Source: Collinsella sp. AF23-4AC (GTDB lineage Bacteria; Actinomycetota; Coriobacteriia; Coriobacteriales; Coriobacteriaceae). Taken from it: a stretch of DNA of 58,559 nt. The notes beneath the pieces were generated by a model that worked only from the letters and a program-made list of their open reading frames with translations, had not been told where the DNA came from and searched no databases. Of this stretch, positions 1 to 58,559 are shown in pieces (position 1 is the stretch's first letter; each line of letters starts with the position of its first letter). Location of the stretch: assembly GCF_003462685.1 (NCBI RefSeq), contig NZ_QRVE01000012.1, positions 1 through 58,559 on the forward strand. The letters run 5' to 3'. The translations under genes were made by a program, and so were the position numbers.

Positions 1-9
1 GGTTTAAAG

Positions 10-28
10 CTGGCCGCTGCGCGGCCAG
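10..28. other. GC-rich hairpin at left edge
   Basis: Perfect inverted repeat: arms CTGGCCGC (10-17) and GCGGCCAG (21-28) with a 3-base loop. It may end a transcript from a gene outside the window. No clear T-tract follows on either strand, so the role is open. Confidence 0.4.
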
Positions 29-50
29 CAGACTAAAGTCTTGAAACAAG

Positions 51-85
51 AAAGCCGGGGTCCGCGTAATGCGGACCCCGGCTTT
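51..85 (-). terminator. Terminator hairpin after glnN
   Basis: Perfect 15-bp inverted repeat (51-65 and 71-85, loop 66-70) starting 28 bases after the glnN stop codon. On the minus strand it is followed by TCTTG, so the U-tract is short, but position and stem strength fit a glnN terminator. It could also act on the plus strand. Confidence 0.75.
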
Positions 86-112
86 CAACCGTGACGGTAT
101 GTTGTCCCAATC

Positions 113-2200
113 CTACACGTAGAACAGGATGTCGTCGTAGGTCGGGACCGGCCAGTAGTCGGCGGCCACGATCTCCTCCATGGCATCCACGGCGGCGCGC
201 AGCGTATCCATAGCGGGAACGACCTCGTGCGCGTACACGTTGGCCTGCTCCTGGCCATCGAGGGCCTCGGCCTTCTGATGTACGGCGTCGAGCGCCTTGA
301 TGGAGTCGTTGATGGCGGTGATGCCGTTGCAGAGCTTGTTGAGCGTGTTCTGCTCGCACTGCATGGCAGCATCGGCACCGGCAGCGCGGATTGCCTCCAG
401 GCCCTTAGCGACCTTGGTGGCATAGGCGGTGATGACCGGGCGATAGGTACGACGTGCCTCGCGAATCATCGTGGTAGCCTCGATGTTCATGAGCTTGTTG
501 TACTTCTCGAGCTTGCAGTCGTAGCGGCACTGGGCCTCGGCCTTGGTCAGGACACCCGTCTCCTCAAAGAGCGCAATGGCCTTATCGGAAACAAAGGCGG
601 GAAGAGCGTCGGCCGTGGTCTTGTTGTTGGCAAGGCCGCGCTTCTCGGCCTCGATGGGCCACTCGTCAGAGTAACCGTCGCCGGAGAACAGGATGCGCTG
701 GTGATCGGTCAGCACCTTCTTGCAGTACTCGAGCGCGGCGTCCTGGAACTTATCCTCGGGCGTACCCTCGAGTGCGTCGGCGAAGGACTTGAGCGACTTG
801 GCCACGGCGGCATCGAGCACCAGGTTGGAGTCGGAGACGTTCTGCTCGGAGCCGCAGGCACGGAACTCGAACTTGTTGCCGGTGAAGGCAAACGGGGAGG
901 TGCGGTTGCGGTCGGTGTTGTCCTGCATCAGCTTGGGCAGGGTATCGGCGCCCAGGTCAAGCACGCCGCGCGTGGCATGGACGGAAGCCTTGCCATCGAT
1001 GATCTTCTCGACGACCTCGGTAAGCTGGTCGCCCAGGAAGATGGACATAATCGCCGGAGGAGCCTCGTTGGCGCCCAGACGATGATCGTTGCCGGCCGAG
1101 GCAACGGAGGCACGCAGGAGCTCCTGATAGTTATCGACGGCCTCGATCACCGCGGTGAGGAAGACGATGAACTGCAGGTTGTCGAGCGGGGTGTCGCCCG
1201 GGTCGAGCAGGTTCTCGGACTCGGTGCCAAGCGACCAGTTGTTGTGCTTGCCCGAACCGTTGATGCCCTCAAAGGGCTTCTCGTGCAGCAGGCAGACCAA
1301 GTCGTGGCGGGAGGCGATGAGCTTCATCTTCTCCATCATGACCAGATTCTGGTCGATGGCCTCGTTGACCTCGCCGTAGACAGGGGCGAGCTCATGCTGG
1401 CAGGGAGCGACCTCGTTGTGCTTGGTCTTGGCAGGAATGCCAAGCGCCCACAGTTCATCGTCCAGATCCTTCATATAGGCCGAGACGGTGGGGCGGATAG
1501 CGCCAAAGTAGTGCTCCTCGAGCTCCTGGCCCTTGCAGGGAGCGGCGCCAAAGAGGGTGCGGCCGGTGATGACCAGGTCCTTGCGCTTGCGGTAAGCGTC
1601 CTTCTTGATCAGGAAGTACTCCTGCTCGTCGCCCACGGAAGGAACAACCTTCTTTGGCGTCTTGCCGAACAGCGCCAAAACGCGCTTGGACTCACGCGAG
1701 AGCGCAGTCATGGAGCGCAGCAGCGGGGTCTTCTTGTCCAGGGCCTCGCCCGTGTAGGAGCAGAAAGCCGTGGGGATGCACAGGACATCGTCCTTGATAA
1801 AGGCGGGGCTGGTGGGATCCCAAGCGGTGTAGCCACGGGCCTCGAAGGTGGCACGCAGGCCGCCGTTGGGGAAGCTGGAAGCATCGGGCTCGCCCTGGAT
1901 GAGGTTCTTGCCCGTAAACTTGGTAATGGCGGTGCCGTCGTGGTTGGGCTCCAGGAAGCTGTCGTGCTTCTCGGAAGTAATGCCCGAAAGCGGCTGGAAC
2001 CAGTGCGCGTAGTGCGTCGCGCCCTTGGAGATGGCCCAGACCTTCATGGCGTGGGCAACGGCGTTGGCCACATCCAGGTCGAGCGGCTCACCGCCCTCGA
2101 GGGTTGCAGCAAGGCGCTTCCAAATGTCCTTGGGGAGGTAGTCCTTCATGACTTCCTCAGAGAACACCATGGTCCCGAAGCGGTCAGTAAGTTCGGCCAT
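113..2200 (-). CDS. glnN: Type III glutamine synthetase
   Basis: ATP-dependent ligation of ammonia to glutamate, giving glutamine, in the cytoplasm. The 695-residue length fits the GSIII family (about 700) rather than type I (about 445-470). Visible motifs are GDEQEYF (190-196) and [10 protein letters not shown] (261-270), which keeps both glutamates expected to bind the active-site metal. The C-terminal half has the GSIII-like stretch around [18 protein letters not shown]. The start at 2200 was chosen because AAGGGAG lies just upstream; an in-frame ATG at 2263 lacks such a site. It stands alone, divergent from metF, with its own terminator. Since the type I homologue at 50286-51623 has lost key residues, this is probably the working glutamine synthetase in this window. 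Confidence 0.95.
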
Positions 2201-2626
2201 ACGGAACTCCCTTCGTATCGGCACCGCGTGAGAAGCGGTGTTGATTACTAACGAACGAGTCATAGCTTAGACTCGCCGTGTTTCCGCGACATTACCGTTA
2301 TGTTGCTGTCGCGAAACCAATCAATGAGGTTACCCTATCGAGGCGGCGTTGCCACCCTCAACAGCCAATCAACTGCATAAATTGCAGACCTCTCCCCATG
2401 GTTTAAGGGTAGTCAATTTGGGACGGGGCTCTATTAACTGGTATTTCGCATCAGATACCATTCAATATAGCCCCATCCTAGATTGCCCGCCCTGTTATAG
2501 GAAATGTCGATAGCAAGGCATCTTTGATTGGTATCCCCAAATAGCGAGTGAAACTCCACCGTGGCACAGTGGTGCAGTAGAATCCTTACAACACATCACA
2601 CTATTACGTATCTAGAGGAGCACGAT
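2201..2626. promoter_or_regulatory. glnN/metF divergent intergenic region
   Basis: 426 bases with no convincing gene. It holds two strong inverted repeats. One is a stem near glnN with arms at 2281-2291 and 2307-2316 (one bulge). The other is a long imperfect stem with arms at 2421-2435 and 2464-2478 (13 of 15 pairs) capped by GGTAT/ATACC (2440-2444, 2455-2459). A TAGAAT at 2578-2583 could be a metF -10 box, but no good -35 box accompanies it. It was not matched to a known riboswitch; no cobalamin B12 box is visible. Confidence 0.5.
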
Positions 2627-3499
2627 ATGCGCGTCGACGAGGTTTTTAAGCAGGCAGCATCCCAGGGCACCGCACCCGTTTCGTTTGAGATGTTCCCGCC
2701 CAAGGGCGAGCTTACCCTCGACACGGCTCGCGAGGTGGCGGGCAACCTGTGCAAGCTTTCGCCGAGCTTTGTCTCAGTTACTTGCTCGGCCGGCGGCTCG
2801 GGCAACGGTGCCACCACCGCCCCCATCGCGCATATGATTACGAGCGAATTCGATACACCCTCGGTGGCACACCTCACCTGCGTCGGCCGCACGCATGCCG
2901 ATATCGCCGCCAAAATCGACGAGTACCGCTCCGCCGGTGTGGAAAACATCCTGGCCCTGCGTGGAGATCTCCCCGCCGGCGCGACCGAGGACGACAAGCC
3001 CGCCTCCGACTACGCCTACGCCCGCGACCTCATCCCCGAGCTCATCGACGCCGGCTTTTGCGTGGGCGCCGCGGCCTACCCCGAGGGCCACATTGCCTGT
3101 GAGGATCTCAACCTCTCGGTCGAATACCTCAAGCAAAAGCAGGACGCCGGCGCAAGCTTCTTTGTGACGCAGCTCTTCTTTGATAACGAGTGCTTCTACC
3201 GCTTCCGCGAGCTTGCCGACAAGGCCGATATCACCGTGCCCATTACCGCGGGCATCATGCCGTTTATGGGCAAGTCGCAGATCAGCCGCATGGTCTTTAT
3301 GTGCGGCGCGTCGCTGCCCTCCCCCGTCATCAAGATTCTCGCCAAGTACGAGAACGACCCCGAGAGCCTGCAGGCAGCCGGTGTAGATTATGCCGCCCGC
3401 CAGCTTTGCGACCTCAAGGAGCACGGCGCCGACGGCCTGCACCTGTACACTATGAACCGTCCTGCGATCGCCGCGACCATTATGGAGCGCCTGGGGTAA
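2627..3499 (+). CDS. metF: 5,10-methylenetetrahydrofolate reductase
   Basis: Reduces 5,10-methylene-THF to 5-methyl-THF, the methyl donor for MetH; a flavoprotein TIM barrel. 290 residues, the usual bacterial MetF length. The N-terminal VSFEMFPPKGE and internal LALRGDLPAG match the family, as does SFFVTQLFFDN in the second half. ATG at 2627 follows AGAGGAG at a good distance; an in-frame ATG at 2561 has no ribosome site. The stop codon overlaps the next start (TAATG), implying translational coupling with the methionine synthase activation gene and then metH. The cluster supplies and uses methyl-THF. Confidence 0.93.
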   Translation: MRVDEVFKQAASQGTAPVSFEMFPPKGELTLDTAREVAGNLCKLSPSFVSVTCSAGGSGNGATTAPIAHMITSEFDTPSVAHLTCVGRTHADIAAKIDEYRSAGVENILALRGDLPAGATEDDKPASDYAYARDLIPELIDAGFCVGAAAYPEGHIACEDLNLSVEYLKQKQDAGASFFVTQLFFDNECFYRFRELADKADITVPITAGIMPFMGKSQISRMVFMCGASLPSPVIKILAKYENDPESLQAAGVDYAARQLCDLKEHGADGLHLYTMNRPAIAATIMERLG

Positions 3500-4287
3500 T
3501 GGAAAAACCGCACATCGATACAACCGCTGTCGAAGTGCCGGCCGACCTTGCGTCGCCGGCGCTTTACCGTGTCGATGCTGCGCACCATCCCCGTGTCGAC
3601 CGTGCCGAGATGCTGCGGTATCTGGGGTACGGCGGCCAGCAGATCGAGCCCGAGCTGTCACGACGTATTGAGCTTGTGGTCGAGCGTCTAGAACTGGACA
3701 TTGAGCCCCGTGGCGTGCGCCGCATATTTGCCATCGATGCCACGGGCGTCGATGAACAGGGCGAGCCTTGCATTCGCTTGGTCGGTACCAACGTTGAGCT
3801 GCGAGGTCGCGATATCTATCGACATCTCAAAGACGCCCGCTTTGCCGCGCTCATGGCATGCACCCTCGGCATGGACGCCGAGCGTCGCCTGCGCACCACG
3901 GGAGCCCAGCAGCCCCTAGAGGGAGCCGTGCTCGATGCCGCGTGCTCCGCCTATGTGGAAGCCGCCGTCGAGCAGATGGACCAGCAAGTCAAGACTGCGG
4001 CCGCCGCACACGGACTCGCCGGCAACTGGCGCTTTAGTCCCGGCTACGGTGACTGCCCGCTCTCGGCCCAGAGCTCGATCGTCAACGCGCTCAACGCCAC
4101 GCGGCTCATCGGGCTTACCGTCACGTCCACCAGCCTGCTTATGCCCACCAAAAGCGTGACCGCGGTGATCGGCCTGTTCGACGGCGAAGTCCACGACGCC
4201 CAGACCCGCCCCACCTGCAATATCTGCTGCATGCGCGAGAGCTGTCGCTTCCGCGCCGCCCACACCACCTGCTATTCCAGCCATTAG
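3499..4287 (+). CDS. Stand-alone methionine synthase activation protein
   Basis: 262 residues resembling the C-terminal SAM-binding reactivation region of long MetH proteins, here a separate polypeptide. Family knowledge: such proteins are thought to help reductive methylation of oxidised cob(II)alamin on MetH. Visible features are an N-terminal MLRYLGYGGQ stretch, a central MACTLGMDAERRLR segment, FSPGYGDCPL, and a cysteine-rich tail (PTCNICCMRESCRFR near residues 240-254). The tail cysteines are typical of the stand-alone form and could bind a metal or cluster, but that is not demonstrated. Start ATG overlaps the metF stop; its stop overlaps the metH ribosome site. MetH immediately downstream lacks this domain, so the two complement each other. 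Confidence 0.85.
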   Translation: MEKPHIDTTAVEVPADLASPALYRVDAAHHPRVDRAEMLRYLGYGGQQIEPELSRRIELVVERLELDIEPRGVRRIFAIDATGVDEQGEPCIRLVGTNVELRGRDIYRHLKDARFAALMACTLGMDAERRLRTTGAQQPLEGAVLDAACSAYVEAAVEQMDQQVKTAAAAHGLAGNWRFSPGYGDCPLSAQSSIVNALNATRLIGLTVTSTSLLMPTKSVTAVIGLFDGEVHDAQTRPTCNICCMRESCRFRAAHTTCYSSH

Positions 4288-4296
4288 GAGCCCCCG

Positions 4297-6852
4297 ATGT
4301 TTACTCCGCTTATCACTCATGATTCTGACGGCACTGCATTGGCGGCACCCGTTGATGCCGCACGTCGCAACGGTGCCACGTACAAGACGCGCACGATCGA
4401 CGATCTGCGCATTAAGGACGATCGCCTGCGCGCCGCCATCGAGGGCACGGGGCATCTGCTGTTCGACGGCGGGATGGGCACCATGCTGCAGGCTGCCGGC
4501 ATGAAGGCGGGCGCCCTGCCCGAGCTGCTCAACTTTGAGGAGCCCCAGGTTATCACTGATATCCAGCGTCAATATGTCGAGGCCGGCTGCGACGTGATTA
4601 CCGCCAACACCTTTGGCGCCAACGCCCACAAGCTCGACGGTGCCGCCACCGTGGCAGACGTCTTTGCCGCGGCCGTCGCCTGTGCCCGCGAGGCCGGCGC
4701 CCGCTACGTCGCCGGTGACATCGGCCCCATCGGCGCGTTGCTTCGCCCCTTGGGCACCCTCAGCTTTGACGAGGCCTATGACCTCTTTGCCGAGGAAGTT
4801 CGCGCCGGCGTCGATGCGGGCGTGGACCTCTTTATTATCGAGACCATGACCGACCTAGCCGAGATCAAGGCGGCCGTCCTCGCCTGCCGCGAGAACTCCG
4901 ACCTGCCCGTCTTTGCCACCATGACCTTTGAGGAAGACGGGCGCACCTTCCTGGGCACGAGCCCCGAGGTTGCAGCCATCACGCTCGACGCTATCGGCGC
5001 CGACGTCCTGGGCATCAACTGCAGCCAGGGACCGGCTGAGCTCCGGGGACTCGCCGCACGTATGCTCACCGTTACCGACAAGCCCGTTATGGTGCAGGCC
5101 AACGCGGGACTCCCCCATGTGGACGACGACGGCAACACCGTCTTTGATATCCAAGCCCCCGAATACGCCGAGGCCGTCGCCGGCATGATTGAGGACGGCG
5201 TGGGCGTCGTGGGCGGTTGCTGCGGAACCACGCCGGCGCACATGGCGGCCTTGCGCACGCTTATCGACAACCACACGCCCAGCCCGCGGCGCCGCAAGCC
5301 CAGCATGTCGGTCACGAGCGCCCAAACGGTCGTGGACCTTCCCTGCGACGGCCACAAGATCGCCGTCATAGGCGAGCGCATCAACCCCACCGGCAAAAAG
5401 CGCCTGCAGCAGGCCCTGCGCGACGGCGATCTGGACTACGTGGTGAGCCAGGGCATCAGCCAGCAGGAGCAGGGCGCCGACATCCTGGACGTCAACGTGG
5501 GCCTGCCCGAGATCGACGAGGTCAAGATTATCCAACAGGCGACCGAACAGCTCCAGGGCTCCACGCTCCTGCCGCTGCAGATCGACTCCACCGATCCTGC
5601 AGCCGTCGAGGCCGCCGTGCGCCGCTACGCCGGCAAGCCCATCATCAACTCGGTCAATGGCAAGCAGCAGATCATGGATGAGATCTTTCCGCTGGTCGCC
5701 CACTACGGCACCAACGTTGTCGGCCTTACGCTCGACGAAGGCGGCATCCCCGATACCGCCGAGGCTCGCTTCGCCATCGCCGAGCGCATCGTGGCCGAGG
5801 CTGCCCGCTACGGCATCGGACCGGACCGCATCCTCATCGACTGCCTGGTCATGACCGCCTCGACCAATCAACGCCAGGCCGAGCAGATCCTGCGCGCCAT
5901 GTCCCTGTGCAAGGAGCGCCTGGGTGTCAAATGCGCGCTCGGCGTGTCGAACATCAGCTTCGGTCTGCCTGCCCGCCCGCTGCTGGGCTCGGTCTTTTTG
6001 GCCGCCGCCTTTGGCGCAGGCCTCGACGCCCCCATCATGAACCCGGGCTCTAAGCGCTTTATGGATACCGTCTACAGCTATCGCGTGCTGAGCGTTGAGG
6101 ACGAGGGCTCGACCGGATACATCGAGCGCTACGCCGGCTGGACCGATCCGTATAAGATTGCCGCCAACCCGGCGGCCGCCCAGTCAGCATCGAGCGATGC
6201 CGCACCTGCCGCAAGCACCACCGCAAGCGCCGATGACGACCCCATCCGCCACATGGTCGTCTCGGGCCGCAAGGGCGAGATCGCTGCCGAGACCGAGCGC
6301 CTGCTGGCAGACCACGACGCTATGGACCTCATCAACAACCACTTTATCCCCGCCCTCGACGAAGTTGGCGTCCTCTTTGACCAGGGCAAGTTCTTCTTGC
6401 CGCAGCTTATGGCCTCAGCCGAGGCCGCACGCGTGGGCTTCGACACCATCAAGCGCCTGATGCCCGCCGGCGAGATCGCCGACAAGGGCAAGATCTGCGT
6501 GGCCACCGTCAAGGGCGACATCCACGATATTGGCAAGAACATCGTCAAAATGCTGCTCGATAACTACGGCTACACCGTCTTTGACCTAGGCCGCGACGTC
6601 GACCCGCAAGAGGTGCTCAAGACCGTACAGGAGCGTGACATTAAGCTCGTCGGCCTCTCGGCGCTTATGACCACCACCGTCGTCGCCATGGAGGAGACCA
6701 TCAAGCTGCTCCATGCCGAGGTTCCGGGCGTCAAGATCATCGTGGGCGGCGCCGTGCTCACCCCCGAATACGCCAAGCAGATCGGCGCGGACTACTACGC
6801 CAAGGATGCCGCCGAAAGCGCACGCATCGCCGAAGAGGTCTTTGGGCAGTAA
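4297..6852 (+). CDS. metH: Cobalamin-dependent methionine synthase (short form)
   Basis: Transfers methyl from 5-methyl-THF to homocysteine via B12. 851 residues, shorter than the roughly 1200-residue four-domain enzyme. Domains in order: homocysteine/zinc domain (about 45-325) with LLFDGGMGT and zinc ligands C242 (INCSQ) and C308-C309 (GGCCGT); pterin-binding domain (about 350-610) starting GERINPTGKK; B12 cap and Rossmann domain (about 640-851) with DIHDIG (741-746), His743 being the expected cobalt ligand. The C-terminal activation domain is absent and encoded just upstream. AGGAG at 4286-4290, overlapping the previous stop, sets the start. An Ala/Ser-rich linker at about 625-645 separates the pterin and cap domains. 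Confidence 0.93.
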   Translation: MFTPLITHDSDGTALAAPVDAARRNGATYKTRTIDDLRIKDDRLRAAIEGTGHLLFDGGMGTMLQAAGMKAGALPELLNFEEPQVITDIQRQYVEAGCDVITANTFGANAHKLDGAATVADVFAAAVACAREAGARYVAGDIGPIGALLRPLGTLSFDEAYDLFAEEVRAGVDAGVDLFIIETMTDLAEIKAAVLACRENSDLPVFATMTFEEDGRTFLGTSPEVAAITLDAIGADVLGINCSQGPAELRGLAARMLTVTDKPVMVQANAGLPHVDDDGNTVFDIQAPEYAEAVAGMIEDGVGVVGGCCGTTPAHMAALRTLIDNHTPSPRRRKPSMSVTSAQTVVDLPCDGHKIAVIGERINPTGKKRLQQALRDGDLDYVVSQGISQQEQGADILDVNVGLPEIDEVKIIQQATEQLQGSTLLPLQIDSTDPAAVEAAVRRYAGKPIINSVNGKQQIMDEIFPLVAHYGTNVVGLTLDEGGIPDTAEARFAIAERIVAEAARYGIGPDRILIDCLVMTASTNQRQAEQILRAMSLCKERLGVKCALGVSNISFGLPARPLLGSVFLAAAFGAGLDAPIMNPGSKRFMDTVYSYRVLSVEDEGSTGYIERYAGWTDPYKIAANPAAAQSASSDAAPAASTTASADDDPIRHMVVSGRKGEIAAETERLLADHDAMDLINNHFIPALDEVGVLFDQGKFFLPQLMASAEAARVGFDTIKRLMPAGEIADKGKICVATVKGDIHDIGKNIVKMLLDNYGYTVFDLGRDVDPQEVLKTVQERDIKLVGLSALMTTTVVAMEETIKLLHAEVPGVKIIVGGAVLTPEYAKQIGADYYAKDAAESARIAEEVFGQ

Positions 6853-6877
6853 CACAACGGAAACAACCGAGCACCAA

Positions 6878-6915
6878 AACGTGCCGCACGCGCCACTTGG
6901 CACGTGCGGCACGTT
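6878..6915. terminator. Inverted repeat after metH
   Basis: Arms AACGTGCCGCAC (6878-6889) and GTGCGGCACGTT (6904-6915), perfect over 12 bp. It lies between metH and the UPF0210 gene and probably ends or attenuates the met transcript. The T-tract after it is missing, so it may instead be an operator or processing hairpin. Confidence 0.5.
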
Positions 6916-6960
6916 AGAATAGAAAAGGCTATGCTCGTTTTGGCAGATAGGAGCGCAAGG

Positions 6961-8325
6961 ATGGCGATCACGCCCGCAGAAATCGCGGAAACCCGCGGCA
7001 TGGTTGAGGAGCAGAACCTCGACATCAGGACCATCACCATGGGTGTTTCGCTCATGGGTTGCGGTGACGAGAACCTCGACCGCATGTGCACGAAGATCTA
7101 CGACCACGTGACGCACACGGCTGAGCATCTGGTCGAGACCGCCGAGAACCTCGAGCGCGAGTACGGTATCCCCATCGTCAACAAGCGCGTTTCCGTCACC
7201 CCGGTGGCGCAGATTGCCGCGTGCTGCAAGGATGAGGACCTCACCCCCATCGCGCACGCCCTCGACCGCGCGGCCGAGACGCTCGGCATCGACTACCTGG
7301 GCGGCTTCTCCGCACTCGTCCAGAAAGGCATCGGCGACGCCGACCGCCGCGTCATCCAGTCCATCCCCCAGGCGCTCGCCACCACGAGCCGCGTCTGCTC
7401 CAGCGTCAACGTCGCCAGCCTGCGCGCCGGTATCAACATGGACGCCGTGCTTATGGCCGCCCAGACCATCATCGATGCCGCCAAGCTCACGGCCGACCAG
7501 GACTCCGTTGGCGCCTCCAAGTTTGTCTGCTTTGCCAACATGGTCGAGGACTCCCCGTTTATGGCGGGCGCCGTCCACGGCGGTGGCGAGGCCGACGCCG
7601 TCATCAACGTAGGCGTCTCGGGCCCCGGCGTTATGGCCGCAGCCCTGGAGACGCTACCCGATTCCGCATCGATGATGGAGGTTGCCGAGAAGATCAAGCA
7701 GACCGCCTTTAAGATCACCCGCGCCGGCGAGCTCATGAGCCGCGAGGCCGCCCATCGTCTGGGTGTCGAGAAGGGCATTGTCGACCTGTCGCTGGCTCCC
7801 ACGCCTGCCATCGGCGACTCCGTTGCCCGCATCCTCGAGATCATCGGTGTTGGCACCTGCGGTGGCCCGGGCACGACCTGCGCGCTCGCCATGCTCAACG
7901 ATGCCGTCAAGAAGGGCGGCGTCATGGCCAGCTCCAGCGTGGGCGGCCTCTCGGGCGCCTTTATCCCCGTGTCCGAGGACGCCGGCATGATCGCCGCCGT
8001 CGAGGCCGGCGCGCTTTCGCTCGAGAAGCTCGAGGCCATGACCTGCGTGTGCTCCGTTGGCCTGGACATGATCGCCATCCCCGGTGACACCCCGGTCGAG
8101 ACCATCGCTGGCATCATCGCCGACGAAATGGCCATCGGCGTTATCAACAACAAGACCACGGCCGTCCGCGTGATTCCCGCCATCGGCAAGGGCGTGGGCG
8201 ACTGCGTCGAGTACGGAGGCCTGTTCGGCCGTGCACCCATCATGCCGGTGAACCCCAACGCCGGCACCGTGCTTGCTCACCGTGGCGGACGCTTCCCGGC
8301 GCCGCTGAACTCGCTCAAGAACTAG
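6961..8325 (+). CDS. UPF0210 (DUF711/PFL) family protein
   Basis: 454 residues, almost exactly the usual length of the UPF0210 family. The family is widespread in anaerobes and is often said to have a PFL-like fold; its reaction is unknown to me. Conserved-looking stretches include [16 protein letters not shown] near the N-terminus and [18 protein letters not shown] glycine-rich sequence in the middle. Chosen ATG (6961) has AGGAG 7 bases upstream; the in-frame ATG at 6904 lies inside the metH downstream hairpin and is unlikely. No regulator or small ACT-domain partner, which often precedes this family, is seen here. Confidence 0.85.
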
Positions 8326-8342
8326 CTGAGGGGTTCGGGCGA

Positions 8343-8476
8343 GGAGCCCCGGGGAGGGCAAATATATAAGGTCGCCTGCTCGGACAGTCCTGACTCGCAC
8401 GGAGAGCACATTAAGTGCTCTCCGGCTCGTGCGGAACTCGCGATCGACCTTATATATTTGCCCTCCCCGGGGCTCC
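8343..8476. repeat. 32-bp perfect inverted repeat with nested hairpin
   Basis: Arms at 8343-8374 and 8445-8476 are exact reverse complements over 32 bases, separated by 70 bases. The spacer holds a second stem, GGAGAGCAC (8401-8409) with GTGCTCTCC (8415-8423), extendable by CGCAC/GTGCG outside a bulge. The arms combine a GC-rich end with an AT-rich TATATAAG core. There is no coding sequence. It sits between UPF0210 and a methyltransferase gene. Function unknown: a large terminator, a structured RNA or a MITE-like remnant are possible. Confidence 0.8.
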
Positions 8477-8643
8477 CGCACAACGGGACCTCGGTTGGGT
8501 TCTATCCCGGTTGCAGTTGCTTCGCTCCTGCACCACTTGGCTGGTGCGGCGGTTTGGCGTTGGAACGGTTCTTTTTCTGATATATGCTGGTTGCGGCTCT
8601 TCTTTTGGGAGGAGTCGCTTTTTTGTTGCTAGGAGGTTAGCCC

Positions 8644-9531
8644 GTGGTTGATGGGGATGCTCGCTCTGAGCTTCTTTCTGTTGATTGGAATCAGGAGTGG
8701 ATGCGTCTGCAAGCTGATCGGCGGCGGGCTGATGATTCTTTTGAGTGGGATAAAAGGGCTCGGCATTTTCGTCCACTGGAAACTGCCCCTTATGCCCGGG
8801 ATTTTATAAAGTTGTTGACGCTTGAGCCCGGCGAGTCGGTGCTGGATATGGGATGTGGAGCTGGGTCGATTGCTATTCCGCTTGCTCAGGCTGGGCATCC
8901 TGTGATTGCGGCTGACTTCTCCCCTGCCATGTTGGGCACGCTTGATGCTGGCATTGAGTACTATGGGCTCGAGGATCGCATTACGCCGCTTGAGCTTGCT
9001 TGGGATGATGATTGGGATTTGGTTGGACCGGTCGCGAAAGCGGTGGATGTTGCCTTTGCCAGTCGGTCGGTTACGACGACCAATCTAAAAGATGCGCTTG
9101 CCAAGCTTGATCGAACGGCTCGTCGGCGTTGTGCTGTCACGATGGTCGCTAACTCCAGCCCGCGCTATGATCTGCACTTGATGAACGCTATCGGTGCCTC
9201 GGTTACCTGCAGTAATGGCTTTGTGTACGCCTTCAACATCCTCATTCAGATGGGTGCCCTGCCGCAGGTTACATACTTTGAATCGCCGCGTCGCGATACC
9301 TTCGACAGCCTTGAAGCGGGCGTGGCGGACTTTTCCCGCATGCTTGAGCATGGCAACGAGGATAAGATCGACCGTTTGCGCGACTACATCGCCCAACACA
9401 TGATTGAGAATCCCCATGCCGGCGAGCCGGGCTCCAAGGGCGTGCCGCAGGGGCGCTATATGCTCGATCATGTCCGCAAGGTTCGTTGGGCGTTTATTGC
9501 ATGGGATCCGGTCTCTGCGCCCAGCTCATAG
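8644..9531 (+). CDS. Class I SAM-dependent methyltransferase
   Basis: 295 residues. SAM-binding motif I is clear (VLDMGCGAGS, residues 66-75), followed by VIAADFSPAML, which fits the acidic motif II. The substrate cannot be told from sequence. GTG start at 8644 with AGGAGG at 8631-8636. Codon use is noticeably more T-rich (GCT, GAT, CTT) than in the adjacent genes, which might reflect recent acquisition. It is preceded by 167 bases of T-rich leader after the large palindrome and followed by yhbY after 158 bases, so it is probably its own unit. Rossmann core in the N-terminal half; the C-terminal 120 residues show no motif I know. Confidence 0.85.
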   Translation: MVDGDARSELLSVDWNQEWMRLQADRRRADDSFEWDKRARHFRPLETAPYARDFIKLLTLEPGESVLDMGCGAGSIAIPLAQAGHPVIAADFSPAMLGTLDAGIEYYGLEDRITPLELAWDDDWDLVGPVAKAVDVAFASRSVTTTNLKDALAKLDRTARRRCAVTMVANSSPRYDLHLMNAIGASVTCSNGFVYAFNILIQMGALPQVTYFESPRRDTFDSLEAGVADFSRMLEHGNEDKIDRLRDYIAQHMIENPHAGEPGSKGVPQGRYMLDHVRKVRWAFIAWDPVSAPSS

Positions 9532-9648
9532 CCTGTTCGCAGCCCGCACCGCCCACTCACTCGGCATCCGCATTCTTTTTGAACTGGGCAAACACGCTCC
9601 ACACCGCGCCGTTCCTGCGCTATCGTGGGACAGCTCACGTAGATTAAG

Positions 9649-9663
9649 GCCCCGTCGCGGGGC
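9649..9663 (+). other. Small hairpin in yhbY leader
   Basis: GCCCCG (9649-9654), TCG loop, CGGGGC (9658-9663), 26 bases upstream of the yhbY start. Possibly a weak terminator of the methyltransferase gene or a leader hairpin; no T-tract. Confidence 0.35.
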
Positions 9664-9689
9664 GCCCCTTACATAGAAAGCGAGAACCC

Positions 9690-9989
9690 ATGGCACTGAC
9701 AGGAGCCCAGGTCAAGCAGCTTCGCAGCATGGCCCATCACCTCAACCCCGCCATCATCATCGGTAAGTCCGATGTCAACGAGGGCACCGTCGAGCAGACG
9801 GTCGCCTACCTGGAGAAGCACGAACTCGTTAAGTGCTCCGTGCTCGATGGCTCCAGTCTTTCCGCCCGCGAGGCCGCCGAAGAGCTCGCTGAGCGTTGCC
9901 ACGCCGAGGTCGTCCAGGTCATCGGCCGCAAGTTCTCGCTGTATCGCGAGTCCTCGCGCAAGGACATCGAGAAGATCAAGCTCGTCTAA
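9690..9989 (+). CDS. yhbY: YhbY-type CRM-domain RNA-binding protein
   Basis: 99 residues, the normal size for bacterial CRM-domain proteins that associate with pre-50S ribosomes. Sequence begins with LTGAQVKQLRSMAHHLNPAIIIGK, typical of the family, and has the conserved GK at residues 26-27. Residues LREKFSLYRES-like at the end (VIGRKFSLYRES) complete the domain. It probably helps ribosome assembly. It is followed after a short gap by a clear intrinsic terminator. Start ATG has GAAAGCGAG upstream, a modest ribosome site. Confidence 0.9.
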   Translation: MALTGAQVKQLRSMAHHLNPAIIIGKSDVNEGTVEQTVAYLEKHELVKCSVLDGSSLSAREAAEELAERCHAEVVQVIGRKFSLYRESSRKDIEKIKLV

Positions 9990-10027
9990 GAGCCAATGAT
10001 CCAGCGAGCCAACACATAGCAAGCTTA

Positions 10028-10060
10028 CGGGTGCCCAAGTACTTCGGGCGCCCGTTTTTT
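10028..10060 (+). terminator. Intrinsic terminator after yhbY
   Basis: CGGGTGCCC (10028-10036) pairs with GGGCGCCCG (10046-10054) with one G-U, followed by TTTTTT (10055-10060). The last T residues overlap the stop codon of the convergent BTAD regulator gene. Confidence 0.9.
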
Positions 10061-13058
10061 ATCGCTCGACCAGCACGCGATTGAGCCGCCCCTCCACCAA
10101 GCGCTCGTATAGACGCCGCGTCTCGGGCTCGGGCACGCCATTGACCTGCTCCCTCAGATGGTGCATATGCCCACTGTATAGCTCGACGATATCGCGCCGC
10201 CGCCCCGCCGCACTGTAGACGCGCATGGCGCAGCGCACCATATCCTCACGCGCCGTTTCCTGCCGAAGCCCCGACTCCGCCAGCCAAATCGCCGACTGCA
10301 GGTCGTTTTCTTCTAGGGCGGCATTTGCTCCCTTAATCATGCAATCGATGTACTTTGACTGCATAATGCGTCGCATACGCAAAAAGTAGGTGGGGTTACA
10401 GCCATTGGGAACATACAGCGGTCCGGCATAAAGCTGCTCAATCTTAAGGCACAGCTCAACTAAATGGGGCCCGCGCGCACCCGTGCGATTTCCCAAAACC
10501 TCGCGACTTATCTGGTCAAACAGCCGTACATCGGTCTTGACGTAGTCGCCGTTGAGTCCGATGCATTCATTTTGGATGAGCACACACGACTTGCCATCCG
10601 GCGTCGGTCCCAAAGCCGACCGCAAGCGCGATATCGTCGAGTACAGGTTGTTGCGGGCGCTATTGAACTCGGCATGGGGCCACAGCTCCATGGCCAGCGT
10701 CTCACGATCGACGAGCGCATCCATGCCCAGCGCAAGCCGCTCGGCAAGTGTCGCCGCCTTCTTGCGGCGCCACATTTTGTCCGTGATGGGAAACCCGTCG
10801 CGCTCGGCACGAAACGCCCCAAACATACGAATCTCGATATGGTCGATGGTATCAACGGCTTCAACCTCACCGGCCTGGAACAGGCGCTCGCCCTCCCCTT
10901 CCAAATCGTCGCGCAACGAGTACCGCGACAGCTCGCGCACGGGAAGCTTCTTGCGAATCCTGGTCGCCGGCTCGCCCAGACAATGCATGGCAAGGCGCGC
11001 AAAGAGCCGATACGATGGTTCCAGAATCCCCGCGCGATTCATGGACATCCAGGCCGCAAGGTCGCTGTCTCGGCCCGCACAGGCCAAATGCAGCGCCACC
11101 ATCCAGGCTTCTGCGCCACCAACCTGCGTCTGGCTTATATCGAGTAGCTCCGCTTCCTCGCGCACCGAAACCATCGAGGTGTTACGCAGATACGCCGCGC
11201 GCTCCAGCAGCAATGCGTTATCGCGCATGTACGCAATCGACTCCTCGGCAAGTTTGAGCACTTGGACCGCACGGAACTTTGCATTAACCGGCCGTCCCTC
11301 TGCCAGCGACTGCCAGCCTTCTAGCAACAGGCCAAACAGCTGAATCTGGTTGTCGCGCATGCGCACGGCAAAACGGTCGAGCTCGTTAAATGCCGCGTCG
11401 TCGGTTACCGGCAGGCCGGAAAGGAGCCGCCGTGCCGCCAACACCATGCGCACCCAGATAGCCATCGCCTTAAGCCCACGTACGTCGAGCGCCTCCCGCA
11501 CCACCGTCATCTCGTCGTCGCGCTCGTCGGTTCCCGCAAACGACCCGTCAAAGAGCTCCACCAGCATGCTATCGGCCCGTATAACAATCCCCGCAATGTC
11601 GAGCTCGCAGTCGTAGGCCTTGCACGTTTTGAGCTGCTGAAGAACGCCGCCGTCATCTCCCCGCTCGGTCAGGCAGCGCTTGACCTCGATATGCGCGGAC
11701 AACATATCGAGTGCGGTATGGAATGTCTCGATTTCTGGCACGGCCAGGTTCGTAGGAAGCCCAAGCCCGTTGTCCCCATAGCAAACAGCCGTCAGTGTCT
11801 GGGCCACCCTCCATGAAACAGGGTCTATTTCGCAGGCCGCCCGTTCGCCCCCGCGCTCGATGACCGATGCCATATAGCGAGCGAGCTTTGTATTGGACAC
11901 GCTGACCGCTGCCAGATATACGCCAAGCGCCTCGGCAGGCGTTGGCTCTGGAGCCGGATCGTCGGCATCGATCGTGCCCAGCGCTGCTCGGCAGATATCG
12001 GCCCCGTGTCCCGTCAGAGTCAGATCGACCCCATACTGCCCAGCAAGTTCAAGGACCGCCTCACGGTCCAAAAAGGCGTCCGCCAGGCCCATCGCCGCAT
12101 CGCATCGGCCCGCCTTAAGCAAAATCCGGGCCGCCCTCGGAACAAGTTCGGGGCGAACCTCGGCCACCAACTTACGCAAACGCAAGCGCCCGTTATCCTC
12201 CGTGCCCAGACACGTAAAACTCCGCTCGGCGGGGTCCAAGCCAAAGATCGGGTAGTCGCGTACAAAGTAGGACTGGTCGACCATCGACAGCCTCACCCCA
12301 CAAGCCTCGAGTTCTGCGATATTGCCCTCGCCCATCAAAATCATGAGACATGCCACGCAAAACAGCGCATTATTGTCGAGTGAAGCCAGATCGACAAGTG
12401 CCGCGCCATATACGTTGACAATCTCGTTTTCGAGCAGGCCGGCTACGTCGCCTTGGCCATACAGACCCGTCTGCAATGCCGAGACGAGCTCGGGCACGCC
12501 CTGCGTAAGCTGATAAAAGTCGAGCGATGTGCTGATCGAAAACGCCGATGCCCACGCCGAATACTCATAGGCATGCACCTTGAGCATCTGCGCATTGATC
12601 TTAACCGAATCGCCCAGCCCATGAATCAGCTGACGATTTGAAGGACGGCAGGAGATAAAGACCCCTACCCCCATAGCGCGCAGGCCGCGAATCCTCTCGA
12701 TGAGGTCTTCGGTATCGTGCTGATCGAGGTTTGGCACATTATCAATCGCGATAAGGGAGTGCGGTTTGTCTTTGAGTTCTTCGGTAACCACCTCGAGCTG
12801 CATAAACACCTCGCGCCCAATGGCGCGATCGGCCTCGATAATCCGCACGGGGCCTCGCGTCGGGTCGCATTTAACCTCATGGGTGTACTGCAGCAGCACC
12901 GAGGTCTTCCCAAACCCGTCGGGCGCATAAAGAACCACGATGCCGGCCTTTCGGCCCTTGGCGATAAGCTCATTCATCAAGCGTTCGCGTCGCACCATAC
13001 AGCCTCCGCCCAGAGGCATCAGCTCGAGCTCGTCTATACTGCTCAAATCGTTTTCCAT
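10059..13058 (-). CDS. P-loop ATPase/BTAD transcriptional regulator
   Basis: 999-residue protein with MalT/SARP-like design. Near the N-terminus is a P-loop (APDGFGKTS, about 45-53) and a likely Walker B (SLIAIDNV, about 102-109). The middle is helical and repeat-like. From about residue 740 comes an OmpR-like winged helix (IRMFGAFRAERDG, then ELWP...SARNNLYSTISRLRSAL), then a bacterial transcriptional activator domain (about 850-990). Large regulators of this kind are known in Coriobacteriia. Targets and ligand cannot be seen; neighbours (yhbY, nagB) do not suggest one. Start ATG has GAGGAG upstream. Convergent with yhbY, whose terminator touches its stop. Confidence 0.82.
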   Translation of the reverse strand: MENDLSSIDELELMPLGGGCMVRRERLMNELIAKGRKAGIVVLYAPDGFGKTSVLLQYTHEVKCDPTRGPVRIIEADRAIGREVFMQLEVVTEELKDKPHSLIAIDNVPNLDQHDTEDLIERIRGLRAMGVGVFISCRPSNRQLIHGLGDSVKINAQMLKVHAYEYSAWASAFSISTSLDFYQLTQGVPELVSALQTGLYGQGDVAGLLENEIVNVYGAALVDLASLDNNALFCVACLMILMGEGNIAELEACGVRLSMVDQSYFVRDYPIFGLDPAERSFTCLGTEDNGRLRLRKLVAEVRPELVPRAARILLKAGRCDAAMGLADAFLDREAVLELAGQYGVDLTLTGHGADICRAALGTIDADDPAPEPTPAEALGVYLAAVSVSNTKLARYMASVIERGGERAACEIDPVSWRVAQTLTAVCYGDNGLGLPTNLAVPEIETFHTALDMLSAHIEVKRCLTERGDDGGVLQQLKTCKAYDCELDIAGIVIRADSMLVELFDGSFAGTDERDDEMTVVREALDVRGLKAMAIWVRMVLAARRLLSGLPVTDDAAFNELDRFAVRMRDNQIQLFGLLLEGWQSLAEGRPVNAKFRAVQVLKLAEESIAYMRDNALLLERAAYLRNTSMVSVREEAELLDISQTQVGGAEAWMVALHLACAGRDSDLAAWMSMNRAGILEPSYRLFARLAMHCLGEPATRIRKKLPVRELSRYSLRDDLEGEGERLFQAGEVEAVDTIDHIEIRMFGAFRAERDGFPITDKMWRRKKAATLAERLALGMDALVDRETLAMELWPHAEFNSARNNLYSTISRLRSALGPTPDGKSCVLIQNECIGLNGDYVKTDVRLFDQISREVLGNRTGARGPHLVELCLKIEQLYAGPLYVPNGCNPTYFLRMRRIMQSKYIDCMIKGANAALEENDLQSAIWLAESGLRQETAREDMVRCAMRVYSAAGRRRDIVELYSGHMHHLREQVNGVPEPETRRLYERLVEGRLNRVLVER

Positions 13059-13506
13059 GCCCGCTCCTCAACTCGACCGTATGGACACTGTAGCCGCAAG
13101 ACCATACAAGCCGCGCTATGAATAGAGCGACCTTGTGTTTTAGGTTGTCTTTTGGTACGCAAGCGGCAAGTTTTTGTACAGCGAGGACCGATTGTTATTA
13201 ATCCCCCAACTAATCGGTCTTTAAGCAGGTAAATGAGCTTGTCAGCTTGTCCCATCTAAGCGGCAGTGTAACGCAGATAAACAAGGTTCATCTATGTCAT
13301 TCAACTCGCCTAGCACCCGCTACCGTCTACGACCTTTTAGTGGCATTTTTGCATAGAATCTGGTATGGAATGAATCAAACTGTTGGACATCCTGCATTCG
13401 TCAAGCTTGCGGCAAGATTATGGTCAAATGGGCAAAAAGGGATAGCAAAAAGGCCCCCGCAAAGCGGAGGCCTTAGGCAAGGCTATGTCGAGGTGCAGAA
13501 TTCGCG
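13059..13506. other. Spacer between BTAD regulator and nagB
   Basis: 448 bases with no supported gene. It contains the inverted repeat GACCGATT (13186-13193) / AATCGGTC (13212-13219), which could be an operator or hairpin in the leader of the BTAD regulator, and the nagB terminator at the right. Only very short ORFs without good ribosome sites are present. Confidence 0.5.
13447..13473 (-). terminator. nagB terminator
   Basis: On the minus strand AGGCCTCCGC, loop TTT, GCGGGGGCCT then a T-tract. Plus-strand arms at 13451-13460 and 13464-13473 and A-tract at 13447-13451. It lies 34 bases after the nagB stop. Confidence 0.88.
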
Positions 13507-14235
13507 CTACTCGCAGAGCGAAAGGGCGGCCTCGTCGGCAACGACAACGCAGTTGGTGTGCAGCTGCAGGATCGAAGCCGGGCACGCGGGCGTAACCGGA
13601 CCATAGCACATGTCATGCACGGCCTGAGCCTTGGCCTCGCCGTTGGCGACGACCAGGATCATGCGGGCATACATGATGGTCTGGGTACCCATGGTGTAGG
13701 CCTGACGGGGAACATCGTCGATGCTGTCGAACAGGCGGCTGTTGGCCTGAATGGTGCTCTCGGTGAGGTCGACGCAGTGCGTGCCCTTGGAGAAGTGGTC
13801 ATCGGGCTCGTTGAAACCGATGTGGCCGTTGTTGCCAATGCCGAGCAGCTGCAGATCCGGGTAACCGGCGGCGGCGACGATCTTGTCGTACTCAGAGCAG
13901 GCAGCGGCGGCATCGGGGTTGGAACCGTCGGGCACATGCGTGTTGTTCAGGTCGATGTTGATGTGATCGAAGAAGTTCTCACGCATGAAGTAGTGATAGC
14001 TCTGGGGATCGTCGTGCGAAAGGCCGCGATACTCGTCCAGGTTGTAGGTGCTGACCTCGGCAAAGTCGACGTCGCCCTTCTCGTACCAAGCAGCGAGCTG
14101 CTTGTAGGCACCGATCGGGGTGGAGCCGGTGGCAAGGCCCAGCACACAGTCGGGCTTGAGGATAACCTGCGCCGAGATGATATTGGCGGCCTTGCGGCTC
14201 ATATCCTCGTAGTCTTTAGCTTTAATGATCTTCAT
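13507..14235 (-). CDS. nagB: Glucosamine-6-phosphate deaminase
   Basis: Converts glucosamine-6-phosphate to fructose-6-phosphate and ammonia. 242 residues, the usual short NagB. Motifs: LGLATGSTPIGAY (32-44), the DEY site at 67-69, and LGIGNNGHIGFNEP (131-144) with catalytic-region His138. The start at 14235 is set by AAAGGA upstream. The gene follows the EIIA gene on the same strand after a 272-base gap that contains hairpins. With EIIA and glmM nearby, the region centres on amino-sugar and PTS metabolism: nagB drives amino-sugar breakdown while glmM draws glucosamine-6-phosphate to the cell wall. Confidence 0.95.
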   Translation of the reverse strand: MKIIKAKDYEDMSRKAANIISAQVILKPDCVLGLATGSTPIGAYKQLAAWYEKGDVDFAEVSTYNLDEYRGLSHDDPQSYHYFMRENFFDHINIDLNNTHVPDGSNPDAAAACSEYDKIVAAAGYPDLQLLGIGNNGHIGFNEPDDHFSKGTHCVDLTESTIQANSRLFDSIDDVPRQAYTMGTQTIMYARMILVVANGEAKAQAVHDMCYGPVTPACPASILQLHTNCVVVADEAALSLCE

Positions 14236-14396
14236 TACGCGTCCTTTCTCGTACAAGAGAGGCAAGGCTCCCCTTACAAGCACTTGCCCGCGGCCCGCGT
14301 CGGCCGCAACCAACGTGTGCGGCCACCAGGGCGAGGTCGCGTAATGTATGTGTCTCGTGTCTAGCCGCGTCGAGGCCCCTGCCCGTCCACGGTGAC

Positions 14397-14467
14397 CCGA
14401 AGCCTTTTAGCTTCGGACAAATCCCATCTTGCCACGGAGGGCGTCCTCTTTCAAGGGCGCCCTCCGT
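14397..14467 (-). promoter_or_regulatory. Two hairpins between EIIA gene and nagB
   Basis: Inverted repeats CCGAAGC/GCTTCGG (14397-14403, 14410-14416) and ACGGAGGGCG/CGCCCTCCGT (14434-14443, 14458-14467). The second is a perfect 10-bp stem. They sit after the EIIA gene and before nagB on the minus strand. No T-tract follows, so they may be attenuation or RNA-stability elements rather than a simple terminator. Confidence 0.5.
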
Positions 14468-14507
14468 AAACGTGTTTGAATTGTAGGCTAATGGCCACGT
14501 GCACTTG

Positions 14508-15005
14508 CTAGCGCTCGCGAGCAACGATGAGCTGGTCCATCTCTTCGACATGCACGCCAACGGAGCCCTTGATACTCGAGAACTCAACGGAGTTGCACAC
14601 CAAGATGGGAACCGTCACATCGTAGCCCTCGGCGGCAATTGCCTCGCGATCGAACTCAATGAGTACATCGCCCTTATGAACGATGTCACCCACTTGCGCA
14701 TGTACGGTAAAGTGCTTGCCCTCGAGCTGAACAGTGTCCAAGCCAACGTGGATGAGCACGTCCAGACCATCGACCGTGTTAAGCGCAACGGCGTGTCCCG
14801 TGGGAAAAATAGCCTCGACCTTCGCGTCAGCCGGCGCGATCACGCGCGTACCCGTAGGCTGAATGGCAACGCCCTGGCCCAAAAGGCCGGTAGCAAACGT
14901 CTGATCGTTTACCTCGGAGAGCGGAATGACGTCACCCGAGATGGGAGCATCCAACGTAAGGACTCGATCACGCATACCAAAAGACCTTAGGACTTTAGTG
15001 AACAT
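14508..15005 (-). CDS. PTS EIIA component, glucose family
   Basis: 165-residue single-domain EIIA of the glucose class. The signature LIHVGLDTVQLEGKHF around residues 84-99 places the phosphorylated histidine at His86; the paired histidine is His71 (FPTGHAVAL). It takes phosphate from HPr and passes it to an EIIB; no EIIB or EIIC is present in this window, so it serves a transporter elsewhere or has a regulatory role. Start ATG 15005 has GAGG six bases upstream; the in-frame ATG at 14975 (AAGG upstream) is a possible alternative. Confidence 0.9.
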   Translation of the reverse strand: MFTKVLRSFGMRDRVLTLDAPISGDVIPLSEVNDQTFATGLLGQGVAIQPTGTRVIAPADAKVEAIFPTGHAVALNTVDGLDVLIHVGLDTVQLEGKHFTVHAQVGDIVHKGDVLIEFDREAIAAEGYDVTVPILVCNSVEFSSIKGSVGVHVEEMDQLIVARER

Positions 15006-15076
15006 GCTCCCCCTCGGACATACCGATCAACCAAAATAACCTTAACAGTTTACCACTTGGCACCCGTTTTTGACCA

Positions 15077-16414
15077 TTAGGGAAGTTCGCGCTTGACAAC
15101 CTCGACGATGTCGTCGACAACGCGCTGGGTCAGCTCGTGCGTCTCGGCCTCGGCCATCACGCGGACCAGCGGCTCGGTACCGCTCGGGCGCACCAGAATG
15201 CGGCCGCGGCCGTCAAGCTCCTTCTCGGCAGCAGCGACGGCATCCCAGATGGGCTGGCAATCGTCCAGACCGGCCTTGTTGTCCGAATGCACGTTGACGA
15301 GCACCTGCGGGTACTTCTTCATGATGCCGGCAAGATCGGTGAGGGTACGACCGGTGCGCTTGAGCACGGCCAGCAGCTGCAGAGCCGTCACCAGGCCGTC
15401 ACCGGTGGTGTTGTGCTCCAGGAAGATGATGTGGCCGGACTGTTCGCCGCCGATGACGGCGCCGTCCGCGAGCATGCGCTCCAGAACGTAACGGTCGCCC
15501 ACGGCGGTCTGAACCATCTCGAAGCCCTGCTCCTTCATAGCGATGGAGAAGCCCAGGTTGCACATGACGGTCGAGACGATCTCGGAGTTGGCGAGCTTTC
15601 CGCGAGCGGCGAGATCGGAGCCGCAGATAGCCAGGATGTAGTCGCCGTCGATCTCGTTGCCCTCGCTGTCCACAAAGAGCACGCGGTCGGCGTCGCCATC
15701 GTGAGCCAGACCGATATCGGCATGGGTACGCAGCACGAGCTCGCGCAGGGGCTCAAGATGGGTGGAGCCGCACTCGACGTTGATGTCGGTGCCGCAATAA
15801 TCGGTGTTGATAGCGTGCACCGTGGCACCCAGGCGCTGCAGTGCGGCGGGCGTAGTCTGGCAAGAAGCGCCATGACCGCAGTCGACGGCAACGACCAGGC
15901 CGTCGAGCCTCAGGCCATCAAGCGTATCGATGGCGTGGTCGACGTATGCCTTGCGAGCGTCCTTCATCTTGATGATGTGGCCCACGCCGGCACCGGTCGG
16001 CAGCGTGTCGGCAGCCATGGCTTCCTCGGACATGACCCAGGCGCTGATCTCTTCCTCGACAGCATCGGGAAGCTTCATGCCCTTGCGGCTAAAAAACTTG
16101 ATGCCGTTGAACTCCGGCGGATTGTGCGAAGCGGAGATGACGATGCCGCCATCGAGCTCGTTCTGAACAGTGAGCAGCGCCACGGCGGGCGTGGGGATGA
16201 CGCCGCAGCAATGCGGGCGGCCGCCCTCGGCCATGATGCCGGCGGTCAGAGCGCTCTCGAGCATGGTGCCCGAAAGACGCGTGTCGCGGCCGATGCAGAT
16301 GTCCGGACCAAGGAACTTGGTCGCCGCGCGGCCCAGGCGAAACGCAAGGTCGCATGAGAGGTCGGCATTGGCGACGCCACGGACGCCGTCGGTACCGAAG
16401 ATGTTCTGGGGCAT
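15077..16414 (-). CDS. glmM: Phosphoglucosamine mutase
   Basis: Interconverts glucosamine-6-phosphate and glucosamine-1-phosphate for UDP-GlcNAc synthesis. 445 residues, standard length. N-terminal FGTDGVRG (6-13); phosphoserine loop ISASHNPPEFNG with Ser96; metal loop DGDADR in the centre (DGDADRVLF); C-terminal phosphate-binding RPSGTEPLVRVM. Start has GGAG upstream. It is in the same direction as rplM-rpsI, but a strong terminator lies between rpsI and glmM, so it probably has its own promoter. Confidence 0.95.
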   Translation of the reverse strand: MPQNIFGTDGVRGVANADLSCDLAFRLGRAATKFLGPDICIGRDTRLSGTMLESALTAGIMAEGGRPHCCGVIPTPAVALLTVQNELDGGIVISASHNPPEFNGIKFFSRKGMKLPDAVEEEISAWVMSEEAMAADTLPTGAGVGHIIKMKDARKAYVDHAIDTLDGLRLDGLVVAVDCGHGASCQTTPAALQRLGATVHAINTDYCGTDINVECGSTHLEPLRELVLRTHADIGLAHDGDADRVLFVDSEGNEIDGDYILAICGSDLAARGKLANSEIVSTVMCNLGFSIAMKEQGFEMVQTAVGDRYVLERMLADGAVIGGEQSGHIIFLEHNTTGDGLVTALQLLAVLKRTGRTLTDLAGIMKKYPQVLVNVHSDNKAGLDDCQPIWDAVAAAEKELDGRGRILVRPSGTEPLVRVMAEAETHELTQRVVDDIVEVVKRELP

Positions 16415-16463
16415 AGGATCGCTCCTTCCCTAGCAGGCGATATGCAACCGCCCACCCTAGTCG

Positions 16464-16505
16464 AAAAAGAAAAGCGGGACCCGCCGAGGAATCGGCAGGC
16501 CCCGC
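16464..16505 (-). terminator. Terminator after rpsI
   Basis: Minus strand GCGGGGCCTGCCG, loop, CGGCGGGTCCCGC, followed by TTTTCTTTTT. Plus-strand arms begin at 16474 and end at 16505; A-tract from 16464. It ends the rplM-rpsI operon. Confidence 0.92.
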
Positions 16506-16537
16506 TTGTACATTGTATCTCGAAAGGAGATAAAACC

Positions 16538-16933
<396 letters not shown>

Positions 16934-16935
16934 CT

Positions 16936-17379
16936 TTAAGCCTCCAGCTCAATCTTCGTGGGGTTCTGGGCAGCGTGCGGATGCTCGGCACCAGCGTAGA
17001 CCTTAAGCTTGGTCATCTGGGCACGGCCGAGGGTGGTCTTGGGCAGCATGCCGCGAACGGCGCGCTCGATGACCTTCTCCGGGTGCTTCTCCATAGCCTG
17101 GCGGAAGCTCTCAGCCTTGAGGCCGCCGTTGTAGCCGCTGTGGCGATAATAGGTCTTCGTGTCGGCCTTGTTACCGGTAAGCTGGACCTTATCGGCGTTG
17201 ATGACGACAACGAAGTCGCCGCAGTCGCTGTTGGGCGTGAACTGGGGCTTGTTCTTACCGCGCAGGATCATTGCGATCTGGGTGGCAAGACGGCCCAGGA
17301 CAGCACCATCGGCGTCGACGAGAACCCAGTTGCGCTGGACCTCGCCCTGCTTGGCGTAGTGAGTCGATTTCGAAATCAC
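16936..17379 (-). CDS. rplM: 50S ribosomal protein L13
   Basis: 147 residues, standard L13. Contains [17 protein letters not shown], the [10 protein letters not shown] loop, and [14 protein letters not shown]. Start codon is GTG at 17379, chosen because GGAGGAG (17387-17393) precedes it; no ATG is better placed. First gene of the rplM-rpsI pair, with a strong sigma-70-like promoter upstream at 17446-17473. Confidence 0.98.
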
Positions 17380-17445
17380 TTAGACTCCTCCATGTACAGT
17401 ACGTGTTGTTACAGAGATTCACGGGGCTCTGCAAGTAACCCGTCC

Positions 17446-17473
17446 ATATTACCCCGCTCGCCGTACGAGTCAA
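17446..17473 (-). promoter_or_regulatory. rplM-rpsI promoter
   Basis: Minus strand TTGACT (17468-17473), 16-base spacer, TAATAT (17446-17451), about 60 bases before the rplM GTG. One of the best sigma-70-type promoters in the window, as expected for a ribosomal protein operon. Confidence 0.8.
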
Positions 17474-17572
17474 CAGGTATTTTGGCTCCGACCAGAGTTT
17501 CTGCACATGTCATCCACGAGCCGTGATTTTTCCAGCTCTTTAGCTGTTCTCATTTTTGAGAGTTCGCCGTCG

Positions 17573-18451
17573 CTAGCGCTCAACGAACTCTTGGATTTCC
17601 GCGAGCAGGCGCTTCGCCTCCTGACGGCCCTGGATATACAGGTCCAAAAGCTTTGCCGAATCGTGTTCGACATGGCCGACCTCGACCGGCTTTTGCGGAG
17701 CGATGACCAGCGCACGACCCTCGCGTTCATACTTCCACAGGTGCATGCGCTGGATGTTGTAACGGTCGTGGCGCGTCTCGATAGCCTCGAGCAGATAGGG
17801 GTAGTCGGCATAACGCGCACGCGCGGCAGGCAAAAACTCGTAGGGCTTTTTCTCATACGAGCGGTCCTGGGTGACGATGACGACCGCACGGTCGAAGCCC
17901 GCCTCCTCGAGCACATGCTCGATAGGAACCGAATCGGCCACGCCGCCGTCGACGTATTTGTGCCCGTCAATCTCGACCGGCGGCGTCACCAGCGGCAGCG
18001 AGGTCGAGGCGCGCACGGCGTCGAGATCGAGCACGGCGCTTTTGACCGGGAGGTACGTGGCGGTTCCAAAGAGCATGTCCGTCGCGACGGCGTACATCTC
18101 GATGGGGCTCGCGTCGAACGTCTCGCTGTCAAAGGGATCCAGGCGGTCCTGGACATCGTTGAAGATAAAGTCGTAACCCACAATGGAGCCCGTGGACGCA
18201 AACGATGCGGCGCCCATGAAGCGGCTGTCGTTGCAGAAAGCCAGGTTGATGCGGTTGGCACGGCCGATCTGGTGCGACTTGTAGTTCACGCCGTTGAGGG
18301 CGCCGGCCGATACACCGTAGACAGCCGGAATCTCGACGCCAGCCTCCATGAGAACGTCGAGCACGCCCGCGGTAAATTGCCCGCGGAAGCTGCCGCCCTC
18401 CAAGACGAGCGCGACCTTGCCGGCGTTCTTTGCCTTATCTTCTGCAGTCAT
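17573..18451 (-). CDS. Patatin-like phospholipase
   Basis: 292 residues of the bacterial patatin (RssA/YjjU-like) family: serine hydrolases with a Ser-Asp dyad. Glycine-rich oxyanion segment LVLEGGSFRG (16-24) and the nucleophile elbow GVSAG (46-50, Ser48); dyad Asp168 in YVDGGVADS. No signal peptide, so it is probably cytoplasmic. The C-terminal 100 residues include the bacterial-type extension (RHDRYNIQRM...). AGGAGG upstream fixes the start. Substrate is probably a lipid ester, not identifiable here. Single-gene unit between rplM and tmRNA. Confidence 0.88.
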   Translation of the reverse strand: MTAEDKAKNAGKVALVLEGGSFRGQFTAGVLDVLMEAGVEIPAVYGVSAGALNGVNYKSHQIGRANRINLAFCNDSRFMGAASFASTGSIVGYDFIFNDVQDRLDPFDSETFDASPIEMYAVATDMLFGTATYLPVKSAVLDLDAVRASTSLPLVTPPVEIDGHKYVDGGVADSVPIEHVLEEAGFDRAVVIVTQDRSYEKKPYEFLPAARARYADYPYLLEAIETRHDRYNIQRMHLWKYEREGRALVIAPQKPVEVGHVEHDSAKLLDLYIQGRQEAKRLLAEIQEFVER

Positions 18452-18523
18452 ATTGACCTCCTGCGATTGCGTTTTGGCTTTCTTCTACCCAGTTTTGGAA
18501 TGGAGGGCGCATGGGTTTTGGAG

Positions 18524-18544
18524 CAGAGTTCGATTCTCCGCGGT
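18524..18544 (+). repeat. tmRNA T-arm-like copy 1
   Basis: A 21-base sequence (18524-18544) identical to 18735-18755. Seventeen of its bases equal the T-arm region of the tmRNA but on the opposite strand. It may be an attachment-site or recombination scar near ssrA. Confidence 0.6.
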
Positions 18545-18734
18545 TTGGGGCTTGCGTTGAAGCGGGGCATGGGCAGCCGGAGCTTAATCGACATCGCATC
18601 GATATTGGGTTGGGGCTTTGCGCGGAGAATCCGTGTATTTGCTTCGCAAATACGCACCGGCTTCGGCCGCCTGCCGGCGTCCTCGCCCGCGGGCTAAAAA
18701 CGCTTACGCGTTTTCTTTACGCCCGCGCCCTGCA
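18545..18734. other. Spacer between tmRNA T-arm copies
   Basis: 190 bases with no credible gene. It has small hairpins GTATTTGC/GCAAATAC (18635-18642, 18646-18653) and AAAACGC/GCGTTTT (18697-18703, 18708-18714). Flanked by the two 21-base tmRNA-like repeats, so it could be a residual cassette. Confidence 0.45.
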
Positions 18735-18755
18735 CAGAGTTCGATTCTCCGCGGT
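18735..18755 (+). repeat. tmRNA T-arm-like copy 2
   Basis: Second identical 21-base copy, just beyond the tmRNA terminator. Together with the tmRNA T-arm (about 18820-18838) it forms a 17-bp inverted repeat flanking the terminator hairpin. Confidence 0.6.
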
Positions 18756-18765
18756 GCGGACAAGA

Positions 18766-18801
18766 AATAAAAAGGCAGGTAGATATGAGTATCTACCTGC
18801 C
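18766..18801 (-). terminator. tmRNA terminator
   Basis: GGCAGGTAGATA (18774-18785), TGAG loop, TATCTACCTGCC (18790-18801): perfect 12-bp stem. On the minus strand it is followed by TTTTTATTT. It lies ten bases after the tmRNA CCA end. Confidence 0.95.
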
Positions 18802-18810
18802 TGTTACTTA

Positions 18811-19174
18811 TGGTGGAGGCGCGGAGAATCGAACTCCGGTCCACGAAAGCCCCCTGATTGGCATCTCCAAGCTCAGTCGCTGGTTTAGTCTCGGACGCTT
18901 TGCGCGCAGCGACACGCTCGCGGCATCCCAACCGGTTCGGTCTTAGCCCGCGCCATACCGATTACGTGCGCAGGAGCATTCCCCTAAAATGACGTCGCGC
19001 CGGTGTCGGGGAAATCACCGGGTTGACGCGCCGCTATAAACTAAGCAGCGAGAGCCATAGGCTCAAAAGAAGAGTTGTTGTCAATTCAATTTGACGGTAC
19101 CCCTGTTTAACGAGGCGAGGAGACCTCGGCTTGCTTCCTCTCTCAGAGCTATCGTGTCGAAACCAGTCGCCCCC
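18811..19174 (-). ncRNA. ssrA: Transfer-messenger RNA
   Basis: Minus-strand RNA of about 364 bases that rescues stalled ribosomes with SmpB. The 5' GGGGGCG (from 19174) pairs with 3' CGCCTCC before the encoded ACCA (ending 18811). The 5' part has the tRNA-like GGTTTCGACA, and the 3' part has T-loop GTTCGATTC. The tag reading frame (19041-19082) reads DNNSSFEPMALAA then TAG, with the typical LAA end; the resume codon (GAC here) is my inference. A strong terminator follows. SmpB is not encoded here. Confidence 0.95.
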
Positions 19175-19411
19175 GAATGTCGGGAAAGTCTGGATGGCAT
19201 TGGGCACGAGCACCCAACACCCGTCGACTTTTCAAGGAACATACGGGGCGAGCCCCGCTTGTGAAGTGTTATCTTACCACGTTCTGAAAGCGGACAGCTG
19301 TTCTATGCACGAGCTGTGAAGACCCCAATGTGCGCCGCACTTCACACTTTTGCTACCGATCGCGTCACGTATATTTTCGCCAAGCAAAATTGACCCGTCG
19401 AAAGGACCGTT
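19175..19411. other. Spacer upstream of ssrA and hypothetical gene
   Basis: 237 bases holding the promoter side of ssrA (minus) and of the 19412 gene (plus). No promoter is convincing enough to place. No gene is supported. Confidence 0.4.
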
Positions 19412-19846
19412 ATGGATACCAAGCAGAAACTCGTCAATGCCCTCGCAGGCCTGGGCTCAACCATTACCGAAGCTATGGATGTCATCGAGGGCTTTGTACC
19501 GTGCGGACATCCCGCCCTCACGGTGTCGAACGCACTCGTCGCGCTGGACGCTGACGATGATGCAGCTCTCGCCCAGCAGCTTGAGACCGTCGAGGGCTTT
19601 ATCGACCACGTGAGTGAGAACCGCGGCGTGACCGCCTACCACGGCATCGAGGTCGAGCTCACGGGTCCCAAGGCCGATCTGTTCGCAGCAATCCGCGAAG
19701 TAGGCGCCCTTATGCAGACCGCAGGCGTCAAGAACACCCAGGTCAACGAGTGGGTCTACCGCAGTCTGGCAGCACTCGACAGCTCCGACGAAAAGGCAGC
19801 TGAACAGCTCGCAGAAAGTCCCGCCATCAAGGCCGCACTTTTGTAA
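19412..19846 (+). CDS. Hypothetical protein, helical, acidic
   Basis: 144 residues, not recognised. AAAGGA at 19400-19405 gives a good ribosome site. Composition is Ala-, Asp- and Glu-rich without signal peptide or membrane segment; it looks like a small soluble alpha-helical protein. The central part contains the phrase TAYHGIEVELTGPKADLF. It is alone between ssrA and a convergent toxin-antitoxin pair. Codon usage matches the genome, so it is likely a real gene. Confidence 0.7.
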   Translation: MDTKQKLVNALAGLGSTITEAMDVIEGFVPCGHPALTVSNALVALDADDDAALAQQLETVEGFIDHVSENRGVTAYHGIEVELTGPKADLFAAIREVGALMQTAGVKNTQVNEWVYRSLAALDSSDEKAAEQLAESPAIKAALL

Positions 19847-19855
19847 ATAGCAGAC

Positions 19856-19894
19856 GCGGGCCCCTTGGCGCATCGTCGTCCAAGAGGCCCGCGA
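19856..19894. terminator. Hairpin between convergent genes
   Basis: CGCGGGCC...CTTGG pairs with CCAAG...GGCCCGCG across 19856-19894 with one bulge on each side. It lies between the convergent 19412 gene and the PIN toxin gene and could serve both as a terminator, though it lacks a T-tract. Confidence 0.6.
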
Positions 19895-19904
19895 ACAGTT
19901 CGCG

Positions 19905-20420
19905 TCAACCGATAGCCGCGCCGCCGCGTTTGGCCAAAGCAAGAATCGGCATCATTTGGCGCGGGGTCTTTGCTGCAAGATCGGCATGTTCGAGCAGTTT
20001 GTGATCGTTGGTCACCAAGTAATCGACCTGCGCGCGCTTGCACGCGGCGAGCACCAAGTTGTCCTCGTAATCGCGATGGAGCGCTAAGTATTTGTCAGCC
20101 AGCCAAAGGTCCGACGCATCTGCACCCACGGCCGTGGCGTTTTCGGTCATGTTCCGAACAAACGCCAGCGCCGCATCGCCAATTGCACGGGCAGATGCCT
20201 CGTCAAGCGCTCCCCCGCTGGCAAGAACGCTACGCTTGAGCTCGTGTTGGACAACGTACAGCACGTCCTTGGCGATATGCACCGGAAAGAACAGCAATGC
20301 CCCCGTCTCCGTCGCCTGTCCAATAAACGCACGCGCGGCAAGCGACTCGGCATGGTCGACGCAAAACGAATCAACCCATACGTTGGCGTCCACCATTATT
20401 TTGAGGGGAGCCCCGCTCAC
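19905..20420 (-). CDS. PIN-domain toxin
   Basis: 171-residue PIN-domain protein, a predicted Mg-dependent ribonuclease toxin. First acidic residue in IMVDANVWVDSF near the N-terminus; second cluster YEDNLVLAACKRAQVDYLVTND near the C-terminus provides further Asp residues. I chose GTG at 20420, which overlaps the antitoxin stop (GTGA), a common toxin-antitoxin arrangement with GGGG about 9 bases upstream; ATG at 20396 is the alternative. Cotranscribed with the RelB-like antitoxin from a promoter at 20811-20839. Confidence 0.82.
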   Translation of the reverse strand: MSGAPLKIMVDANVWVDSFCVDHAESLAARAFIGQATETGALLFFPVHIAKDVLYVVQHELKRSVLASGGALDEASARAIGDAALAFVRNMTENATAVGADASDLWLADKYLALHRDYEDNLVLAACKRAQVDYLVTNDHKLLEHADLAAKTPRQMMPILALAKRGGAAIG

Positions 20421-20770
20421 AGGATCATCCCCTTTTGGCGATAGCGATCGTCCATGGCCTCGGAATAGATTGTGTCCCAATCGCGATCGTCGGATACGGG
20501 CGACGTAGCGATGCCCAGGTCCGCGTAAAGCTGATCCGCCGCCGCCCATGATGCGGCGAACGGAGTATCGGGTGCGACGGTCTGCTGCCGGTCGTCGACG
20601 GCCGCAAGCACTTCCTCGCACTGCCCGCCACCCTGCGCAACCTTGGCCACCACCTTTTTGATGAGCTCGGGCAGCGAGGCGCCCGAAAGCCGCAGCGCCT
20701 CCTCGGCACGGTTCTTGACCTGGCGATCTACGCGAACGTTCACCTGTGCCATGCCGCTAACAGCACCCAC
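20417..20770 (-). CDS. RelB/DinJ-like antitoxin
   Basis: 117 residues. The N-terminal 45 residues (AQVNVRVDRQVKNRAEEALR then LSGASLPELIKKVVAKV) fit the ribbon-helix-helix RelB/DinJ family; the C-terminal part would bind and neutralise the PIN toxin. The 3' end overlaps the toxin start. Start uncertain: GTG at 20770 has GGGAG ten bases upstream and is preferred; ATG at 20752 lacks a near ribosome site. The promoter upstream carries repeated GCTAGC palindromes, suggesting self-repression. RelB-type antitoxins usually pair with RelE-type toxins, so pairing with PIN is a little unusual. Confidence 0.78.
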   Translation of the reverse strand: MGAVSGMAQVNVRVDRQVKNRAEEALRLSGASLPELIKKVVAKVAQGGGQCEEVLAAVDDRQQTVAPDTPFAASWAAADQLYADLGIATSPVSDDRDWDTIYSEAMDDRYRQKGMIL

Positions 20771-20792
20771 GTCGTTCCCGCTCCCTTCAATT

Positions 20793-20839
20793 GCTAGCTT
20801 TGCTAGCACCACTATATAAAGAAGCTAGCACATGGTCAA
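20793..20839 (-). promoter_or_regulatory. Toxin-antitoxin promoter with GCTAGC operators
   Basis: Minus strand TTGACC (20834-20839), 17-base spacer, TATAGT (20811-20816). The palindrome GCTAGC occurs three times: 20793-20798, 20802-20807 and 20824-20829, thus in the spacer and just after the start site. These are probable binding sites for the RHH antitoxin. Confidence 0.75.
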
Positions 20840-20842
20840 ATG

Positions 20843-20887
20843 CAAAAGACCTGCGCTCGGACGACACCGATGCCGTCTGGGCGCAGG
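20843..20887 (-). terminator. Terminator after P-type ATPase
   Basis: CCTGCGC (20850-20856) pairs with GCGCAGG (20881-20887); inner CGGACG/CGTCTG extends it. On the minus strand TCTTTTGCATTT follows. It ends the ATPase transcript just upstream of the toxin-antitoxin promoter region. Confidence 0.75.
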
Positions 20888-20913
20888 CCAAATAACGTGG
20901 GCGAACACGTCTG

Positions 20914-22989
20914 CTAACGCAGGTAAGCCTTCGCGTTACTCAGGCTGTAGGCAATCGTCGAGCCATTGTGCAGCAGCGACGACACCTGCGGGGTAATCGC
21001 ACCGGTAATGCCCAGTGCCAAGAGTGCTGAGTTGGTGAGCATCACCTTAGAATAGGAGCTCGTCAGACGATCAACGAGGCCCTGGCTCATGCGGCGCAGA
21101 CGCACGATCGCGGCCAGATCCGTATCGGTCAGGATGATATCGGCGACCTCCTTGGCGATGTCGCTTCCGCCACCCATCGCCAGGCCCACGTCGGCCAAAC
21201 CGAGCGCCGGCGAATCGTTGACGCCGTCGCCCACCATGGCAACGTGGCGCCCCTCGCCCTTAATGCGCTCAACATACGCGTACTTGTCCTCGGGCAGCAG
21301 CTCGGCCTTAAACTCGTCGACGCCGGCCGCGCGAGCAATGCGCTCGGCCGTACGCTCCGAGTCGCCCGTGAGCATGACCACGTGCTTGACGCCCAGCGCA
21401 TGTAGGTCGGCGATGGCCTCGCGGACCCCGGGCTTGAGCGGATCCTCGATGCCGAGCACGCCCACAACGGTGCCATCGACCGCCAGATACAGCGGCGACA
21501 GGCCCTGCATCTGGGACTCGATTTGCTCCTTAATGTCGGACTCAAGCTGCGCGCTCTCATCCTCAAATACAAAGTGCGCGGAACCGATGATGGCGCGACG
21601 CCCTTCGATGGACGAAGCGATGCCGTGCGCCACGATGTACTCGACGGCGGCATGGCGCTCGCGGTGCTCGAGCCCGCGCTCGCGTGCCGCATTGACCACA
21701 GCACGCGCCACCGGATGCGGAAAATGCTCCTCCAAACAAGCAGAAAGGCGCAGGACCTCGTCCTCGCTCCAGCCATCGGTAGTGAGCACACAGGCAAGAC
21801 GCGGCTGTGCCTCGGTAAGCGTGCCGGTCTTATCAAACACAATGGTGTCGGCCTTGGCAAACGACTCAAAGTACTTGGCGCCCTTGACCATGACACCCAT
21901 CTTGGCAGCATCGCTCATGGCAGTCATGACGGCGACGGAACCCGTGAGCTTGAGTGCGCACGAGTAGTCGACCATCAACGCCGCTGAGGTCTTGATGAGG
22001 CTGCGGGTGGTAAGCGCAACCAGGCCCGCGAGCAGGAAGTTCCACGGGACGATCTTGTTGGCAAGGTCCTCCATATGCGACTGGCCCTCGGACTTGAGCG
22101 AGTCGGCCGTCTGCACGAGCGAGACGATTGAGCGCAGCTTGGTCTGCGCCGTGTTGGCACGCACGCGCACCAAGATGCTGCCGTCTTCCACGACGGTACC
22201 GGCGAACACGTCGTCGCCCACGCTGCGCTCGACGGCCAGCGACTCGCCGGTCAGGGTCGCCTGGTTGACCATAGCGCTCCCCTGCTCGACAACGCCGTCG
22301 ATGCAAATGGACATGCCAGTGCGCACGGCCACCAAGTCACCGGGCTCAAGCTCGGTCGCGGCAACACTTACCTCGGTGTCGCCGACGACCTTTTGCGCCT
22401 TGTCGGGCACATCGAGCAGCGAGTTGATGAGCTCGTTTTCGCTCATGGCGCGGGTGTAGTCCTCGAGCAGCTCGCCCACGTTGAGCAGGAACATTGTCTG
22501 GCCCGCGGTGTCAACATCACGCTTGACGAACGAAATGCCGATGGCCGAAGCGTCGAGCACAGGAACGGTCAGGCGCGGCTGCGCGAGCTCACGGAGGGCG
22601 GCACGCAAAAAGGCCATGTAACCGGCCACGACAAACACCGCACGCAGAGGCGTGGGCAAAAACCAGCGACGTGCGTAATGGGCACCGACGAGTGTCGCCA
22701 GGTCCATAACGAGTTTGTGCTTGCGCGGCTCAAGTTGCATCACGTAGCCCGACTTGGCATCGGCGATAGCTTGGGCATCGAGCGCACCCAAGGCGTCGAG
22801 CACGCCCGCACGACACCGCTCGTCATATTCGAGCGCCATCTGGCCGATGCGGCCGTAGACGCGCACCTTGCGCACGCCGTCGATGTCGCCGCCAAGCTTA
22901 AGAAGTGCATCGAGATCGCTCTCTGGCACAGGGCCCGCCAATTGAAGACGGGTCCTGCCGGGGATCTCGCTGATAATCGAGAATCTCAT
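20914..22989 (-). CDS. P1B-like metal-translocating ATPase
   Basis: 691 residues. N-terminal HMA_2-like region (ISEIPGRTRLQL); actuator loop TGES (247-250); phosphorylated DKTGT (Asp386); HP motif in FPHPVARAV; hinge GDGVNDSPAL. The expected CPC/CPx metal motif in the membrane helix is replaced by SCALK (343-347, in VDYSCALKLTG). This variant belongs to a poorly characterised subgroup; the metal cannot be named. It is preceded by a small partner gene 18 bases upstream and by a promoter with a DtxR-like palindrome, pointing to Mn/Fe-type metal control. Ribosome site is weak, suggesting coupling to the small gene. Confidence 0.88.
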   Translation of the reverse strand: MRFSIISEIPGRTRLQLAGPVPESDLDALLKLGGDIDGVRKVRVYGRIGQMALEYDERCRAGVLDALGALDAQAIADAKSGYVMQLEPRKHKLVMDLATLVGAHYARRWFLPTPLRAVFVVAGYMAFLRAALRELAQPRLTVPVLDASAIGISFVKRDVDTAGQTMFLLNVGELLEDYTRAMSENELINSLLDVPDKAQKVVGDTEVSVAATELEPGDLVAVRTGMSICIDGVVEQGSAMVNQATLTGESLAVERSVGDDVFAGTVVEDGSILVRVRANTAQTKLRSIVSLVQTADSLKSEGQSHMEDLANKIVPWNFLLAGLVALTTRSLIKTSAALMVDYSCALKLTGSVAVMTAMSDAAKMGVMVKGAKYFESFAKADTIVFDKTGTLTEAQPRLACVLTTDGWSEDEVLRLSACLEEHFPHPVARAVVNAARERGLEHRERHAAVEYIVAHGIASSIEGRRAIIGSAHFVFEDESAQLESDIKEQIESQMQGLSPLYLAVDGTVVGVLGIEDPLKPGVREAIADLHALGVKHVVMLTGDSERTAERIARAAGVDEFKAELLPEDKYAYVERIKGEGRHVAMVGDGVNDSPALGLADVGLAMGGGSDIAKEVADIILTDTDLAAIVRLRRMSQGLVDRLTSSYSKVMLTNSALLALGITGAITPQVSSLLHNGSTIAYSLSNAKAYLR

Positions 22990-23007
22990 AGTTTGTGCCT
23001 GGGAGCG

Positions 23008-23253
23008 TTACTCGGCTGCCTCGTCAGCAGCGGCCTCGCTCTGGGTGATGTAGGCAGCCTCGGCAACCATGTCATCGACATTGGCCTTGGCCTGCTCGAC
23101 CATGTCCTGGTAGCAGTTCTTGACGCGCATACCGCACGCGATGCCCTGCACGCAGGCATTCTTTACCGGAGCGCTGGTGAGCAGCTTGATGCCGGCCGTG
23201 CCAAGCAGAAAACCGCCACCGACAAGCAGGGTATTGAACGTCGACTTCTTCAT
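23008..23253 (-). CDS. Small membrane-anchored partner (DUF6110-like)
   Basis: 81 residues: a glycine-rich hydrophobic N-terminal segment (TLLVGGGFLLGTAGIKLL) followed by a cysteine pair region (ACVQGIACGMRVKNC, three Cys) and a helical acidic tail. It resembles small DUF6110-type proteins found next to P-type ATPases; I recall this association but could not check it. GGGAG precedes the ATG at 23253. First gene of the metal ATPase operon; it may act as a metal chaperone or transporter subunit, which is inference. Confidence 0.75.
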   Translation of the reverse strand: MKKSTFNTLLVGGGFLLGTAGIKLLTSAPVKNACVQGIACGMRVKNCYQDMVEQAKANVDDMVAEAAYITQSEAAADEAAE

Positions 23254-23337
23254 GTTGCTTCTCCCTTTTACCGCATTGGACGCGGCACGGTGCCTCAGCA
23301 CCCGAGTAAATAAGTTTGCTCGAGCACACTTTTGGAA

Positions 23338-23369
23338 AATAGTTTAGTATATCTAACTATTGAGGTCAA
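23338..23369 (-). promoter_or_regulatory. Metal-ATPase promoter with DtxR-like palindrome
   Basis: Minus strand TTGACC (23364-23369), 17-base spacer, TAAACT (23341-23346). Between and over these lies a palindrome: AATAGTT/AACTATT (23338-23344, 23355-23361) with core TTAGTATATCTAA (23344-23356). The TTAG-n5-CTAA layout resembles DtxR/MntR-family operators. Confidence 0.65.
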
Positions 23370-23370
23370 C

Positions 23371-23796
23371 AAAGGTTAACTTTTTGGAAATCTTGGGGCG
23401 CAATGTGACCAAGGAGACCGCCCCTGCGCCACATCCACAAAAAAATGAGGGCGCCAACGGCACCCTCATTCACCAAATACAATTCAGCCTACCTGACCCG
23501 AACGGCCGAGTCGTAGCTGAACCCGGGAGCCCCGGCAGGGCGGGTGCTTGCTCAAAATGAGTTCCCTTCAAAACAATGGGCGTGCCGACGGCACGTCCAT
23601 TCACTCTATTCCATTCAGCCCGCCTGACCCGAACGGCCGAGTCGTCTTGCCGTGGAAGCCCCGAGTCGCCGGGGTGTTTGCTCCAAATGAGTTCCGCATG
23701 CAAAGAAGGCCACTAAATGTGGCCTTCGTCTTGCATAGGACTGTTTGAAATTTGGAGGAAATACCCCGGCGACTCGGGGCTTCCACGGCCTCGCAG
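23371..23796. repeat. Repeat-rich spacer upstream of ATPase, downstream of gatB
   Basis: 426 bases without a gene. Three short hairpins: 23444-23470 (AATGAGGG/CCCTCATT), about 23575-23601 (GGGCGTGCC/GGCACGTCC), and AAGGCCAC/GTGGCCTT near 23704-23728. Two diverged copies of a unit containing CCTGACCCGAACGGCCGAGT lie near 23491 and 23626. A perfect 27-bp inverted repeat joins 23649-23675 to 23763-23789. The hairpins next to gatB probably include its terminator. Confidence 0.7.
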
Positions 23797-25473
23797 CTAC
23801 GAGAGCGACGTTCTCAGCAACTCGTTGAAGAGCTTCGGGTTGCCCTTGCCGCGGCTCGCCTTCATGCACTGGCCCACCAAAAAGCCGATGACCTTCTGGT
23901 TGCCGTCGCGGTACTGCTGCGCCTGATCGGCACAGTTTGCCAGCACCTCGTCCACGATCGGCTGCAGCGCGCCGGCATCGCTCACCTGACGCATGCCGCG
24001 CTCGTCGACGATCTTGTTGGGGTCGTCGCCAGTCTGGGCCATGGCCTCAAAGACCTCGTGCGCCTGGTTGGAGCTGATGGCATCGGTCGCCAGCAGCTTG
24101 GCAAGGGCTGCCACCTGAGCCGGCGCGATGCCGGACTCGGCGAGCGACACGCCCGCGCCCTTAAGGTAGGCGATCATCTCGTTCACCAGCAGGTTTGCGA
24201 CCGTCTGAGCCTCCTTGCCAGCCATACCGGCAGCAGCGGCCTCAAAGAAGTCGGCAAACTCGGGGTCGCCGGCAATCTGCTCGGCGTCGGCCGTCTTAAT
24301 GCCAAAGTCGGCCTCAAAACGGGCGCGCTTGGCATCGGGCAGCTCGGGGATCTCGCCACGGCAGCGGTCGATGAACTCGTCATCCAGATCGAAGGGCGCC
24401 AGGTCGGGATCGGGGAACAGGCGATAGTCGTCGGCCGCCTCCTTCACACGCATGACAACGGTGCGCTTGTGGCTGGGCTCCCAGTGGCGGGTCTCCTGAT
24501 AGATGATGCCGCCCTCCTCGAGCACCTCGGCCTGGCGGCAGATCTCGTAGGCAAGGCCGTCATGCAGGCTCTTAAACGAGTTGAGGTTCTTGAGCTCGGT
24601 CTTGGTGCCCAGCTTGGTCTCGCCGCGGCGGCGCAGCGACACGTTGCCGTCGCAGCGCATCGAACCCTTCTCCATGGAGCAGTCCGAAATGCCCAGCGTC
24701 ACAAAGATGCGACGGAGCTTCTCCATAAACAAGCGAGCCTCCTCGGGCGTGCGCAGATCGGGCTCAGTCACGAGCTCAATCAAAGGCGTGCCGCAGCGGT
24801 TGTAGTCGACGAGCGACTCAGCCGCGGCGGTAATGCGGCCCTCGGCACCGCCCACGTGCACCATCTTGGCGGCGTCCTCCTCCATGTGGATGCGCAGGAT
24901 GCGGATGGGCACCGTGTAGGAACCGTCCTCGCGACGCTCGGGCATCTGCAGGTTGGACGCGTCATAGCTGGCCAGGTGGCCGGCGCGCTGGTTGCCCTCG
25001 CGCATGGTCGACGTCATGGACGTGGACAGGCCCTCGGCGTTGGCCGAAGCGCTCGCCAGGCTCTGGGCCTCGGCCTCGCCAAACGCGCAGTCGGGGCGCT
25101 CGGCGGCACCGCGACCGGTCACGTCCAGGTCCAGGTGACCGTACATGGCAAAGGCGACCGGACCCTGCGTGGTCTGGAAGTTCTTGGCCATATCGGGATA
25201 AAAGTAGTGCTTACGATAGAACATCGAGTGGCGCTGGATCTCGCAGTTGGTGGCGAGACCGGCCTTGACGATGCTCTCGATGGCGCGCTTGTTGGGCACC
25301 GGCAGGGCGCCGGGCAGGCCCAGGCACACCGGGCACACGTTGGCGTTGGGCTCGTCATCGTGGCTGAGCTTGCAGTTGCAGAACATCTTGGTATCGAGTG
25401 CGGTGAGCTCGGTATGGATCTCCAGGCCGATCACGGCCTCCCAATCCTGCAGGACCTCGGAAAGCTCCTTCAT
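23797..25473 (-). CDS. gatB: Asp/Glu-tRNA amidotransferase subunit B
   Basis: Part of GatCAB, which converts mischarged Glu-tRNA(Gln) and Asp-tRNA(Asn) to Gln- and Asn-tRNA. 558 residues against about 475-500 in most bacteria. VIGLEIHTEL (14-23), metal-site cysteines C32, C34, C47 and C50, HMEEDA (196-201), NRCGTPLIELVTEPD, and the C-terminal Yqey-like tail GFLVGQCMKASRG are all present. The extra length is a Gln/Ala/Ser-rich insert at about residues 121-183, between DLDV and YTVPIRIL. ATG overlaps the gatA stop by one base (TAATG). Confidence 0.95.
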   Translation of the reverse strand: MKELSEVLQDWEAVIGLEIHTELTALDTKMFCNCKLSHDDEPNANVCPVCLGLPGALPVPNKRAIESIVKAGLATNCEIQRHSMFYRKHYFYPDMAKNFQTTQGPVAFAMYGHLDLDVTGRGAAERPDCAFGEAEAQSLASASANAEGLSTSMTSTMREGNQRAGHLASYDASNLQMPERREDGSYTVPIRILRIHMEEDAAKMVHVGGAEGRITAAAESLVDYNRCGTPLIELVTEPDLRTPEEARLFMEKLRRIFVTLGISDCSMEKGSMRCDGNVSLRRRGETKLGTKTELKNLNSFKSLHDGLAYEICRQAEVLEEGGIIYQETRHWEPSHKRTVVMRVKEAADDYRLFPDPDLAPFDLDDEFIDRCRGEIPELPDAKRARFEADFGIKTADAEQIAGDPEFADFFEAAAAGMAGKEAQTVANLLVNEMIAYLKGAGVSLAESGIAPAQVAALAKLLATDAISSNQAHEVFEAMAQTGDDPNKIVDERGMRQVSDAGALQPIVDEVLANCADQAQQYRDGNQKVIGFLVGQCMKASRGKGNPKLFNELLRTSLS

Positions 25474-26987
25474 TACAGCTCGCCTCCCTTCCCGGCAAAA
25501 TCGGGCGCGACGGAAAGCGCGGGCGCACCCGTGGCGGCATCGGCAAAGCCGCGCTCCAAGGCGCGGGCAAACGTGAGCAGCTGACGGTCCTTAAAGGCGG
25601 GTCCCACCAGCTGGGCAGAAACGGGCAGTTGAGTATCCTCGCCCAGGCCCAGCGGCACCGAGATGCCACCGTTGCCGCAAATGTTGAGCGAAATGGTGTA
25701 CAGGTCGGAGAGATACATCTGCGTGGGGTCGCTGATCTCGCCAAACTTAAAAGCCGTGCGCGGCGAGGCGGGCATGAGGATGGTGTCCACCTTGGCATAC
25801 GCAGCGTCGTAGTCCTGCGTGATGAGCGTGCGGGCCTTTTGCGCGGCGTAGTAGTACTTGTCGTACACGCCCGAGGAGAGCAGGTAGGCGCCGAGCATCT
25901 GACGGCGCTTGGCCTCGGCGCCAAAGCCGTGGGCGCGCGACAGCGAGCTCTGGTCGGACAGGTTGGCGCAGCCTTCCTCCTGATAGCCGTAGCGAATGCC
26001 ATCGAAACGTGCCAGGTTGGAGAACGCCTCGGCCGGGCCGATGACGTAGTAGGCGGCGATGGCGGCGTCCAGGTGCGGCAGGTCGACCTCGACCAGCTCG
26101 GCACCCTGGTTCTGCAGCTCCTGTGCAGCACGCTCAACAGCGGCCTTGACCTCGGGCGTCAGGCCCTCGGCCTCCATAAACGCGGGGATGATGCCCACGC
26201 GCTTGCCCTCGATGCTGTCGTTGAGATGCTCGGTAAAGTCGACGGCGCAGTCCTGGCTGGTGCAGTCGTACGGATCGTGGCCCGCGCCGGCAAGCGCATT
26301 CATGGCCAGCGCAACGTCCTCGACCGTGCGGCCAAAGGGGCCCACCTGATCGAGCGACGAGCCAAAGGCAACCACGCCATAACGGCTCACAGCGCCATAC
26401 GTGGGCTTAAAGCCCACCACGCCGCACAGCGACGCCGGCTGGCGAATGGAGCCGCCGGTGTCCGAGCCCAGTGAGAGCGCGACCTCGCCCGCAGCGACGG
26501 CGGCAGCGGAGCCACCCGAGGAGCCGCCGGGCACGCGCTCGGTATCCCAAGGGTTGTTGGTGCGGTGGAACGCCGAGCTCTCGGTGGAGCTGCCAAAGGC
26601 AAACTCGTCCATGTTGGCCTTGCCCATGGGCAGACAGCCGGCATCGAGCATGCGCTGAACGCAGGTGGCGGTGTAGACGCTCTGGTAGTCCTCGAGCATG
26701 CGGGAAGCGCAGGTGGTGCGCGTGCCCACGAGGTTCATGTTGTCCTTGATGGCCAGCGGCACGCCCGCGAGCGGGGGCAGCGGCTTGCCTGCGGCGCGGT
26801 CGGCATCCACGCGCGCGGCGGCCTCGAGCGCGAGCTCGGGCGCCACCTGCAGGAATGCCTGGACCCCGCCCTCGCGCGCCTCGATGGCGGCAAGGGAGGC
26901 CTGAGCCACCTCGGTAGCGGTAAAGTCGCCGGCGGCAACGCCCGCGGCGATCTGGGCGGCGGTAAGGGAATCGAAGCTCTGCGCCAT
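25473..26987 (-). CDS. gatA: Asp/Glu-tRNA amidotransferase subunit A
   Basis: Amidase-signature subunit that releases ammonia from glutamine for GatB. 504 residues. Catalytic triad Lys81 (PLAIKDN), cis-Ser156 (PGGSSGGS) and Ser180 (GSDTGGSIRQPAS). Both its start and stop overlap the neighbouring genes by one base, showing tight coupling in gatCAB. Confidence 0.97.
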   Translation of the reverse strand: MAQSFDSLTAAQIAAGVAAGDFTATEVAQASLAAIEAREGGVQAFLQVAPELALEAAARVDADRAAGKPLPPLAGVPLAIKDNMNLVGTRTTCASRMLEDYQSVYTATCVQRMLDAGCLPMGKANMDEFAFGSSTESSAFHRTNNPWDTERVPGGSSGGSAAAVAAGEVALSLGSDTGGSIRQPASLCGVVGFKPTYGAVSRYGVVAFGSSLDQVGPFGRTVEDVALAMNALAGAGHDPYDCTSQDCAVDFTEHLNDSIEGKRVGIIPAFMEAEGLTPEVKAAVERAAQELQNQGAELVEVDLPHLDAAIAAYYVIGPAEAFSNLARFDGIRYGYQEEGCANLSDQSSLSRAHGFGAEAKRRQMLGAYLLSSGVYDKYYYAAQKARTLITQDYDAAYAKVDTILMPASPRTAFKFGEISDPTQMYLSDLYTISLNICGNGGISVPLGLGEDTQLPVSAQLVGPAFKDRQLLTFARALERGFADAATGAPALSVAPDFAGKGGEL

Positions 26988-27298
26988 TACTCGCTCTCCC
27001 CCTCTCCCAAAATGGACGGCACGCGGAAGTAGCGGTCGCGCGCGCTGCCGGCGTTTTCGAGCGCAACGTCGAGCGGCAGGTCGCGCTCGGGCTCGCGCAG
27101 GTCATCGCCCATCACGTTGGACAGGCTTCCGATGGGATGGAACGTGGGCTCCACGTCGGGCAAGTCATATTGCAGGACGGGCTCGAGCATCTGGACGGCG
27201 TCGTTTATGTAGGACGTCATCTGGGTGAGCTCGTCATCGGTCAGTGCGATCTTTGCGTACTCGGCGATGCCGCGCACGTCTTTCTCGCTGAGTGCCAT
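26987..27298 (-). CDS. gatC: Asp/Glu-tRNA amidotransferase subunit C
   Basis: 103 residues, the small subunit that wraps around GatA and stabilises the complex. Starts MALSEKDVRGIAEYAKIAL, typical of the family, with PVLQYDLPDVEPT in the middle and the R-rich RDRYFRVPSIL end. GGGAG six bases upstream sets ATG 27298. First gene of gatCAB. Confidence 0.95.
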   Translation of the reverse strand: MALSEKDVRGIAEYAKIALTDDELTQMTSYINDAVQMLEPVLQYDLPDVEPTFHPIGSLSNVMGDDLREPERDLPLDVALENAGSARDRYFRVPSILGEGESE

Positions 27299-27436
27299 AG
27301 GCGCTCCCTTCCGCATAACAGATAAACCGCTCTAGTATACAAGGCAACGCCGCTTGGAGCAGGTGCTTTACCCAAATGCAGCGAAAACGTAACGAGGGCG
27401 GCAGGTTGGCAGGCGGCGGGCTGGCGGTTCTGCAGC

Positions 27437-27499
27437 AAAACCGCACCGTCCATAGCGAAAACCGTCCCGCCCACAATGAAAACCGTCCCGTCCGCAACG
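27437..27499. repeat. Three tandem 21-bp repeats
   Basis: Units 27437-27457, 27458-27478 and 27479-27499, each beginning AAAACCG and ending in a purine-rich CG/TG. They lead directly into the long palindrome at 27500, whose first bases (AAAACC) continue the period. Confidence 0.7.
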
Positions 27500-27566
27500 A
27501 AAACCATCACAACATTCGATGTTTTTCGTCAAAATCGAGATTTTCATCGAATGTTGTGATGGTTTG
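27500..27566. repeat. Palindrome family B, copy 1
   Basis: Arms of 19 bp at 27502-27520 and 27546-27564, both perfect; loop rich in T and A. Same family as 38109-38173, 42214-42280 and 43457-43521. Confidence 0.85.
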
Positions 27567-27576
27567 GAAGCCCCCG

Positions 27577-27609
27577 ACCACCACAAAGGTGCCTGTCCCC
27601 ATTGTGGTG
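27577..27609. repeat. Palindrome family A, copy 1
   Basis: Arms CACCACAA.../...TTGTGGTG with conserved loop GGTGCCTGTCCCC. Just downstream of the sortase gene and possibly its terminator; the loop sequence recurs in all copies. Confidence 0.8.
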
Positions 27610-27624
27610 ATTCTGGAGAATGTC

Positions 27625-28563
27625 CTATGCCGAGGCCTTGGCCTTGCGGCGCTTGCGGACCGCGTGGATCACGATGTCCAGCAGCAACAGCACAATGGCT
27701 ACGACCACGATGAGCACGGCAAACTCGCGCTTGCCCCAGTGGCGGCCGGCCAGCGACTTTTGCTTGTCGACGTCCTTCTTGTTGTACTTGGTGCGCACGC
27801 AATGCACCAGCAGGCGATGGTCGTTCACGCCATAGGGCGTGCAGGTGACGAGCGTCACTTTGTCGGCGCCGGGCTCGATGGTCAGCGACTCCATCTCCTC
27901 GGGCAGCACGACCTCGGAGTCCACCATCTTGTAGGCGAGCGTCTTGTTCATGGTGTGCAGCAGCACTAGGTCGCCGGGCTCCAGCGAATGGATGTCGTCG
28001 AACATGCTCAGGTTGCGCATGCCCGAGTGCGCGGTGAGCACGCAATGCGTCGAGGTGCCGCCCACCGGCAGGCTCGTGCCCTCCAGGTGGCCGACGCCCG
28101 CCATAAGGACTTCTTCGCTCGTGCCGTGGTAGATGGGCATGCTCACGTCGATGGAGGGGATCTCGACCCAGCTCATCATGGGGTCGCGGTCAAAGATGAG
28201 CTGCTGGGCGTAGGGCTCGATCTGGTCGGCGGGAAGCTCGGTGGCCTCGCCCGCCAGCTGCTCGTTATAGGAGCGCGCCTGGAGCAGAATGCGCTCGCGC
28301 TCCTCGGCAGACAGCGCGTCCACGGTGCTGGACACGGTGCTGATCTGGTTGAACACGCCCGAAGCCTCGAGCCGGTCCAAGATCCACGGCCAGGTCATAA
28401 GGCCCACGCCAATAAGGATGATGACGATGGTGATGAGCCGGTCGGCCCAGCGCGGCAGCCGCTTGCGACGGCGCTTGGGCTTGGGCTGAGGTTTGGGCTG
28501 AGGGCTTGAGCCACCGTTGGCCGCGGCGTTATTGCTCTTCATATGTTTGGCGCCCTGCACCAT
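27625..28563 (-). CDS. srtC: Class C sortase
   Basis: 312-residue membrane transpeptidase expected to polymerise pilins. N-terminal Pro/Lys-rich cytoplasmic stretch, membrane segment (about 42-61), catalytic domain with TAHS (His179), TLVTCTPYGVNDHRLLV with Cys241 and Arg250, and a second membrane segment near the C-terminus (about 279-302) followed by RKRRK, the class C layout. A pilin-like lid is not clear; DPMMSW (127-132) may serve. AGGAG nine bases before the ATG. It is separated from the pilin genes by about 1 kb and a terminator, so it has its own promoter. Confidence 0.92.
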   Translation of the reverse strand: MVQGAKHMKSNNAAANGGSSPQPKPQPKPKRRRKRLPRWADRLITIVIILIGVGLMTWPWILDRLEASGVFNQISTVSSTVDALSAEERERILLQARSYNEQLAGEATELPADQIEPYAQQLIFDRDPMMSWVEIPSIDVSMPIYHGTSEEVLMAGVGHLEGTSLPVGGTSTHCVLTAHSGMRNLSMFDDIHSLEPGDLVLLHTMNKTLAYKMVDSEVVLPEEMESLTIEPGADKVTLVTCTPYGVNDHRLLVHCVRTKYNKKDVDKQKSLAGRHWGKREFAVLIVVVAIVLLLLDIVIHAVRKRRKAKASA

Positions 28564-28694
28564 CGCCGGTCACTCCTCTACAACTCAAGTTGTCTAAACA
28601 AATAATAGCTGATTAGCGGGCTCATGCGCCTGGCAACGCAGCTAGACTGCACCGTCCAGTCGAGGATAAGCCAGCATTTGAGTTTTCAAAATGT

Positions 28695-28725
28695 CCCGGA
28701 TCGGCGGGGCGATTCGGGATACAAT
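28695..28725 (+). promoter_or_regulatory. Inverted repeat and TACAAT before RNA copy 1
   Basis: CCCGGATCG/CGATTCGGG (28695-28703, 28710-28718, one G-T) then TACAAT (28720-28725), which could be a -10 box. Copy 2 at 29175-29205 has the perfect version CCCGAATCG/CGATTCGGG. No -35 box is clear. Confidence 0.45.
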
Positions 28726-28730
28726 ATCAA

Positions 28731-28826
28731 TGGAAAACGACGCACCCCGCGTAAATGTTTGGGAGCGCGGGCGGCCTAGTTTTCAGCTTTTGTTAAATGC
28801 CCGGGCCTCTAACCCCGGGCATTCTT
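28731..28826 (+). ncRNA. Candidate structured RNA, copy 1
   Basis: Outer stem GAAAAC/GTTTTC (28733-28738, 28779-28784), inner stem CCCGCG/CGCGGG (28746-28751, 28766-28771), then a terminator hairpin AATGCCCGGG/CCCGGGCATT (28796-28805, 28814-28823) followed by CTTATTT. Copy 2 changes the outer stem in a paired way. Not matched to a known RNA; orientation inferred from the T-rich end. Confidence 0.55.
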
Positions 28827-28974
28827 ATTTGCGCTTGCGGCGCAAATGCCGTCCACCGTCCGCACCGCGCGTGCGCCTACGGACCTTAAACCGAACCTCA
28901 TACGAGTCAAGAAACGCGATGACGAACGTGCCCACCGCCGCGAGGGCGGCGAGCGCGTTAAGGAATTTCAGCAT
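28825..28974 (-). CDS. Small membrane protein, 49 residues
   Basis: ATG 28974 follows GGAGGT (28981-28986) at an ideal six bases. The protein has one hydrophobic helix (LNALAALAAVGTFVIAFL) and then a strongly basic tail (RFKVRRRTRG...RRKRK). The stop lies in the shared bidirectional hairpin of RNA copy 1. Unknown function; small single-helix basic peptides can be regulators or toxins, but nothing here proves either. A truncated copy lies at 29306-29413. Confidence 0.65.
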   Translation of the reverse strand: MLKFLNALAALAAVGTFVIAFLDSYEVRFKVRRRTRGADGGRHLRRKRK

Positions 28975-29210
28975 TTGGGGACCTCCGATCGAGTCGTCGG
29001 CCGCCCGCGCACGGGATGCGTCGCAAAGCCATTTTACTGCGAGTGTATGCACCCACAGCTGGTAAACGCGATTTTGACAAACATTTGTTCGATAGTTACA
29101 CACACGGTTCCTCGCCCAGCGGAGCCTGGCCGCATTGTCCGGGTTTGCCCGACGTGTTTGCGTTTTCAAAATGTCCCGAATCGGCGAAGCGATTCGGGAT
29201 ACAATAGCTA

Positions 29211-29305
29211 CAGGAAACGACGCATCCCGCGTAAGTACTTAGGAGCGCGGGCGACCAGTTTCCGGTGTTGTTAAATGCCCGGGCTCCGAACCCCGGGCAT
29301 TCTTA
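29211..29305 (+). ncRNA. Candidate structured RNA, copy 2
   Basis: GGAAAC/GTTTCC (29213-29218, 29258-29263), CCCGCG/CGCGGG (29226-29231, 29246-29251), then AATGCCCGGG/CCCGGGCATT (29274-29283, 29292-29301) and CTTATTT. The A-T to G-C change in the outer stem relative to copy 1 is compensatory. Confidence 0.55.
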
Positions 29306-29413
29306 TTTGCGCTTGTTGCGGCGCAAATGCCTTCTACCGTCCGCACCGCGCGTGCGCCTACGGACCTTAATCCGAACCTCATACGAGTCAAGAAACGCGA
29401 TGACGAACGTACC
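29306..29413 (-). pseudogene. Truncated copy of 49-residue membrane protein
   Basis: Reads GTFVIAFLDSYEVRIKVRRRTRG and onward, matching the C-terminal two thirds of the 28825-28974 protein, but the N-terminal helix start and ribosome site are missing; the upstream sequence is unrelated. It is therefore a remnant left by the duplication. Confidence 0.6.
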
Positions 29414-29447
29414 CGCATCGGACGGTGGAGGCTGGCTGCGTTGTCCC

Positions 29448-29483
29448 AAAAAACGGGGCAGACTCCAGTGTGGAGTCTGCCCC
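29448..29483 (-). terminator. Pilin operon terminator
   Basis: GGGGCAGACTCCA (29455-29467), loop, TGGAGTCTGCCCC (29471-29483): perfect 13-bp stem. On the minus strand G then TTTTTT follows. It separates pilin genes from the sortase unit. Confidence 0.95.
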
Positions 29484-29584
29484 GAAAAGAGAATGGCAAA
29501 GCAAGAACGTGGATGGACGAGAAGAGTGTCCGCAAGTCTCATGGCCATCACATCCCACCTGCCAAAGGGATGGGTGAGCGAGCG

Positions 29585-31333
29585 TTACTCCTGCTCGGAC
29601 TCCTCAGCCTGCTTACGGCTGCGGATGAGGTGCGCCACGCCGATGCACAGCACCGCGCCACCAGCGATCCAGGTGAAGGTCACGCCGTTGAGACCGGTCA
29701 GCGGGAGGTTGGAGCCCTTCTTGTTCTTGACGGTAAGGGTGACGGTACCGTCCTCGACTGACGGGGTAACCATAGTGGCAGAGTCACTCTTCTGCACAGT
29801 AACCTTCAGCGTATTTACAGCTGTTTTTTCGTCGAGCGCCACACCCTCGTCTTTATCAAGACCCTCAGACGTGATTTTGAAGGTAAAGTCGTCCAGCGTA
29901 TTGTAGCCAGGGTTGCTGCCCTCGACCTCGTGCACCGTGTAGGTACCAGCATCGAGACCCTTGACATTAATCTTGCCGCCATTCGCTGTTTTGAACTCAT
30001 AGGCCTTATTGACAAGAGCGCCATCGCTGCCGACATACATACCCTTGGAGCCAGCATCGTCAGGATCGGTTGCTTGGATGGTGAACTTTACATTGTCAAT
30101 TTTAGTATCATCAGAATCAGCATCCTGCTTGATAAGCTCAAGCGCGTAGGTGTAGTCACGGACGGTGTCGGGCACAGACTCACCCTTTCCTCCGCTCATG
30201 GGATTGTTGGAATAGATGAGCTTAACTTCGTTGTCGTTGCCCGTGCTGCCAACGGTAACCTTCTCAGCCTTCGCGGGATTGAGTTTTGCGGTGTAAGTGA
30301 CGACGACCTTGGAGTCTTTGGTAATGACAATTGCAGGGGAGTCATCCTTAGCGGTCACAGTCTTCAGATTTTCAAACTTAACCGTCAGAAGATTATTGTT
30401 TCCAGTCGTATCGTAATTAACCGCGCCATCAGGAAGTTGAACCTCAGTTCCGGTCGTATCGTGGTCATTCGCATAAACCGTAACCTTGACCGAATTTTCG
30501 TCGGCAATTAGACCGGCAGAGAGTTCGTCGTGGAACTCGTAGTAATAGGTGCCGAACGAGGCAACATTTTCGGCAACGGTGCCGGTCAGCTGATAGTGAA
30601 CAACCTGGCCAACCTGTGAGTCAGCCTTGTCGGCCCAATCGCTGCCGAGCTTGTCGTCCTTAATCTTCTTTGTAACCGTAGGAATACCGGTCTTCTCGGT
30701 AACCTCAACAGCATTGCCGCCCACGACAGCGAAGATCGGCGAAGTGCCAGTCTGCTTTTTGCCGGAATAGCTATCCGCAGTGCCGATAGAGTCAACGTCC
30801 GTCAGGAAGAGATAGTAGCCAGAGTTATCAAATGACACTGAGATGTCCGCGGCGAAAGCAGCGGTAGAAGCTCCCCTTGGCGTGACAGGAGTAGTGTCCT
30901 TGACCAAGCTAGCAATCGTATCGAGCAAATCACCATTGTTCACAATCTGAGAAGCATCCTGGAGATATGTGGCCATCCAGTCGGCGACGTCCTGTGCAGA
31001 GGGAGTCCCGGGAAGCTCGCCGCCTTTCTCGTCACTCCTTATGGCGGTAATGATGCCATTCCTAGCAGTGTCAGATAGTCCGTCGGCCCAATCGACGTTG
31101 GACGCGACCTTCTTCCCGTTCTTGTCCACGACATCGGCCTTAAAGATCTGGTATGCCTTGTACTTCACATCGCCGTTCTTAGTGTTCTTATTGATGGTGA
31201 TGCTATTGGTCGTGGCAGCCGCCGCATCTGCAGCAAACGCCATGGTCACCGGGGCCATGACACCACCGAAGCTCAGCGCTGCTGTGAGGCCGGCGGTTAC
31301 TGCCAGGCGTGCGATGTTCTTGCTCATGCTCAT
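29585..31333 (-). CDS. LPXTG major pilin-like surface protein
   Basis: 582 residues. Signal peptide (MSMSKNIARLAVTAGLTAALSFGGV, cleaved near AFA-AD), large extracellular part with repeated SpaA/isopeptide-type domains (KFTIQATD..., GGKINVKGLDAGTYTVHEVE), and a cell-wall sorting end LPLTG, hydrophobic helix and RSRK. Such backbones are joined by sortase C. GGAGG eight bases before ATG 31333. Last gene of the three-gene surface cluster, followed by a strong terminator. Codon use is less GC-rich than housekeeping genes nearby, as common in surface loci. Confidence 0.9.
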   Translation of the reverse strand: MSMSKNIARLAVTAGLTAALSFGGVMAPVTMAFAADAAAATTNSITINKNTKNGDVKYKAYQIFKADVVDKNGKKVASNVDWADGLSDTARNGIITAIRSDEKGGELPGTPSAQDVADWMATYLQDASQIVNNGDLLDTIASLVKDTTPVTPRGASTAAFAADISVSFDNSGYYLFLTDVDSIGTADSYSGKKQTGTSPIFAVVGGNAVEVTEKTGIPTVTKKIKDDKLGSDWADKADSQVGQVVHYQLTGTVAENVASFGTYYYEFHDELSAGLIADENSVKVTVYANDHDTTGTEVQLPDGAVNYDTTGNNNLLTVKFENLKTVTAKDDSPAIVITKDSKVVVTYTAKLNPAKAEKVTVGSTGNDNEVKLIYSNNPMSGGKGESVPDTVRDYTYALELIKQDADSDDTKIDNVKFTIQATDPDDAGSKGMYVGSDGALVNKAYEFKTANGGKINVKGLDAGTYTVHEVEGSNPGYNTLDDFTFKITSEGLDKDEGVALDEKTAVNTLKVTVQKSDSATMVTPSVEDGTVTLTVKNKKGSNLPLTGLNGVTFTWIAGGAVLCIGVAHLIRSRKQAEESEQE

Positions 31334-31441
31334 CTTCTTTTCCTCCGTTTTCCGCTTGAATTCCATTCGATCGGTCATCATCTGTCTGTGTCTTAGCATC
31401 TGCTTCGCTACGTCTCGCCCCGCTCTCTGTGGGGCTGCCAG

Positions 31442-33112
31442 CTACTCTTTATGGCTGCCACCTCCCCGCTTGACCAGGAGCGCGACCACGATGAGCGCGG
31501 CTCCGGCGACCGCTGCGGCGGCCGCGGCGTACATTGCCATATCGCCAGTCGAGGGCATAAAGCCTCCGGTGGTAATGCTAGGGGGTGTGCCGGTGGGCGT
31601 GTTGATGAGCGACGCCTCCAGGCTGCCCGTCGACCCGTCCGCGCTGTCGGCGCGCAGGGGCGACTCGGCCGTGATGGTGAGCTTGGGCTTGGCGGCGGCC
31701 ACCTGGTCGACGTCCAGGCCCTCGGCCTTGACCGTCACGGAGCGCGTGCCCTCAAAGGCGGTGTAGCCCTTGGGCGCCTTGAGCTCGCGGAACTCCAGCT
31801 TGCCCGAGTCCACGCCCGAGACGGTCACGCGGCCGTCCTCGCCCGTGGTGACGGTGGCCTTGCCCTCCGCATCCCACGTGCCGTCGGCCGCCAGCGTGCG
31901 GCCGCGGTCGTCGGCGATGCCAAGGACCGCCCCGGGTAGCGGCTTGTCGCCGTCGCTGCCGCGCTTGGTGAGTGCGAGATCCCAGGTGTAGGCGCACGCG
32001 TCGTCGCTCGGCGTGCGGGTGAAGCCGGCATCGCCGGACTGGTCGGCAAAGGGAGAGCGCGGGTAGCGCAGGTAGACCTCGTTGGGGTTGCCCTTGGCAA
32101 TACCGTGGTTGCAGCCACCGACGAGCGGCGCGTCGTACACGGCGACCACGCGGGCGCCAGCGGCGAAGGCGTCGGCCCCGCCGAGCGTGGCGATGAGGTC
32201 GCCGGTGCGCACGGTGAAGGTCTTGCCGTCCGCCGCTACCTTGGTGGCGCACTGGGCCGTGATGTCGGTCCAGCCCTTCGCGGCCTTAGTGCCGGCGCGC
32301 CCGTCCTTGCCGGCCGAGACGGCGTCGAAGCCGCCGTCCGCACCCGCCGCCACGTACACGCGCATGCTCGCGGCCACCTTGGAGGGATCGAGCCCCGCAC
32401 TCATGGTGTCGACGAACCGCACCGTATAGGTGTCGTAGGCGGTAAGACCCGCCGGGACCGTGGCCGAGAGGCGCCAGTACAGGTCGTCGCCGACCGTGGC
32501 GTCGGCGGCCTTCTGCCATGCGGCGGTGCTGTCCTCCAGCACATGCTTGGCGACCTTGGGGGTCGCCGCCTTGGGCTTGACGGTGACGGCGCTGCCGCCG
32601 ACCAGGGCCATGATCGGCGCGGTGCCGGCCTCGTTCTGGGCGATGGCGTCGTCTTTGGCGACGATGAGCCAGTAGCCGCAGGGCAGCTCGGCCGCCGTGC
32701 CCGCGTTAAGGGCCACGGACACGGCGCCAGAGCTCTGGAGGGAACGAGCGAGCTGTGCGCTCAGCGCGCTCGTAAGGTGGGAATCGGTGTTGAGCCACTC
32801 GGCAGCTTCCTGCGCGGTGGTCTGGGAATTGGGCATGCCGGCGCTGTGCAGCACAGGCAGCGCGGCGTCGCGTGCGGCGTCGCTTGCCCAGGCGAGGTCG
32901 GTGGCAATCTTGGCGTCGCTGTCGCCGTCGCCGACGTTGGCGCTAAAAATCTGGTAGGCGTCGTAGCTGCGCGCCACGGTGCCGCTCACCGTAATGGAAC
33001 CGGTCGAGGTCGGCGCGGCCTGCGCGGATGCGGGGAACACAACCGCGCAGGTGCCGATCAAGAGGGCAAGCAGCGCAAACAAGATCGGGAAGGAGCAAAC
33101 TTTCTTATTCAC
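31442..33112 (-). CDS. LPXTG-like ancillary pilin
   Basis: 556 residues. Start is GTG 33112 (VNKKVCSFPIL), eight bases after GGGAGG, overlapping the end of the upstream adhesin gene by eight bases; the ATGs further upstream lie inside that gene. Signal peptide ends near ASAQA-AP. Extracellular domains resemble isopeptide-forming pilin domains; a SpaA/CnaB-like repeat (LELRELKAPKGYTAF-like, seen as LEFRELKAPKGYTAF) lies near the C-terminus. Sorting signal is MPSTG, then a membrane helix and KRGGGSHKE. Probable tip or base pilin of the same fibre. Confidence 0.85.
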   Translation of the reverse strand: MNKKVCSFPILFALLALLIGTCAVVFPASAQAAPTSTGSITVSGTVARSYDAYQIFSANVGDGDSDAKIATDLAWASDAARDAALPVLHSAGMPNSQTTAQEAAEWLNTDSHLTSALSAQLARSLQSSGAVSVALNAGTAAELPCGYWLIVAKDDAIAQNEAGTAPIMALVGGSAVTVKPKAATPKVAKHVLEDSTAAWQKAADATVGDDLYWRLSATVPAGLTAYDTYTVRFVDTMSAGLDPSKVAASMRVYVAAGADGGFDAVSAGKDGRAGTKAAKGWTDITAQCATKVAADGKTFTVRTGDLIATLGGADAFAAGARVVAVYDAPLVGGCNHGIAKGNPNEVYLRYPRSPFADQSGDAGFTRTPSDDACAYTWDLALTKRGSDGDKPLPGAVLGIADDRGRTLAADGTWDAEGKATVTTGEDGRVTVSGVDSGKLEFRELKAPKGYTAFEGTRSVTVKAEGLDVDQVAAAKPKLTITAESPLRADSADGSTGSLEASLINTPTGTPPSITTGGFMPSTGDMAMYAAAAAAVAGAALIVVALLVKRGGGSHKE

Positions 33113-36100
33113 GACGCTCGCCTCCCTTCGCATTCGCCTTGCGACGAATGTGCATCCAGGCCGCAGCAGCGCAAAGCACCGCCGCGCCGGCAAGGTACGT
33201 CAGAGTGACGCCCGACATACCAGAAAGGGGCAAAGAGGTGGAGTAGGTGTTGGTGAAGGTGGGGATGGACTTGTCGGTGAGGTCCTGTTCTTTGGCATGG
33301 GGGTCTGCGTTCCACTTGCCATCGGAGTCAACGGTTCCCTTCCTGTAGGTCACCTTCGCGGGGACGATTTTGCCATTTTTCTGATCCGCCATCGTGACGT
33401 CAAGCTTATAGACCGAATGATCAAACTTGTAATGCGAGAAAATCGAGCTATCGTCCTTCTCGCGCATGTAGTACGTGAAGGTCTTGGAAGCGCCACGACC
33501 CGTAGAGTCACCAGCAGTGTAGGGACCCTTCGTGATATCAGAGAGCGTGTACGCAATCCCCTTATCAAAGACGAACGGAAGCGTCTGCTTCTTTTTATCG
33601 CCAGAGGTCACGGCAGTGCCGACGATGTCTTCGTCTCTAAATCTGCTGTCTTTCGCAAGTTGAAGCGTAAACTCCTTCATCTCGCCACCCACAACGACCT
33701 TAGTCGCCTTAGGAGTCCAGGAGCCGTTGGAGGAGTACGGAGTGTACTTATTGGTGAAGGTCTTTCCCCCGTCGGGGTCGACAATCGAATAATAGCCTTG
33801 CTCGTTCTTTTCCAACGAGTTAGTTGAATCTCCCAGACTCACGCTTCTGATCGTATAGTTGTGAACGTAAAGAGTAACGTCCAAGTTTGGATCTTCCCTG
33901 CTCGGCACATTCATGAGTGACGTTTGGTTGTCCTGAACCGTCACCACAATCTTGTACACGGCTGAGTCGTACGTGATGTCGGGATCGTACGTGATGCCGG
34001 GATCATTGCCAGCATTTTCGACCAAATAGTATGTAATCTCGTTAGCCTTAACAGTCTTATCAATGAGCTGTTCGCCAAGGTCAAAGGTGATGTTACCGTT
34101 CGCATCATTCTTGGCGGTTCCGACCAAGGTGCAGCCGCCATTGTTGAATTTCTTGTCATTCCAAAATGGCTCCGTCGCGTCATCCGAATCCTTACGGTAG
34201 ACCGAGAAGGAGAACTTGTCTTTGTCGAACTTCATGTTTTGATTGGTCTGCTGATTTTTCAGCGCCTTGGTTGCCTTCAACTTAAGGCTCGGATAGACGT
34301 ACGTATCCTCAGGCACGCCTAGGTACAAGTCGCCATTCGACATGATGCCGCCACCATGGTCCCAAGAATAGTTGCCCGTGATGAAAGTTGTCACTTTAGT
34401 ACCCTGTACTAAGTCAGTCACCGCTTTATCCGTGGCTCTAACATCCGAAGTCAGACCGATGCTATTTTTTACCTGAGCAACACCGTTGGCGGGGATGCTG
34501 ATGCGATTCTTTAGCTCAATGCTTCCCGAGTACTTGGCGTCTATATCGCCAAGCATCTTGCCGGATACCACTGCGACCGGCGTATTGTGATCCCGCGCTG
34601 CGAGGAAGAAATCGGCATGACCGGACTCGCGGAACGTGAGCGAATCGTATGCATCTCTATCTTCAGTCTTATTAGTATCACCAATACCACCACCTGAAAG
34701 ATGGGGCGTATCGTTATTACCGGAATTATACTCTGTGTTGTAATCATTTTTCCAATCGTGCTCATCTCTGGCAGACGAATTACCAAAGATTGCCGTGCCC
34801 TTAGTGTTCGTTACCAACGTCTTGCCCGTCGGGCAAACTGCAACGCCACCGCCATAGCCGCCAGCGGTATTGCTGCTTATATACGAGTTGTATACAAACA
34901 GCCTGCCTGCGTTAACCGCGTTTTTCGAATCACCCTGAACAAAGATGCCGCCGCCGCCCCAGTCAAAGCGAGACATGCAGCAGTTGTTAGTGATGTAAAC
35001 TTTGCTGCCTGGAGTGCCGTTGTTGTCTGGAGTGTCGCCAATCATCGCGTCAACCTTCTGGCCCACTCGGATGCCGGCACCTTCAGATCGGTAGCTCACG
35101 TTAGAGGCAATAATTCCTCCCGTAATGTTGAGCCATGTCATTTCCTTGCGAGAACCGTCTCGCCATTGATCGGTAACATAAACGCCGCCGCCGGCTTCTT
35201 CAGAATAATTGCCAGTAATCTGGCCACCGGAAATGGTGACTTTCGCTCCATAGTCGGCAGCAAGGCCGCCGCCGCCGTGGTTACCGCTGCCATCCGTGCC
35301 GCAGAATTTAGACATTCTGTTATTCGTGATATAGCCGCCGGAAACGGCTACGCTGCCGCCTCTGGCCATAATGCCGCCGCCATAGCCAGGTTGATCGCTT
35401 TCCCCATTGAGCGTCGCATTGCCCGAAATAACCGCATTTTTCGAAATAGATACGCTCGAGCCGTTCGAGTACACGCCGCCGCCATTGGGAGCGTAGTTGC
35501 CTGCGATCACGCCACCGGTCAGATCAAGGGTCGTACCTTCATCTTTGAGTTCGATGCCTGCACCTTGGCTCCTAGAGGTTGCACCGCAAACGTAGCCACC
35601 GCTCATATTGACGGTGGAGCCGTTCTCGGCATAGATGAGGCTGCCGACATTGCAGTCCTTTTTCTGCGTAAGCGTACCGCCCAGAAGGTTAAACTTGCCG
35701 TGATTGTAGACGTTAATGAGCCTCAACGCGGAACCCGTGGGCGCAGTTGAGACAATTGCACCCTTGATGTTGACCGTATGTGTTTCAAGCGTTTCCGCCG
35801 TGCTCGTACCGCTAGCGGACGACCTGGTTACGTAATAGGTGAGCGTGGTCGGGATGTCATCGTTGTCATAGCCGTCGACCTTGCCATTTTTGCCATAATT
35901 TTCGCTAGTAAAAGTCTGGTCTTGATTCTGCAGCGGCTGAGAGCCAACGATCTTATCCTCACCCGGATTATTATCCTCACCCGGATTAAAATCCGTGATT
36001 GTAAACTCAGCACCATTGCTCACACTGAAAAGCGGCTTATCATTGATCGAGTGCTTTATCTTGCAGCCATTAAGCTTAAGGGTGATATTGCTATTGCTCC

Positions 36101-36608
36101 TATTGAGAAAAATCTCGTCGTTGCAGACAATGTCCTCCGTCAGCTTGAAGCTGGCCGTTTGACCCTCTAGAACACCCTGAAGCTTATCGCGAAGTTCGGT
36201 TGCACTAGCTATATCCTCGGCGGCCGTTTTAGCCTGCTCGTTTTCCGCAGCCGTAACAACGGTTTCACCATCCGAAGTCGTTGTACCCTCGTTCTGCTGC
36301 CCTTCCTCGGACTGTCCCTCAAGCTGGGCATCGTCGCCAGACTCGCCACCCTCTGCGTCGTCACTAATCTGGTTTTCGGTATCCCCATTGTTGGTGTTGC
36401 CTACATCAGTAGACTCACTTGAGGAACCCCCCCCCGTCACAGTTCCCTCGGTAGAAACCGTCTGGGCGTCATTGGTAATGGCCTGCGAGATCGGAGGCAT
36501 GACGAGCGACAGTACCAGGCTCAACACGGAGGCTCCGCACAAAACGCCTGCCAGTACACGGCGCGTCGCTTTATTACTCTGCTTAGATTTGTCCGAATTC
36601 GCTTTCAT
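33105..36608 (-). CDS. Large beta-helix surface adhesin with LPXTG-like anchor
   Basis: 1167 residues. Signal-anchor start (MKANSDKSKQSNKATRRV then a hydrophobic stretch), an acidic Gly/Ser/Glu-rich spacer, then a long right-handed beta-helix region with many GGG(V/I)Y, NxA and GGGI turns, typical of polymorphic-type adhesins. Toward the C-terminus come SpaA-like pilin domains and the sorting signal LPLSG with a membrane helix and basic end. GGAGGAG seven bases before ATG 36608. First gene of the operon; it may decorate the pilus or mediate binding to host glycans or proteins. Lower GC than the chromosome average. Confidence 0.9.
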   Translation of the reverse strand: MKANSDKSKQSNKATRRVLAGVLCGASVLSLVLSLVMPPISQAITNDAQTVSTEGTVTGGGSSSESTDVGNTNNGDTENQISDDAEGGESGDDAQLEGQSEEGQQNEGTTTSDGETVVTAAENEQAKTAAEDIASATELRDKLQGVLEGQTASFKLTEDIVCNDEIFLNRSNSNITLKLNGCKIKHSINDKPLFSVSNGAEFTITDFNPGEDNNPGEDKIVGSQPLQNQDQTFTSENYGKNGKVDGYDNDDIPTTLTYYVTRSSASGTSTAETLETHTVNIKGAIVSTAPTGSALRLINVYNHGKFNLLGGTLTQKKDCNVGSLIYAENGSTVNMSGGYVCGATSRSQGAGIELKDEGTTLDLTGGVIAGNYAPNGGGVYSNGSSVSISKNAVISGNATLNGESDQPGYGGGIMARGGSVAVSGGYITNNRMSKFCGTDGSGNHGGGGLAADYGAKVTISGGQITGNYSEEAGGGVYVTDQWRDGSRKEMTWLNITGGIIASNVSYRSEGAGIRVGQKVDAMIGDTPDNNGTPGSKVYITNNCCMSRFDWGGGGIFVQGDSKNAVNAGRLFVYNSYISSNTAGGYGGGVAVCPTGKTLVTNTKGTAIFGNSSARDEHDWKNDYNTEYNSGNNDTPHLSGGGIGDTNKTEDRDAYDSLTFRESGHADFFLAARDHNTPVAVVSGKMLGDIDAKYSGSIELKNRISIPANGVAQVKNSIGLTSDVRATDKAVTDLVQGTKVTTFITGNYSWDHGGGIMSNGDLYLGVPEDTYVYPSLKLKATKALKNQQTNQNMKFDKDKFSFSVYRKDSDDATEPFWNDKKFNNGGCTLVGTAKNDANGNITFDLGEQLIDKTVKANEITYYLVENAGNDPGITYDPDITYDSAVYKIVVTVQDNQTSLMNVPSREDPNLDVTLYVHNYTIRSVSLGDSTNSLEKNEQGYYSIVDPDGGKTFTNKYTPYSSNGSWTPKATKVVVGGEMKEFTLQLAKDSRFRDEDIVGTAVTSGDKKKQTLPFVFDKGIAYTLSDITKGPYTAGDSTGRGASKTFTYYMREKDDSSIFSHYKFDHSVYKLDVTMADQKNGKIVPAKVTYRKGTVDSDGKWNADPHAKEQDLTDKSIPTFTNTYSTSLPLSGMSGVTLTYLAGAAVLCAAAAWMHIRRKANAKGGERRE

Positions 36609-37110
36609 CGATGTCTCCTCCCCAAGAGACCGCGATCTTGCTCTTTCACTATCAAGCGTATCTGCGCAATCTGTAATTGCGCTCGCTAAGTGATGCAATT
36701 ATAACGATTGTTTAAACATCTGAGCAGCAAAACCGACATTTTTGTGCAAGTTCTTAATTCTCTTGACATTTACTCAGATTTACCTTCGTTTATTCGCTAT
36801 CTATTTTTTGTTTCTACTGGTAATTGAGTTAGCTATCAGTTTTTTAATAGCATTTTATTTATTTGCACAACATTTTGCTTAAGAGCAAGCACCCTGTGAA
36901 CGGTCGAAAATCGACCGTGAGCGGTAGGCCATTACCGGGATAAATATCCTACCAAATTGATGAGAATATCTTAAACCCATCGGTGGTTAGAAGCATGATG
37001 TTCAGACAGCAATATTTGAATTTTCACACAGATTTTAGGTATCAATTCGCCCAAATCGCCTGAGGCTACCGCAAAGGAGCCTGTCCCCTTTTGCGGTGGT
37101 CCCCCCGGCG
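36609..37110. promoter_or_regulatory. AT-rich leader of the surface-protein operon
   Basis: 502 bases, visibly AT-rich compared with the rest. Minus strand TATAAT at 36698-36703 about 90 bases before the adhesin start is a good -10; its -35 position is poor, so an activator may be needed. Also a hairpin CGGTCGA/TCGACCG (36901-36917 area) and, at the right, palindrome family A copy 2. No gene is supported. Confidence 0.55.
37068..37097. repeat. Palindrome family A, copy 2
   Basis: ACCGCAAAGG...CCTTTTGCGGT with loop AGCCTGTCC. Arms changed together relative to copy 1 (CA to CG and TG to CG). Confidence 0.8.
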
Positions 37111-37932
37111 CTATAGCAGATGTTCCTCGATAAAGATCGCGATGCCGTCTTCGTCGTTGCTCGCGGTTACATAGTCGGCGGCGGCACGGGTGGCGTCGCT
37201 GCCGTTTGCCATAGCCACGCCCACGCCGGCGTCGGCCACCATGCAGGTGTCGTTGTCCGCATCGCCAAACACGCAGATGTCCTGGAGCTCCATATCGTTG
37301 AGCTCCGCCACGCGCACAAGGCCGCGCGTCTTGGACACGCGGGGATCCATGAACTCGTAGAGCCGCTGCGTGGTTTGCAGAGCAGCTGCCTTAACAGTGT
37401 CATCGGCAAACGTCGACGCCCGCTCGATCACCTGCGGCATCACCTCGGGCGCCATGGTGAACATCACCTTGGCCTGCGGCTCGCGCAAAAACTCGGCAAA
37501 ATCGACCACCTGGTAGGGCACGCCGTCGACGCGCGACAGGTGCTCGACGCACGCGTTGCTCTCGGGCACGTAGAACACGCCGTCTCGGGGGCAGACGGGC
37601 GTTGCCGGAAGGTCCGCCATGTGCTTGCAGATGCGCGCGATGGTCTCGCCCGGCAGCGGATAGCTCAGCTCGTTGATGTCGTGCGCGCGGTCGATGACCT
37701 CGGCGCCACCGCAGCCCACGAGCACGCCTACCAGGCCTTCGATGCCCCAGAGCTCGTACATGGCCTCGGTCGCATGGGCGTCGCGCCCGGTGCACAGGCC
37801 AAAGAGCACACCGCGCTCGCGCAGGGCGCGGATCGCCGCCACGGTGCGCGGGGACACCGTGTGCTGGCTCGTGAGCAGCGTGCCGTCGATATCGCAGAAC
37901 ACGGCTTTGATATGGCTGAAGGTGGTGTCCAT
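37111..37932 (-). CDS. HAD-superfamily IIB (Cof-type) phosphatase
   Basis: 273 residues. Motif I CDIDGTLL (13-20, Asp14/Asp16 region), motif II serine/threonine in LCTGRD, and motif IV FGDADNDTCMV near the C-terminus. Cof-like HAD enzymes remove phosphate from sugar or coenzyme phosphates; substrate unknown. ATG 37932 is preferred over longer upstream in-frame starts because AAAGG precedes it. Single gene between repeats. Confidence 0.9.
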   Translation of the reverse strand: MDTTFSHIKAVFCDIDGTLLTSQHTVSPRTVAAIRALRERGVLFGLCTGRDAHATEAMYELWGIEGLVGVLVGCGGAEVIDRAHDINELSYPLPGETIARICKHMADLPATPVCPRDGVFYVPESNACVEHLSRVDGVPYQVVDFAEFLREPQAKVMFTMAPEVMPQVIERASTFADDTVKAAALQTTQRLYEFMDPRVSKTRGLVRVAELNDMELQDICVFGDADNDTCMVADAGVGVAMANGSDATRAAADYVTASNDEDGIAIFIEEHLL

Positions 37933-38026
37933 GGGGGCCTTTCTGGGTTGTGCGGCGGTGTGGGGTGTATTCGCAAACGGCGTACATGGTATACCAAGGC
38001 GCAGGCGCGGCCCGTTAAAGCAAAAA

Positions 38027-38059
38027 CCACCACAAAGGTGCCTGGCTCCTTTGTGGTGG
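38027..38059. repeat. Palindrome family A, copy 3
   Basis: Perfect 12-bp arms CCACCACAAAGG (38027-38038) and CCTTTGTGGTGG (38048-38059). Confidence 0.85.
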
Positions 38060-38108
38060 CAGGACTCGCAGGGTGGCCGGATCCGCAGGATGGCCTGACC
38101 CGGGGCGC

Positions 38109-38173
38109 AAACCATCACAACATTCGACGTTTTTCGGCAAAATCGCGGTTTTTATCGAATGTTGTGATGGTTT
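38109..38173. repeat. Palindrome family B, copy 2
   Basis: Perfect 19-bp arms (38109-38127, 38155-38173). It abuts the stop codon of the MFS gene and may act as its terminator. Confidence 0.85.
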
Positions 38174-39454
38174 CTACTGCCTTGCGGCACGATCCAAGTG
38201 CCGGCGGCCAAACAGCAGCAACGCCGCGGGAACCGCCGTCACGACCGCGCCCGCTCCGATGAGCGTCTGCTGCACGCCAAACGTCGCCGCCAGCCACGGG
38301 GCAATCGCCAGCGGGGCTACGCCGGCAAACATGTTGCCAAAGCCCATGACCGAGTTCACGCGACCGAGCTGCTCGAGCGGGGCCGTCGTTTGCACGATCG
38401 TGTTGTGGAGCGGGTTGACGACGCCCCAGGCCACGCCTAGGGCAATCTGGCCGACAAGGGCTACGCCCACATACGGCGTTCCCACGTAGAGCAGGCTTCC
38501 CAGACCCACGGACATAAGCGCCACGAGCAGCGTTTTAAGGTTGACCAGGTGCGGCGGCAAGCGGAGCGCGAGGACGGCGCCCAGCACCGCGCCCACACCG
38601 CTGGCCGACGAGAGCCAGCCCATCCACTCAACACCGACGCATAGGACATCGCGATAGAAAAACGACTCGAGCGGATCGAAGGCTCCGTAGCCAAAGTTCG
38701 AAAGAAAAATGATGCAGAAAAGTAGCGCGAGGACGCTGTTGGTGAAGACTGTCTTGATGCTGGTCGCGAAGGTGACACGAGTGGATGCGCTGGGGTTGGA
38801 GCTTTGTCTCGCACGCTCCCCTTCCTCTGCCGAATCGGCATCCGCATCCCCGGCGGCATGGCTGGTCTTCGGCCTAAAGCCCCAACCGGCGACGAGCGCC
38901 AGCACTGTAAAGAGCATCATGAGCACAAACACCGCGCGCGACGACGCAGCAGCCGCGACAAAGCCACCCAACGTGGGTCCGACGATAATACTCACGTTTG
39001 AGAACATGGCGATGGCGGAGTTGATGTCTTTGAGCTCGACGGGATCATCGGTGAGGTAGGCCGGATAGGATGTGGCAATGGGCTGGGCGAATCCCATCGT
39101 AAAGCCCAGAAACACCGCGCCGAGCAAGACGACGCCGGTCGCGCTACCAAAGGCGATGATTGCCGTGCCAGTTGCGAGAGCGCCGATGATGCTCAGCAAG
39201 AAATGGCGGCGCGGGCCCCAGGCGTCGAGCGCCGCGCCACCCGCAAAGGATCCCAGGATCACGAAAACGTTCATGAACAGGACGGCCAGCGATGTCGCGA
39301 CGACCGAGGCGCCGTCCGCATAGGTGAGCGTTCCGATGACGCCGATAAAGTAGCTGGTCTGAAAACCGGTGTAGATGAGAAAGCGCATCGCCACCAGGCG
39401 CTTGGCCTGCGCGGACAGCGATGATTGAGGCTTTGAGAAAAGAGAGGCGAGCAT
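38174..39454 (-). CDS. MFS transporter, EntS-like
   Basis: 426 residues with about 12 hydrophobic segments, a major facilitator exporter of the EntS/drug-efflux type. N-terminal LFMNVFVILGSFAGGAALDAWGPRR fits the first cytoplasmic loop motif (GGxxxDxxGRR). A charged loop (about residues 200-230) divides the halves. Substrate unknown. ATG 39454 with AAGGAG; the annotated upstream ATG lacks a ribosome site. Flanked by dispersed palindromes on both sides, so it is a single-gene unit. Confidence 0.88.
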   Translation of the reverse strand: MLASLFSKPQSSLSAQAKRLVAMRFLIYTGFQTSYFIGVIGTLTYADGASVVATSLAVLFMNVFVILGSFAGGAALDAWGPRRHFLLSIIGALATGTAIIAFGSATGVVLLGAVFLGFTMGFAQPIATSYPAYLTDDPVELKDINSAIAMFSNVSIIVGPTLGGFVAAAASSRAVFVLMMLFTVLALVAGWGFRPKTSHAAGDADADSAEEGERARQSSNPSASTRVTFATSIKTVFTNSVLALLFCIIFLSNFGYGAFDPLESFFYRDVLCVGVEWMGWLSSASGVGAVLGAVLALRLPPHLVNLKTLLVALMSVGLGSLLYVGTPYVGVALVGQIALGVAWGVVNPLHNTIVQTTAPLEQLGRVNSVMGFGNMFAGVAPLAIAPWLAATFGVQQTLIGAGAVVTAVPAALLLFGRRHLDRAARQ

Positions 39455-39628
39455 GAAGACTCCTTGTTTCATACGAATACGGGTGGTGGGCATTCGCCAC
39501 CGTCTGTCAAATCACTCAATCCGCATGAAACATTAAGGACGCATCAAGCCCCTTCTCTCCGTTTTTCGCCCGTCATGAACTACTTGGTAGATTGTAAGGC
39601 ATGTTCCACACATCTACCAAAGCAAAAA

Positions 39629-39660
39629 CCACCACAAAGGTGCCTGCCCCTTTGTGGTGG
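39629..39660. repeat. Palindrome family A, copy 4
   Basis: Perfect 12-bp arms CCACCACAAAGG (39629-39640) and CCTTTGTGGTGG (39649-39660), loop TGCCTGCC. Confidence 0.85.
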
Positions 39661-39679
39661 AAATGACGTTTGCCCAGAT

Positions 39680-39720
39680 AAAACCTGCCAAAATAAACCT
39701 GTCCCTTTTTGGCAGGTTTT
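39680..39720 (-). terminator. Palindrome at the end of moaC-mobB (family A variant)
   Basis: Perfect 14-bp arms AAAACCTGCCAAAA (39680-39693) and TTTTGGCAGGTTTT (39707-39720), with loop AACCTGTCCC related to family A. It overlaps the stop codon, so it probably also terminates the moa transcript. Confidence 0.75.
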
Positions 39721-41023
39721 AGGCCAGGTGGTCTTGGATGAGGTCGCAGATGGCTCGGGCGTCGTTGATGTTGATGGCTCGGGTCGCAAAGCCGGCGTCG
39801 AAGGCCTGACGCGCCAGGGCCTCATTGCAGGCAAGGGCCAGCGTGTGGCCGTCGACCAGGTCGAGCGAGCTCTTGCCGCGCAGACGGTCGACACCGGAGC
39901 GCGCGACCACGATGTTGTCGAAGCCCTCGGTCTTGTAGCCCTCGATGATCACCACGTCGACATCGTTGTAGCGCGACAGCAGCTCGCGCGCGGGCATCTC
40001 GTCCTCCTCGCGCGTGTCGGCGTACTCCGCCCAGCGCGTGGCGCAGATGAGCCCCACGTGCTTGGATCCGGCCTGGTGATGGCGCCATGTATCCTTAGCG
40101 GGCACATCGATATCAAAGCCATGATGCCCGTGATGCTTGAGCGAGCCCACGCGCAGGCCGCGGCGGGTGAGCTCGGCGATAACCTTCTCGACGAGCGTGG
40201 TCTTGCCCGAGTTCTGGTAGCCGATAAACGCAATCGCGGGGACAGCCGGAGTAGGAGCTGCGGGCGCGACGGCGACGGGCACACTCGCGGGTGCGTTGCC
40301 GTCGACAGTGGCAGTCTCGACGGCAGCGGCCTGGCGCTCAGCGCGGTCCCACACACCCGAGCGGCCACCCTCCTTGTGCAGCAGGCGCACGTCGACGATC
40401 TCCATGCCGCGATCGACCGCCTTGCACATGTCATAGATGGTCAGACACGCGGCGCTCGCGCCGGTCAGCGCCTCCATCTCGATACCCGTCTTGCCCGTCA
40501 CGCCGGCTGTAACCAGTACGTGAAAGCCAACCTGCCCGTCCGTGCGCGCCGGCGCCCAGCCCTCGGGCACGTCATCGGTCGGCGTCCCCGCCGGAGCGAT
40601 GGGCTCGATATCGCACTTGCTCTTGGTAATGAGCAGCGGGTGGCACATGGGGATGATGTCACTCGTGCGCTTGATGGCCATGATGCCCGCCACGCGCGCG
40701 CAAGCAAGCACATCGCCCTTTTTGGCGCGGTCCTGCAGCACCATGGCCTGCGTCTCGGGATGCATGAGGATGGTGCCCTCGGCGATGGCGATGCGATGGG
40801 TCTCGGCCTTGTCGGACACGTCGACCATGCGTACCTCGCCCTTGGCATCCACATGCGTCAGCTCGTCGCGACGGGCGTCGCGGGCGGACTCGATGGCAGC
40901 GCTGGCAGTCGGCTGCGCGGACGCGTCGGCGTTGCCAGCATTCGCCGCAGCCGTGACTTTGTGGGCAGACATCGCGGCCCTGCGAGCGGCCTTGGTGGCA
41001 TCGGCGTACCTGCTCTTGGCCAT
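39719..41023 (-). CDS. moaC-mobB: MoaC-MobB fusion protein
   Basis: 434 residues with two parts. Residues about 55-225 are MoaC (cyclic pyranopterin monophosphate synthase): MCHPL (126-130) and GKTGIEMEALTGASAACLTI with Asp198. A Pro/Ala linker (about 226-262) leads to MobB-like GTPase (263-434) with P-loop GYQNSGKTT (268-276) and VVIIEGYKTEG. MobB assists guanine-dinucleotide formation of molybdenum cofactor. GGAGG eight bases before ATG 41023. Overlaps operon logic with moaA, four bases upstream. Confidence 0.92.
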   Translation of the reverse strand: MAKSRYADATKAARRAAMSAHKVTAAANAGNADASAQPTASAAIESARDARRDELTHVDAKGEVRMVDVSDKAETHRIAIAEGTILMHPETQAMVLQDRAKKGDVLACARVAGIMAIKRTSDIIPMCHPLLITKSKCDIEPIAPAGTPTDDVPEGWAPARTDGQVGFHVLVTAGVTGKTGIEMEALTGASAACLTIYDMCKAVDRGMEIVDVRLLHKEGGRSGVWDRAERQAAAVETATVDGNAPASVPVAVAPAAPTPAVPAIAFIGYQNSGKTTLVEKVIAELTRRGLRVGSLKHHGHHGFDIDVPAKDTWRHHQAGSKHVGLICATRWAEYADTREEDEMPARELLSRYNDVDVVIIEGYKTEGFDNIVVARSGVDRLRGKSSLDLVDGHTLALACNEALARQAFDAGFATRAININDARAICDLIQDHLA

Positions 41024-41027
41024 ATGA

Positions 41028-42083
41028 TCATCCTCCGATTTGGGACATAAATCGTTGCGTGCCCTCAATTATCGCGTGTTCCTGCGGTTTGTGGGCCACG
41101 GCATCGCGCCAAATCGAAAGTACCTGCATATCATCACCACGGCGCAGCGCCTCACGCACCGAATACTCGGCATCGCTGAACAGGCACGGGCGCACGTTGC
41201 CATCGGCCGTCAGACGCAGACGGTTGCAGTTCGCGCAAAAATGGTTGGACATGGCGCTAATGAAGCCAACCGTTCCCGCCGCGCCCGGAAAGTGCCAGTA
41301 GCGCGCAGGGCCCGCGCCGGCAGGAGCGTCGTTGATGTCGAGCGGCTCGAGCTCGCCCAGCCCCGTCGCGGCGGCCCCGGCATTGATGCGCGCCCGCAGC
41401 TCGTCGCTCGGCACGGTATCGCTCGCGTCCCACAGCTCGGGATTGAGCGCAGGCGCATGCGGGTCCACGGCGCAATGCGAGCTCGTGTGTTCGTCGCCAA
41501 TGGGCATGTATTCGATAAAGCGCAGGTGGATGGGACGGTCGACGGTCAAGCGCGCGAGGGCCGCCACATCCTGGTTGAGCCGGCGCACAACAACGCAGTT
41601 GACCTTAACGGGCTCAAAGCCCCAAGCCAGCGCCGCGTCGATGCCCGCCATGGTCTGTTCGAGCCGGCCCAGGCGCGTGATCTTTCCAAAGAGCGTAGGG
41701 TCGAGTGTGTCGAGCGAGATGTTGACGCGGTTTAACCCGGCATCTTTGAGCCGCGGCGCCAGGTTGGGCAGCAGGGCGCCATTGGTGGTGAGCGAGATGT
41801 CCTCGATCTGCGGGATCGCGCGGATGTCACGAATGAGCGGGATGATACGGCGGCTGACCAGCGGCTCGCCGCCCGTCAGGCGCACGCGGCGAATGCCCTC
41901 CCCCGCCACCAAGCGCACAAAGCGGGCGATTTCCTCGGCGCTGAGCAACTCGCCATGCGCGCGGGGCGCCACGCCATCGGCCGGCATGCAGTAGATGCAG
42001 CGGAAATTGCACTTGTCGGTAACGGCAATGCGCAGGTAGTTGATATCGCGGCCAAAGCCGTCATGTTGCACGTGCCCGTCCAC
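41028..42083 (-). CDS. moaA: GTP 3',8-cyclase (radical SAM)
   Basis: 351 residues. Radical-SAM cluster C25-x3-C29-x2-C32 (CNFRCIYC); second cluster C283, C286, C300 (FCANCNRL...RPCLF); GTP-binding region LTGGEP; C-terminal GG needed for activity. GTG start 42083 with GGAGG six bases upstream. Directly upstream of moaC-mobB, so the first two steps of Mo-cofactor synthesis plus MobB are together. MoaD/MoaE/MoeA are not in the window. Confidence 0.95.
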   Translation of the reverse strand: MDGHVQHDGFGRDINYLRIAVTDKCNFRCIYCMPADGVAPRAHGELLSAEEIARFVRLVAGEGIRRVRLTGGEPLVSRRIIPLIRDIRAIPQIEDISLTTNGALLPNLAPRLKDAGLNRVNISLDTLDPTLFGKITRLGRLEQTMAGIDAALAWGFEPVKVNCVVVRRLNQDVAALARLTVDRPIHLRFIEYMPIGDEHTSSHCAVDPHAPALNPELWDASDTVPSDELRARINAGAAATGLGELEPLDINDAPAGAGPARYWHFPGAAGTVGFISAMSNHFCANCNRLRLTADGNVRPCLFSDAEYSVREALRRGDDMQVLSIWRDAVAHKPQEHAIIEGTQRFMSQIGG

Positions 42084-42213
42084 GCAGCCCTCCCCTCGCG
42101 CGGCGTTTTATTCTTCAGGGAATATAGTACCTCACGCGGGAATTGGGTCGACATGCGTACGACACAAGGGCCCCGCGAGCAAGGTCGACGTTCCGGGCCC
42201 CATCCTCGGCACG

Positions 42214-42280
42214 CAAACCGTCCCAACATTCGATGCTTTTTCCAATTTTGGCAAAAAACGTCGAATGTTGGGACGGTTTG
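42214..42280. repeat. Palindrome family B, copy 3
   Basis: Perfect 20-bp arms (42214-42233, 42261-42280). Here the arm has CGTCCC in place of the CATCAC of copies 1 and 2, with the matching change in the other arm. Confidence 0.85.
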
Positions 42281-42317
42281 TCCGCTCACAGCACCCAGCA
42301 GAAGGGCCAAAGTGTCC

Positions 42318-43355
42318 CTAGAGGTCCCCACTCCAGTTGCGAATCACGAACTCCCGCAGGTCATTCTGCCGCTTTTGGAACGCTTCGCTTCGGTCACACT
42401 TGAGGCCCATAGCGAGCGCGATGGCGTTCATCGCCCGGTGCAATTGCAGCTGGTGGGCAAACTGAGTCCCGGTGAGGACGATCATCCTAAAGCCCAGCGC
42501 GCTCAGCACGGTCATACGCTCCGCATCCGACGCGCTGCGCTGTTTATCAAGATGGTCCGAGCCGTTGTATTCAATCCCCGTACCACTCGCAGGCGCATAT
42601 ACGTCAATCTCGAAATATCCGGCCTTTGCGAGATACTTGAACTCGTTGGGAACATCCACCCGATGGTTGAGCTCGACCTTGGCGTATCCCAGCCCTCCCT
42701 GGGAACGTTTTGCTACGACCATGATTGCGGTGGCTGTCTCCATGGGCGACCGCGCGCCATCGTGCACGCGCCTGAGCACGGCGGCCGCGCGTATGGCCCC
42801 CTGACGAGATCGGTTCTCATTGCAATAGGCAATCATGTCGGCAACGGTATGCCTCTGCCCCATCTCGATATAATCGCCTGTCGACAGATGATTCAAATGG
42901 TATCGGGCACAGATTTCGTAGCCATATTCCAGCTGCTCGGGCTCGCTCATCCACGAACCCGCTTGGACAAAGCACACGACCTCATCAACCACCAAGAGAC
43001 CTTCTGCCACCTCGATAAGATGATCCGAAGGTACAGGCGCTCCAAACACGTGGCGTCGAAGGCCCGCCGGCCGAGAGCGCTCAAAATCGAAGCTGACCAA
43101 CGTGTCAATGCGGTCGAGCTCCTCGCGTGGAACACCAAGTGAGACCAGATAATCGGTGACAATCTCAACCGCCGCAGAAATTCTCAGCCCCTTGGCATCT
43201 AGTCCCAGTTTGGGCAGCGCTTCGGCTGGCCCCGCCTCGCTGGCAAACGAATCCTCATCGTATAGGCTACTCGCTCGCGAGAGCGGCTCGGACGGGCGCG
43301 CCACGTTGTGGTACAGCCAGGCAGTCTTATGGGACAGGACGATCGGCAGGTCCAT
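42318..43355 (-). CDS. Unrecognised protein with nuclease-like C-terminus
   Basis: 345 residues, GGAGGG eight bases before the ATG. Not clearly recognised. The N-terminal half looks like an AbiEi/regulator-type helical region; the C-terminal part has VELNHRVD...FEIDVYAP...GIEYNGSDHL, an arrangement of acidic residues with EYNG that recalls restriction-endonuclease-like (DUF559-like) proteins. A defence or toxin-related role is possible but unproven. It stands between two copies of palindrome family B. Confidence 0.6.
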   Translation of the reverse strand: MDLPIVLSHKTAWLYHNVARPSEPLSRASSLYDEDSFASEAGPAEALPKLGLDAKGLRISAAVEIVTDYLVSLGVPREELDRIDTLVSFDFERSRPAGLRRHVFGAPVPSDHLIEVAEGLLVVDEVVCFVQAGSWMSEPEQLEYGYEICARYHLNHLSTGDYIEMGQRHTVADMIAYCNENRSRQGAIRAAAVLRRVHDGARSPMETATAIMVVAKRSQGGLGYAKVELNHRVDVPNEFKYLAKAGYFEIDVYAPASGTGIEYNGSDHLDKQRSASDAERMTVLSALGFRMIVLTGTQFAHQLQLHRAMNAIALAMGLKCDRSEAFQKRQNDLREFVIRNWSGDL

Positions 43356-43456
43356 GAGCCCTCCAATGGAGTCGGATAACCAACCTTATTCCCCTGCACG
43401 CGGCTTCGCACACCTTTGTGTGCAAGAAAGCGGTTCCATCCCGTCGAGCGACAGAA

Positions 43457-43521
43457 AAACCGTCCCAACATTCGATGCTTTTTCCATTTTTGGCAAAAAA
43501 CGTCGAATGTTGGGACGGTTT
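43457..43521. repeat. Palindrome family B, copy 4
   Basis: Perfect 19-bp arms (43457-43475, 43503-43521), nearly identical to copy 3. The rest of the region 43356-43723 contains no gene; it holds the leader of the MATE gene, with a TTGACT at about 43651 but no well-placed -10. Confidence 0.85.
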
Positions 43522-43723
43522 GGGGTGATTTGAGATAGGCCGAGAGGTTCGAAAAGTCAGGAGCTGCCGTACTTTGTGGGGCGCGCCACCCTGCATTCAA
43601 GTAGAAATGCCTACGCACGCAACTTTTTCGCCCGGACCTCAACTCAAACCTTGACTCTACAATCGTTATAGGGTTTTCACTACACTGGTAGCTAAACGAA
43701 CCAAACCAGAAAGTGCCCCGCCC

Positions 43724-45070
43724 ATGGAACACGACCTCACACGCGGCAATGTCCTCAAGACCATTGCGGTCTTTGCCCTGCCCTATATGCTCTCGTACTT
43801 TTTGCAGATGCTCTACGGCATGGCCGACCTGTACATGATGGGGCAGTTTAGCGGCGCCGCCGGCATCACCGCCGTGGGCAATGGCGCGCAGACGCTCTAT
43901 ATCATTACCGTGACGCTTGTGGGCCTGGCCATGGGAACGACGGTTATCGTCGGCCACGCCGTGGGCTCGCGCCGCTTCGACCGCGCCGAGACCGCCATCG
44001 GCAACACTATCACGCTCTTTATGGGCGTCTCGGTGGTGCTAGCCGCTGTCCTGCTCGCACTGTGCCCGCAGATCGTGGCACTCATTGGCACGCCGGCCGA
44101 GGCAGTCGAAGGCACCGCCGCCTACCTGCGTATCTGCTTTATGGGCATCCCCTTTATCGCCGCGTACAACATTCTTTCGGCCATCTTTCGCGGGCTGGGA
44201 GATTCGCGCTCGCCCATGTACGTGATCGGCGTGGCATGCATCATCAACATCGCGCTCGACTTTCTGTTCATCGGCCACATGGGGCTCGGCCCCGTGGGCG
44301 CGGCGCTCGGCACGGTAACCGCGCAGACGGCCAGCGTTGCGCTCGCGCTCGTGTGGCTTAAGAGCCGCCGTACGAACATCCACGTTAAGCGCAGCGACCT
44401 GCGCCCCCAGCCCGAGGTGCTCGGTAGCATTCTTAAGATCGGCGTGCCTGTGGCCGTGCAGGACGGCTGCATCCAGGTGGCGTTTATGTTTATCACCGTC
44501 ATCGCCAACCACCGAGGGCTCGTCGACGCCGCCGCCGTGGGCCTGGTCGAAAAGATGATCAGCTTTTTGTTCATTGTGCCGAGTTCCATGGGCGCCACCG
44601 TCAGCGCGCTCACGGCGCAAAACGCCGGCGCGGGCAAGGGCGACCGTGCGCGTCAGGTGCTCAAGGATGCCATGACGATCTCGGTAGTGTACGGCTGCCT
44701 GATCACGGTGCTGATGTGGCTGGTGGCGCCGGCGTTTATCGGCTTTTTTGCCAAAGACCCCGCAGTGGTCGCGGCCGGTACCGGCTATATGCACAGTTAT
44801 ATTTTCGATGCGATTTTTGCCGGCATCCACATTTGCTTTAGCGGCTTTTTCGCTGCATACGGCAAGAGCTACATCGGCTTTGCGCACAACGTGCTGGCCG
44901 TGGCACTCATTCGCGTGCCCGGTGCGTGGCTGTTGTCGAATGCCTATTCCGACACGTTGTTTCCCATGGGCATCGCCTCGCCGTGCGGATCGATTTTGTC
45001 GGCGGTCATTTGCGTTGTCGCGTTTACCGTGCTCAACCGGCGCGGAGCTTTTGACAAGTTAGCAGCGTAG
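43724..45070 (+). CDS. MATE-family multidrug/metabolite exporter
   Basis: 448 residues, twelve membrane segments, Na+- or H+-coupled exporter. Start of each half shows family pattern (GNVLKTIAVFALPYMLSYF; LGSILKIGVPVAVQDG); the first half has the usual AVGNGAQ/MGTT and the second VSALTAQNAGAGK. Ribosome site is weak (AGAAAG), so expression may be modest. Convergent with ligA across a strong hairpin. Substrate unknown. Confidence 0.92.
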   Translation: MEHDLTRGNVLKTIAVFALPYMLSYFLQMLYGMADLYMMGQFSGAAGITAVGNGAQTLYIITVTLVGLAMGTTVIVGHAVGSRRFDRAETAIGNTITLFMGVSVVLAAVLLALCPQIVALIGTPAEAVEGTAAYLRICFMGIPFIAAYNILSAIFRGLGDSRSPMYVIGVACIINIALDFLFIGHMGLGPVGAALGTVTAQTASVALALVWLKSRRTNIHVKRSDLRPQPEVLGSILKIGVPVAVQDGCIQVAFMFITVIANHRGLVDAAAVGLVEKMISFLFIVPSSMGATVSALTAQNAGAGKGDRARQVLKDAMTISVVYGCLITVLMWLVAPAFIGFFAKDPAVVAAGTGYMHSYIFDAIFAGIHICFSGFFAAYGKSYIGFAHNVLAVALIRVPGAWLLSNAYSDTLFPMGIASPCGSILSAVICVVAFTVLNRRGAFDKLAA

Positions 45071-45073
45071 CGG

Positions 45074-45168
45074 GGCAACGCGAGATCGCCCTCATCGATG
45101 GCATCATCAGCGACGACCCAGCGACCTACGTGACGCAGATCACGGTGCCCGTTACCCCGTCCAAATAA
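45074..45168 (+). pseudogene. Possible gene remnant after MATE gene
   Basis: A 30-codon reading stretch (GQREIALIDGIISDD then PATYVTQITVPVTPSK and TAA at 45166-45168) looks protein-like, in a frame different from MATE and without its own start. It could be the tail of a lost gene. Low confidence. Confidence 0.25.
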
Positions 45169-45206
45169 GAACCGCCCGGAATGCATCGTGCTTCCGGGCG
45201 GTTCTT
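45167..45206. terminator. Bidirectional terminator, MATE/ligA
   Basis: Perfect 15-bp inverted repeat (45167-45181, 45192-45206) between convergent genes. The A/T-rich ends of the stem give a short T-tract on both strands. Confidence 0.9.
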
Positions 45207-45225
45207 CAATTTGGTTATCGATGCA

Positions 45226-47487
<2,262 letters not shown>

Positions 47488-47566
47488 CTAGAGTACCACC
47501 GGTCACGATGGGGCCGAATACCGGTCTCAAACCGCACCGAATCGGCAGCCGCCAGACTGGGGTGGA

Positions 47567-47761
47567 CAGTTAGTTCAGATACGTATAAATGCTAGAGCTG
47601 AATCAGGCACGAACACCCCTGTTTCAACTAATTTTGGCTCCCTGAGACCATGTAAACGTCCCGTTTTCCCTTCCAAACACCCATTCAAGCCCCATCCCAA
47701 TCAAAAATTGCTCAAAACGCATCCCAAGCTGCCCCAGATTTATACGTATCTGAACTAACTG
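47567..47761. mobile_element. 195-bp element with 24-bp terminal inverted repeats
   Basis: Arms 47567-47590 and 47738-47761 are exact reverse complements over 24 bases; the inside (147 bases) has no credible gene (only a 32-codon ORF on the minus strand). Size and structure fit a MITE or a pair of facing regulatory sites. No clear target-site duplication flanks it. It lies in the 449-base gap between ligA and htrA. Confidence 0.6.
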
Positions 47762-47836
47762 CCCAGACCATTCCGAACCAGGCCTCTTGCCAGCCACAAG
47801 TGATCCGTTTTCCTCCGTCCCCAAGGGATCATCGCG

Positions 47837-47877
47837 AAAAGAGGGGGCTGCCCCGCGTTGGCGGGACAGCCCCCTCT
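47837..47877 (-). terminator. htrA terminator
   Basis: Minus strand AGAGGGGGCTG...CAGCCCCCTCT with inner CCCGC/GCGGG, then TTTTCG. Plus-strand 47837-47877. Confidence 0.92.
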
Positions 47878-47903
47878 GGCATCGGTATGTGCGATACGGC
47901 TCG

Positions 47904-49364
47904 TTAGTAACCCTGGCCGTAGCCCTGGCCCTGGCCCTGCTGGCCGAGCAATTCCTCCAGGTACTGGCGCAGCTGCTCGTCGGTAATACCGCCGTTACCG
48001 GTGTCGGTCGAGCTGTCATCCTGCTGCTGGTTCTGCAGCTCCTCGTCGGAGCCCAGCTCAACCGTGACCTTCTTCTCTTCCTTGCCGCGCATGAGCGTGA
48101 TCTCGACCTTCTCGCCCACCTCGTGGCTGCGCAGTGCGATGATCAGGCCATCGGCGCTCGTGATCTCGTCGTCGCCCAGCTTGGTGATGACATCGCCCTC
48201 CTGAATGCCGGCCTTGGCAGCAGGACCGTCCTCGACGACGCTCGCCACGTACGCGCCGCTATCGGTGCTCAGCTTGTTGGTGCGGGCGTTGAGCGCGTTG
48301 ACGCTCGAAAGCGTGGCGCCCAGGTACGGATGAACCGGCGTCTTGCCGTCGATAATCTGGTCGGCAATGTTCTTGGCGTAGTTAACCGGAATGGCAAAGC
48401 CCACACCCGAGCTGGAGCCCGAGTAGCTCTCGATGAGCGAGTTGATGCCCACAAGCTCGCCATTGTCGTTGACGAGCGCGCCGCCGGAGTTGCCCGGGTT
48501 GATGGCGGCATCGGTCTGAATCATGTTGGCATAGATGGTGTTACCGCTGGTAGAACTCATGGCCGTGGAGCGATACAGCGCCGAGACGATACCGGTGGAG
48601 ACAGACTGCTCGTTGCCAAACGGTGAGCCAATCGCCATGACCCACTCGCCCACGTTGAGCTTGGAGGAGTCGCCGATCTCGATCGGGGTAAGCTTGGAGG
48701 CATCGGCATCCTTGAGCTTGATGACGGCCAGGTCGCTCGAAGCATCGTTGCCCACGAACTCGGCCTCGTAGGTGGTGCCGTCGTCCATGGTCACCACGTA
48801 CTGGTCATAGCCATCGACCACATGGTTGTTGGTGAGGATGTGGCCCTCGGTATCGAGCACCACGCCCGAACCGACGCTGCCCGAACTATCCGACTCGTCG
48901 GCAGACTGCGAAAGCGAGCCATTCTGGCTGCCGCTCGAAGTGGCAGTGATGGAAACGACGGAGGGCAGGGCCTTGGCAGAAACGGCCTCGGCCAGCGTGG
49001 TGTCCTCGGAGTCAATCGTGATCTTTTGCGTCGACGAACCCGAAGCGCCCGCCGTCACGGCATTCTTTCCGCCACCGATATCGAGCGTACCGCTCATAAT
49101 GAGCGCAATGACCAGCAGGGCGCCGCAGGCACAGCCGGCGAGTGCCGTAATAAAGATCGGCAGCTTTTTGGTCTTGGTCTTGACCACTGTGTGCTTGTTT
49201 ACAACCTGCTGGCTGCCCAGCGGCTTTCCGGTCTGTGTGTCGTAAGCCTGCACGTAGGGAATGTTGCTGCCGGCAGGCGTCGACTCCACCTGCACGCGCG
49301 GCTGCTGCTGAGTCTCGCCGGCATTGCCAACATCCTGTGGACGCTGGGAATCGTTCTCGCTCAT
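47904..49364 (-). CDS. htrA: HtrA/DegP-type serine protease
   Basis: 486-residue membrane-tethered quality-control protease. Cytoplasmic N-terminus (about 1-67), one membrane helix (68-90), trypsin-like domain with triad His181 (LTNNHVVDG), Asp211 (SSDLAVIKL) and Ser293 (NPGNSGGAL), then one PDZ domain (about 365-450) and a Gln/Gly-rich tail. ATG 49364 has AAAGGA upstream; the in-frame ATG at 49403 lacks one. A 9-bp hairpin lies in its leader. Probably extracytoplasmic stress-related. Confidence 0.95.
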   Translation of the reverse strand: MSENDSQRPQDVGNAGETQQQPRVQVESTPAGSNIPYVQAYDTQTGKPLGSQQVVNKHTVVKTKTKKLPIFITALAGCACGALLVIALIMSGTLDIGGGKNAVTAGASGSSTQKITIDSEDTTLAEAVSAKALPSVVSITATSSGSQNGSLSQSADESDSSGSVGSGVVLDTEGHILTNNHVVDGYDQYVVTMDDGTTYEAEFVGNDASSDLAVIKLKDADASKLTPIEIGDSSKLNVGEWVMAIGSPFGNEQSVSTGIVSALYRSTAMSSTSGNTIYANMIQTDAAINPGNSGGALVNDNGELVGINSLIESYSGSSSGVGFAIPVNYAKNIADQIIDGKTPVHPYLGATLSSVNALNARTNKLSTDSGAYVASVVEDGPAAKAGIQEGDVITKLGDDEITSADGLIIALRSHEVGEKVEITLMRGKEEKKVTVELGSDEELQNQQQDDSSTDTGNGGITDEQLRQYLEELLGQQGQGQGYGQGY

Positions 49365-49393
49365 GGCTGCGATCCTTTCGTCAAATAACCAAA

Positions 49394-49417
49394 GGCCCGC
49401 CAAACACGTGGCGGGCC
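49394..49417 (-). promoter_or_regulatory. Leader hairpin of htrA
   Basis: GGCCCGCCA (49394-49402) and TGGCGGGCC (49409-49417), loop of six. Lies 30 bases before the htrA start; on the minus strand TTTGGTTATTT follows, so it could attenuate htrA transcription. Confidence 0.5.
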
Positions 49418-49534
49418 ATCATTGTTCACGTTGAGTTGTACCCCAATATGTGGGCGCAAGTGTATGAGAACGCAATCTTTTAGGAAGGCTTAAGTTCTGC
49501 CGCAGACCCGAAAGGAACCCGCGCCTGCGTCAAA

Positions 49535-49567
49535 ACCACCACAAAGGTGCCTGTCCCCTTTGTGGTG
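49535..49567. repeat. Palindrome family A, copy 5
   Basis: CACCACAAAGG (49537-49547) and CCTTTGTGGTG (49557-49567), loop TGCCTGTCC. It directly follows the regulator gene stop and may terminate it. Confidence 0.85.
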
Positions 49568-49572
49568 AAAAG

Positions 49573-50235
49573 CTAGTCCTTAAACAGATAGCCCACGCCG
49601 CGGACGGTGGTGATGTGTGCCGCGATCTGCGGGCCCACCTTGGAGCGGATGCGTCGGATGTGCACGTCGACGGTGCGCGTGCCGCCGCAGTACTCAAAGC
49701 CCCACACGCGGTGCAGCAACACCTCGCGGCTGTAGGCACGGTTGGGGTGCGTCGCCAAAAAGCTCAGCAGCGAGTACTCCATCAGCGTCAGGTCGATGGG
49801 CTCATCGTCGAGAGTCACCTGGTAGGTGGCAAGGTTGATCTCGAGGTTATCGATGTTGAGCACGTCGTCAGCAGTAACGGTCTCCTCCTCGCCCATCAGG
49901 CGCTGCGCGCGCGCCTTGAGCTCGTTGGGCGTCGCCGTGGGGCATACAAAGTCGGCATGCGCGTGGTTCGGCAGACGCAGGGTGCCGAGCGCCTCGTCGT
50001 CGACGATCACCAGCATGGGAACGCCACCGCGGTCGTCGAGCCACTTGGCAATCTGATCGATGCGGTCGCTGCGGATGCCATCGGAATCGAGGATCAGCAG
50101 GTCAAAGTCGTGCGCCGCAGTCGGCGAATCGGGGGTTGCCAAGCTCACCTCGACACCCAGGGTGGTCGTCAAGCTGCGGGCAAACTCGTGGAAGCGCGTC
50201 GTGCGCGCCATGAACAGGGCACTCTTTTCGGACAT
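49573..50235 (-). CDS. Winged-helix response-regulator-like protein
   Basis: 220 residues. N-terminal receiver-like domain of reduced conservation (DLLILDSDG offers an Asp; the expected lysine region reads VCPTATPNEL and lacks Lys), then an OmpR/PhoB winged helix (VTLDDEPIDLTLMEYSLLSFL...YSREVLLHRVWG...RTVDVHIRRIRSKVG...TTVRGVGYLFKD). No histidine kinase is nearby. It follows the glnA homologue by 50 bases on the same strand. That placement and the atypical receiver recall the GlnR orphan regulators of Actinobacteria; this is inference. GGAGG fixes start 50235. Confidence 0.85.
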   Translation of the reverse strand: MSEKSALFMARTTRFHEFARSLTTTLGVEVSLATPDSPTAAHDFDLLILDSDGIRSDRIDQIAKWLDDRGGVPMLVIVDDEALGTLRLPNHAHADFVCPTATPNELKARAQRLMGEEETVTADDVLNIDNLEINLATYQVTLDDEPIDLTLMEYSLLSFLATHPNRAYSREVLLHRVWGFEYCGGTRTVDVHIRRIRSKVGPQIAAHITTVRGVGYLFKD

Positions 50236-50285
50236 ATCGGCCTCCAAAGAAATGAGCTCAATCGTACTGGAACAAGCCAGCGCGA

Positions 50286-51623
50286 TTAGGAGTTCGCCAG
50301 GTAGTGCTTGATCTCCCACTCGGTGATCGTAGACTCAAACTTATGCCACTCGTCGCGCTTCTTTTTGAGGAAGAAGCTGTGGATGTGCTCACCGAGGGCA
50401 TCCTTCATAAACTGCGAGTCCTCAAACACGTCGAGCGCCTCTTTGAGCGAGCGCGGCAGCGGCGTGTAGCCGGCCTCGACCATCTGACGGTCGGTAAGCT
50501 TGAGCGTCTCGGCCGTGGCCTCGGGCGGGAGCTCCAGCTTGCGCTCGATGCCGTCCAGACCAGCCGCCAGCGTGACGGCGTTGACCAGGTACGGGTTGGC
50601 CATGGGGTCGGGGCTGCGAAGCTCAATGCGCGTGGACAGCTGCTTGCCGGGCTTGTAGACCGGGATGCGGACCATGCTCGCGCGGTTGCGCAGGCCCCAC
50701 GTGGCGTACTGCGGCACGGAATCGCCGCCCGTAGTGATGCGCTTGTACGAGTTGACCGTGGGGTTGGTGATGGCGCTGATCTCGCGCGCGTGTGCCAGAA
50801 TGCCGGCCATGTAGTGCTTGGCGATATCGGAGAGGTGGTACTTCTCGTCGTCCTCGCCCCAAAAGACGTTGTTGCCGTCGTGGTCGAACAGCGACTGATG
50901 CAAAAACATGGCGCTGCCGTCCTCGCCCGCCAACGGCTTGGGCATAAAGGAGGCGTGGCAACCGCTCTCGTAGGCCTGCTGCTTAATGATGAGCTTGGCC
51001 GTGGTGATGGCGTCGGACATGCTCAGGGCCTCGGCGTGGCGCAGGCTCATGCCGTGCTGTGAGCGACCGGCGGCGTGGAAGGTGTACTCCACGGGCACGG
51101 ACATCTTCTCGAGCGTGAGGACCGTGTTGCGGCGCAGGTCGCGGGCGGCATCGCTCACCGAAAGATCGAAGTAGCCAACGTTGTCGAGCGGCTCGGGCGT
51201 GTGCTCGTCGGGGAAATAGTAGTACTCCAGCTCGGCACCAACGTTGAGCAGGTAGCCGGCCTTCTCGGCCTTATGGAACATGCGGCGCAGGGCATCGCGC
51301 GGGTCGCCGGCAAACGGCTTGCGATCGGGAGTGCACACGTCGCAGAACACGCGGGCGACGCCGTTATGGCTCGGGCGCCACGGCAGAATCTGGAAGGTCG
51401 AAGCATCGGGAAACGCCAGCATGTCGGCTTCCTCGGGCGTGGCAAAGCCCTCGATGGCGGAGCCGTCAAAGCCAATACCCTCCTCAAAAGCGACCTCGAG
51501 GTCCTCGGGGCTAATGGCAAAGTTCTTGAGGCGGCCGAGAATGTCGACAAACCACAGACGCACAAAGCGGATGTCACGCTGCTCTACGGAGCGGAGTACG
51601 TAATCAATGTTCTGCTGGTTCAT
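50286..51623 (-). CDS. glnA: Type I glutamine synthetase homologue, degenerate active site
   Basis: 445 residues, full-length GS-I fold with FDGSAIEGF (52-60), GAELEYY (129-135, Glu131/Glu133), MPKPLAGEDGSAM, NPTVNSYKR and RIELRSPDP (332-340). But metal/catalytic positions differ from the family: HHEVAPGQHE is TFHAAGRSQHG (181-191), so both glutamates are Ala184 and Gly191; the MH of GSGMH is Phe240; the GYEAP glutamate is Asp301. GS activity is therefore doubtful. It may have another ligase role or a regulatory one. The adjacent downstream regulator gene supports nitrogen control. RBS AAAGGGGAG. Confidence 0.9.
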   Translation of the reverse strand: MNQQNIDYVLRSVEQRDIRFVRLWFVDILGRLKNFAISPEDLEVAFEEGIGFDGSAIEGFATPEEADMLAFPDASTFQILPWRPSHNGVARVFCDVCTPDRKPFAGDPRDALRRMFHKAEKAGYLLNVGAELEYYYFPDEHTPEPLDNVGYFDLSVSDAARDLRRNTVLTLEKMSVPVEYTFHAAGRSQHGMSLRHAEALSMSDAITTAKLIIKQQAYESGCHASFMPKPLAGEDGSAMFLHQSLFDHDGNNVFWGEDDEKYHLSDIAKHYMAGILAHAREISAITNPTVNSYKRITTGGDSVPQYATWGLRNRASMVRIPVYKPGKQLSTRIELRSPDPMANPYLVNAVTLAAGLDGIERKLELPPEATAETLKLTDRQMVEAGYTPLPRSLKEALDVFEDSQFMKDALGEHIHSFFLKKKRDEWHKFESTITEWEIKHYLANS

Positions 51624-51662
51624 GTCGCTCCCCTTTCTTTCGGGCGGGTTTCGACTGGTCTA

Positions 51663-51683
51663 TATCGCAGATACTATCGCAGA
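51663..51683. repeat. Direct repeat upstream of glnA homologue
   Basis: TATCGCAGA occurs at 51663-51671 and 51675-51683, 12-base period (roughly one helical turn), about 40-60 bases before the glnA start. It may be a regulator binding site; a TATAGA -10-like box overlaps on the minus strand. Confidence 0.4.
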
Positions 51684-51756
51684 AAAATGTTTCCGCAGGG
51701 TTAAAGCGTATCAAGCGCTCAAAAAACGTGCGCGAACAGGCGGGTGTGACAAACAG

Positions 51757-52128
51757 CTACCGCTCGGATTCGGAGACAATTTGTCTACAAGCTCGTTCCA
51801 GCGTAGGGAACTCCATCGTCACTGCATCCCAAACAACCGAGCGGTCGACATTGCCGTAATCATGCGCAAGATAATTTCTCATGCCGATAATTCCACGCCA
51901 TTCGATTTCGGGATGAAGCCGCTGCGAGCGTTCCGACAATTTGCCCGCTTCTTCCGTCACCCTAAGCGCACACATCAAAAGGGAGTCCGCCAACGCCCTC
52001 GTCCGCACGTCATTCGCATGCAGAAACTGGTCCTCGGTGATATCAAAAGCCTTGATGCGCTCGTTCGTTTCGGAGATAGCCTCCAAAACCTCTTGGGCGC
52101 GGAGGCCGTCTGACTTACGCGCGATCAT
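51757..52128 (-). CDS. HepT-like HEPN toxin (DUF86 type)
   Basis: 123 residues, all-helical HEPN fold predicted. The catalytic RX4HXY motif is clear: Arg84-NYLA-His89-D-Tyr91 (GMRNYLAHDYG). In studied MntA-HepT systems HepT is an RNase and the Tyr of this motif is modified by the MNT partner. Overlaps the upstream antitoxin gene by 14 bases, the usual arrangement. GGAG eight bases before ATG 52128. Confidence 0.9.
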   Translation of the reverse strand: MIARKSDGLRAQEVLEAISETNERIKAFDITEDQFLHANDVRTRALADSLLMCALRVTEEAGKLSERSQRLHPEIEWRGIIGMRNYLAHDYGNVDRSVVWDAVTMEFPTLERACRQIVSESER

Positions 52129-52609
52129 AAAGGATCACTCCTTCGCGCTCGATTACCGCGGCAAGATCGTCATCAAGATAATCGCTCGAGACAAGGTCAA
52201 CCTGCCTTCCGGTTTCCTTGCGCACTGCCTCACCAAACGCCGATAACGCGAAAAGACCAAAGCCCTGATCGCGATCGACTTCGAGACGCAAATCGATATC
52301 ACTATCTGCACGCGCCTCGCCACGGGCATACGATCCAAATAGGATCACGGTTTTGATGGCGGGAATCGGGCTGGCTGCCTCGCGGACGGCGGACTCAATC
52401 TGGGCAGTATCCAAAATGCCCGCCGCGGCGCTTTCGCTCGCAGAACTTTTACCGAGTGAAGGCACAAACGGCAGCGAGCGCTCGCGCAACATCTGCCTCA
52501 TGAACATATTGACCGCAACGGACGAAGTCATGCCAAGCTCTTCGCACAGCTCGGCAAATGAGTCTTTAATTGACGAATCCACTCGAACACTCAGCACAGA
52601 CGCAGCCAT
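52115..52609 (-). CDS. RelB/DinJ-type RHH domain fused to MNT nucleotidyltransferase antitoxin
   Basis: 164 residues. Residues 1-50 (SVRVDSSIKDSFAELCEEL then GMTSSVAVNMFMRQMLRE and LPF) match RelB/DinJ ribbon-helix-helix antitoxins. After a linker (51-70), residues 75-160 are a minimal nucleotidyltransferase: FGSYARGEARADSDIDL, that is Gly92-Ser93-x10-Asp104-Ile-Asp106, with Asp138 as third acid. MNT partners of HEPN toxins usually lack a DNA-binding part, so this fusion is unusual; the RHH part may repress the operon. AGGAGG precedes ATG 52609, with a palindrome GACATTGTC at 52625-52633 in the promoter. Confidence 0.88.
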   Translation of the reverse strand: MAASVLSVRVDSSIKDSFAELCEELGMTSSVAVNMFMRQMLRERSLPFVPSLGKSSASESAAAGILDTAQIESAVREAASPIPAIKTVILFGSYARGEARADSDIDLRLEVDRDQGFGLFALSAFGEAVRKETGRQVDLVSSDYLDDDLAAVIEREGVILYDRA

Positions 52610-52624
52610 GGATACCTCCTGTAT

Positions 52625-52643
52625 GACATTGTCTATATATTAT
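52625..52643 (-). promoter_or_regulatory. Promoter and palindrome before RHH-MNT gene
   Basis: GACATTGTC (52625-52633) is a 9-base palindrome between the ribosome site and an A/T-rich TAATAT-like -10 (52636-52643 area). Likely operator for the RHH domain. The -35 is uncertain. Confidence 0.5.
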
Positions 52644-52651
52644 CACACAGA

Positions 52652-53674
52652 CTAGCGCGAGGTCGAGGCGCGGTGTTCGATGTGGCCGGGGACCTCGATG
52701 CGCTTGGGGGCGAGCTTTGCGGCATCGCCTACCGTAGTGGTAACGACGTCGATGCGCTCGGACAGACGCTCGACTACGCGCTCGGCAATGGTGAGGGTGT
52801 CCTGCGCGGCCGTGGTCACGCCGCCAAAGAGCACGTGGTTCCAGGGATAATCGTCAAACGTCGCGATCTTGAGACCCGCCGGCAGCGAGGGCCCCAGCTG
52901 CGCTAATGCCTCGGTCAGGCGCAGGAAAACCAGGCCGTTGACGGCAATGAGGCCGAGCTTTTTACCGGCATGGCCGCGGATGGTCTCATCCAAGCGGCCG
53001 ACACCCGCAGCGCCACCGTCGGCCAGGGTGACGACCTTGCCGGTCAGGCCGCGACGCGAGAGCTCGTCGGCAAAGGCCTCGGCGCGCTCGCGACGCACGG
53101 GGCTGTCATCGCTTGCCTCGGTGAGCAGGCACAGGCGCTCACTGCCAGCGGCGGCCAAGGCGTCTACCAGGCCGGCAACCAGCTCGCGGTTGTTGGAGGT
53201 CACCAGATCGACACCGCCGGCGGCAATATCGCGGTCGAGCAGCACGACGGGCAAGCGTCCCGTTGCCGCGGCGATCGCCTCGTCATTGCCTCCGCAGGTA
53301 TTGACGACCAAGCCGTCCACGCCGGCATCGATAAGTCTGGTGAGTGATTCAGCCTCCTTGGCGGGGTCGTTGCCGCTAATGGCCGTCATGAGCGAGCAGC
53401 CGCGCGCGGCGGCGCTGGCGGAAAGCCCTTCGAGCATGGCGCTGGAGAACGGGTTGGCGATGTCGGCCAAGATCACGCCGATGAGGTTGGTGCGTGAGCT
53501 GCGTAGATTGCGTGCGGCGGCACGTGGGCGATAGCCAGTGCGCTCGATAACCGCCGCGATGCGAGCGCGGGTTTCCTCGGTCATCTGCCCGGGGCGGTTA
53601 TTGAGATAGCGCGAGACCGTGGCCGGGCTCACGCCCGCCGCGGCAGCAATGTCCTTAATCCTCATCTGCGCCAT
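52652..53674 (-). CDS. LacI-family repressor
   Basis: 340 residues. N-terminal helix-turn-helix IKDIAAAAGVSPATVSRYLNN (5-25), hinge RAAARNLRSSRTNLIGVI, then a periplasmic-binding-type ligand domain. Divergent from kdgK-eda with a shared control region that holds LacI-type operators, so it probably represses that operon and itself, inducer likely KDG or a uronate/related sugar acid. ATG 53674 with GGGG upstream; the codon nine bases later (53665) is also possible. Confidence 0.9.
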   Translation of the reverse strand: MAQMRIKDIAAAAGVSPATVSRYLNNRPGQMTEETRARIAAVIERTGYRPRAAARNLRSSRTNLIGVILADIANPFSSAMLEGLSASAAARGCSLMTAISGNDPAKEAESLTRLIDAGVDGLVVNTCGGNDEAIAAATGRLPVVLLDRDIAAGGVDLVTSNNRELVAGLVDALAAAGSERLCLLTEASDDSPVRRERAEAFADELSRRGLTGKVVTLADGGAAGVGRLDETIRGHAGKKLGLIAVNGLVFLRLTEALAQLGPSLPAGLKIATFDDYPWNHVLFGGVTTAAQDTLTIAERVVERLSERIDVVTTTVGDAAKLAPKRIEVPGHIEHRASTSR

Positions 53675-53739
53675 GGCGCACCCCGTTTCCCAATCGTTAG
53701 CAGTCTGAGCCATTTTAGGCATTTTTTTAAAAATCTCGC

Positions 53740-53804
53740 TTGCAAAACGCTGTAGGTGAGTATACTACAACTCGAAACGAAACCGATTTCGTAAACCGAT
53801 TTCG
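53740..53804 (+). promoter_or_regulatory. kdgK promoter and LacI-type operators
   Basis: TTGCAA (53740-53745) and TATACT (53761-53766, spacer 15). Operator ACGAAACCGATTTCGT (53777-53792), arms ACGAAA/TTTCGT; a second AAACCGATTTCG follows at 53793-53804 after the first at 53780-53791. These sit downstream of the -10, fitting repression by the divergent LacI protein. Confidence 0.7.
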
Positions 53805-53808
53805 GCAA

Positions 53809-53866
53809 GCGTTGGCACGGAGGTGCAAAGATGCACCCTACCGTCTTGGCACCTCCGTGCCAACGC
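53809..53866 (+). promoter_or_regulatory. 18-bp stem-loop in kdgK leader
   Basis: Arms 53809-53826 and 53849-53866 are exact reverse complements over 18 bases, loop of 22. Located between operator and ribosome site. Could stabilise the mRNA, attenuate transcription or bind a second regulator. Confidence 0.75.
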
Positions 53867-53909
53867 CATATCAAAGGTGTACGCACGAACAAGAAGGAGC
53901 TGCGCGACC

Positions 53910-54944
53910 ATGGGTAAAACGGTTCTTACCTTCGGCGAGATCATGATGAGGCTCTCGCCCAAAGACCATCTGCGCATTGAACAGGCCACCGAGTTTGACG
54001 TTCGCTACGGCGGCGCCGAGGCCAACACCGCGCTTTCCCTGGCCTATCAGGGCGACAAGGCCGCTTACGTCTCCGTTGTTCCGGCCAACCGCCTGGGCGA
54101 GTGCGCCCTTCGCTCGCTGAAGGCTTACGGCGTCGACACCACGCGCGTCGTGCGCCAGGGCGACCGTCTTGGCTCCTATGTATTTGAGGTTGGCGCCTCG
54201 CAGCGCGGCAACGGCTGCGTCTACGACCGCAAGTATTCCGCCATCAACATGGCCAAGCGCGACGTCTTTGATTGGGACGAAATCCTCAAGGGCGTCGATG
54301 TCTTCTACTTCTCTGGCGTGACGCCCGCCGTGTCCGACGAGATGGCCGCTGCCTGCAAGGATGCCCTCACCGCTTGCCGCGCCAAGGGCATCACCACCGT
54401 GTGCGACGTGAACTATCGCGGCAAGATGTGGTCACCCGAGAAGTCGCAGGCCACCATGAAGGAACTCCTGCCGCTCGTCGACATCTGCATCGCCAACGAC
54501 GAGGACGCGCCTGCCGGCCTTGGTATGACCTGCGTCTCCGGCTCCCTTGCCCACGGAATCGAGGAGCGCGACACCTACGTCGAGATGGCCCGTCAGATCT
54601 GCGCCGAGTACGGTTGCAAGAAGGTCGCCTCGGTCGTCCGCAACATCTCCTGCGTCGAGCGCTCCATCTGGATGGGCATGCTCTTTGACGCCGAGAGCGG
54701 CGAGCACTGGTTCTCCCCTGCTCATGACGTGCACGTGCTCGAGGGCGTTGCCGCCGGCGACGCTTTCAACGCCGGCCTCGTCCATGCCCTCATCAACGAC
54801 TTTGACCCGCAGGACGCCGTCAACTACGCCATCGCGGCCTCGATCCTCAAGCTCACCATCAAGGGCGATTCCAACTTGGTGACCGCAGACGAGATCGCAG
54901 CCGTCGCCAACGCCGCCGACGGTGGCACTCGCGTTGCGCGCTAA
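53910..54944 (+). CDS. kdgK: 2-dehydro-3-deoxygluconokinase
   Basis: 344 residues, PfkB-family kinase that phosphorylates KDG to KDPG. N-terminal VLTFGEIMMRLSP, FDVRYGGAEANTAL (glycine-rich), and the C-terminal catalytic VAAGDAFNAG with Asp284. AAGGAG at 53894-53899. Followed by eda after 253 bases rich in hairpins; the two genes form the last two steps of sugar-acid breakdown. Controlled by the divergent LacI gene. Confidence 0.93.
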   Translation: MGKTVLTFGEIMMRLSPKDHLRIEQATEFDVRYGGAEANTALSLAYQGDKAAYVSVVPANRLGECALRSLKAYGVDTTRVVRQGDRLGSYVFEVGASQRGNGCVYDRKYSAINMAKRDVFDWDEILKGVDVFYFSGVTPAVSDEMAAACKDALTACRAKGITTVCDVNYRGKMWSPEKSQATMKELLPLVDICIANDEDAPAGLGMTCVSGSLAHGIEERDTYVEMARQICAEYGCKKVASVVRNISCVERSIWMGMLFDAESGEHWFSPAHDVHVLEGVAAGDAFNAGLVHALINDFDPQDAVNYAIAASILKLTIKGDSNLVTADEIAAVANAADGGTRVAR

Positions 54945-54958
54945 GTCGTCTCCATTCC

Positions 54959-55136
54959 GCGGGCCGCAGCTTTCCATACCCATACCCCTGCGGCCCGCTC
55001 CCCGATCTTTCCGGTCGGGCAAAACCACCAGTCCCATTCCGGTTTTGCCCGGCATTCCCTATACGACTGGTCGCGCAGCCGGTTTTGGAATTGCTTGAAC
55101 CCCAAGCAGTGCCTCCGATAACCAATCCAAAACCGG
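54959..55136 (+). repeat. Series of inverted repeats between kdgK and eda
   Basis: Three stems: 54959-54969/54988-54998 (GCGGGCCGCAG), 55017-55026/55041-55050 (GGGCAAAACC), 55079-55089/55126-55136 (CCGGTTTTGGA). The first probably terminates or attenuates after kdgK. No T-tract. Confidence 0.65.
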
Positions 55137-55197
55137 CTCTTGACCAGCACATTTAGCAATCATGCGCCCGCATGCGCCGCACATCGAAAGGAACATC

Positions 55198-55839
55198 ATG
55201 TTCGATCAGTTCTACACCACGCTTGAGTCCCTGGGCATCGTGCCTGTCGTCGTGCTCGACAAGGTCGAGGACGCCGCTCCGCTCGCTCACGCCCTTATGG
55301 CAGCTGGTATGAAGTCCGCCGAGGTCACCTTCCGCACCGCCTGCGCCGCCGAGTGCATCACCGCTATGGCCGCCGCCGAGCCCGAGATGTGCGTTGGCGC
55401 CGGCACCGTCCTGACCGTCGAGCAGGTTGAGCAGGCCCGCGCCGCCGGTGCCAAGTTCATCGTCTCCCCGGGTTACAACGAGGACGTCGTGAAGCACTGC
55501 ATCGACATCGACCTGCCCGTGCTGCCCGGCACCGTGACCCCCTCCGAGGTCACCGCCGCCGAGAACCTCGGCCTCAAGGTCACCAAGTTCTTCCCCGCGG
55601 CCCAGTATGGCGGCCTGAACACCATCAAGGCCCTCGCCGCTCCGTTTGTCGGCCATCGCTTTATGCCCACCGGCGGCGTGAGCACCGCCAACGTCGAGGA
55701 GTACCTGAGCTCCAGCGCCATCATCGCCTGCGGTGGCACCTGGATGGTCAAGCCGGCCCTGTTCGCCGACGGCGACTTCTCCAAGGTCGAGCAGATCGCC
55801 CGCGAGGCCATGGACGTCGTCAAGAAGGTCCGCGGCTAA
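55198..55839 (+). CDS. eda: KDPG/KHG aldolase
   Basis: 213 residues, class I aldolase that splits KDPG into pyruvate and glyceraldehyde-3-phosphate. Schiff-base lysine Lys130 in VTKFFPAAQYGG; Glu42 in AEVTFRT; GAGTVL loop; GGVS phosphate-binding loop near the C-terminus. AAAGGA upstream. Ends before a GC hairpin with TTTAAAA. Confidence 0.95.
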   Translation: MFDQFYTTLESLGIVPVVVLDKVEDAAPLAHALMAAGMKSAEVTFRTACAAECITAMAAAEPEMCVGAGTVLTVEQVEQARAAGAKFIVSPGYNEDVVKHCIDIDLPVLPGTVTPSEVTAAENLGLKVTKFFPAAQYGGLNTIKALAAPFVGHRFMPTGGVSTANVEEYLSSSAIIACGGTWMVKPALFADGDFSKVEQIAREAMDVVKKVRG

Positions 55840-55912
55840 CCCTGCCGCCTGAGACGGGGTGAAATGGTGGATTTTCTGCTTGACTTCCCCGCTTGACTCG
55901 CTCTCTATCGTG

Positions 55913-55940
55913 GGGGCGCGACCGAGGCCGCGCCCCTTTA
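55913..55940 (+). terminator. Terminator-like hairpin after eda
   Basis: GGGGCGCG (55913-55920), loop, CGCGCCCC (55929-55936), then TTTAAAA. Distance of 75 bases from the eda stop fits an operon terminator. Confidence 0.7.
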
Positions 55941-55943
55941 AAA

Positions 55944-56168
55944 CGGCTCGGAAGCGCGCCGTTTCCGTCACGGACAAGAACCGAAACCGTCTTGCATGCT
56001 GATAGAACGTGACGGAAGCGACACGCCCCCGAGCCGCTTTGTTTATGCGGCTGGCAGGCGCACTCAACTAAGCCACTTCGACAAAAGCCATGTCACCCAA
56101 ACAGCTGCGGCGCCGTCTGGAGGAATGGATCCTTGCTTCCGATCTTTTCCCCCAAGCGGCGCCGCAGC
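55944..56168 (+). promoter_or_regulatory. Structured leader before YczE-like gene
   Basis: Nested stems CGGCTCGG/CCGAGCCG (55944-55951, 56029-56036) and TTCCGTCACG/CGTGACGGAA (55963-55972, 56008-56017), then GCTGCGGCGCC/GGCGCCGCAGC (56104-56114, 56158-56168) about 40 bases before the gene. Looks like an RNA leader or attenuator; no known riboswitch recognised. The 369-base gap 55840-56208 has no gene. Confidence 0.55.
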
Positions 56169-56208
56169 CTTTACTGCATCTCCCAAATTCCGAAAGGAAG
56201 GTCACGAC

Positions 56209-56886
56209 ATGCGGCCGCTCATCGTAATGAATGGCGAGAATATCGATTGGTTCCATACCGTTATCAGAATGCTGATGTATCTGATGGGCGTTGCAGTACT
56301 GGCACTCGGCATGAGTCTCCAGACGGCATCCGGCTTGGGAGTCGCTGCGCTCACGTGCTTTGCCACAACCATATCCATGCTCACCGGCAAGACACTCGGC
56401 TTTTGGATCACTGCTACCTATGTCGCCTACATCCTGGCGCAATTGGCCATATTGCGACGCGAGTTCCAGCCGCGTATTTTGCTCGAGCTGTGCTTCTCGA
56501 CGCTCATCGGCGGCTTCACCGATTTCTTCATGGCGGTCAACCCACTGCATCCCACGGCACTCCCCGCACAGGTTGCGACCATGCTGCTCTCCCTCGCTGT
56601 CACCGCATTTGGCGTAAGTCTCGTCGTCAACATGGGCGTTGTCCCCAACGCGCCCGACGGCTTGGTGCAGGTCATTGCCGAAAAGCTTAAACGCCGCTTT
56701 GGCGACGTAAAAGTCGTGTTCGACTGCTCACATGTCGCCGTGTCCCTCATTCTGTCGCTCGCGCTCATGCACAACCTAGGCGGCTTTGGCGTGACCACAG
56801 CCATCTCGGCGCTGTTCTTGGGCCACGTCATCAACGTCGCCAACAAGCTCTTCGCCCAGCACTTTATCCGCGCGGCATTCGGATAA
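56209..56886 (+). CDS. YczE/YitT-like membrane protein
   Basis: 225 residues with about five hydrophobic segments, similar to the YczE/YyaS/YitT family of unknown transport function. Starts with MRPLIVMNGENIDWFHTVI; typical GMSLQTASGLGVAALTCFAT and VVNMGVVPNAPDGLVQVI. AAGGAAGG precedes ATG 56209. The gene is alone; its leader holds elaborate stems. Confidence 0.75.
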   Translation: MRPLIVMNGENIDWFHTVIRMLMYLMGVAVLALGMSLQTASGLGVAALTCFATTISMLTGKTLGFWITATYVAYILAQLAILRREFQPRILLELCFSTLIGGFTDFFMAVNPLHPTALPAQVATMLLSLAVTAFGVSLVVNMGVVPNAPDGLVQVIAEKLKRRFGDVKVVFDCSHVAVSLILSLALMHNLGGFGVTTAISALFLGHVINVANKLFAQHFIRAAFG

Positions 56887-56920
56887 TAGCACCACCGTAA
56901 GAACCCGCGAACAGCGCTAT

Positions 56921-56953
56921 ACGTTGCTATATCTCACTAACGTTGCTATATCT
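56921..56953. repeat. Short tandem repeats ACGTTGCTATATCT
   Basis: ACGTTGCTATATCT at about 56921-56934 and 56940-56953, then a partial TTGCTATA. Nineteen-base period. Between convergent genes; role unclear. Confidence 0.45.
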
Positions 56954-56986
56954 TGCTATAAATCGACCGCTGCCAGCCAACATACA

Positions 56987-57020
56987 ACAGGCCTCAAGCG
57001 GGCAAAGGCTTGGGGCCTGT
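56987..57020 (-). terminator. Terminator after AlbA_2 gene
   Basis: ACAGGCCTCAAGC (56987-56999) with GCTTGGGGCCTGT (57008-57020), one mismatch; TGTTGTATG follows on the minus strand. Confidence 0.75.
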
Positions 57021-57042
57021 CTTGCAATATGGTTCTTTTGGC

Positions 57043-58296
57043 CTATGCGCGCTCGTATTTCGTGGAACGCCCAGTTCCCCGCTTTACAACCGCGTTCCGC
57101 CCAATCAGTGATTCAAGCGCCGTCAACGCACGCGCGCGGCTCAACCCCGCCTGCTGCTCAATCTCGCCCCGCGACATTATTCGTCCGACCGACAAAGCCT
57201 TGAGAACCTGGGCCTCTTCCTCAGACCCCTCAAAGGCATCGATAACGGGCAATGTGACGGTCACCATGCCGCCGCGAACATCAAATACCGGTCGGCTTAA
57301 AGAATCTCGATACGCACGCCTGATTCGCGCGATTCCCGTGCCAAATTTCTCGATGTAATCCAGCTTTAAAAAGACCTCGGCGACAATTGGGTTTCTGAGC
57401 ACGGATATCTGCCCATACAGGTATTGTTCCGTCGTCAAACCGGCAGGCAGCGATCCGGGCGAAGTGACAACGACGCGATCGTCGTACAGGGCAATTTGAA
57501 CATTCGCTCGAACGTCCCACGTCCGATGCACCAAAGCGTTTGCAACGGCTTCGCGAAACGCCTCGAGAGGAATTCGATCGGTTTGGACGCGTTCCATCCC
57601 TTCGATACGTTCATAACGGTAGTAGCGTGCAAACATAGCCACCGCCCTGTCCACCTGTTCAATTGCGGATACATTTGTCGCCGACTCACGATCCAAGATC
57701 ACATCCTCGGTATCACCAAAACGGACGCAGTCGATGCTAGGAAAATCATTCTTATCCGCCAAAATCGCCGCAGCGTTGGTATAGCCGTCCTTACCGAGCA
57801 AGCGAAGCGTGCGCATAATATCCGACGTTAGCTCAGAAATGCCGAGATGTTCAACACACTTTTGCTCGAGCGTGCAAAAACTCAAGTCCTGGCGAGTCGA
57901 CGTGAGCGCGTCGAACGTTACGTTGCTGCCTTCGAGCGTCAACCTGCCATACTCAAACCGGTCGACCTCCACCGTTGCCGAATCGTTTCGCCTGTAGGCC
58001 TTTCCCTTGCTTCGATAGGGTTTGTCCTGTCCCTCATAAACCGTAAGGATTACGGTCCCGTGTTTCTCATCGGGCTCGAGCGTGTAACGGGGAGCGGGAT
58101 CCAAGCTGTCATTAATCATGTTCTCAATGCGGAGACACTCTGCGACCGGATCTGCAAGGCCGACAGCCACGCCCTCGTCATCAACGCCAAACTCAATCTT
58201 GCCCGTCCCGTAGTTTGCATAAGCGCTAACCGTTTTAAGAAACGTCGGCGTAACGCTTTCCTTGTATTCGACTGTAGGGCTCTCTCTAACAACCAT
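57043..58296 (-). CDS. AlbA_2/Schlafen-type ATP-binding regulator
   Basis: 417 residues. N-terminal AlbA_2/AAA_4 DNA-binding-type domain (VEYKESV...AYANYGTGKIEFGVDDEG), middle region, HATPase-like part (FREAVANALVHRTW, VTSPGSLP..., FGTGIARIRR), and a C-terminal winged helix (IMSRGEIEQQAGLSRARALTALESLI). Such proteins are often auto-regulatory. RBS GAGG before ATG 58296; in-frame 58323 is weaker. The promoter holds five TTTGCGT-type heptamers. Confidence 0.85.
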   Translation of the reverse strand: MVVRESPTVEYKESVTPTFLKTVSAYANYGTGKIEFGVDDEGVAVGLADPVAECLRIENMINDSLDPAPRYTLEPDEKHGTVILTVYEGQDKPYRSKGKAYRRNDSATVEVDRFEYGRLTLEGSNVTFDALTSTRQDLSFCTLEQKCVEHLGISELTSDIMRTLRLLGKDGYTNAAAILADKNDFPSIDCVRFGDTEDVILDRESATNVSAIEQVDRAVAMFARYYRYERIEGMERVQTDRIPLEAFREAVANALVHRTWDVRANVQIALYDDRVVVTSPGSLPAGLTTEQYLYGQISVLRNPIVAEVFLKLDYIEKFGTGIARIRRAYRDSLSRPVFDVRGGMVTVTLPVIDAFEGSEEEAQVLKALSVGRIMSRGEIEQQAGLSRARALTALESLIGRNAVVKRGTGRSTKYERA

Positions 58297-58333
58297 ACGC
58301 CCAGCCTCTTCGTTTCGTACCATTCATGACCGT

Positions 58334-58453
58334 ATTATAAGACGAAAACCGTTTGCGTACTAAATTTACCAAGACGCAAACGGTTTGCGTCTTGATTTGC
58401 GTCCGAAATGAGAATGGAAACTGCGCTTTCGTACGCTTATTACCAAACGCAAA
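58334..58453 (-). promoter_or_regulatory. AlbA_2 promoter with repeated TTTGCGT operators
   Basis: -10 TATAAT (58334-58339, minus). Palindrome AACCGTTTGCGT/ACGCAAACGGTT (58347-58358, 58374-58385). Heptamer TTTGCGT or its complement at 58352, 58374, 58384, 58396 and 58447. Probably operators for the adjacent gene product. Confidence 0.65.
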
Positions 58454-58509
58454 CTATTTTCGTTCGGCAATACGTCAACAATCCGGACGAAAAAGGCCCC
58501 GAGCTCGTG

Positions 58510-58533
58510 TGAACTGCGCCCCAATTCTTGGAC
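58510..58533. mobile_element. Possible IS3/IS150-type terminus
   Basis: The sequence beginning TGAACTGCGCCCCAA then TTCTTGGAC resembles IS150-group terminal repeats as I remember them. The window ends soon after, so neither the transposase nor the other end can be seen. Confidence 0.35.
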
Positions 58534-58559
58534 GGGCTAATAAGCGGCCTACGCCGCAC

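Follow-up and report, generated by a model that had tools for sequence, protein, structure and literature searches.

MNT antitoxins are reported to have no DNA-binding domain (PMC7641770), and Makarova et al. suggested a possible DNA-binding component encoded in trans (PMC2701414). A two-gene unit of the gut bacterium Collinsella sp. AF23-4AC raises the question of whether a single antitoxin could both modify its toxin and repress its own operon. The unit lies on contig NZ_QRVE01000012.1, and the window is the whole stretch of DNA analyzed, 58,559 nt in length. An earlier note on this DNA had read one gene as an antitoxin fusing RelB/DinJ RHH and MNT nucleotidyltransferase domains and its neighbor as a HEPN toxin. 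Both open reading frames (ORFs) were found on the minus strand where that note had placed them, and the coding features are as follows.

52115..52609, minus strand: fusion antitoxin gene, RelB/DinJ RHH plus MNT nucleotidyltransferase, 164 aa
51757..52128, minus strand: HEPN (HepT-like) toxin gene, 123 aa; 14 nt are shared with the antitoxin gene
52460..52609, minus strand: RHH half, residues 1–50; model helices at residues 12–25 and 29–42, monomer model without a strand
52418..52459, minus strand: variable linker, residues 51–64; pLDDT <50 at residues 50–63, varying in more distant pairs
52115..52417, minus strand: MNT nucleotidyltransferase half, residues 65–164 plus stop codon
52292..52336, minus strand: GSX10DXD catalytic motif, residues 92–106, intact in 29/29 aligned sequences
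52196..52198, minus strand: codon of Asp138, invariant in 29/29 aligned sequences
51856..51879, minus strand: RX4HXY motif, R84...H89-D-Y91, read directly from the sequence

Profile searches divided the antitoxin much as had been proposed, into a RelB/DinJ-like segment at residues 1–50 and a nucleotidyltransferase at residues 75–160. Residues 4–48 matched Pfam RelB (37.6 bits, cut-off 22.4), and the protein also exceeded the cut-off of NCBIfam RelB_DinJ (TIGR02384; 55.8 bits, cut-off 45.65). Residues 82–163 matched Polbeta (PF18765; 44.7 bits, cut-off 26.9) and residues 76–156 NTP_transf_2 (PF01909; 44.6 bits, cut-off 21), and the two halves, when profiled separately, returned the same leading families as the whole protein. 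The catalytic motif reads GS-X10-DID, and Asp138 is presumably the third carboxylate. The predicted structure of the fusion was of modest confidence (pLDDT 73, pTM 0.50); the top Foldseek and VIA matches of its MNT half were the MNT antitoxins 8xeo, 8xeh, 7ae9, and 7bxo. For the neighboring gene, the HEPN assignment of the earlier note was confirmed by a match to HepT-like (PF01934; 59.9 bits, cut-off 23.5) and by the motif, which reads R-NYLA-H-D-Y. RX4HXY was present in 24/25 aligned HEPN sequences, the exception (P0153) having neither the motif nor the Tyr. The model of this protein had a pLDDT of 91, and its ten best Foldseek matches were all HEPN/MNT entries, with probabilities of 0.98–1.00 and E values of 0.035–0.16, none reaching 0.001; a search of the HEPN sequence against solved structures gave no match with E <0.4. 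PADLOC matched the antitoxin to candidate models labelled PDC only and gave no match for the HEPN protein. The two proteins are relatives, not members, of the NCBIfam equivalogs MntA (NF047752; 50.3 bits for the antitoxin) and HepT (NF047751; 31.1 bits for the HEPN protein), both scores lying below the cut-off of 60.

The pair thus has an MNT protein with GSX10DXD, a HEPN partner with RX4HXY, and adjacent genes with the antitoxin first, which is the arrangement of HEPN/MNT (HepT/MntA, type VII) systems. In SO_3166/SO_3165 of Shewanella oneidensis, a system of this type, the MNT gene likewise comes first and overlaps the HEPN gene, and GSX10DXD, RX4HXY, and the MNT fold are likewise found; however, no DNA-binding domain is predicted for SO_3165 (139 aa), whereas the window protein carries an N-terminal RelB/DinJ RHH domain and fusion genes of its kind are accompanied by a promoter element. 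The antitoxin shares its N-terminal RHH domain, at a score above the family cut-off, with RelB/DinJ (DinJ-YafQ) antitoxins, but it has a nucleotidyltransferase in place of their toxin-binding tail, and neither that tail nor a RelE/YafQ partner gene was found. Because the TIGR02384 match ends near position 61 of the 85-position model and the partner is a HEPN protein, the antitoxin was not filed as a RelB/DinJ system. That the protein is a double antitoxin, also neutralizing a RelE/YafQ toxin, is hardly credible: profiles assign the first half to RelB/DinJ and NCBI calls the relative P0007 a RelB/DinJ antitoxin, but with the match stopping near position 61 much of the toxin-binding tail is absent, and no RelE/YafQ gene is among the neighbors of the antitoxin gene, which are the HEPN gene and, as identified by eye, glnA and a LacI-type gene.

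The ORF at 52115–52609 (minus strand) is a true and old fusion. Both domains were present in 88 of the 120 relatives among the matches listed (hand count), down to 48% identity, and 15 of 65 genomes of the family have one fusion locus each (L001–L015), although in L014 the first residues and the promoter have been replaced. A frameshift or assembly artefact joining two genes was ruled out on the strength of this recurrence. When the fusion was sought in other members of Coriobacteriia, the class to which Collinsella belongs, a second RelB type was found in addition to these 15 genomes (L017, L135, and L137). At E 1e-10, both halves were matched in only three of 296 genomes of the phylum (G046, G063, and G064), which belong to the family of the nearest genome. 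One match each was obtained in plasmid and phage records, confined to residues 1–48, and five loci were matched in viral contigs, none extending into residues 1–50. Among the names found, databases name the fused proteins after the first half only (RelB/DinJ, as for P0007), which conceals a HEPN/MNT system.

In L001–L005 and L031–L035 (the latter labelled Collinsella aerofaciens), as in the window, the module is flanked by glnA and a LacI-type gene, and neither gene was found in the flanks of L006–L015 (≤1.5 kb) or L036 (4 kb). The module thus occupies different genomic places in different genomes.

The association of the two genes also bears on which partner is the toxin. The 11 best matches of the HEPN protein in 64 genomes each adjoin a fusion gene, and the 11 fusion loci that retain a HEPN gene have the same two-gene order, antitoxin first. 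No HEPN gene was seen at the other four (L005, L008, L013, and L014), with about 180 nt of contig remaining for this judgment at L008. At L005 (G006:C1), flanked by glnA and the LacI-type gene, the HEPN gene has been lost except for its first codons and the antitoxin gene is intact. Loss of the HEPN gene alone is consistent with HEPN as the toxin. The opposite polarity, with the nucleotidyltransferase as toxin and HEPN as antitoxin, was the one first proposed for MNT-HEPN pairs by Makarova et al. 2009 (PMC2701414), but it is very improbable here: four fusion loci keep the MNT gene and show no HEPN gene, the 11 closest HEPN genes include no reverse case, and HEPN is the toxin in the studied pairs (PMC7641770, PMC4621449).

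What the RHH half might bind was approached through the sequence upstream of the fusion gene, which has the following features.

52620..52628, minus strand: promoter element TGTCATACA, predicted operator half-site, conserved across fusion genes
52641..52650, minus strand: CTGTGTGATA, imperfect inverted partner of TGTCATACAG (52619–52628), spacer 12
52639..52644, minus strand: -10-like GATAAT, preceded by TG, weak
52614..52619, minus strand: Shine-Dalgarno-like GGAGGT, read directly from the sequence

TGTCATACA was invariant in 10/10 non-redundant fusion-gene upstreams, 10–18 nt ahead of the start codon, and the surrounding sequence of the same upstreams was otherwise dissimilar (0.31 bits per column from 45 to 15 nt upstream). 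This set was formed without L001–L005, which are near-copies of the window, and without L014 with its replaced promoter. Because the upstreams were aligned on TGTCATACA itself, shuffled sequences are the proper control; in 2,120 shuffles the exact element never occurred, one mismatch was seen in 0.4%, and two mismatches in 9%. Within 75 nt upstream, the closest match was exact in all 11 representative fusion genes of the window's type (the window and L001 included; L002–L005 and L014 left out), as against 3–5 mismatches in all 23 unfused MNT genes, taken from viral contigs and from genomes of the class and the phylum. L004 has one mismatch. The CopG-like fused genes described below came within 0–2 mismatches in 10/10 cases (three exact, three with one, and four with two), and in the remaining nine fused genes, which belong to neither of these two types, the element was missing (2–4 mismatches). 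L144 and L154, the starts of which are unclear, were left out of the mismatch and palindrome comparisons. Among the matches listed for PF04221 (30 loci), TGTCATACA was exact in 9/10 fused loci and had one mismatch in the tenth, compared with 1/20 exact and 2/20 with one mismatch in the other loci, a group that includes L125 (RelB-ABC protein); several of the loci in this comparison are near-copies.

A longer form of the site, the 14-mer TACAATGTCATACA, had 25 matches with at most one mismatch in 64 family genomes, and its reversed control had none. Thirteen lay at fusion promoters, one of them on the opposite strand as the inverted half of L006; three lay at stand-alone relB genes and nine elsewhere. 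The eight exact matches were all at RelB-type genes (seven fusions and one stand-alone). Each of the three stand-alone relB genes is followed by a YafQ-type toxin gene; two of these ORFs matched YafQ with 112 and 117 bits (cut-off 30), and the third is near-identical. The fusion thus has its site in common with genuine dinJ-yafQ operons. Within the window by itself, the 14-mer does not stand out, with one match within three mismatches and 1.49 expected.

These distributions, together with the conservation of the two halves, help to weigh what the RHH half does. One alternative is that it is a passenger, with TGTCATACA read by another regulator or acting in an RNA leader. In its favor, TGTCATACA is close to the ribosome site and overlaps with the promoter region, and it is missing from fused genes in other lineages; the -10 or the ribosome site may account for part of the footprint. 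The -10-like GATAAT is weak, since one was found and 0.8 are expected in shuffles. However, in each of the 11 pairs compared the RHH halves were more alike than the MNT halves (for example 92 vs 57% identity, 90 vs 73%, and 90 vs 62%; in the three most distant pairs, 57 vs 51–53%), which indicates that the RHH half is retained and is no passenger. As TGTCATACA is, in addition, absent from 23/23 unfused MNT genes and common to dinJ-yafQ operons, we regard the passenger explanation as unlikely. Similarly little weight is given to the idea that the RHH half mainly dimerizes the antitoxin and fixes the stoichiometry of the toxin complex, with DNA binding a minor matter. RHH domains are dimers (PMC10440598), and the MntA complex studied is a hetero-octamer with two MntA (PMC7641770), but TGTCATACA accompanies the window's fusion type, which scaffolding does not predict. 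Binding of TGTCATACA and repression by the RHH half is most likely the function that these sequence patterns reflect.

The earlier note had placed the operator in a palindrome, GACATTGTC. This palindrome exists (GACAATGTC on the strand of the gene, 52625–52633) and overlaps TGTCATACA, but it is whole only in the window and the near-identical L001, L002, L003, and L005, whereas L004 and more distant loci differ, and it was rejected as a conserved operator. It is TGTCATACA that is conserved, and some members also have an inverted partner of it: these partners were significant in L001 (p 0.03) and L006 (p 0.02), and the repeat CTGTGTGATA/TGTCATACAG of the window was not (p 0.59). In a wider scan with 60 simple shuffles per gene and, for many genes, start codons set by hand, the best palindrome within 75 nt upstream reached p ≤0.05 in 10/30 fused vs 3/23 unfused genes, which is weak as proof of operators. 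When only those palindromes that end ≤30 nt from the start are counted, the figures are 8/30 fused vs 0/23 unfused genes, a split picked after seeing the data.

The locus is probably a HEPN/MNT module with an antitoxin that AMPylates the toxin and also acts as repressor of its own operon, a reading that draws on sequence comparison and on studied relatives. In those relatives (PMC7641770, PMC11586414), AMPylation of the HEPN Tyr by the MNT protein silences the HEPN RNase, and in the Legionella pair the RX4HXY residues were reported not to be the catalytic site. By analogy, the operon would be type VII-like, the HEPN protein would be an RNase toxin, and the MNT half would add AMP to Tyr91 of RX4HXY and so silence it. 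The RelB/DinJ RHH half, as a dimer, would bind TGTCATACA over the promoter and repress the operon, with transcription set by the level of the antitoxin or of the antitoxin–toxin complex. A coupling of chemical neutralization and transcriptional control is speculation.

The earlier interpretation as a whole is partly supported: its domain split, the intact motifs, and a promoter element linked to the fusion are in agreement with the sequence. Enzymatic and transcriptional control in one protein would not be a first case: for SO_3165, which is an MNT antitoxin but has no DNA-binding domain by prediction, binding to its own promoter and repression of it were reported (PMC4621449), and the protein was later reported to be an adenylyltransferase (PMC7641770). 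SO_3165 was also reported to still neutralize a Tyr104 mutant of SO_3166 (PMC4621449); later, neutralization was argued to rely on modification (PMC7641770). The novelty lies in the attachment of a dedicated DNA-binding domain to an MNT antitoxin and in the recurrence of such a fusion. In the open-access literature, at the level of titles and the starts of abstracts among the matches listed, no paper described a fusion of an MNT antitoxin to RelB/DinJ or to any other domain that binds DNA; Songailiene et al. 2020, another main HEPN-MNT study, lies outside this scope. The same fusion does not appear in the excerpts of PMC2701414, PMC3710099, PMC4621449, PMC6929052, PMC7641770, PMC10440598, and PMC11586414, and PMC12839542 gave no passage. 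With a DNA-binding domain in cis and a defined candidate operator, the regulation of a type VII operon becomes directly testable.

Comparable fusions are found in other systems. HicB is not known to be a nucleotidyltransferase, and HicB systems have a different toxin from the window pair. HicB antitoxins fused to RHH or Xre likewise join an antitoxin domain that is considered not to bind DNA to one that does (PMC2701414). In the paREP1 HEPN-RHH fusions of Pyrobaculum, one of the two components of a HEPN/MNT-type system is likewise fused to RHH, but the RHH domain is carried by the HEPN protein, with no MNT gene in the operon, (PMC2701414), whereas in the window it is carried by the antitoxin.

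Among genomes of the family and class, MNT proteins carry several other N-termini. The second RelB type (L017, L135, L137) scored 40.2 bits against PF04221 in L017, and a search with this type found both domains in 51 of the 120 relatives among the matches listed (hand count), those with organism names being Gordonibacter and Collinsella tanakaei, both Coriobacteriia. The labels of all N-termini other than RelB rest on matches under the cut-off (DUF6364, 16.9 and 15.5 bits; DUF6290, 13.8; RHH_1, 19.2; MazE, 13.0) or were given by eye, and one CopG-like piece had no profile match. They comprise CopG-like RHH (L018 = L072, and also L019, L067–L071, L074, and L138–L140), RHH_1-like (L080, L147, L151, and L152), and AbrB/MazE-like (L073) N-termini, and one resembling an excisionase-type HTH (L078). 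Behind 12 of the 19 genes with other N-termini that were in the tree, an ORF with the HEPN motif was found.

This tree was built from 56 MNT domains, and the window's type formed one group in it (99/97). A single origin of the window's type and the second RelB type was rejected (AU p=0.009), as was one group of all RHH types (AU p 0.0009); these tests were chosen once the tree was known, and its alignment has few columns. The CopG-like genes (three changes) and the second RelB type (two changes) are not single groups, and the AbrB-like row falls among CopG-like rows. By these comparisons, the fusion of RHH or other DNA-binding domains to MNT appears to have arisen more than once, which suggests that parts have been exchanged between type II and type VII antitoxins. 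A tentative extension is that MNT antitoxins repeatedly capture promoter-plus-DNA-binding cassettes of type II systems, here an operator and RHH domain from dinJ-yafQ, and that transcription may respond to whether the toxin is AMPylated. If cassette capture were true, type II transcriptional and type VII chemical control would be combined in one protein.

Several further observations were made. Upstream of L073 (G237:C5), the N-terminus of which matched MazE at E 0.1, a perfect 16-bp palindrome, TACCAAGCGCTTGGTA, ends 10 nt ahead of the start. Two CopG-like RHH-MNT genes also have long palindromes upstream: TTGTATTGCAATTGCAATACAA in L070 (G125:C1) and one with 11-bp arms, CTGACATGTAT/ATACATGTCAG, in L138 (G004:C3). 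Cmr1-MntA (438 aa; PDB 9z7q, 9z7v, and 9z7x), judging by its name another MntA fusion, weakly matches the MNT half (E 0.0029). At L030 (G049:C11, 1444–2385), a RelB/DinJ RHH domain (PF04221, 35.7 bits) stands ahead of an ABC-transporter ATPase (PF00005, 116 bits) in a single ORF, and L125 (G051:C17) is a 296-aa ORF with a start like that of L030.
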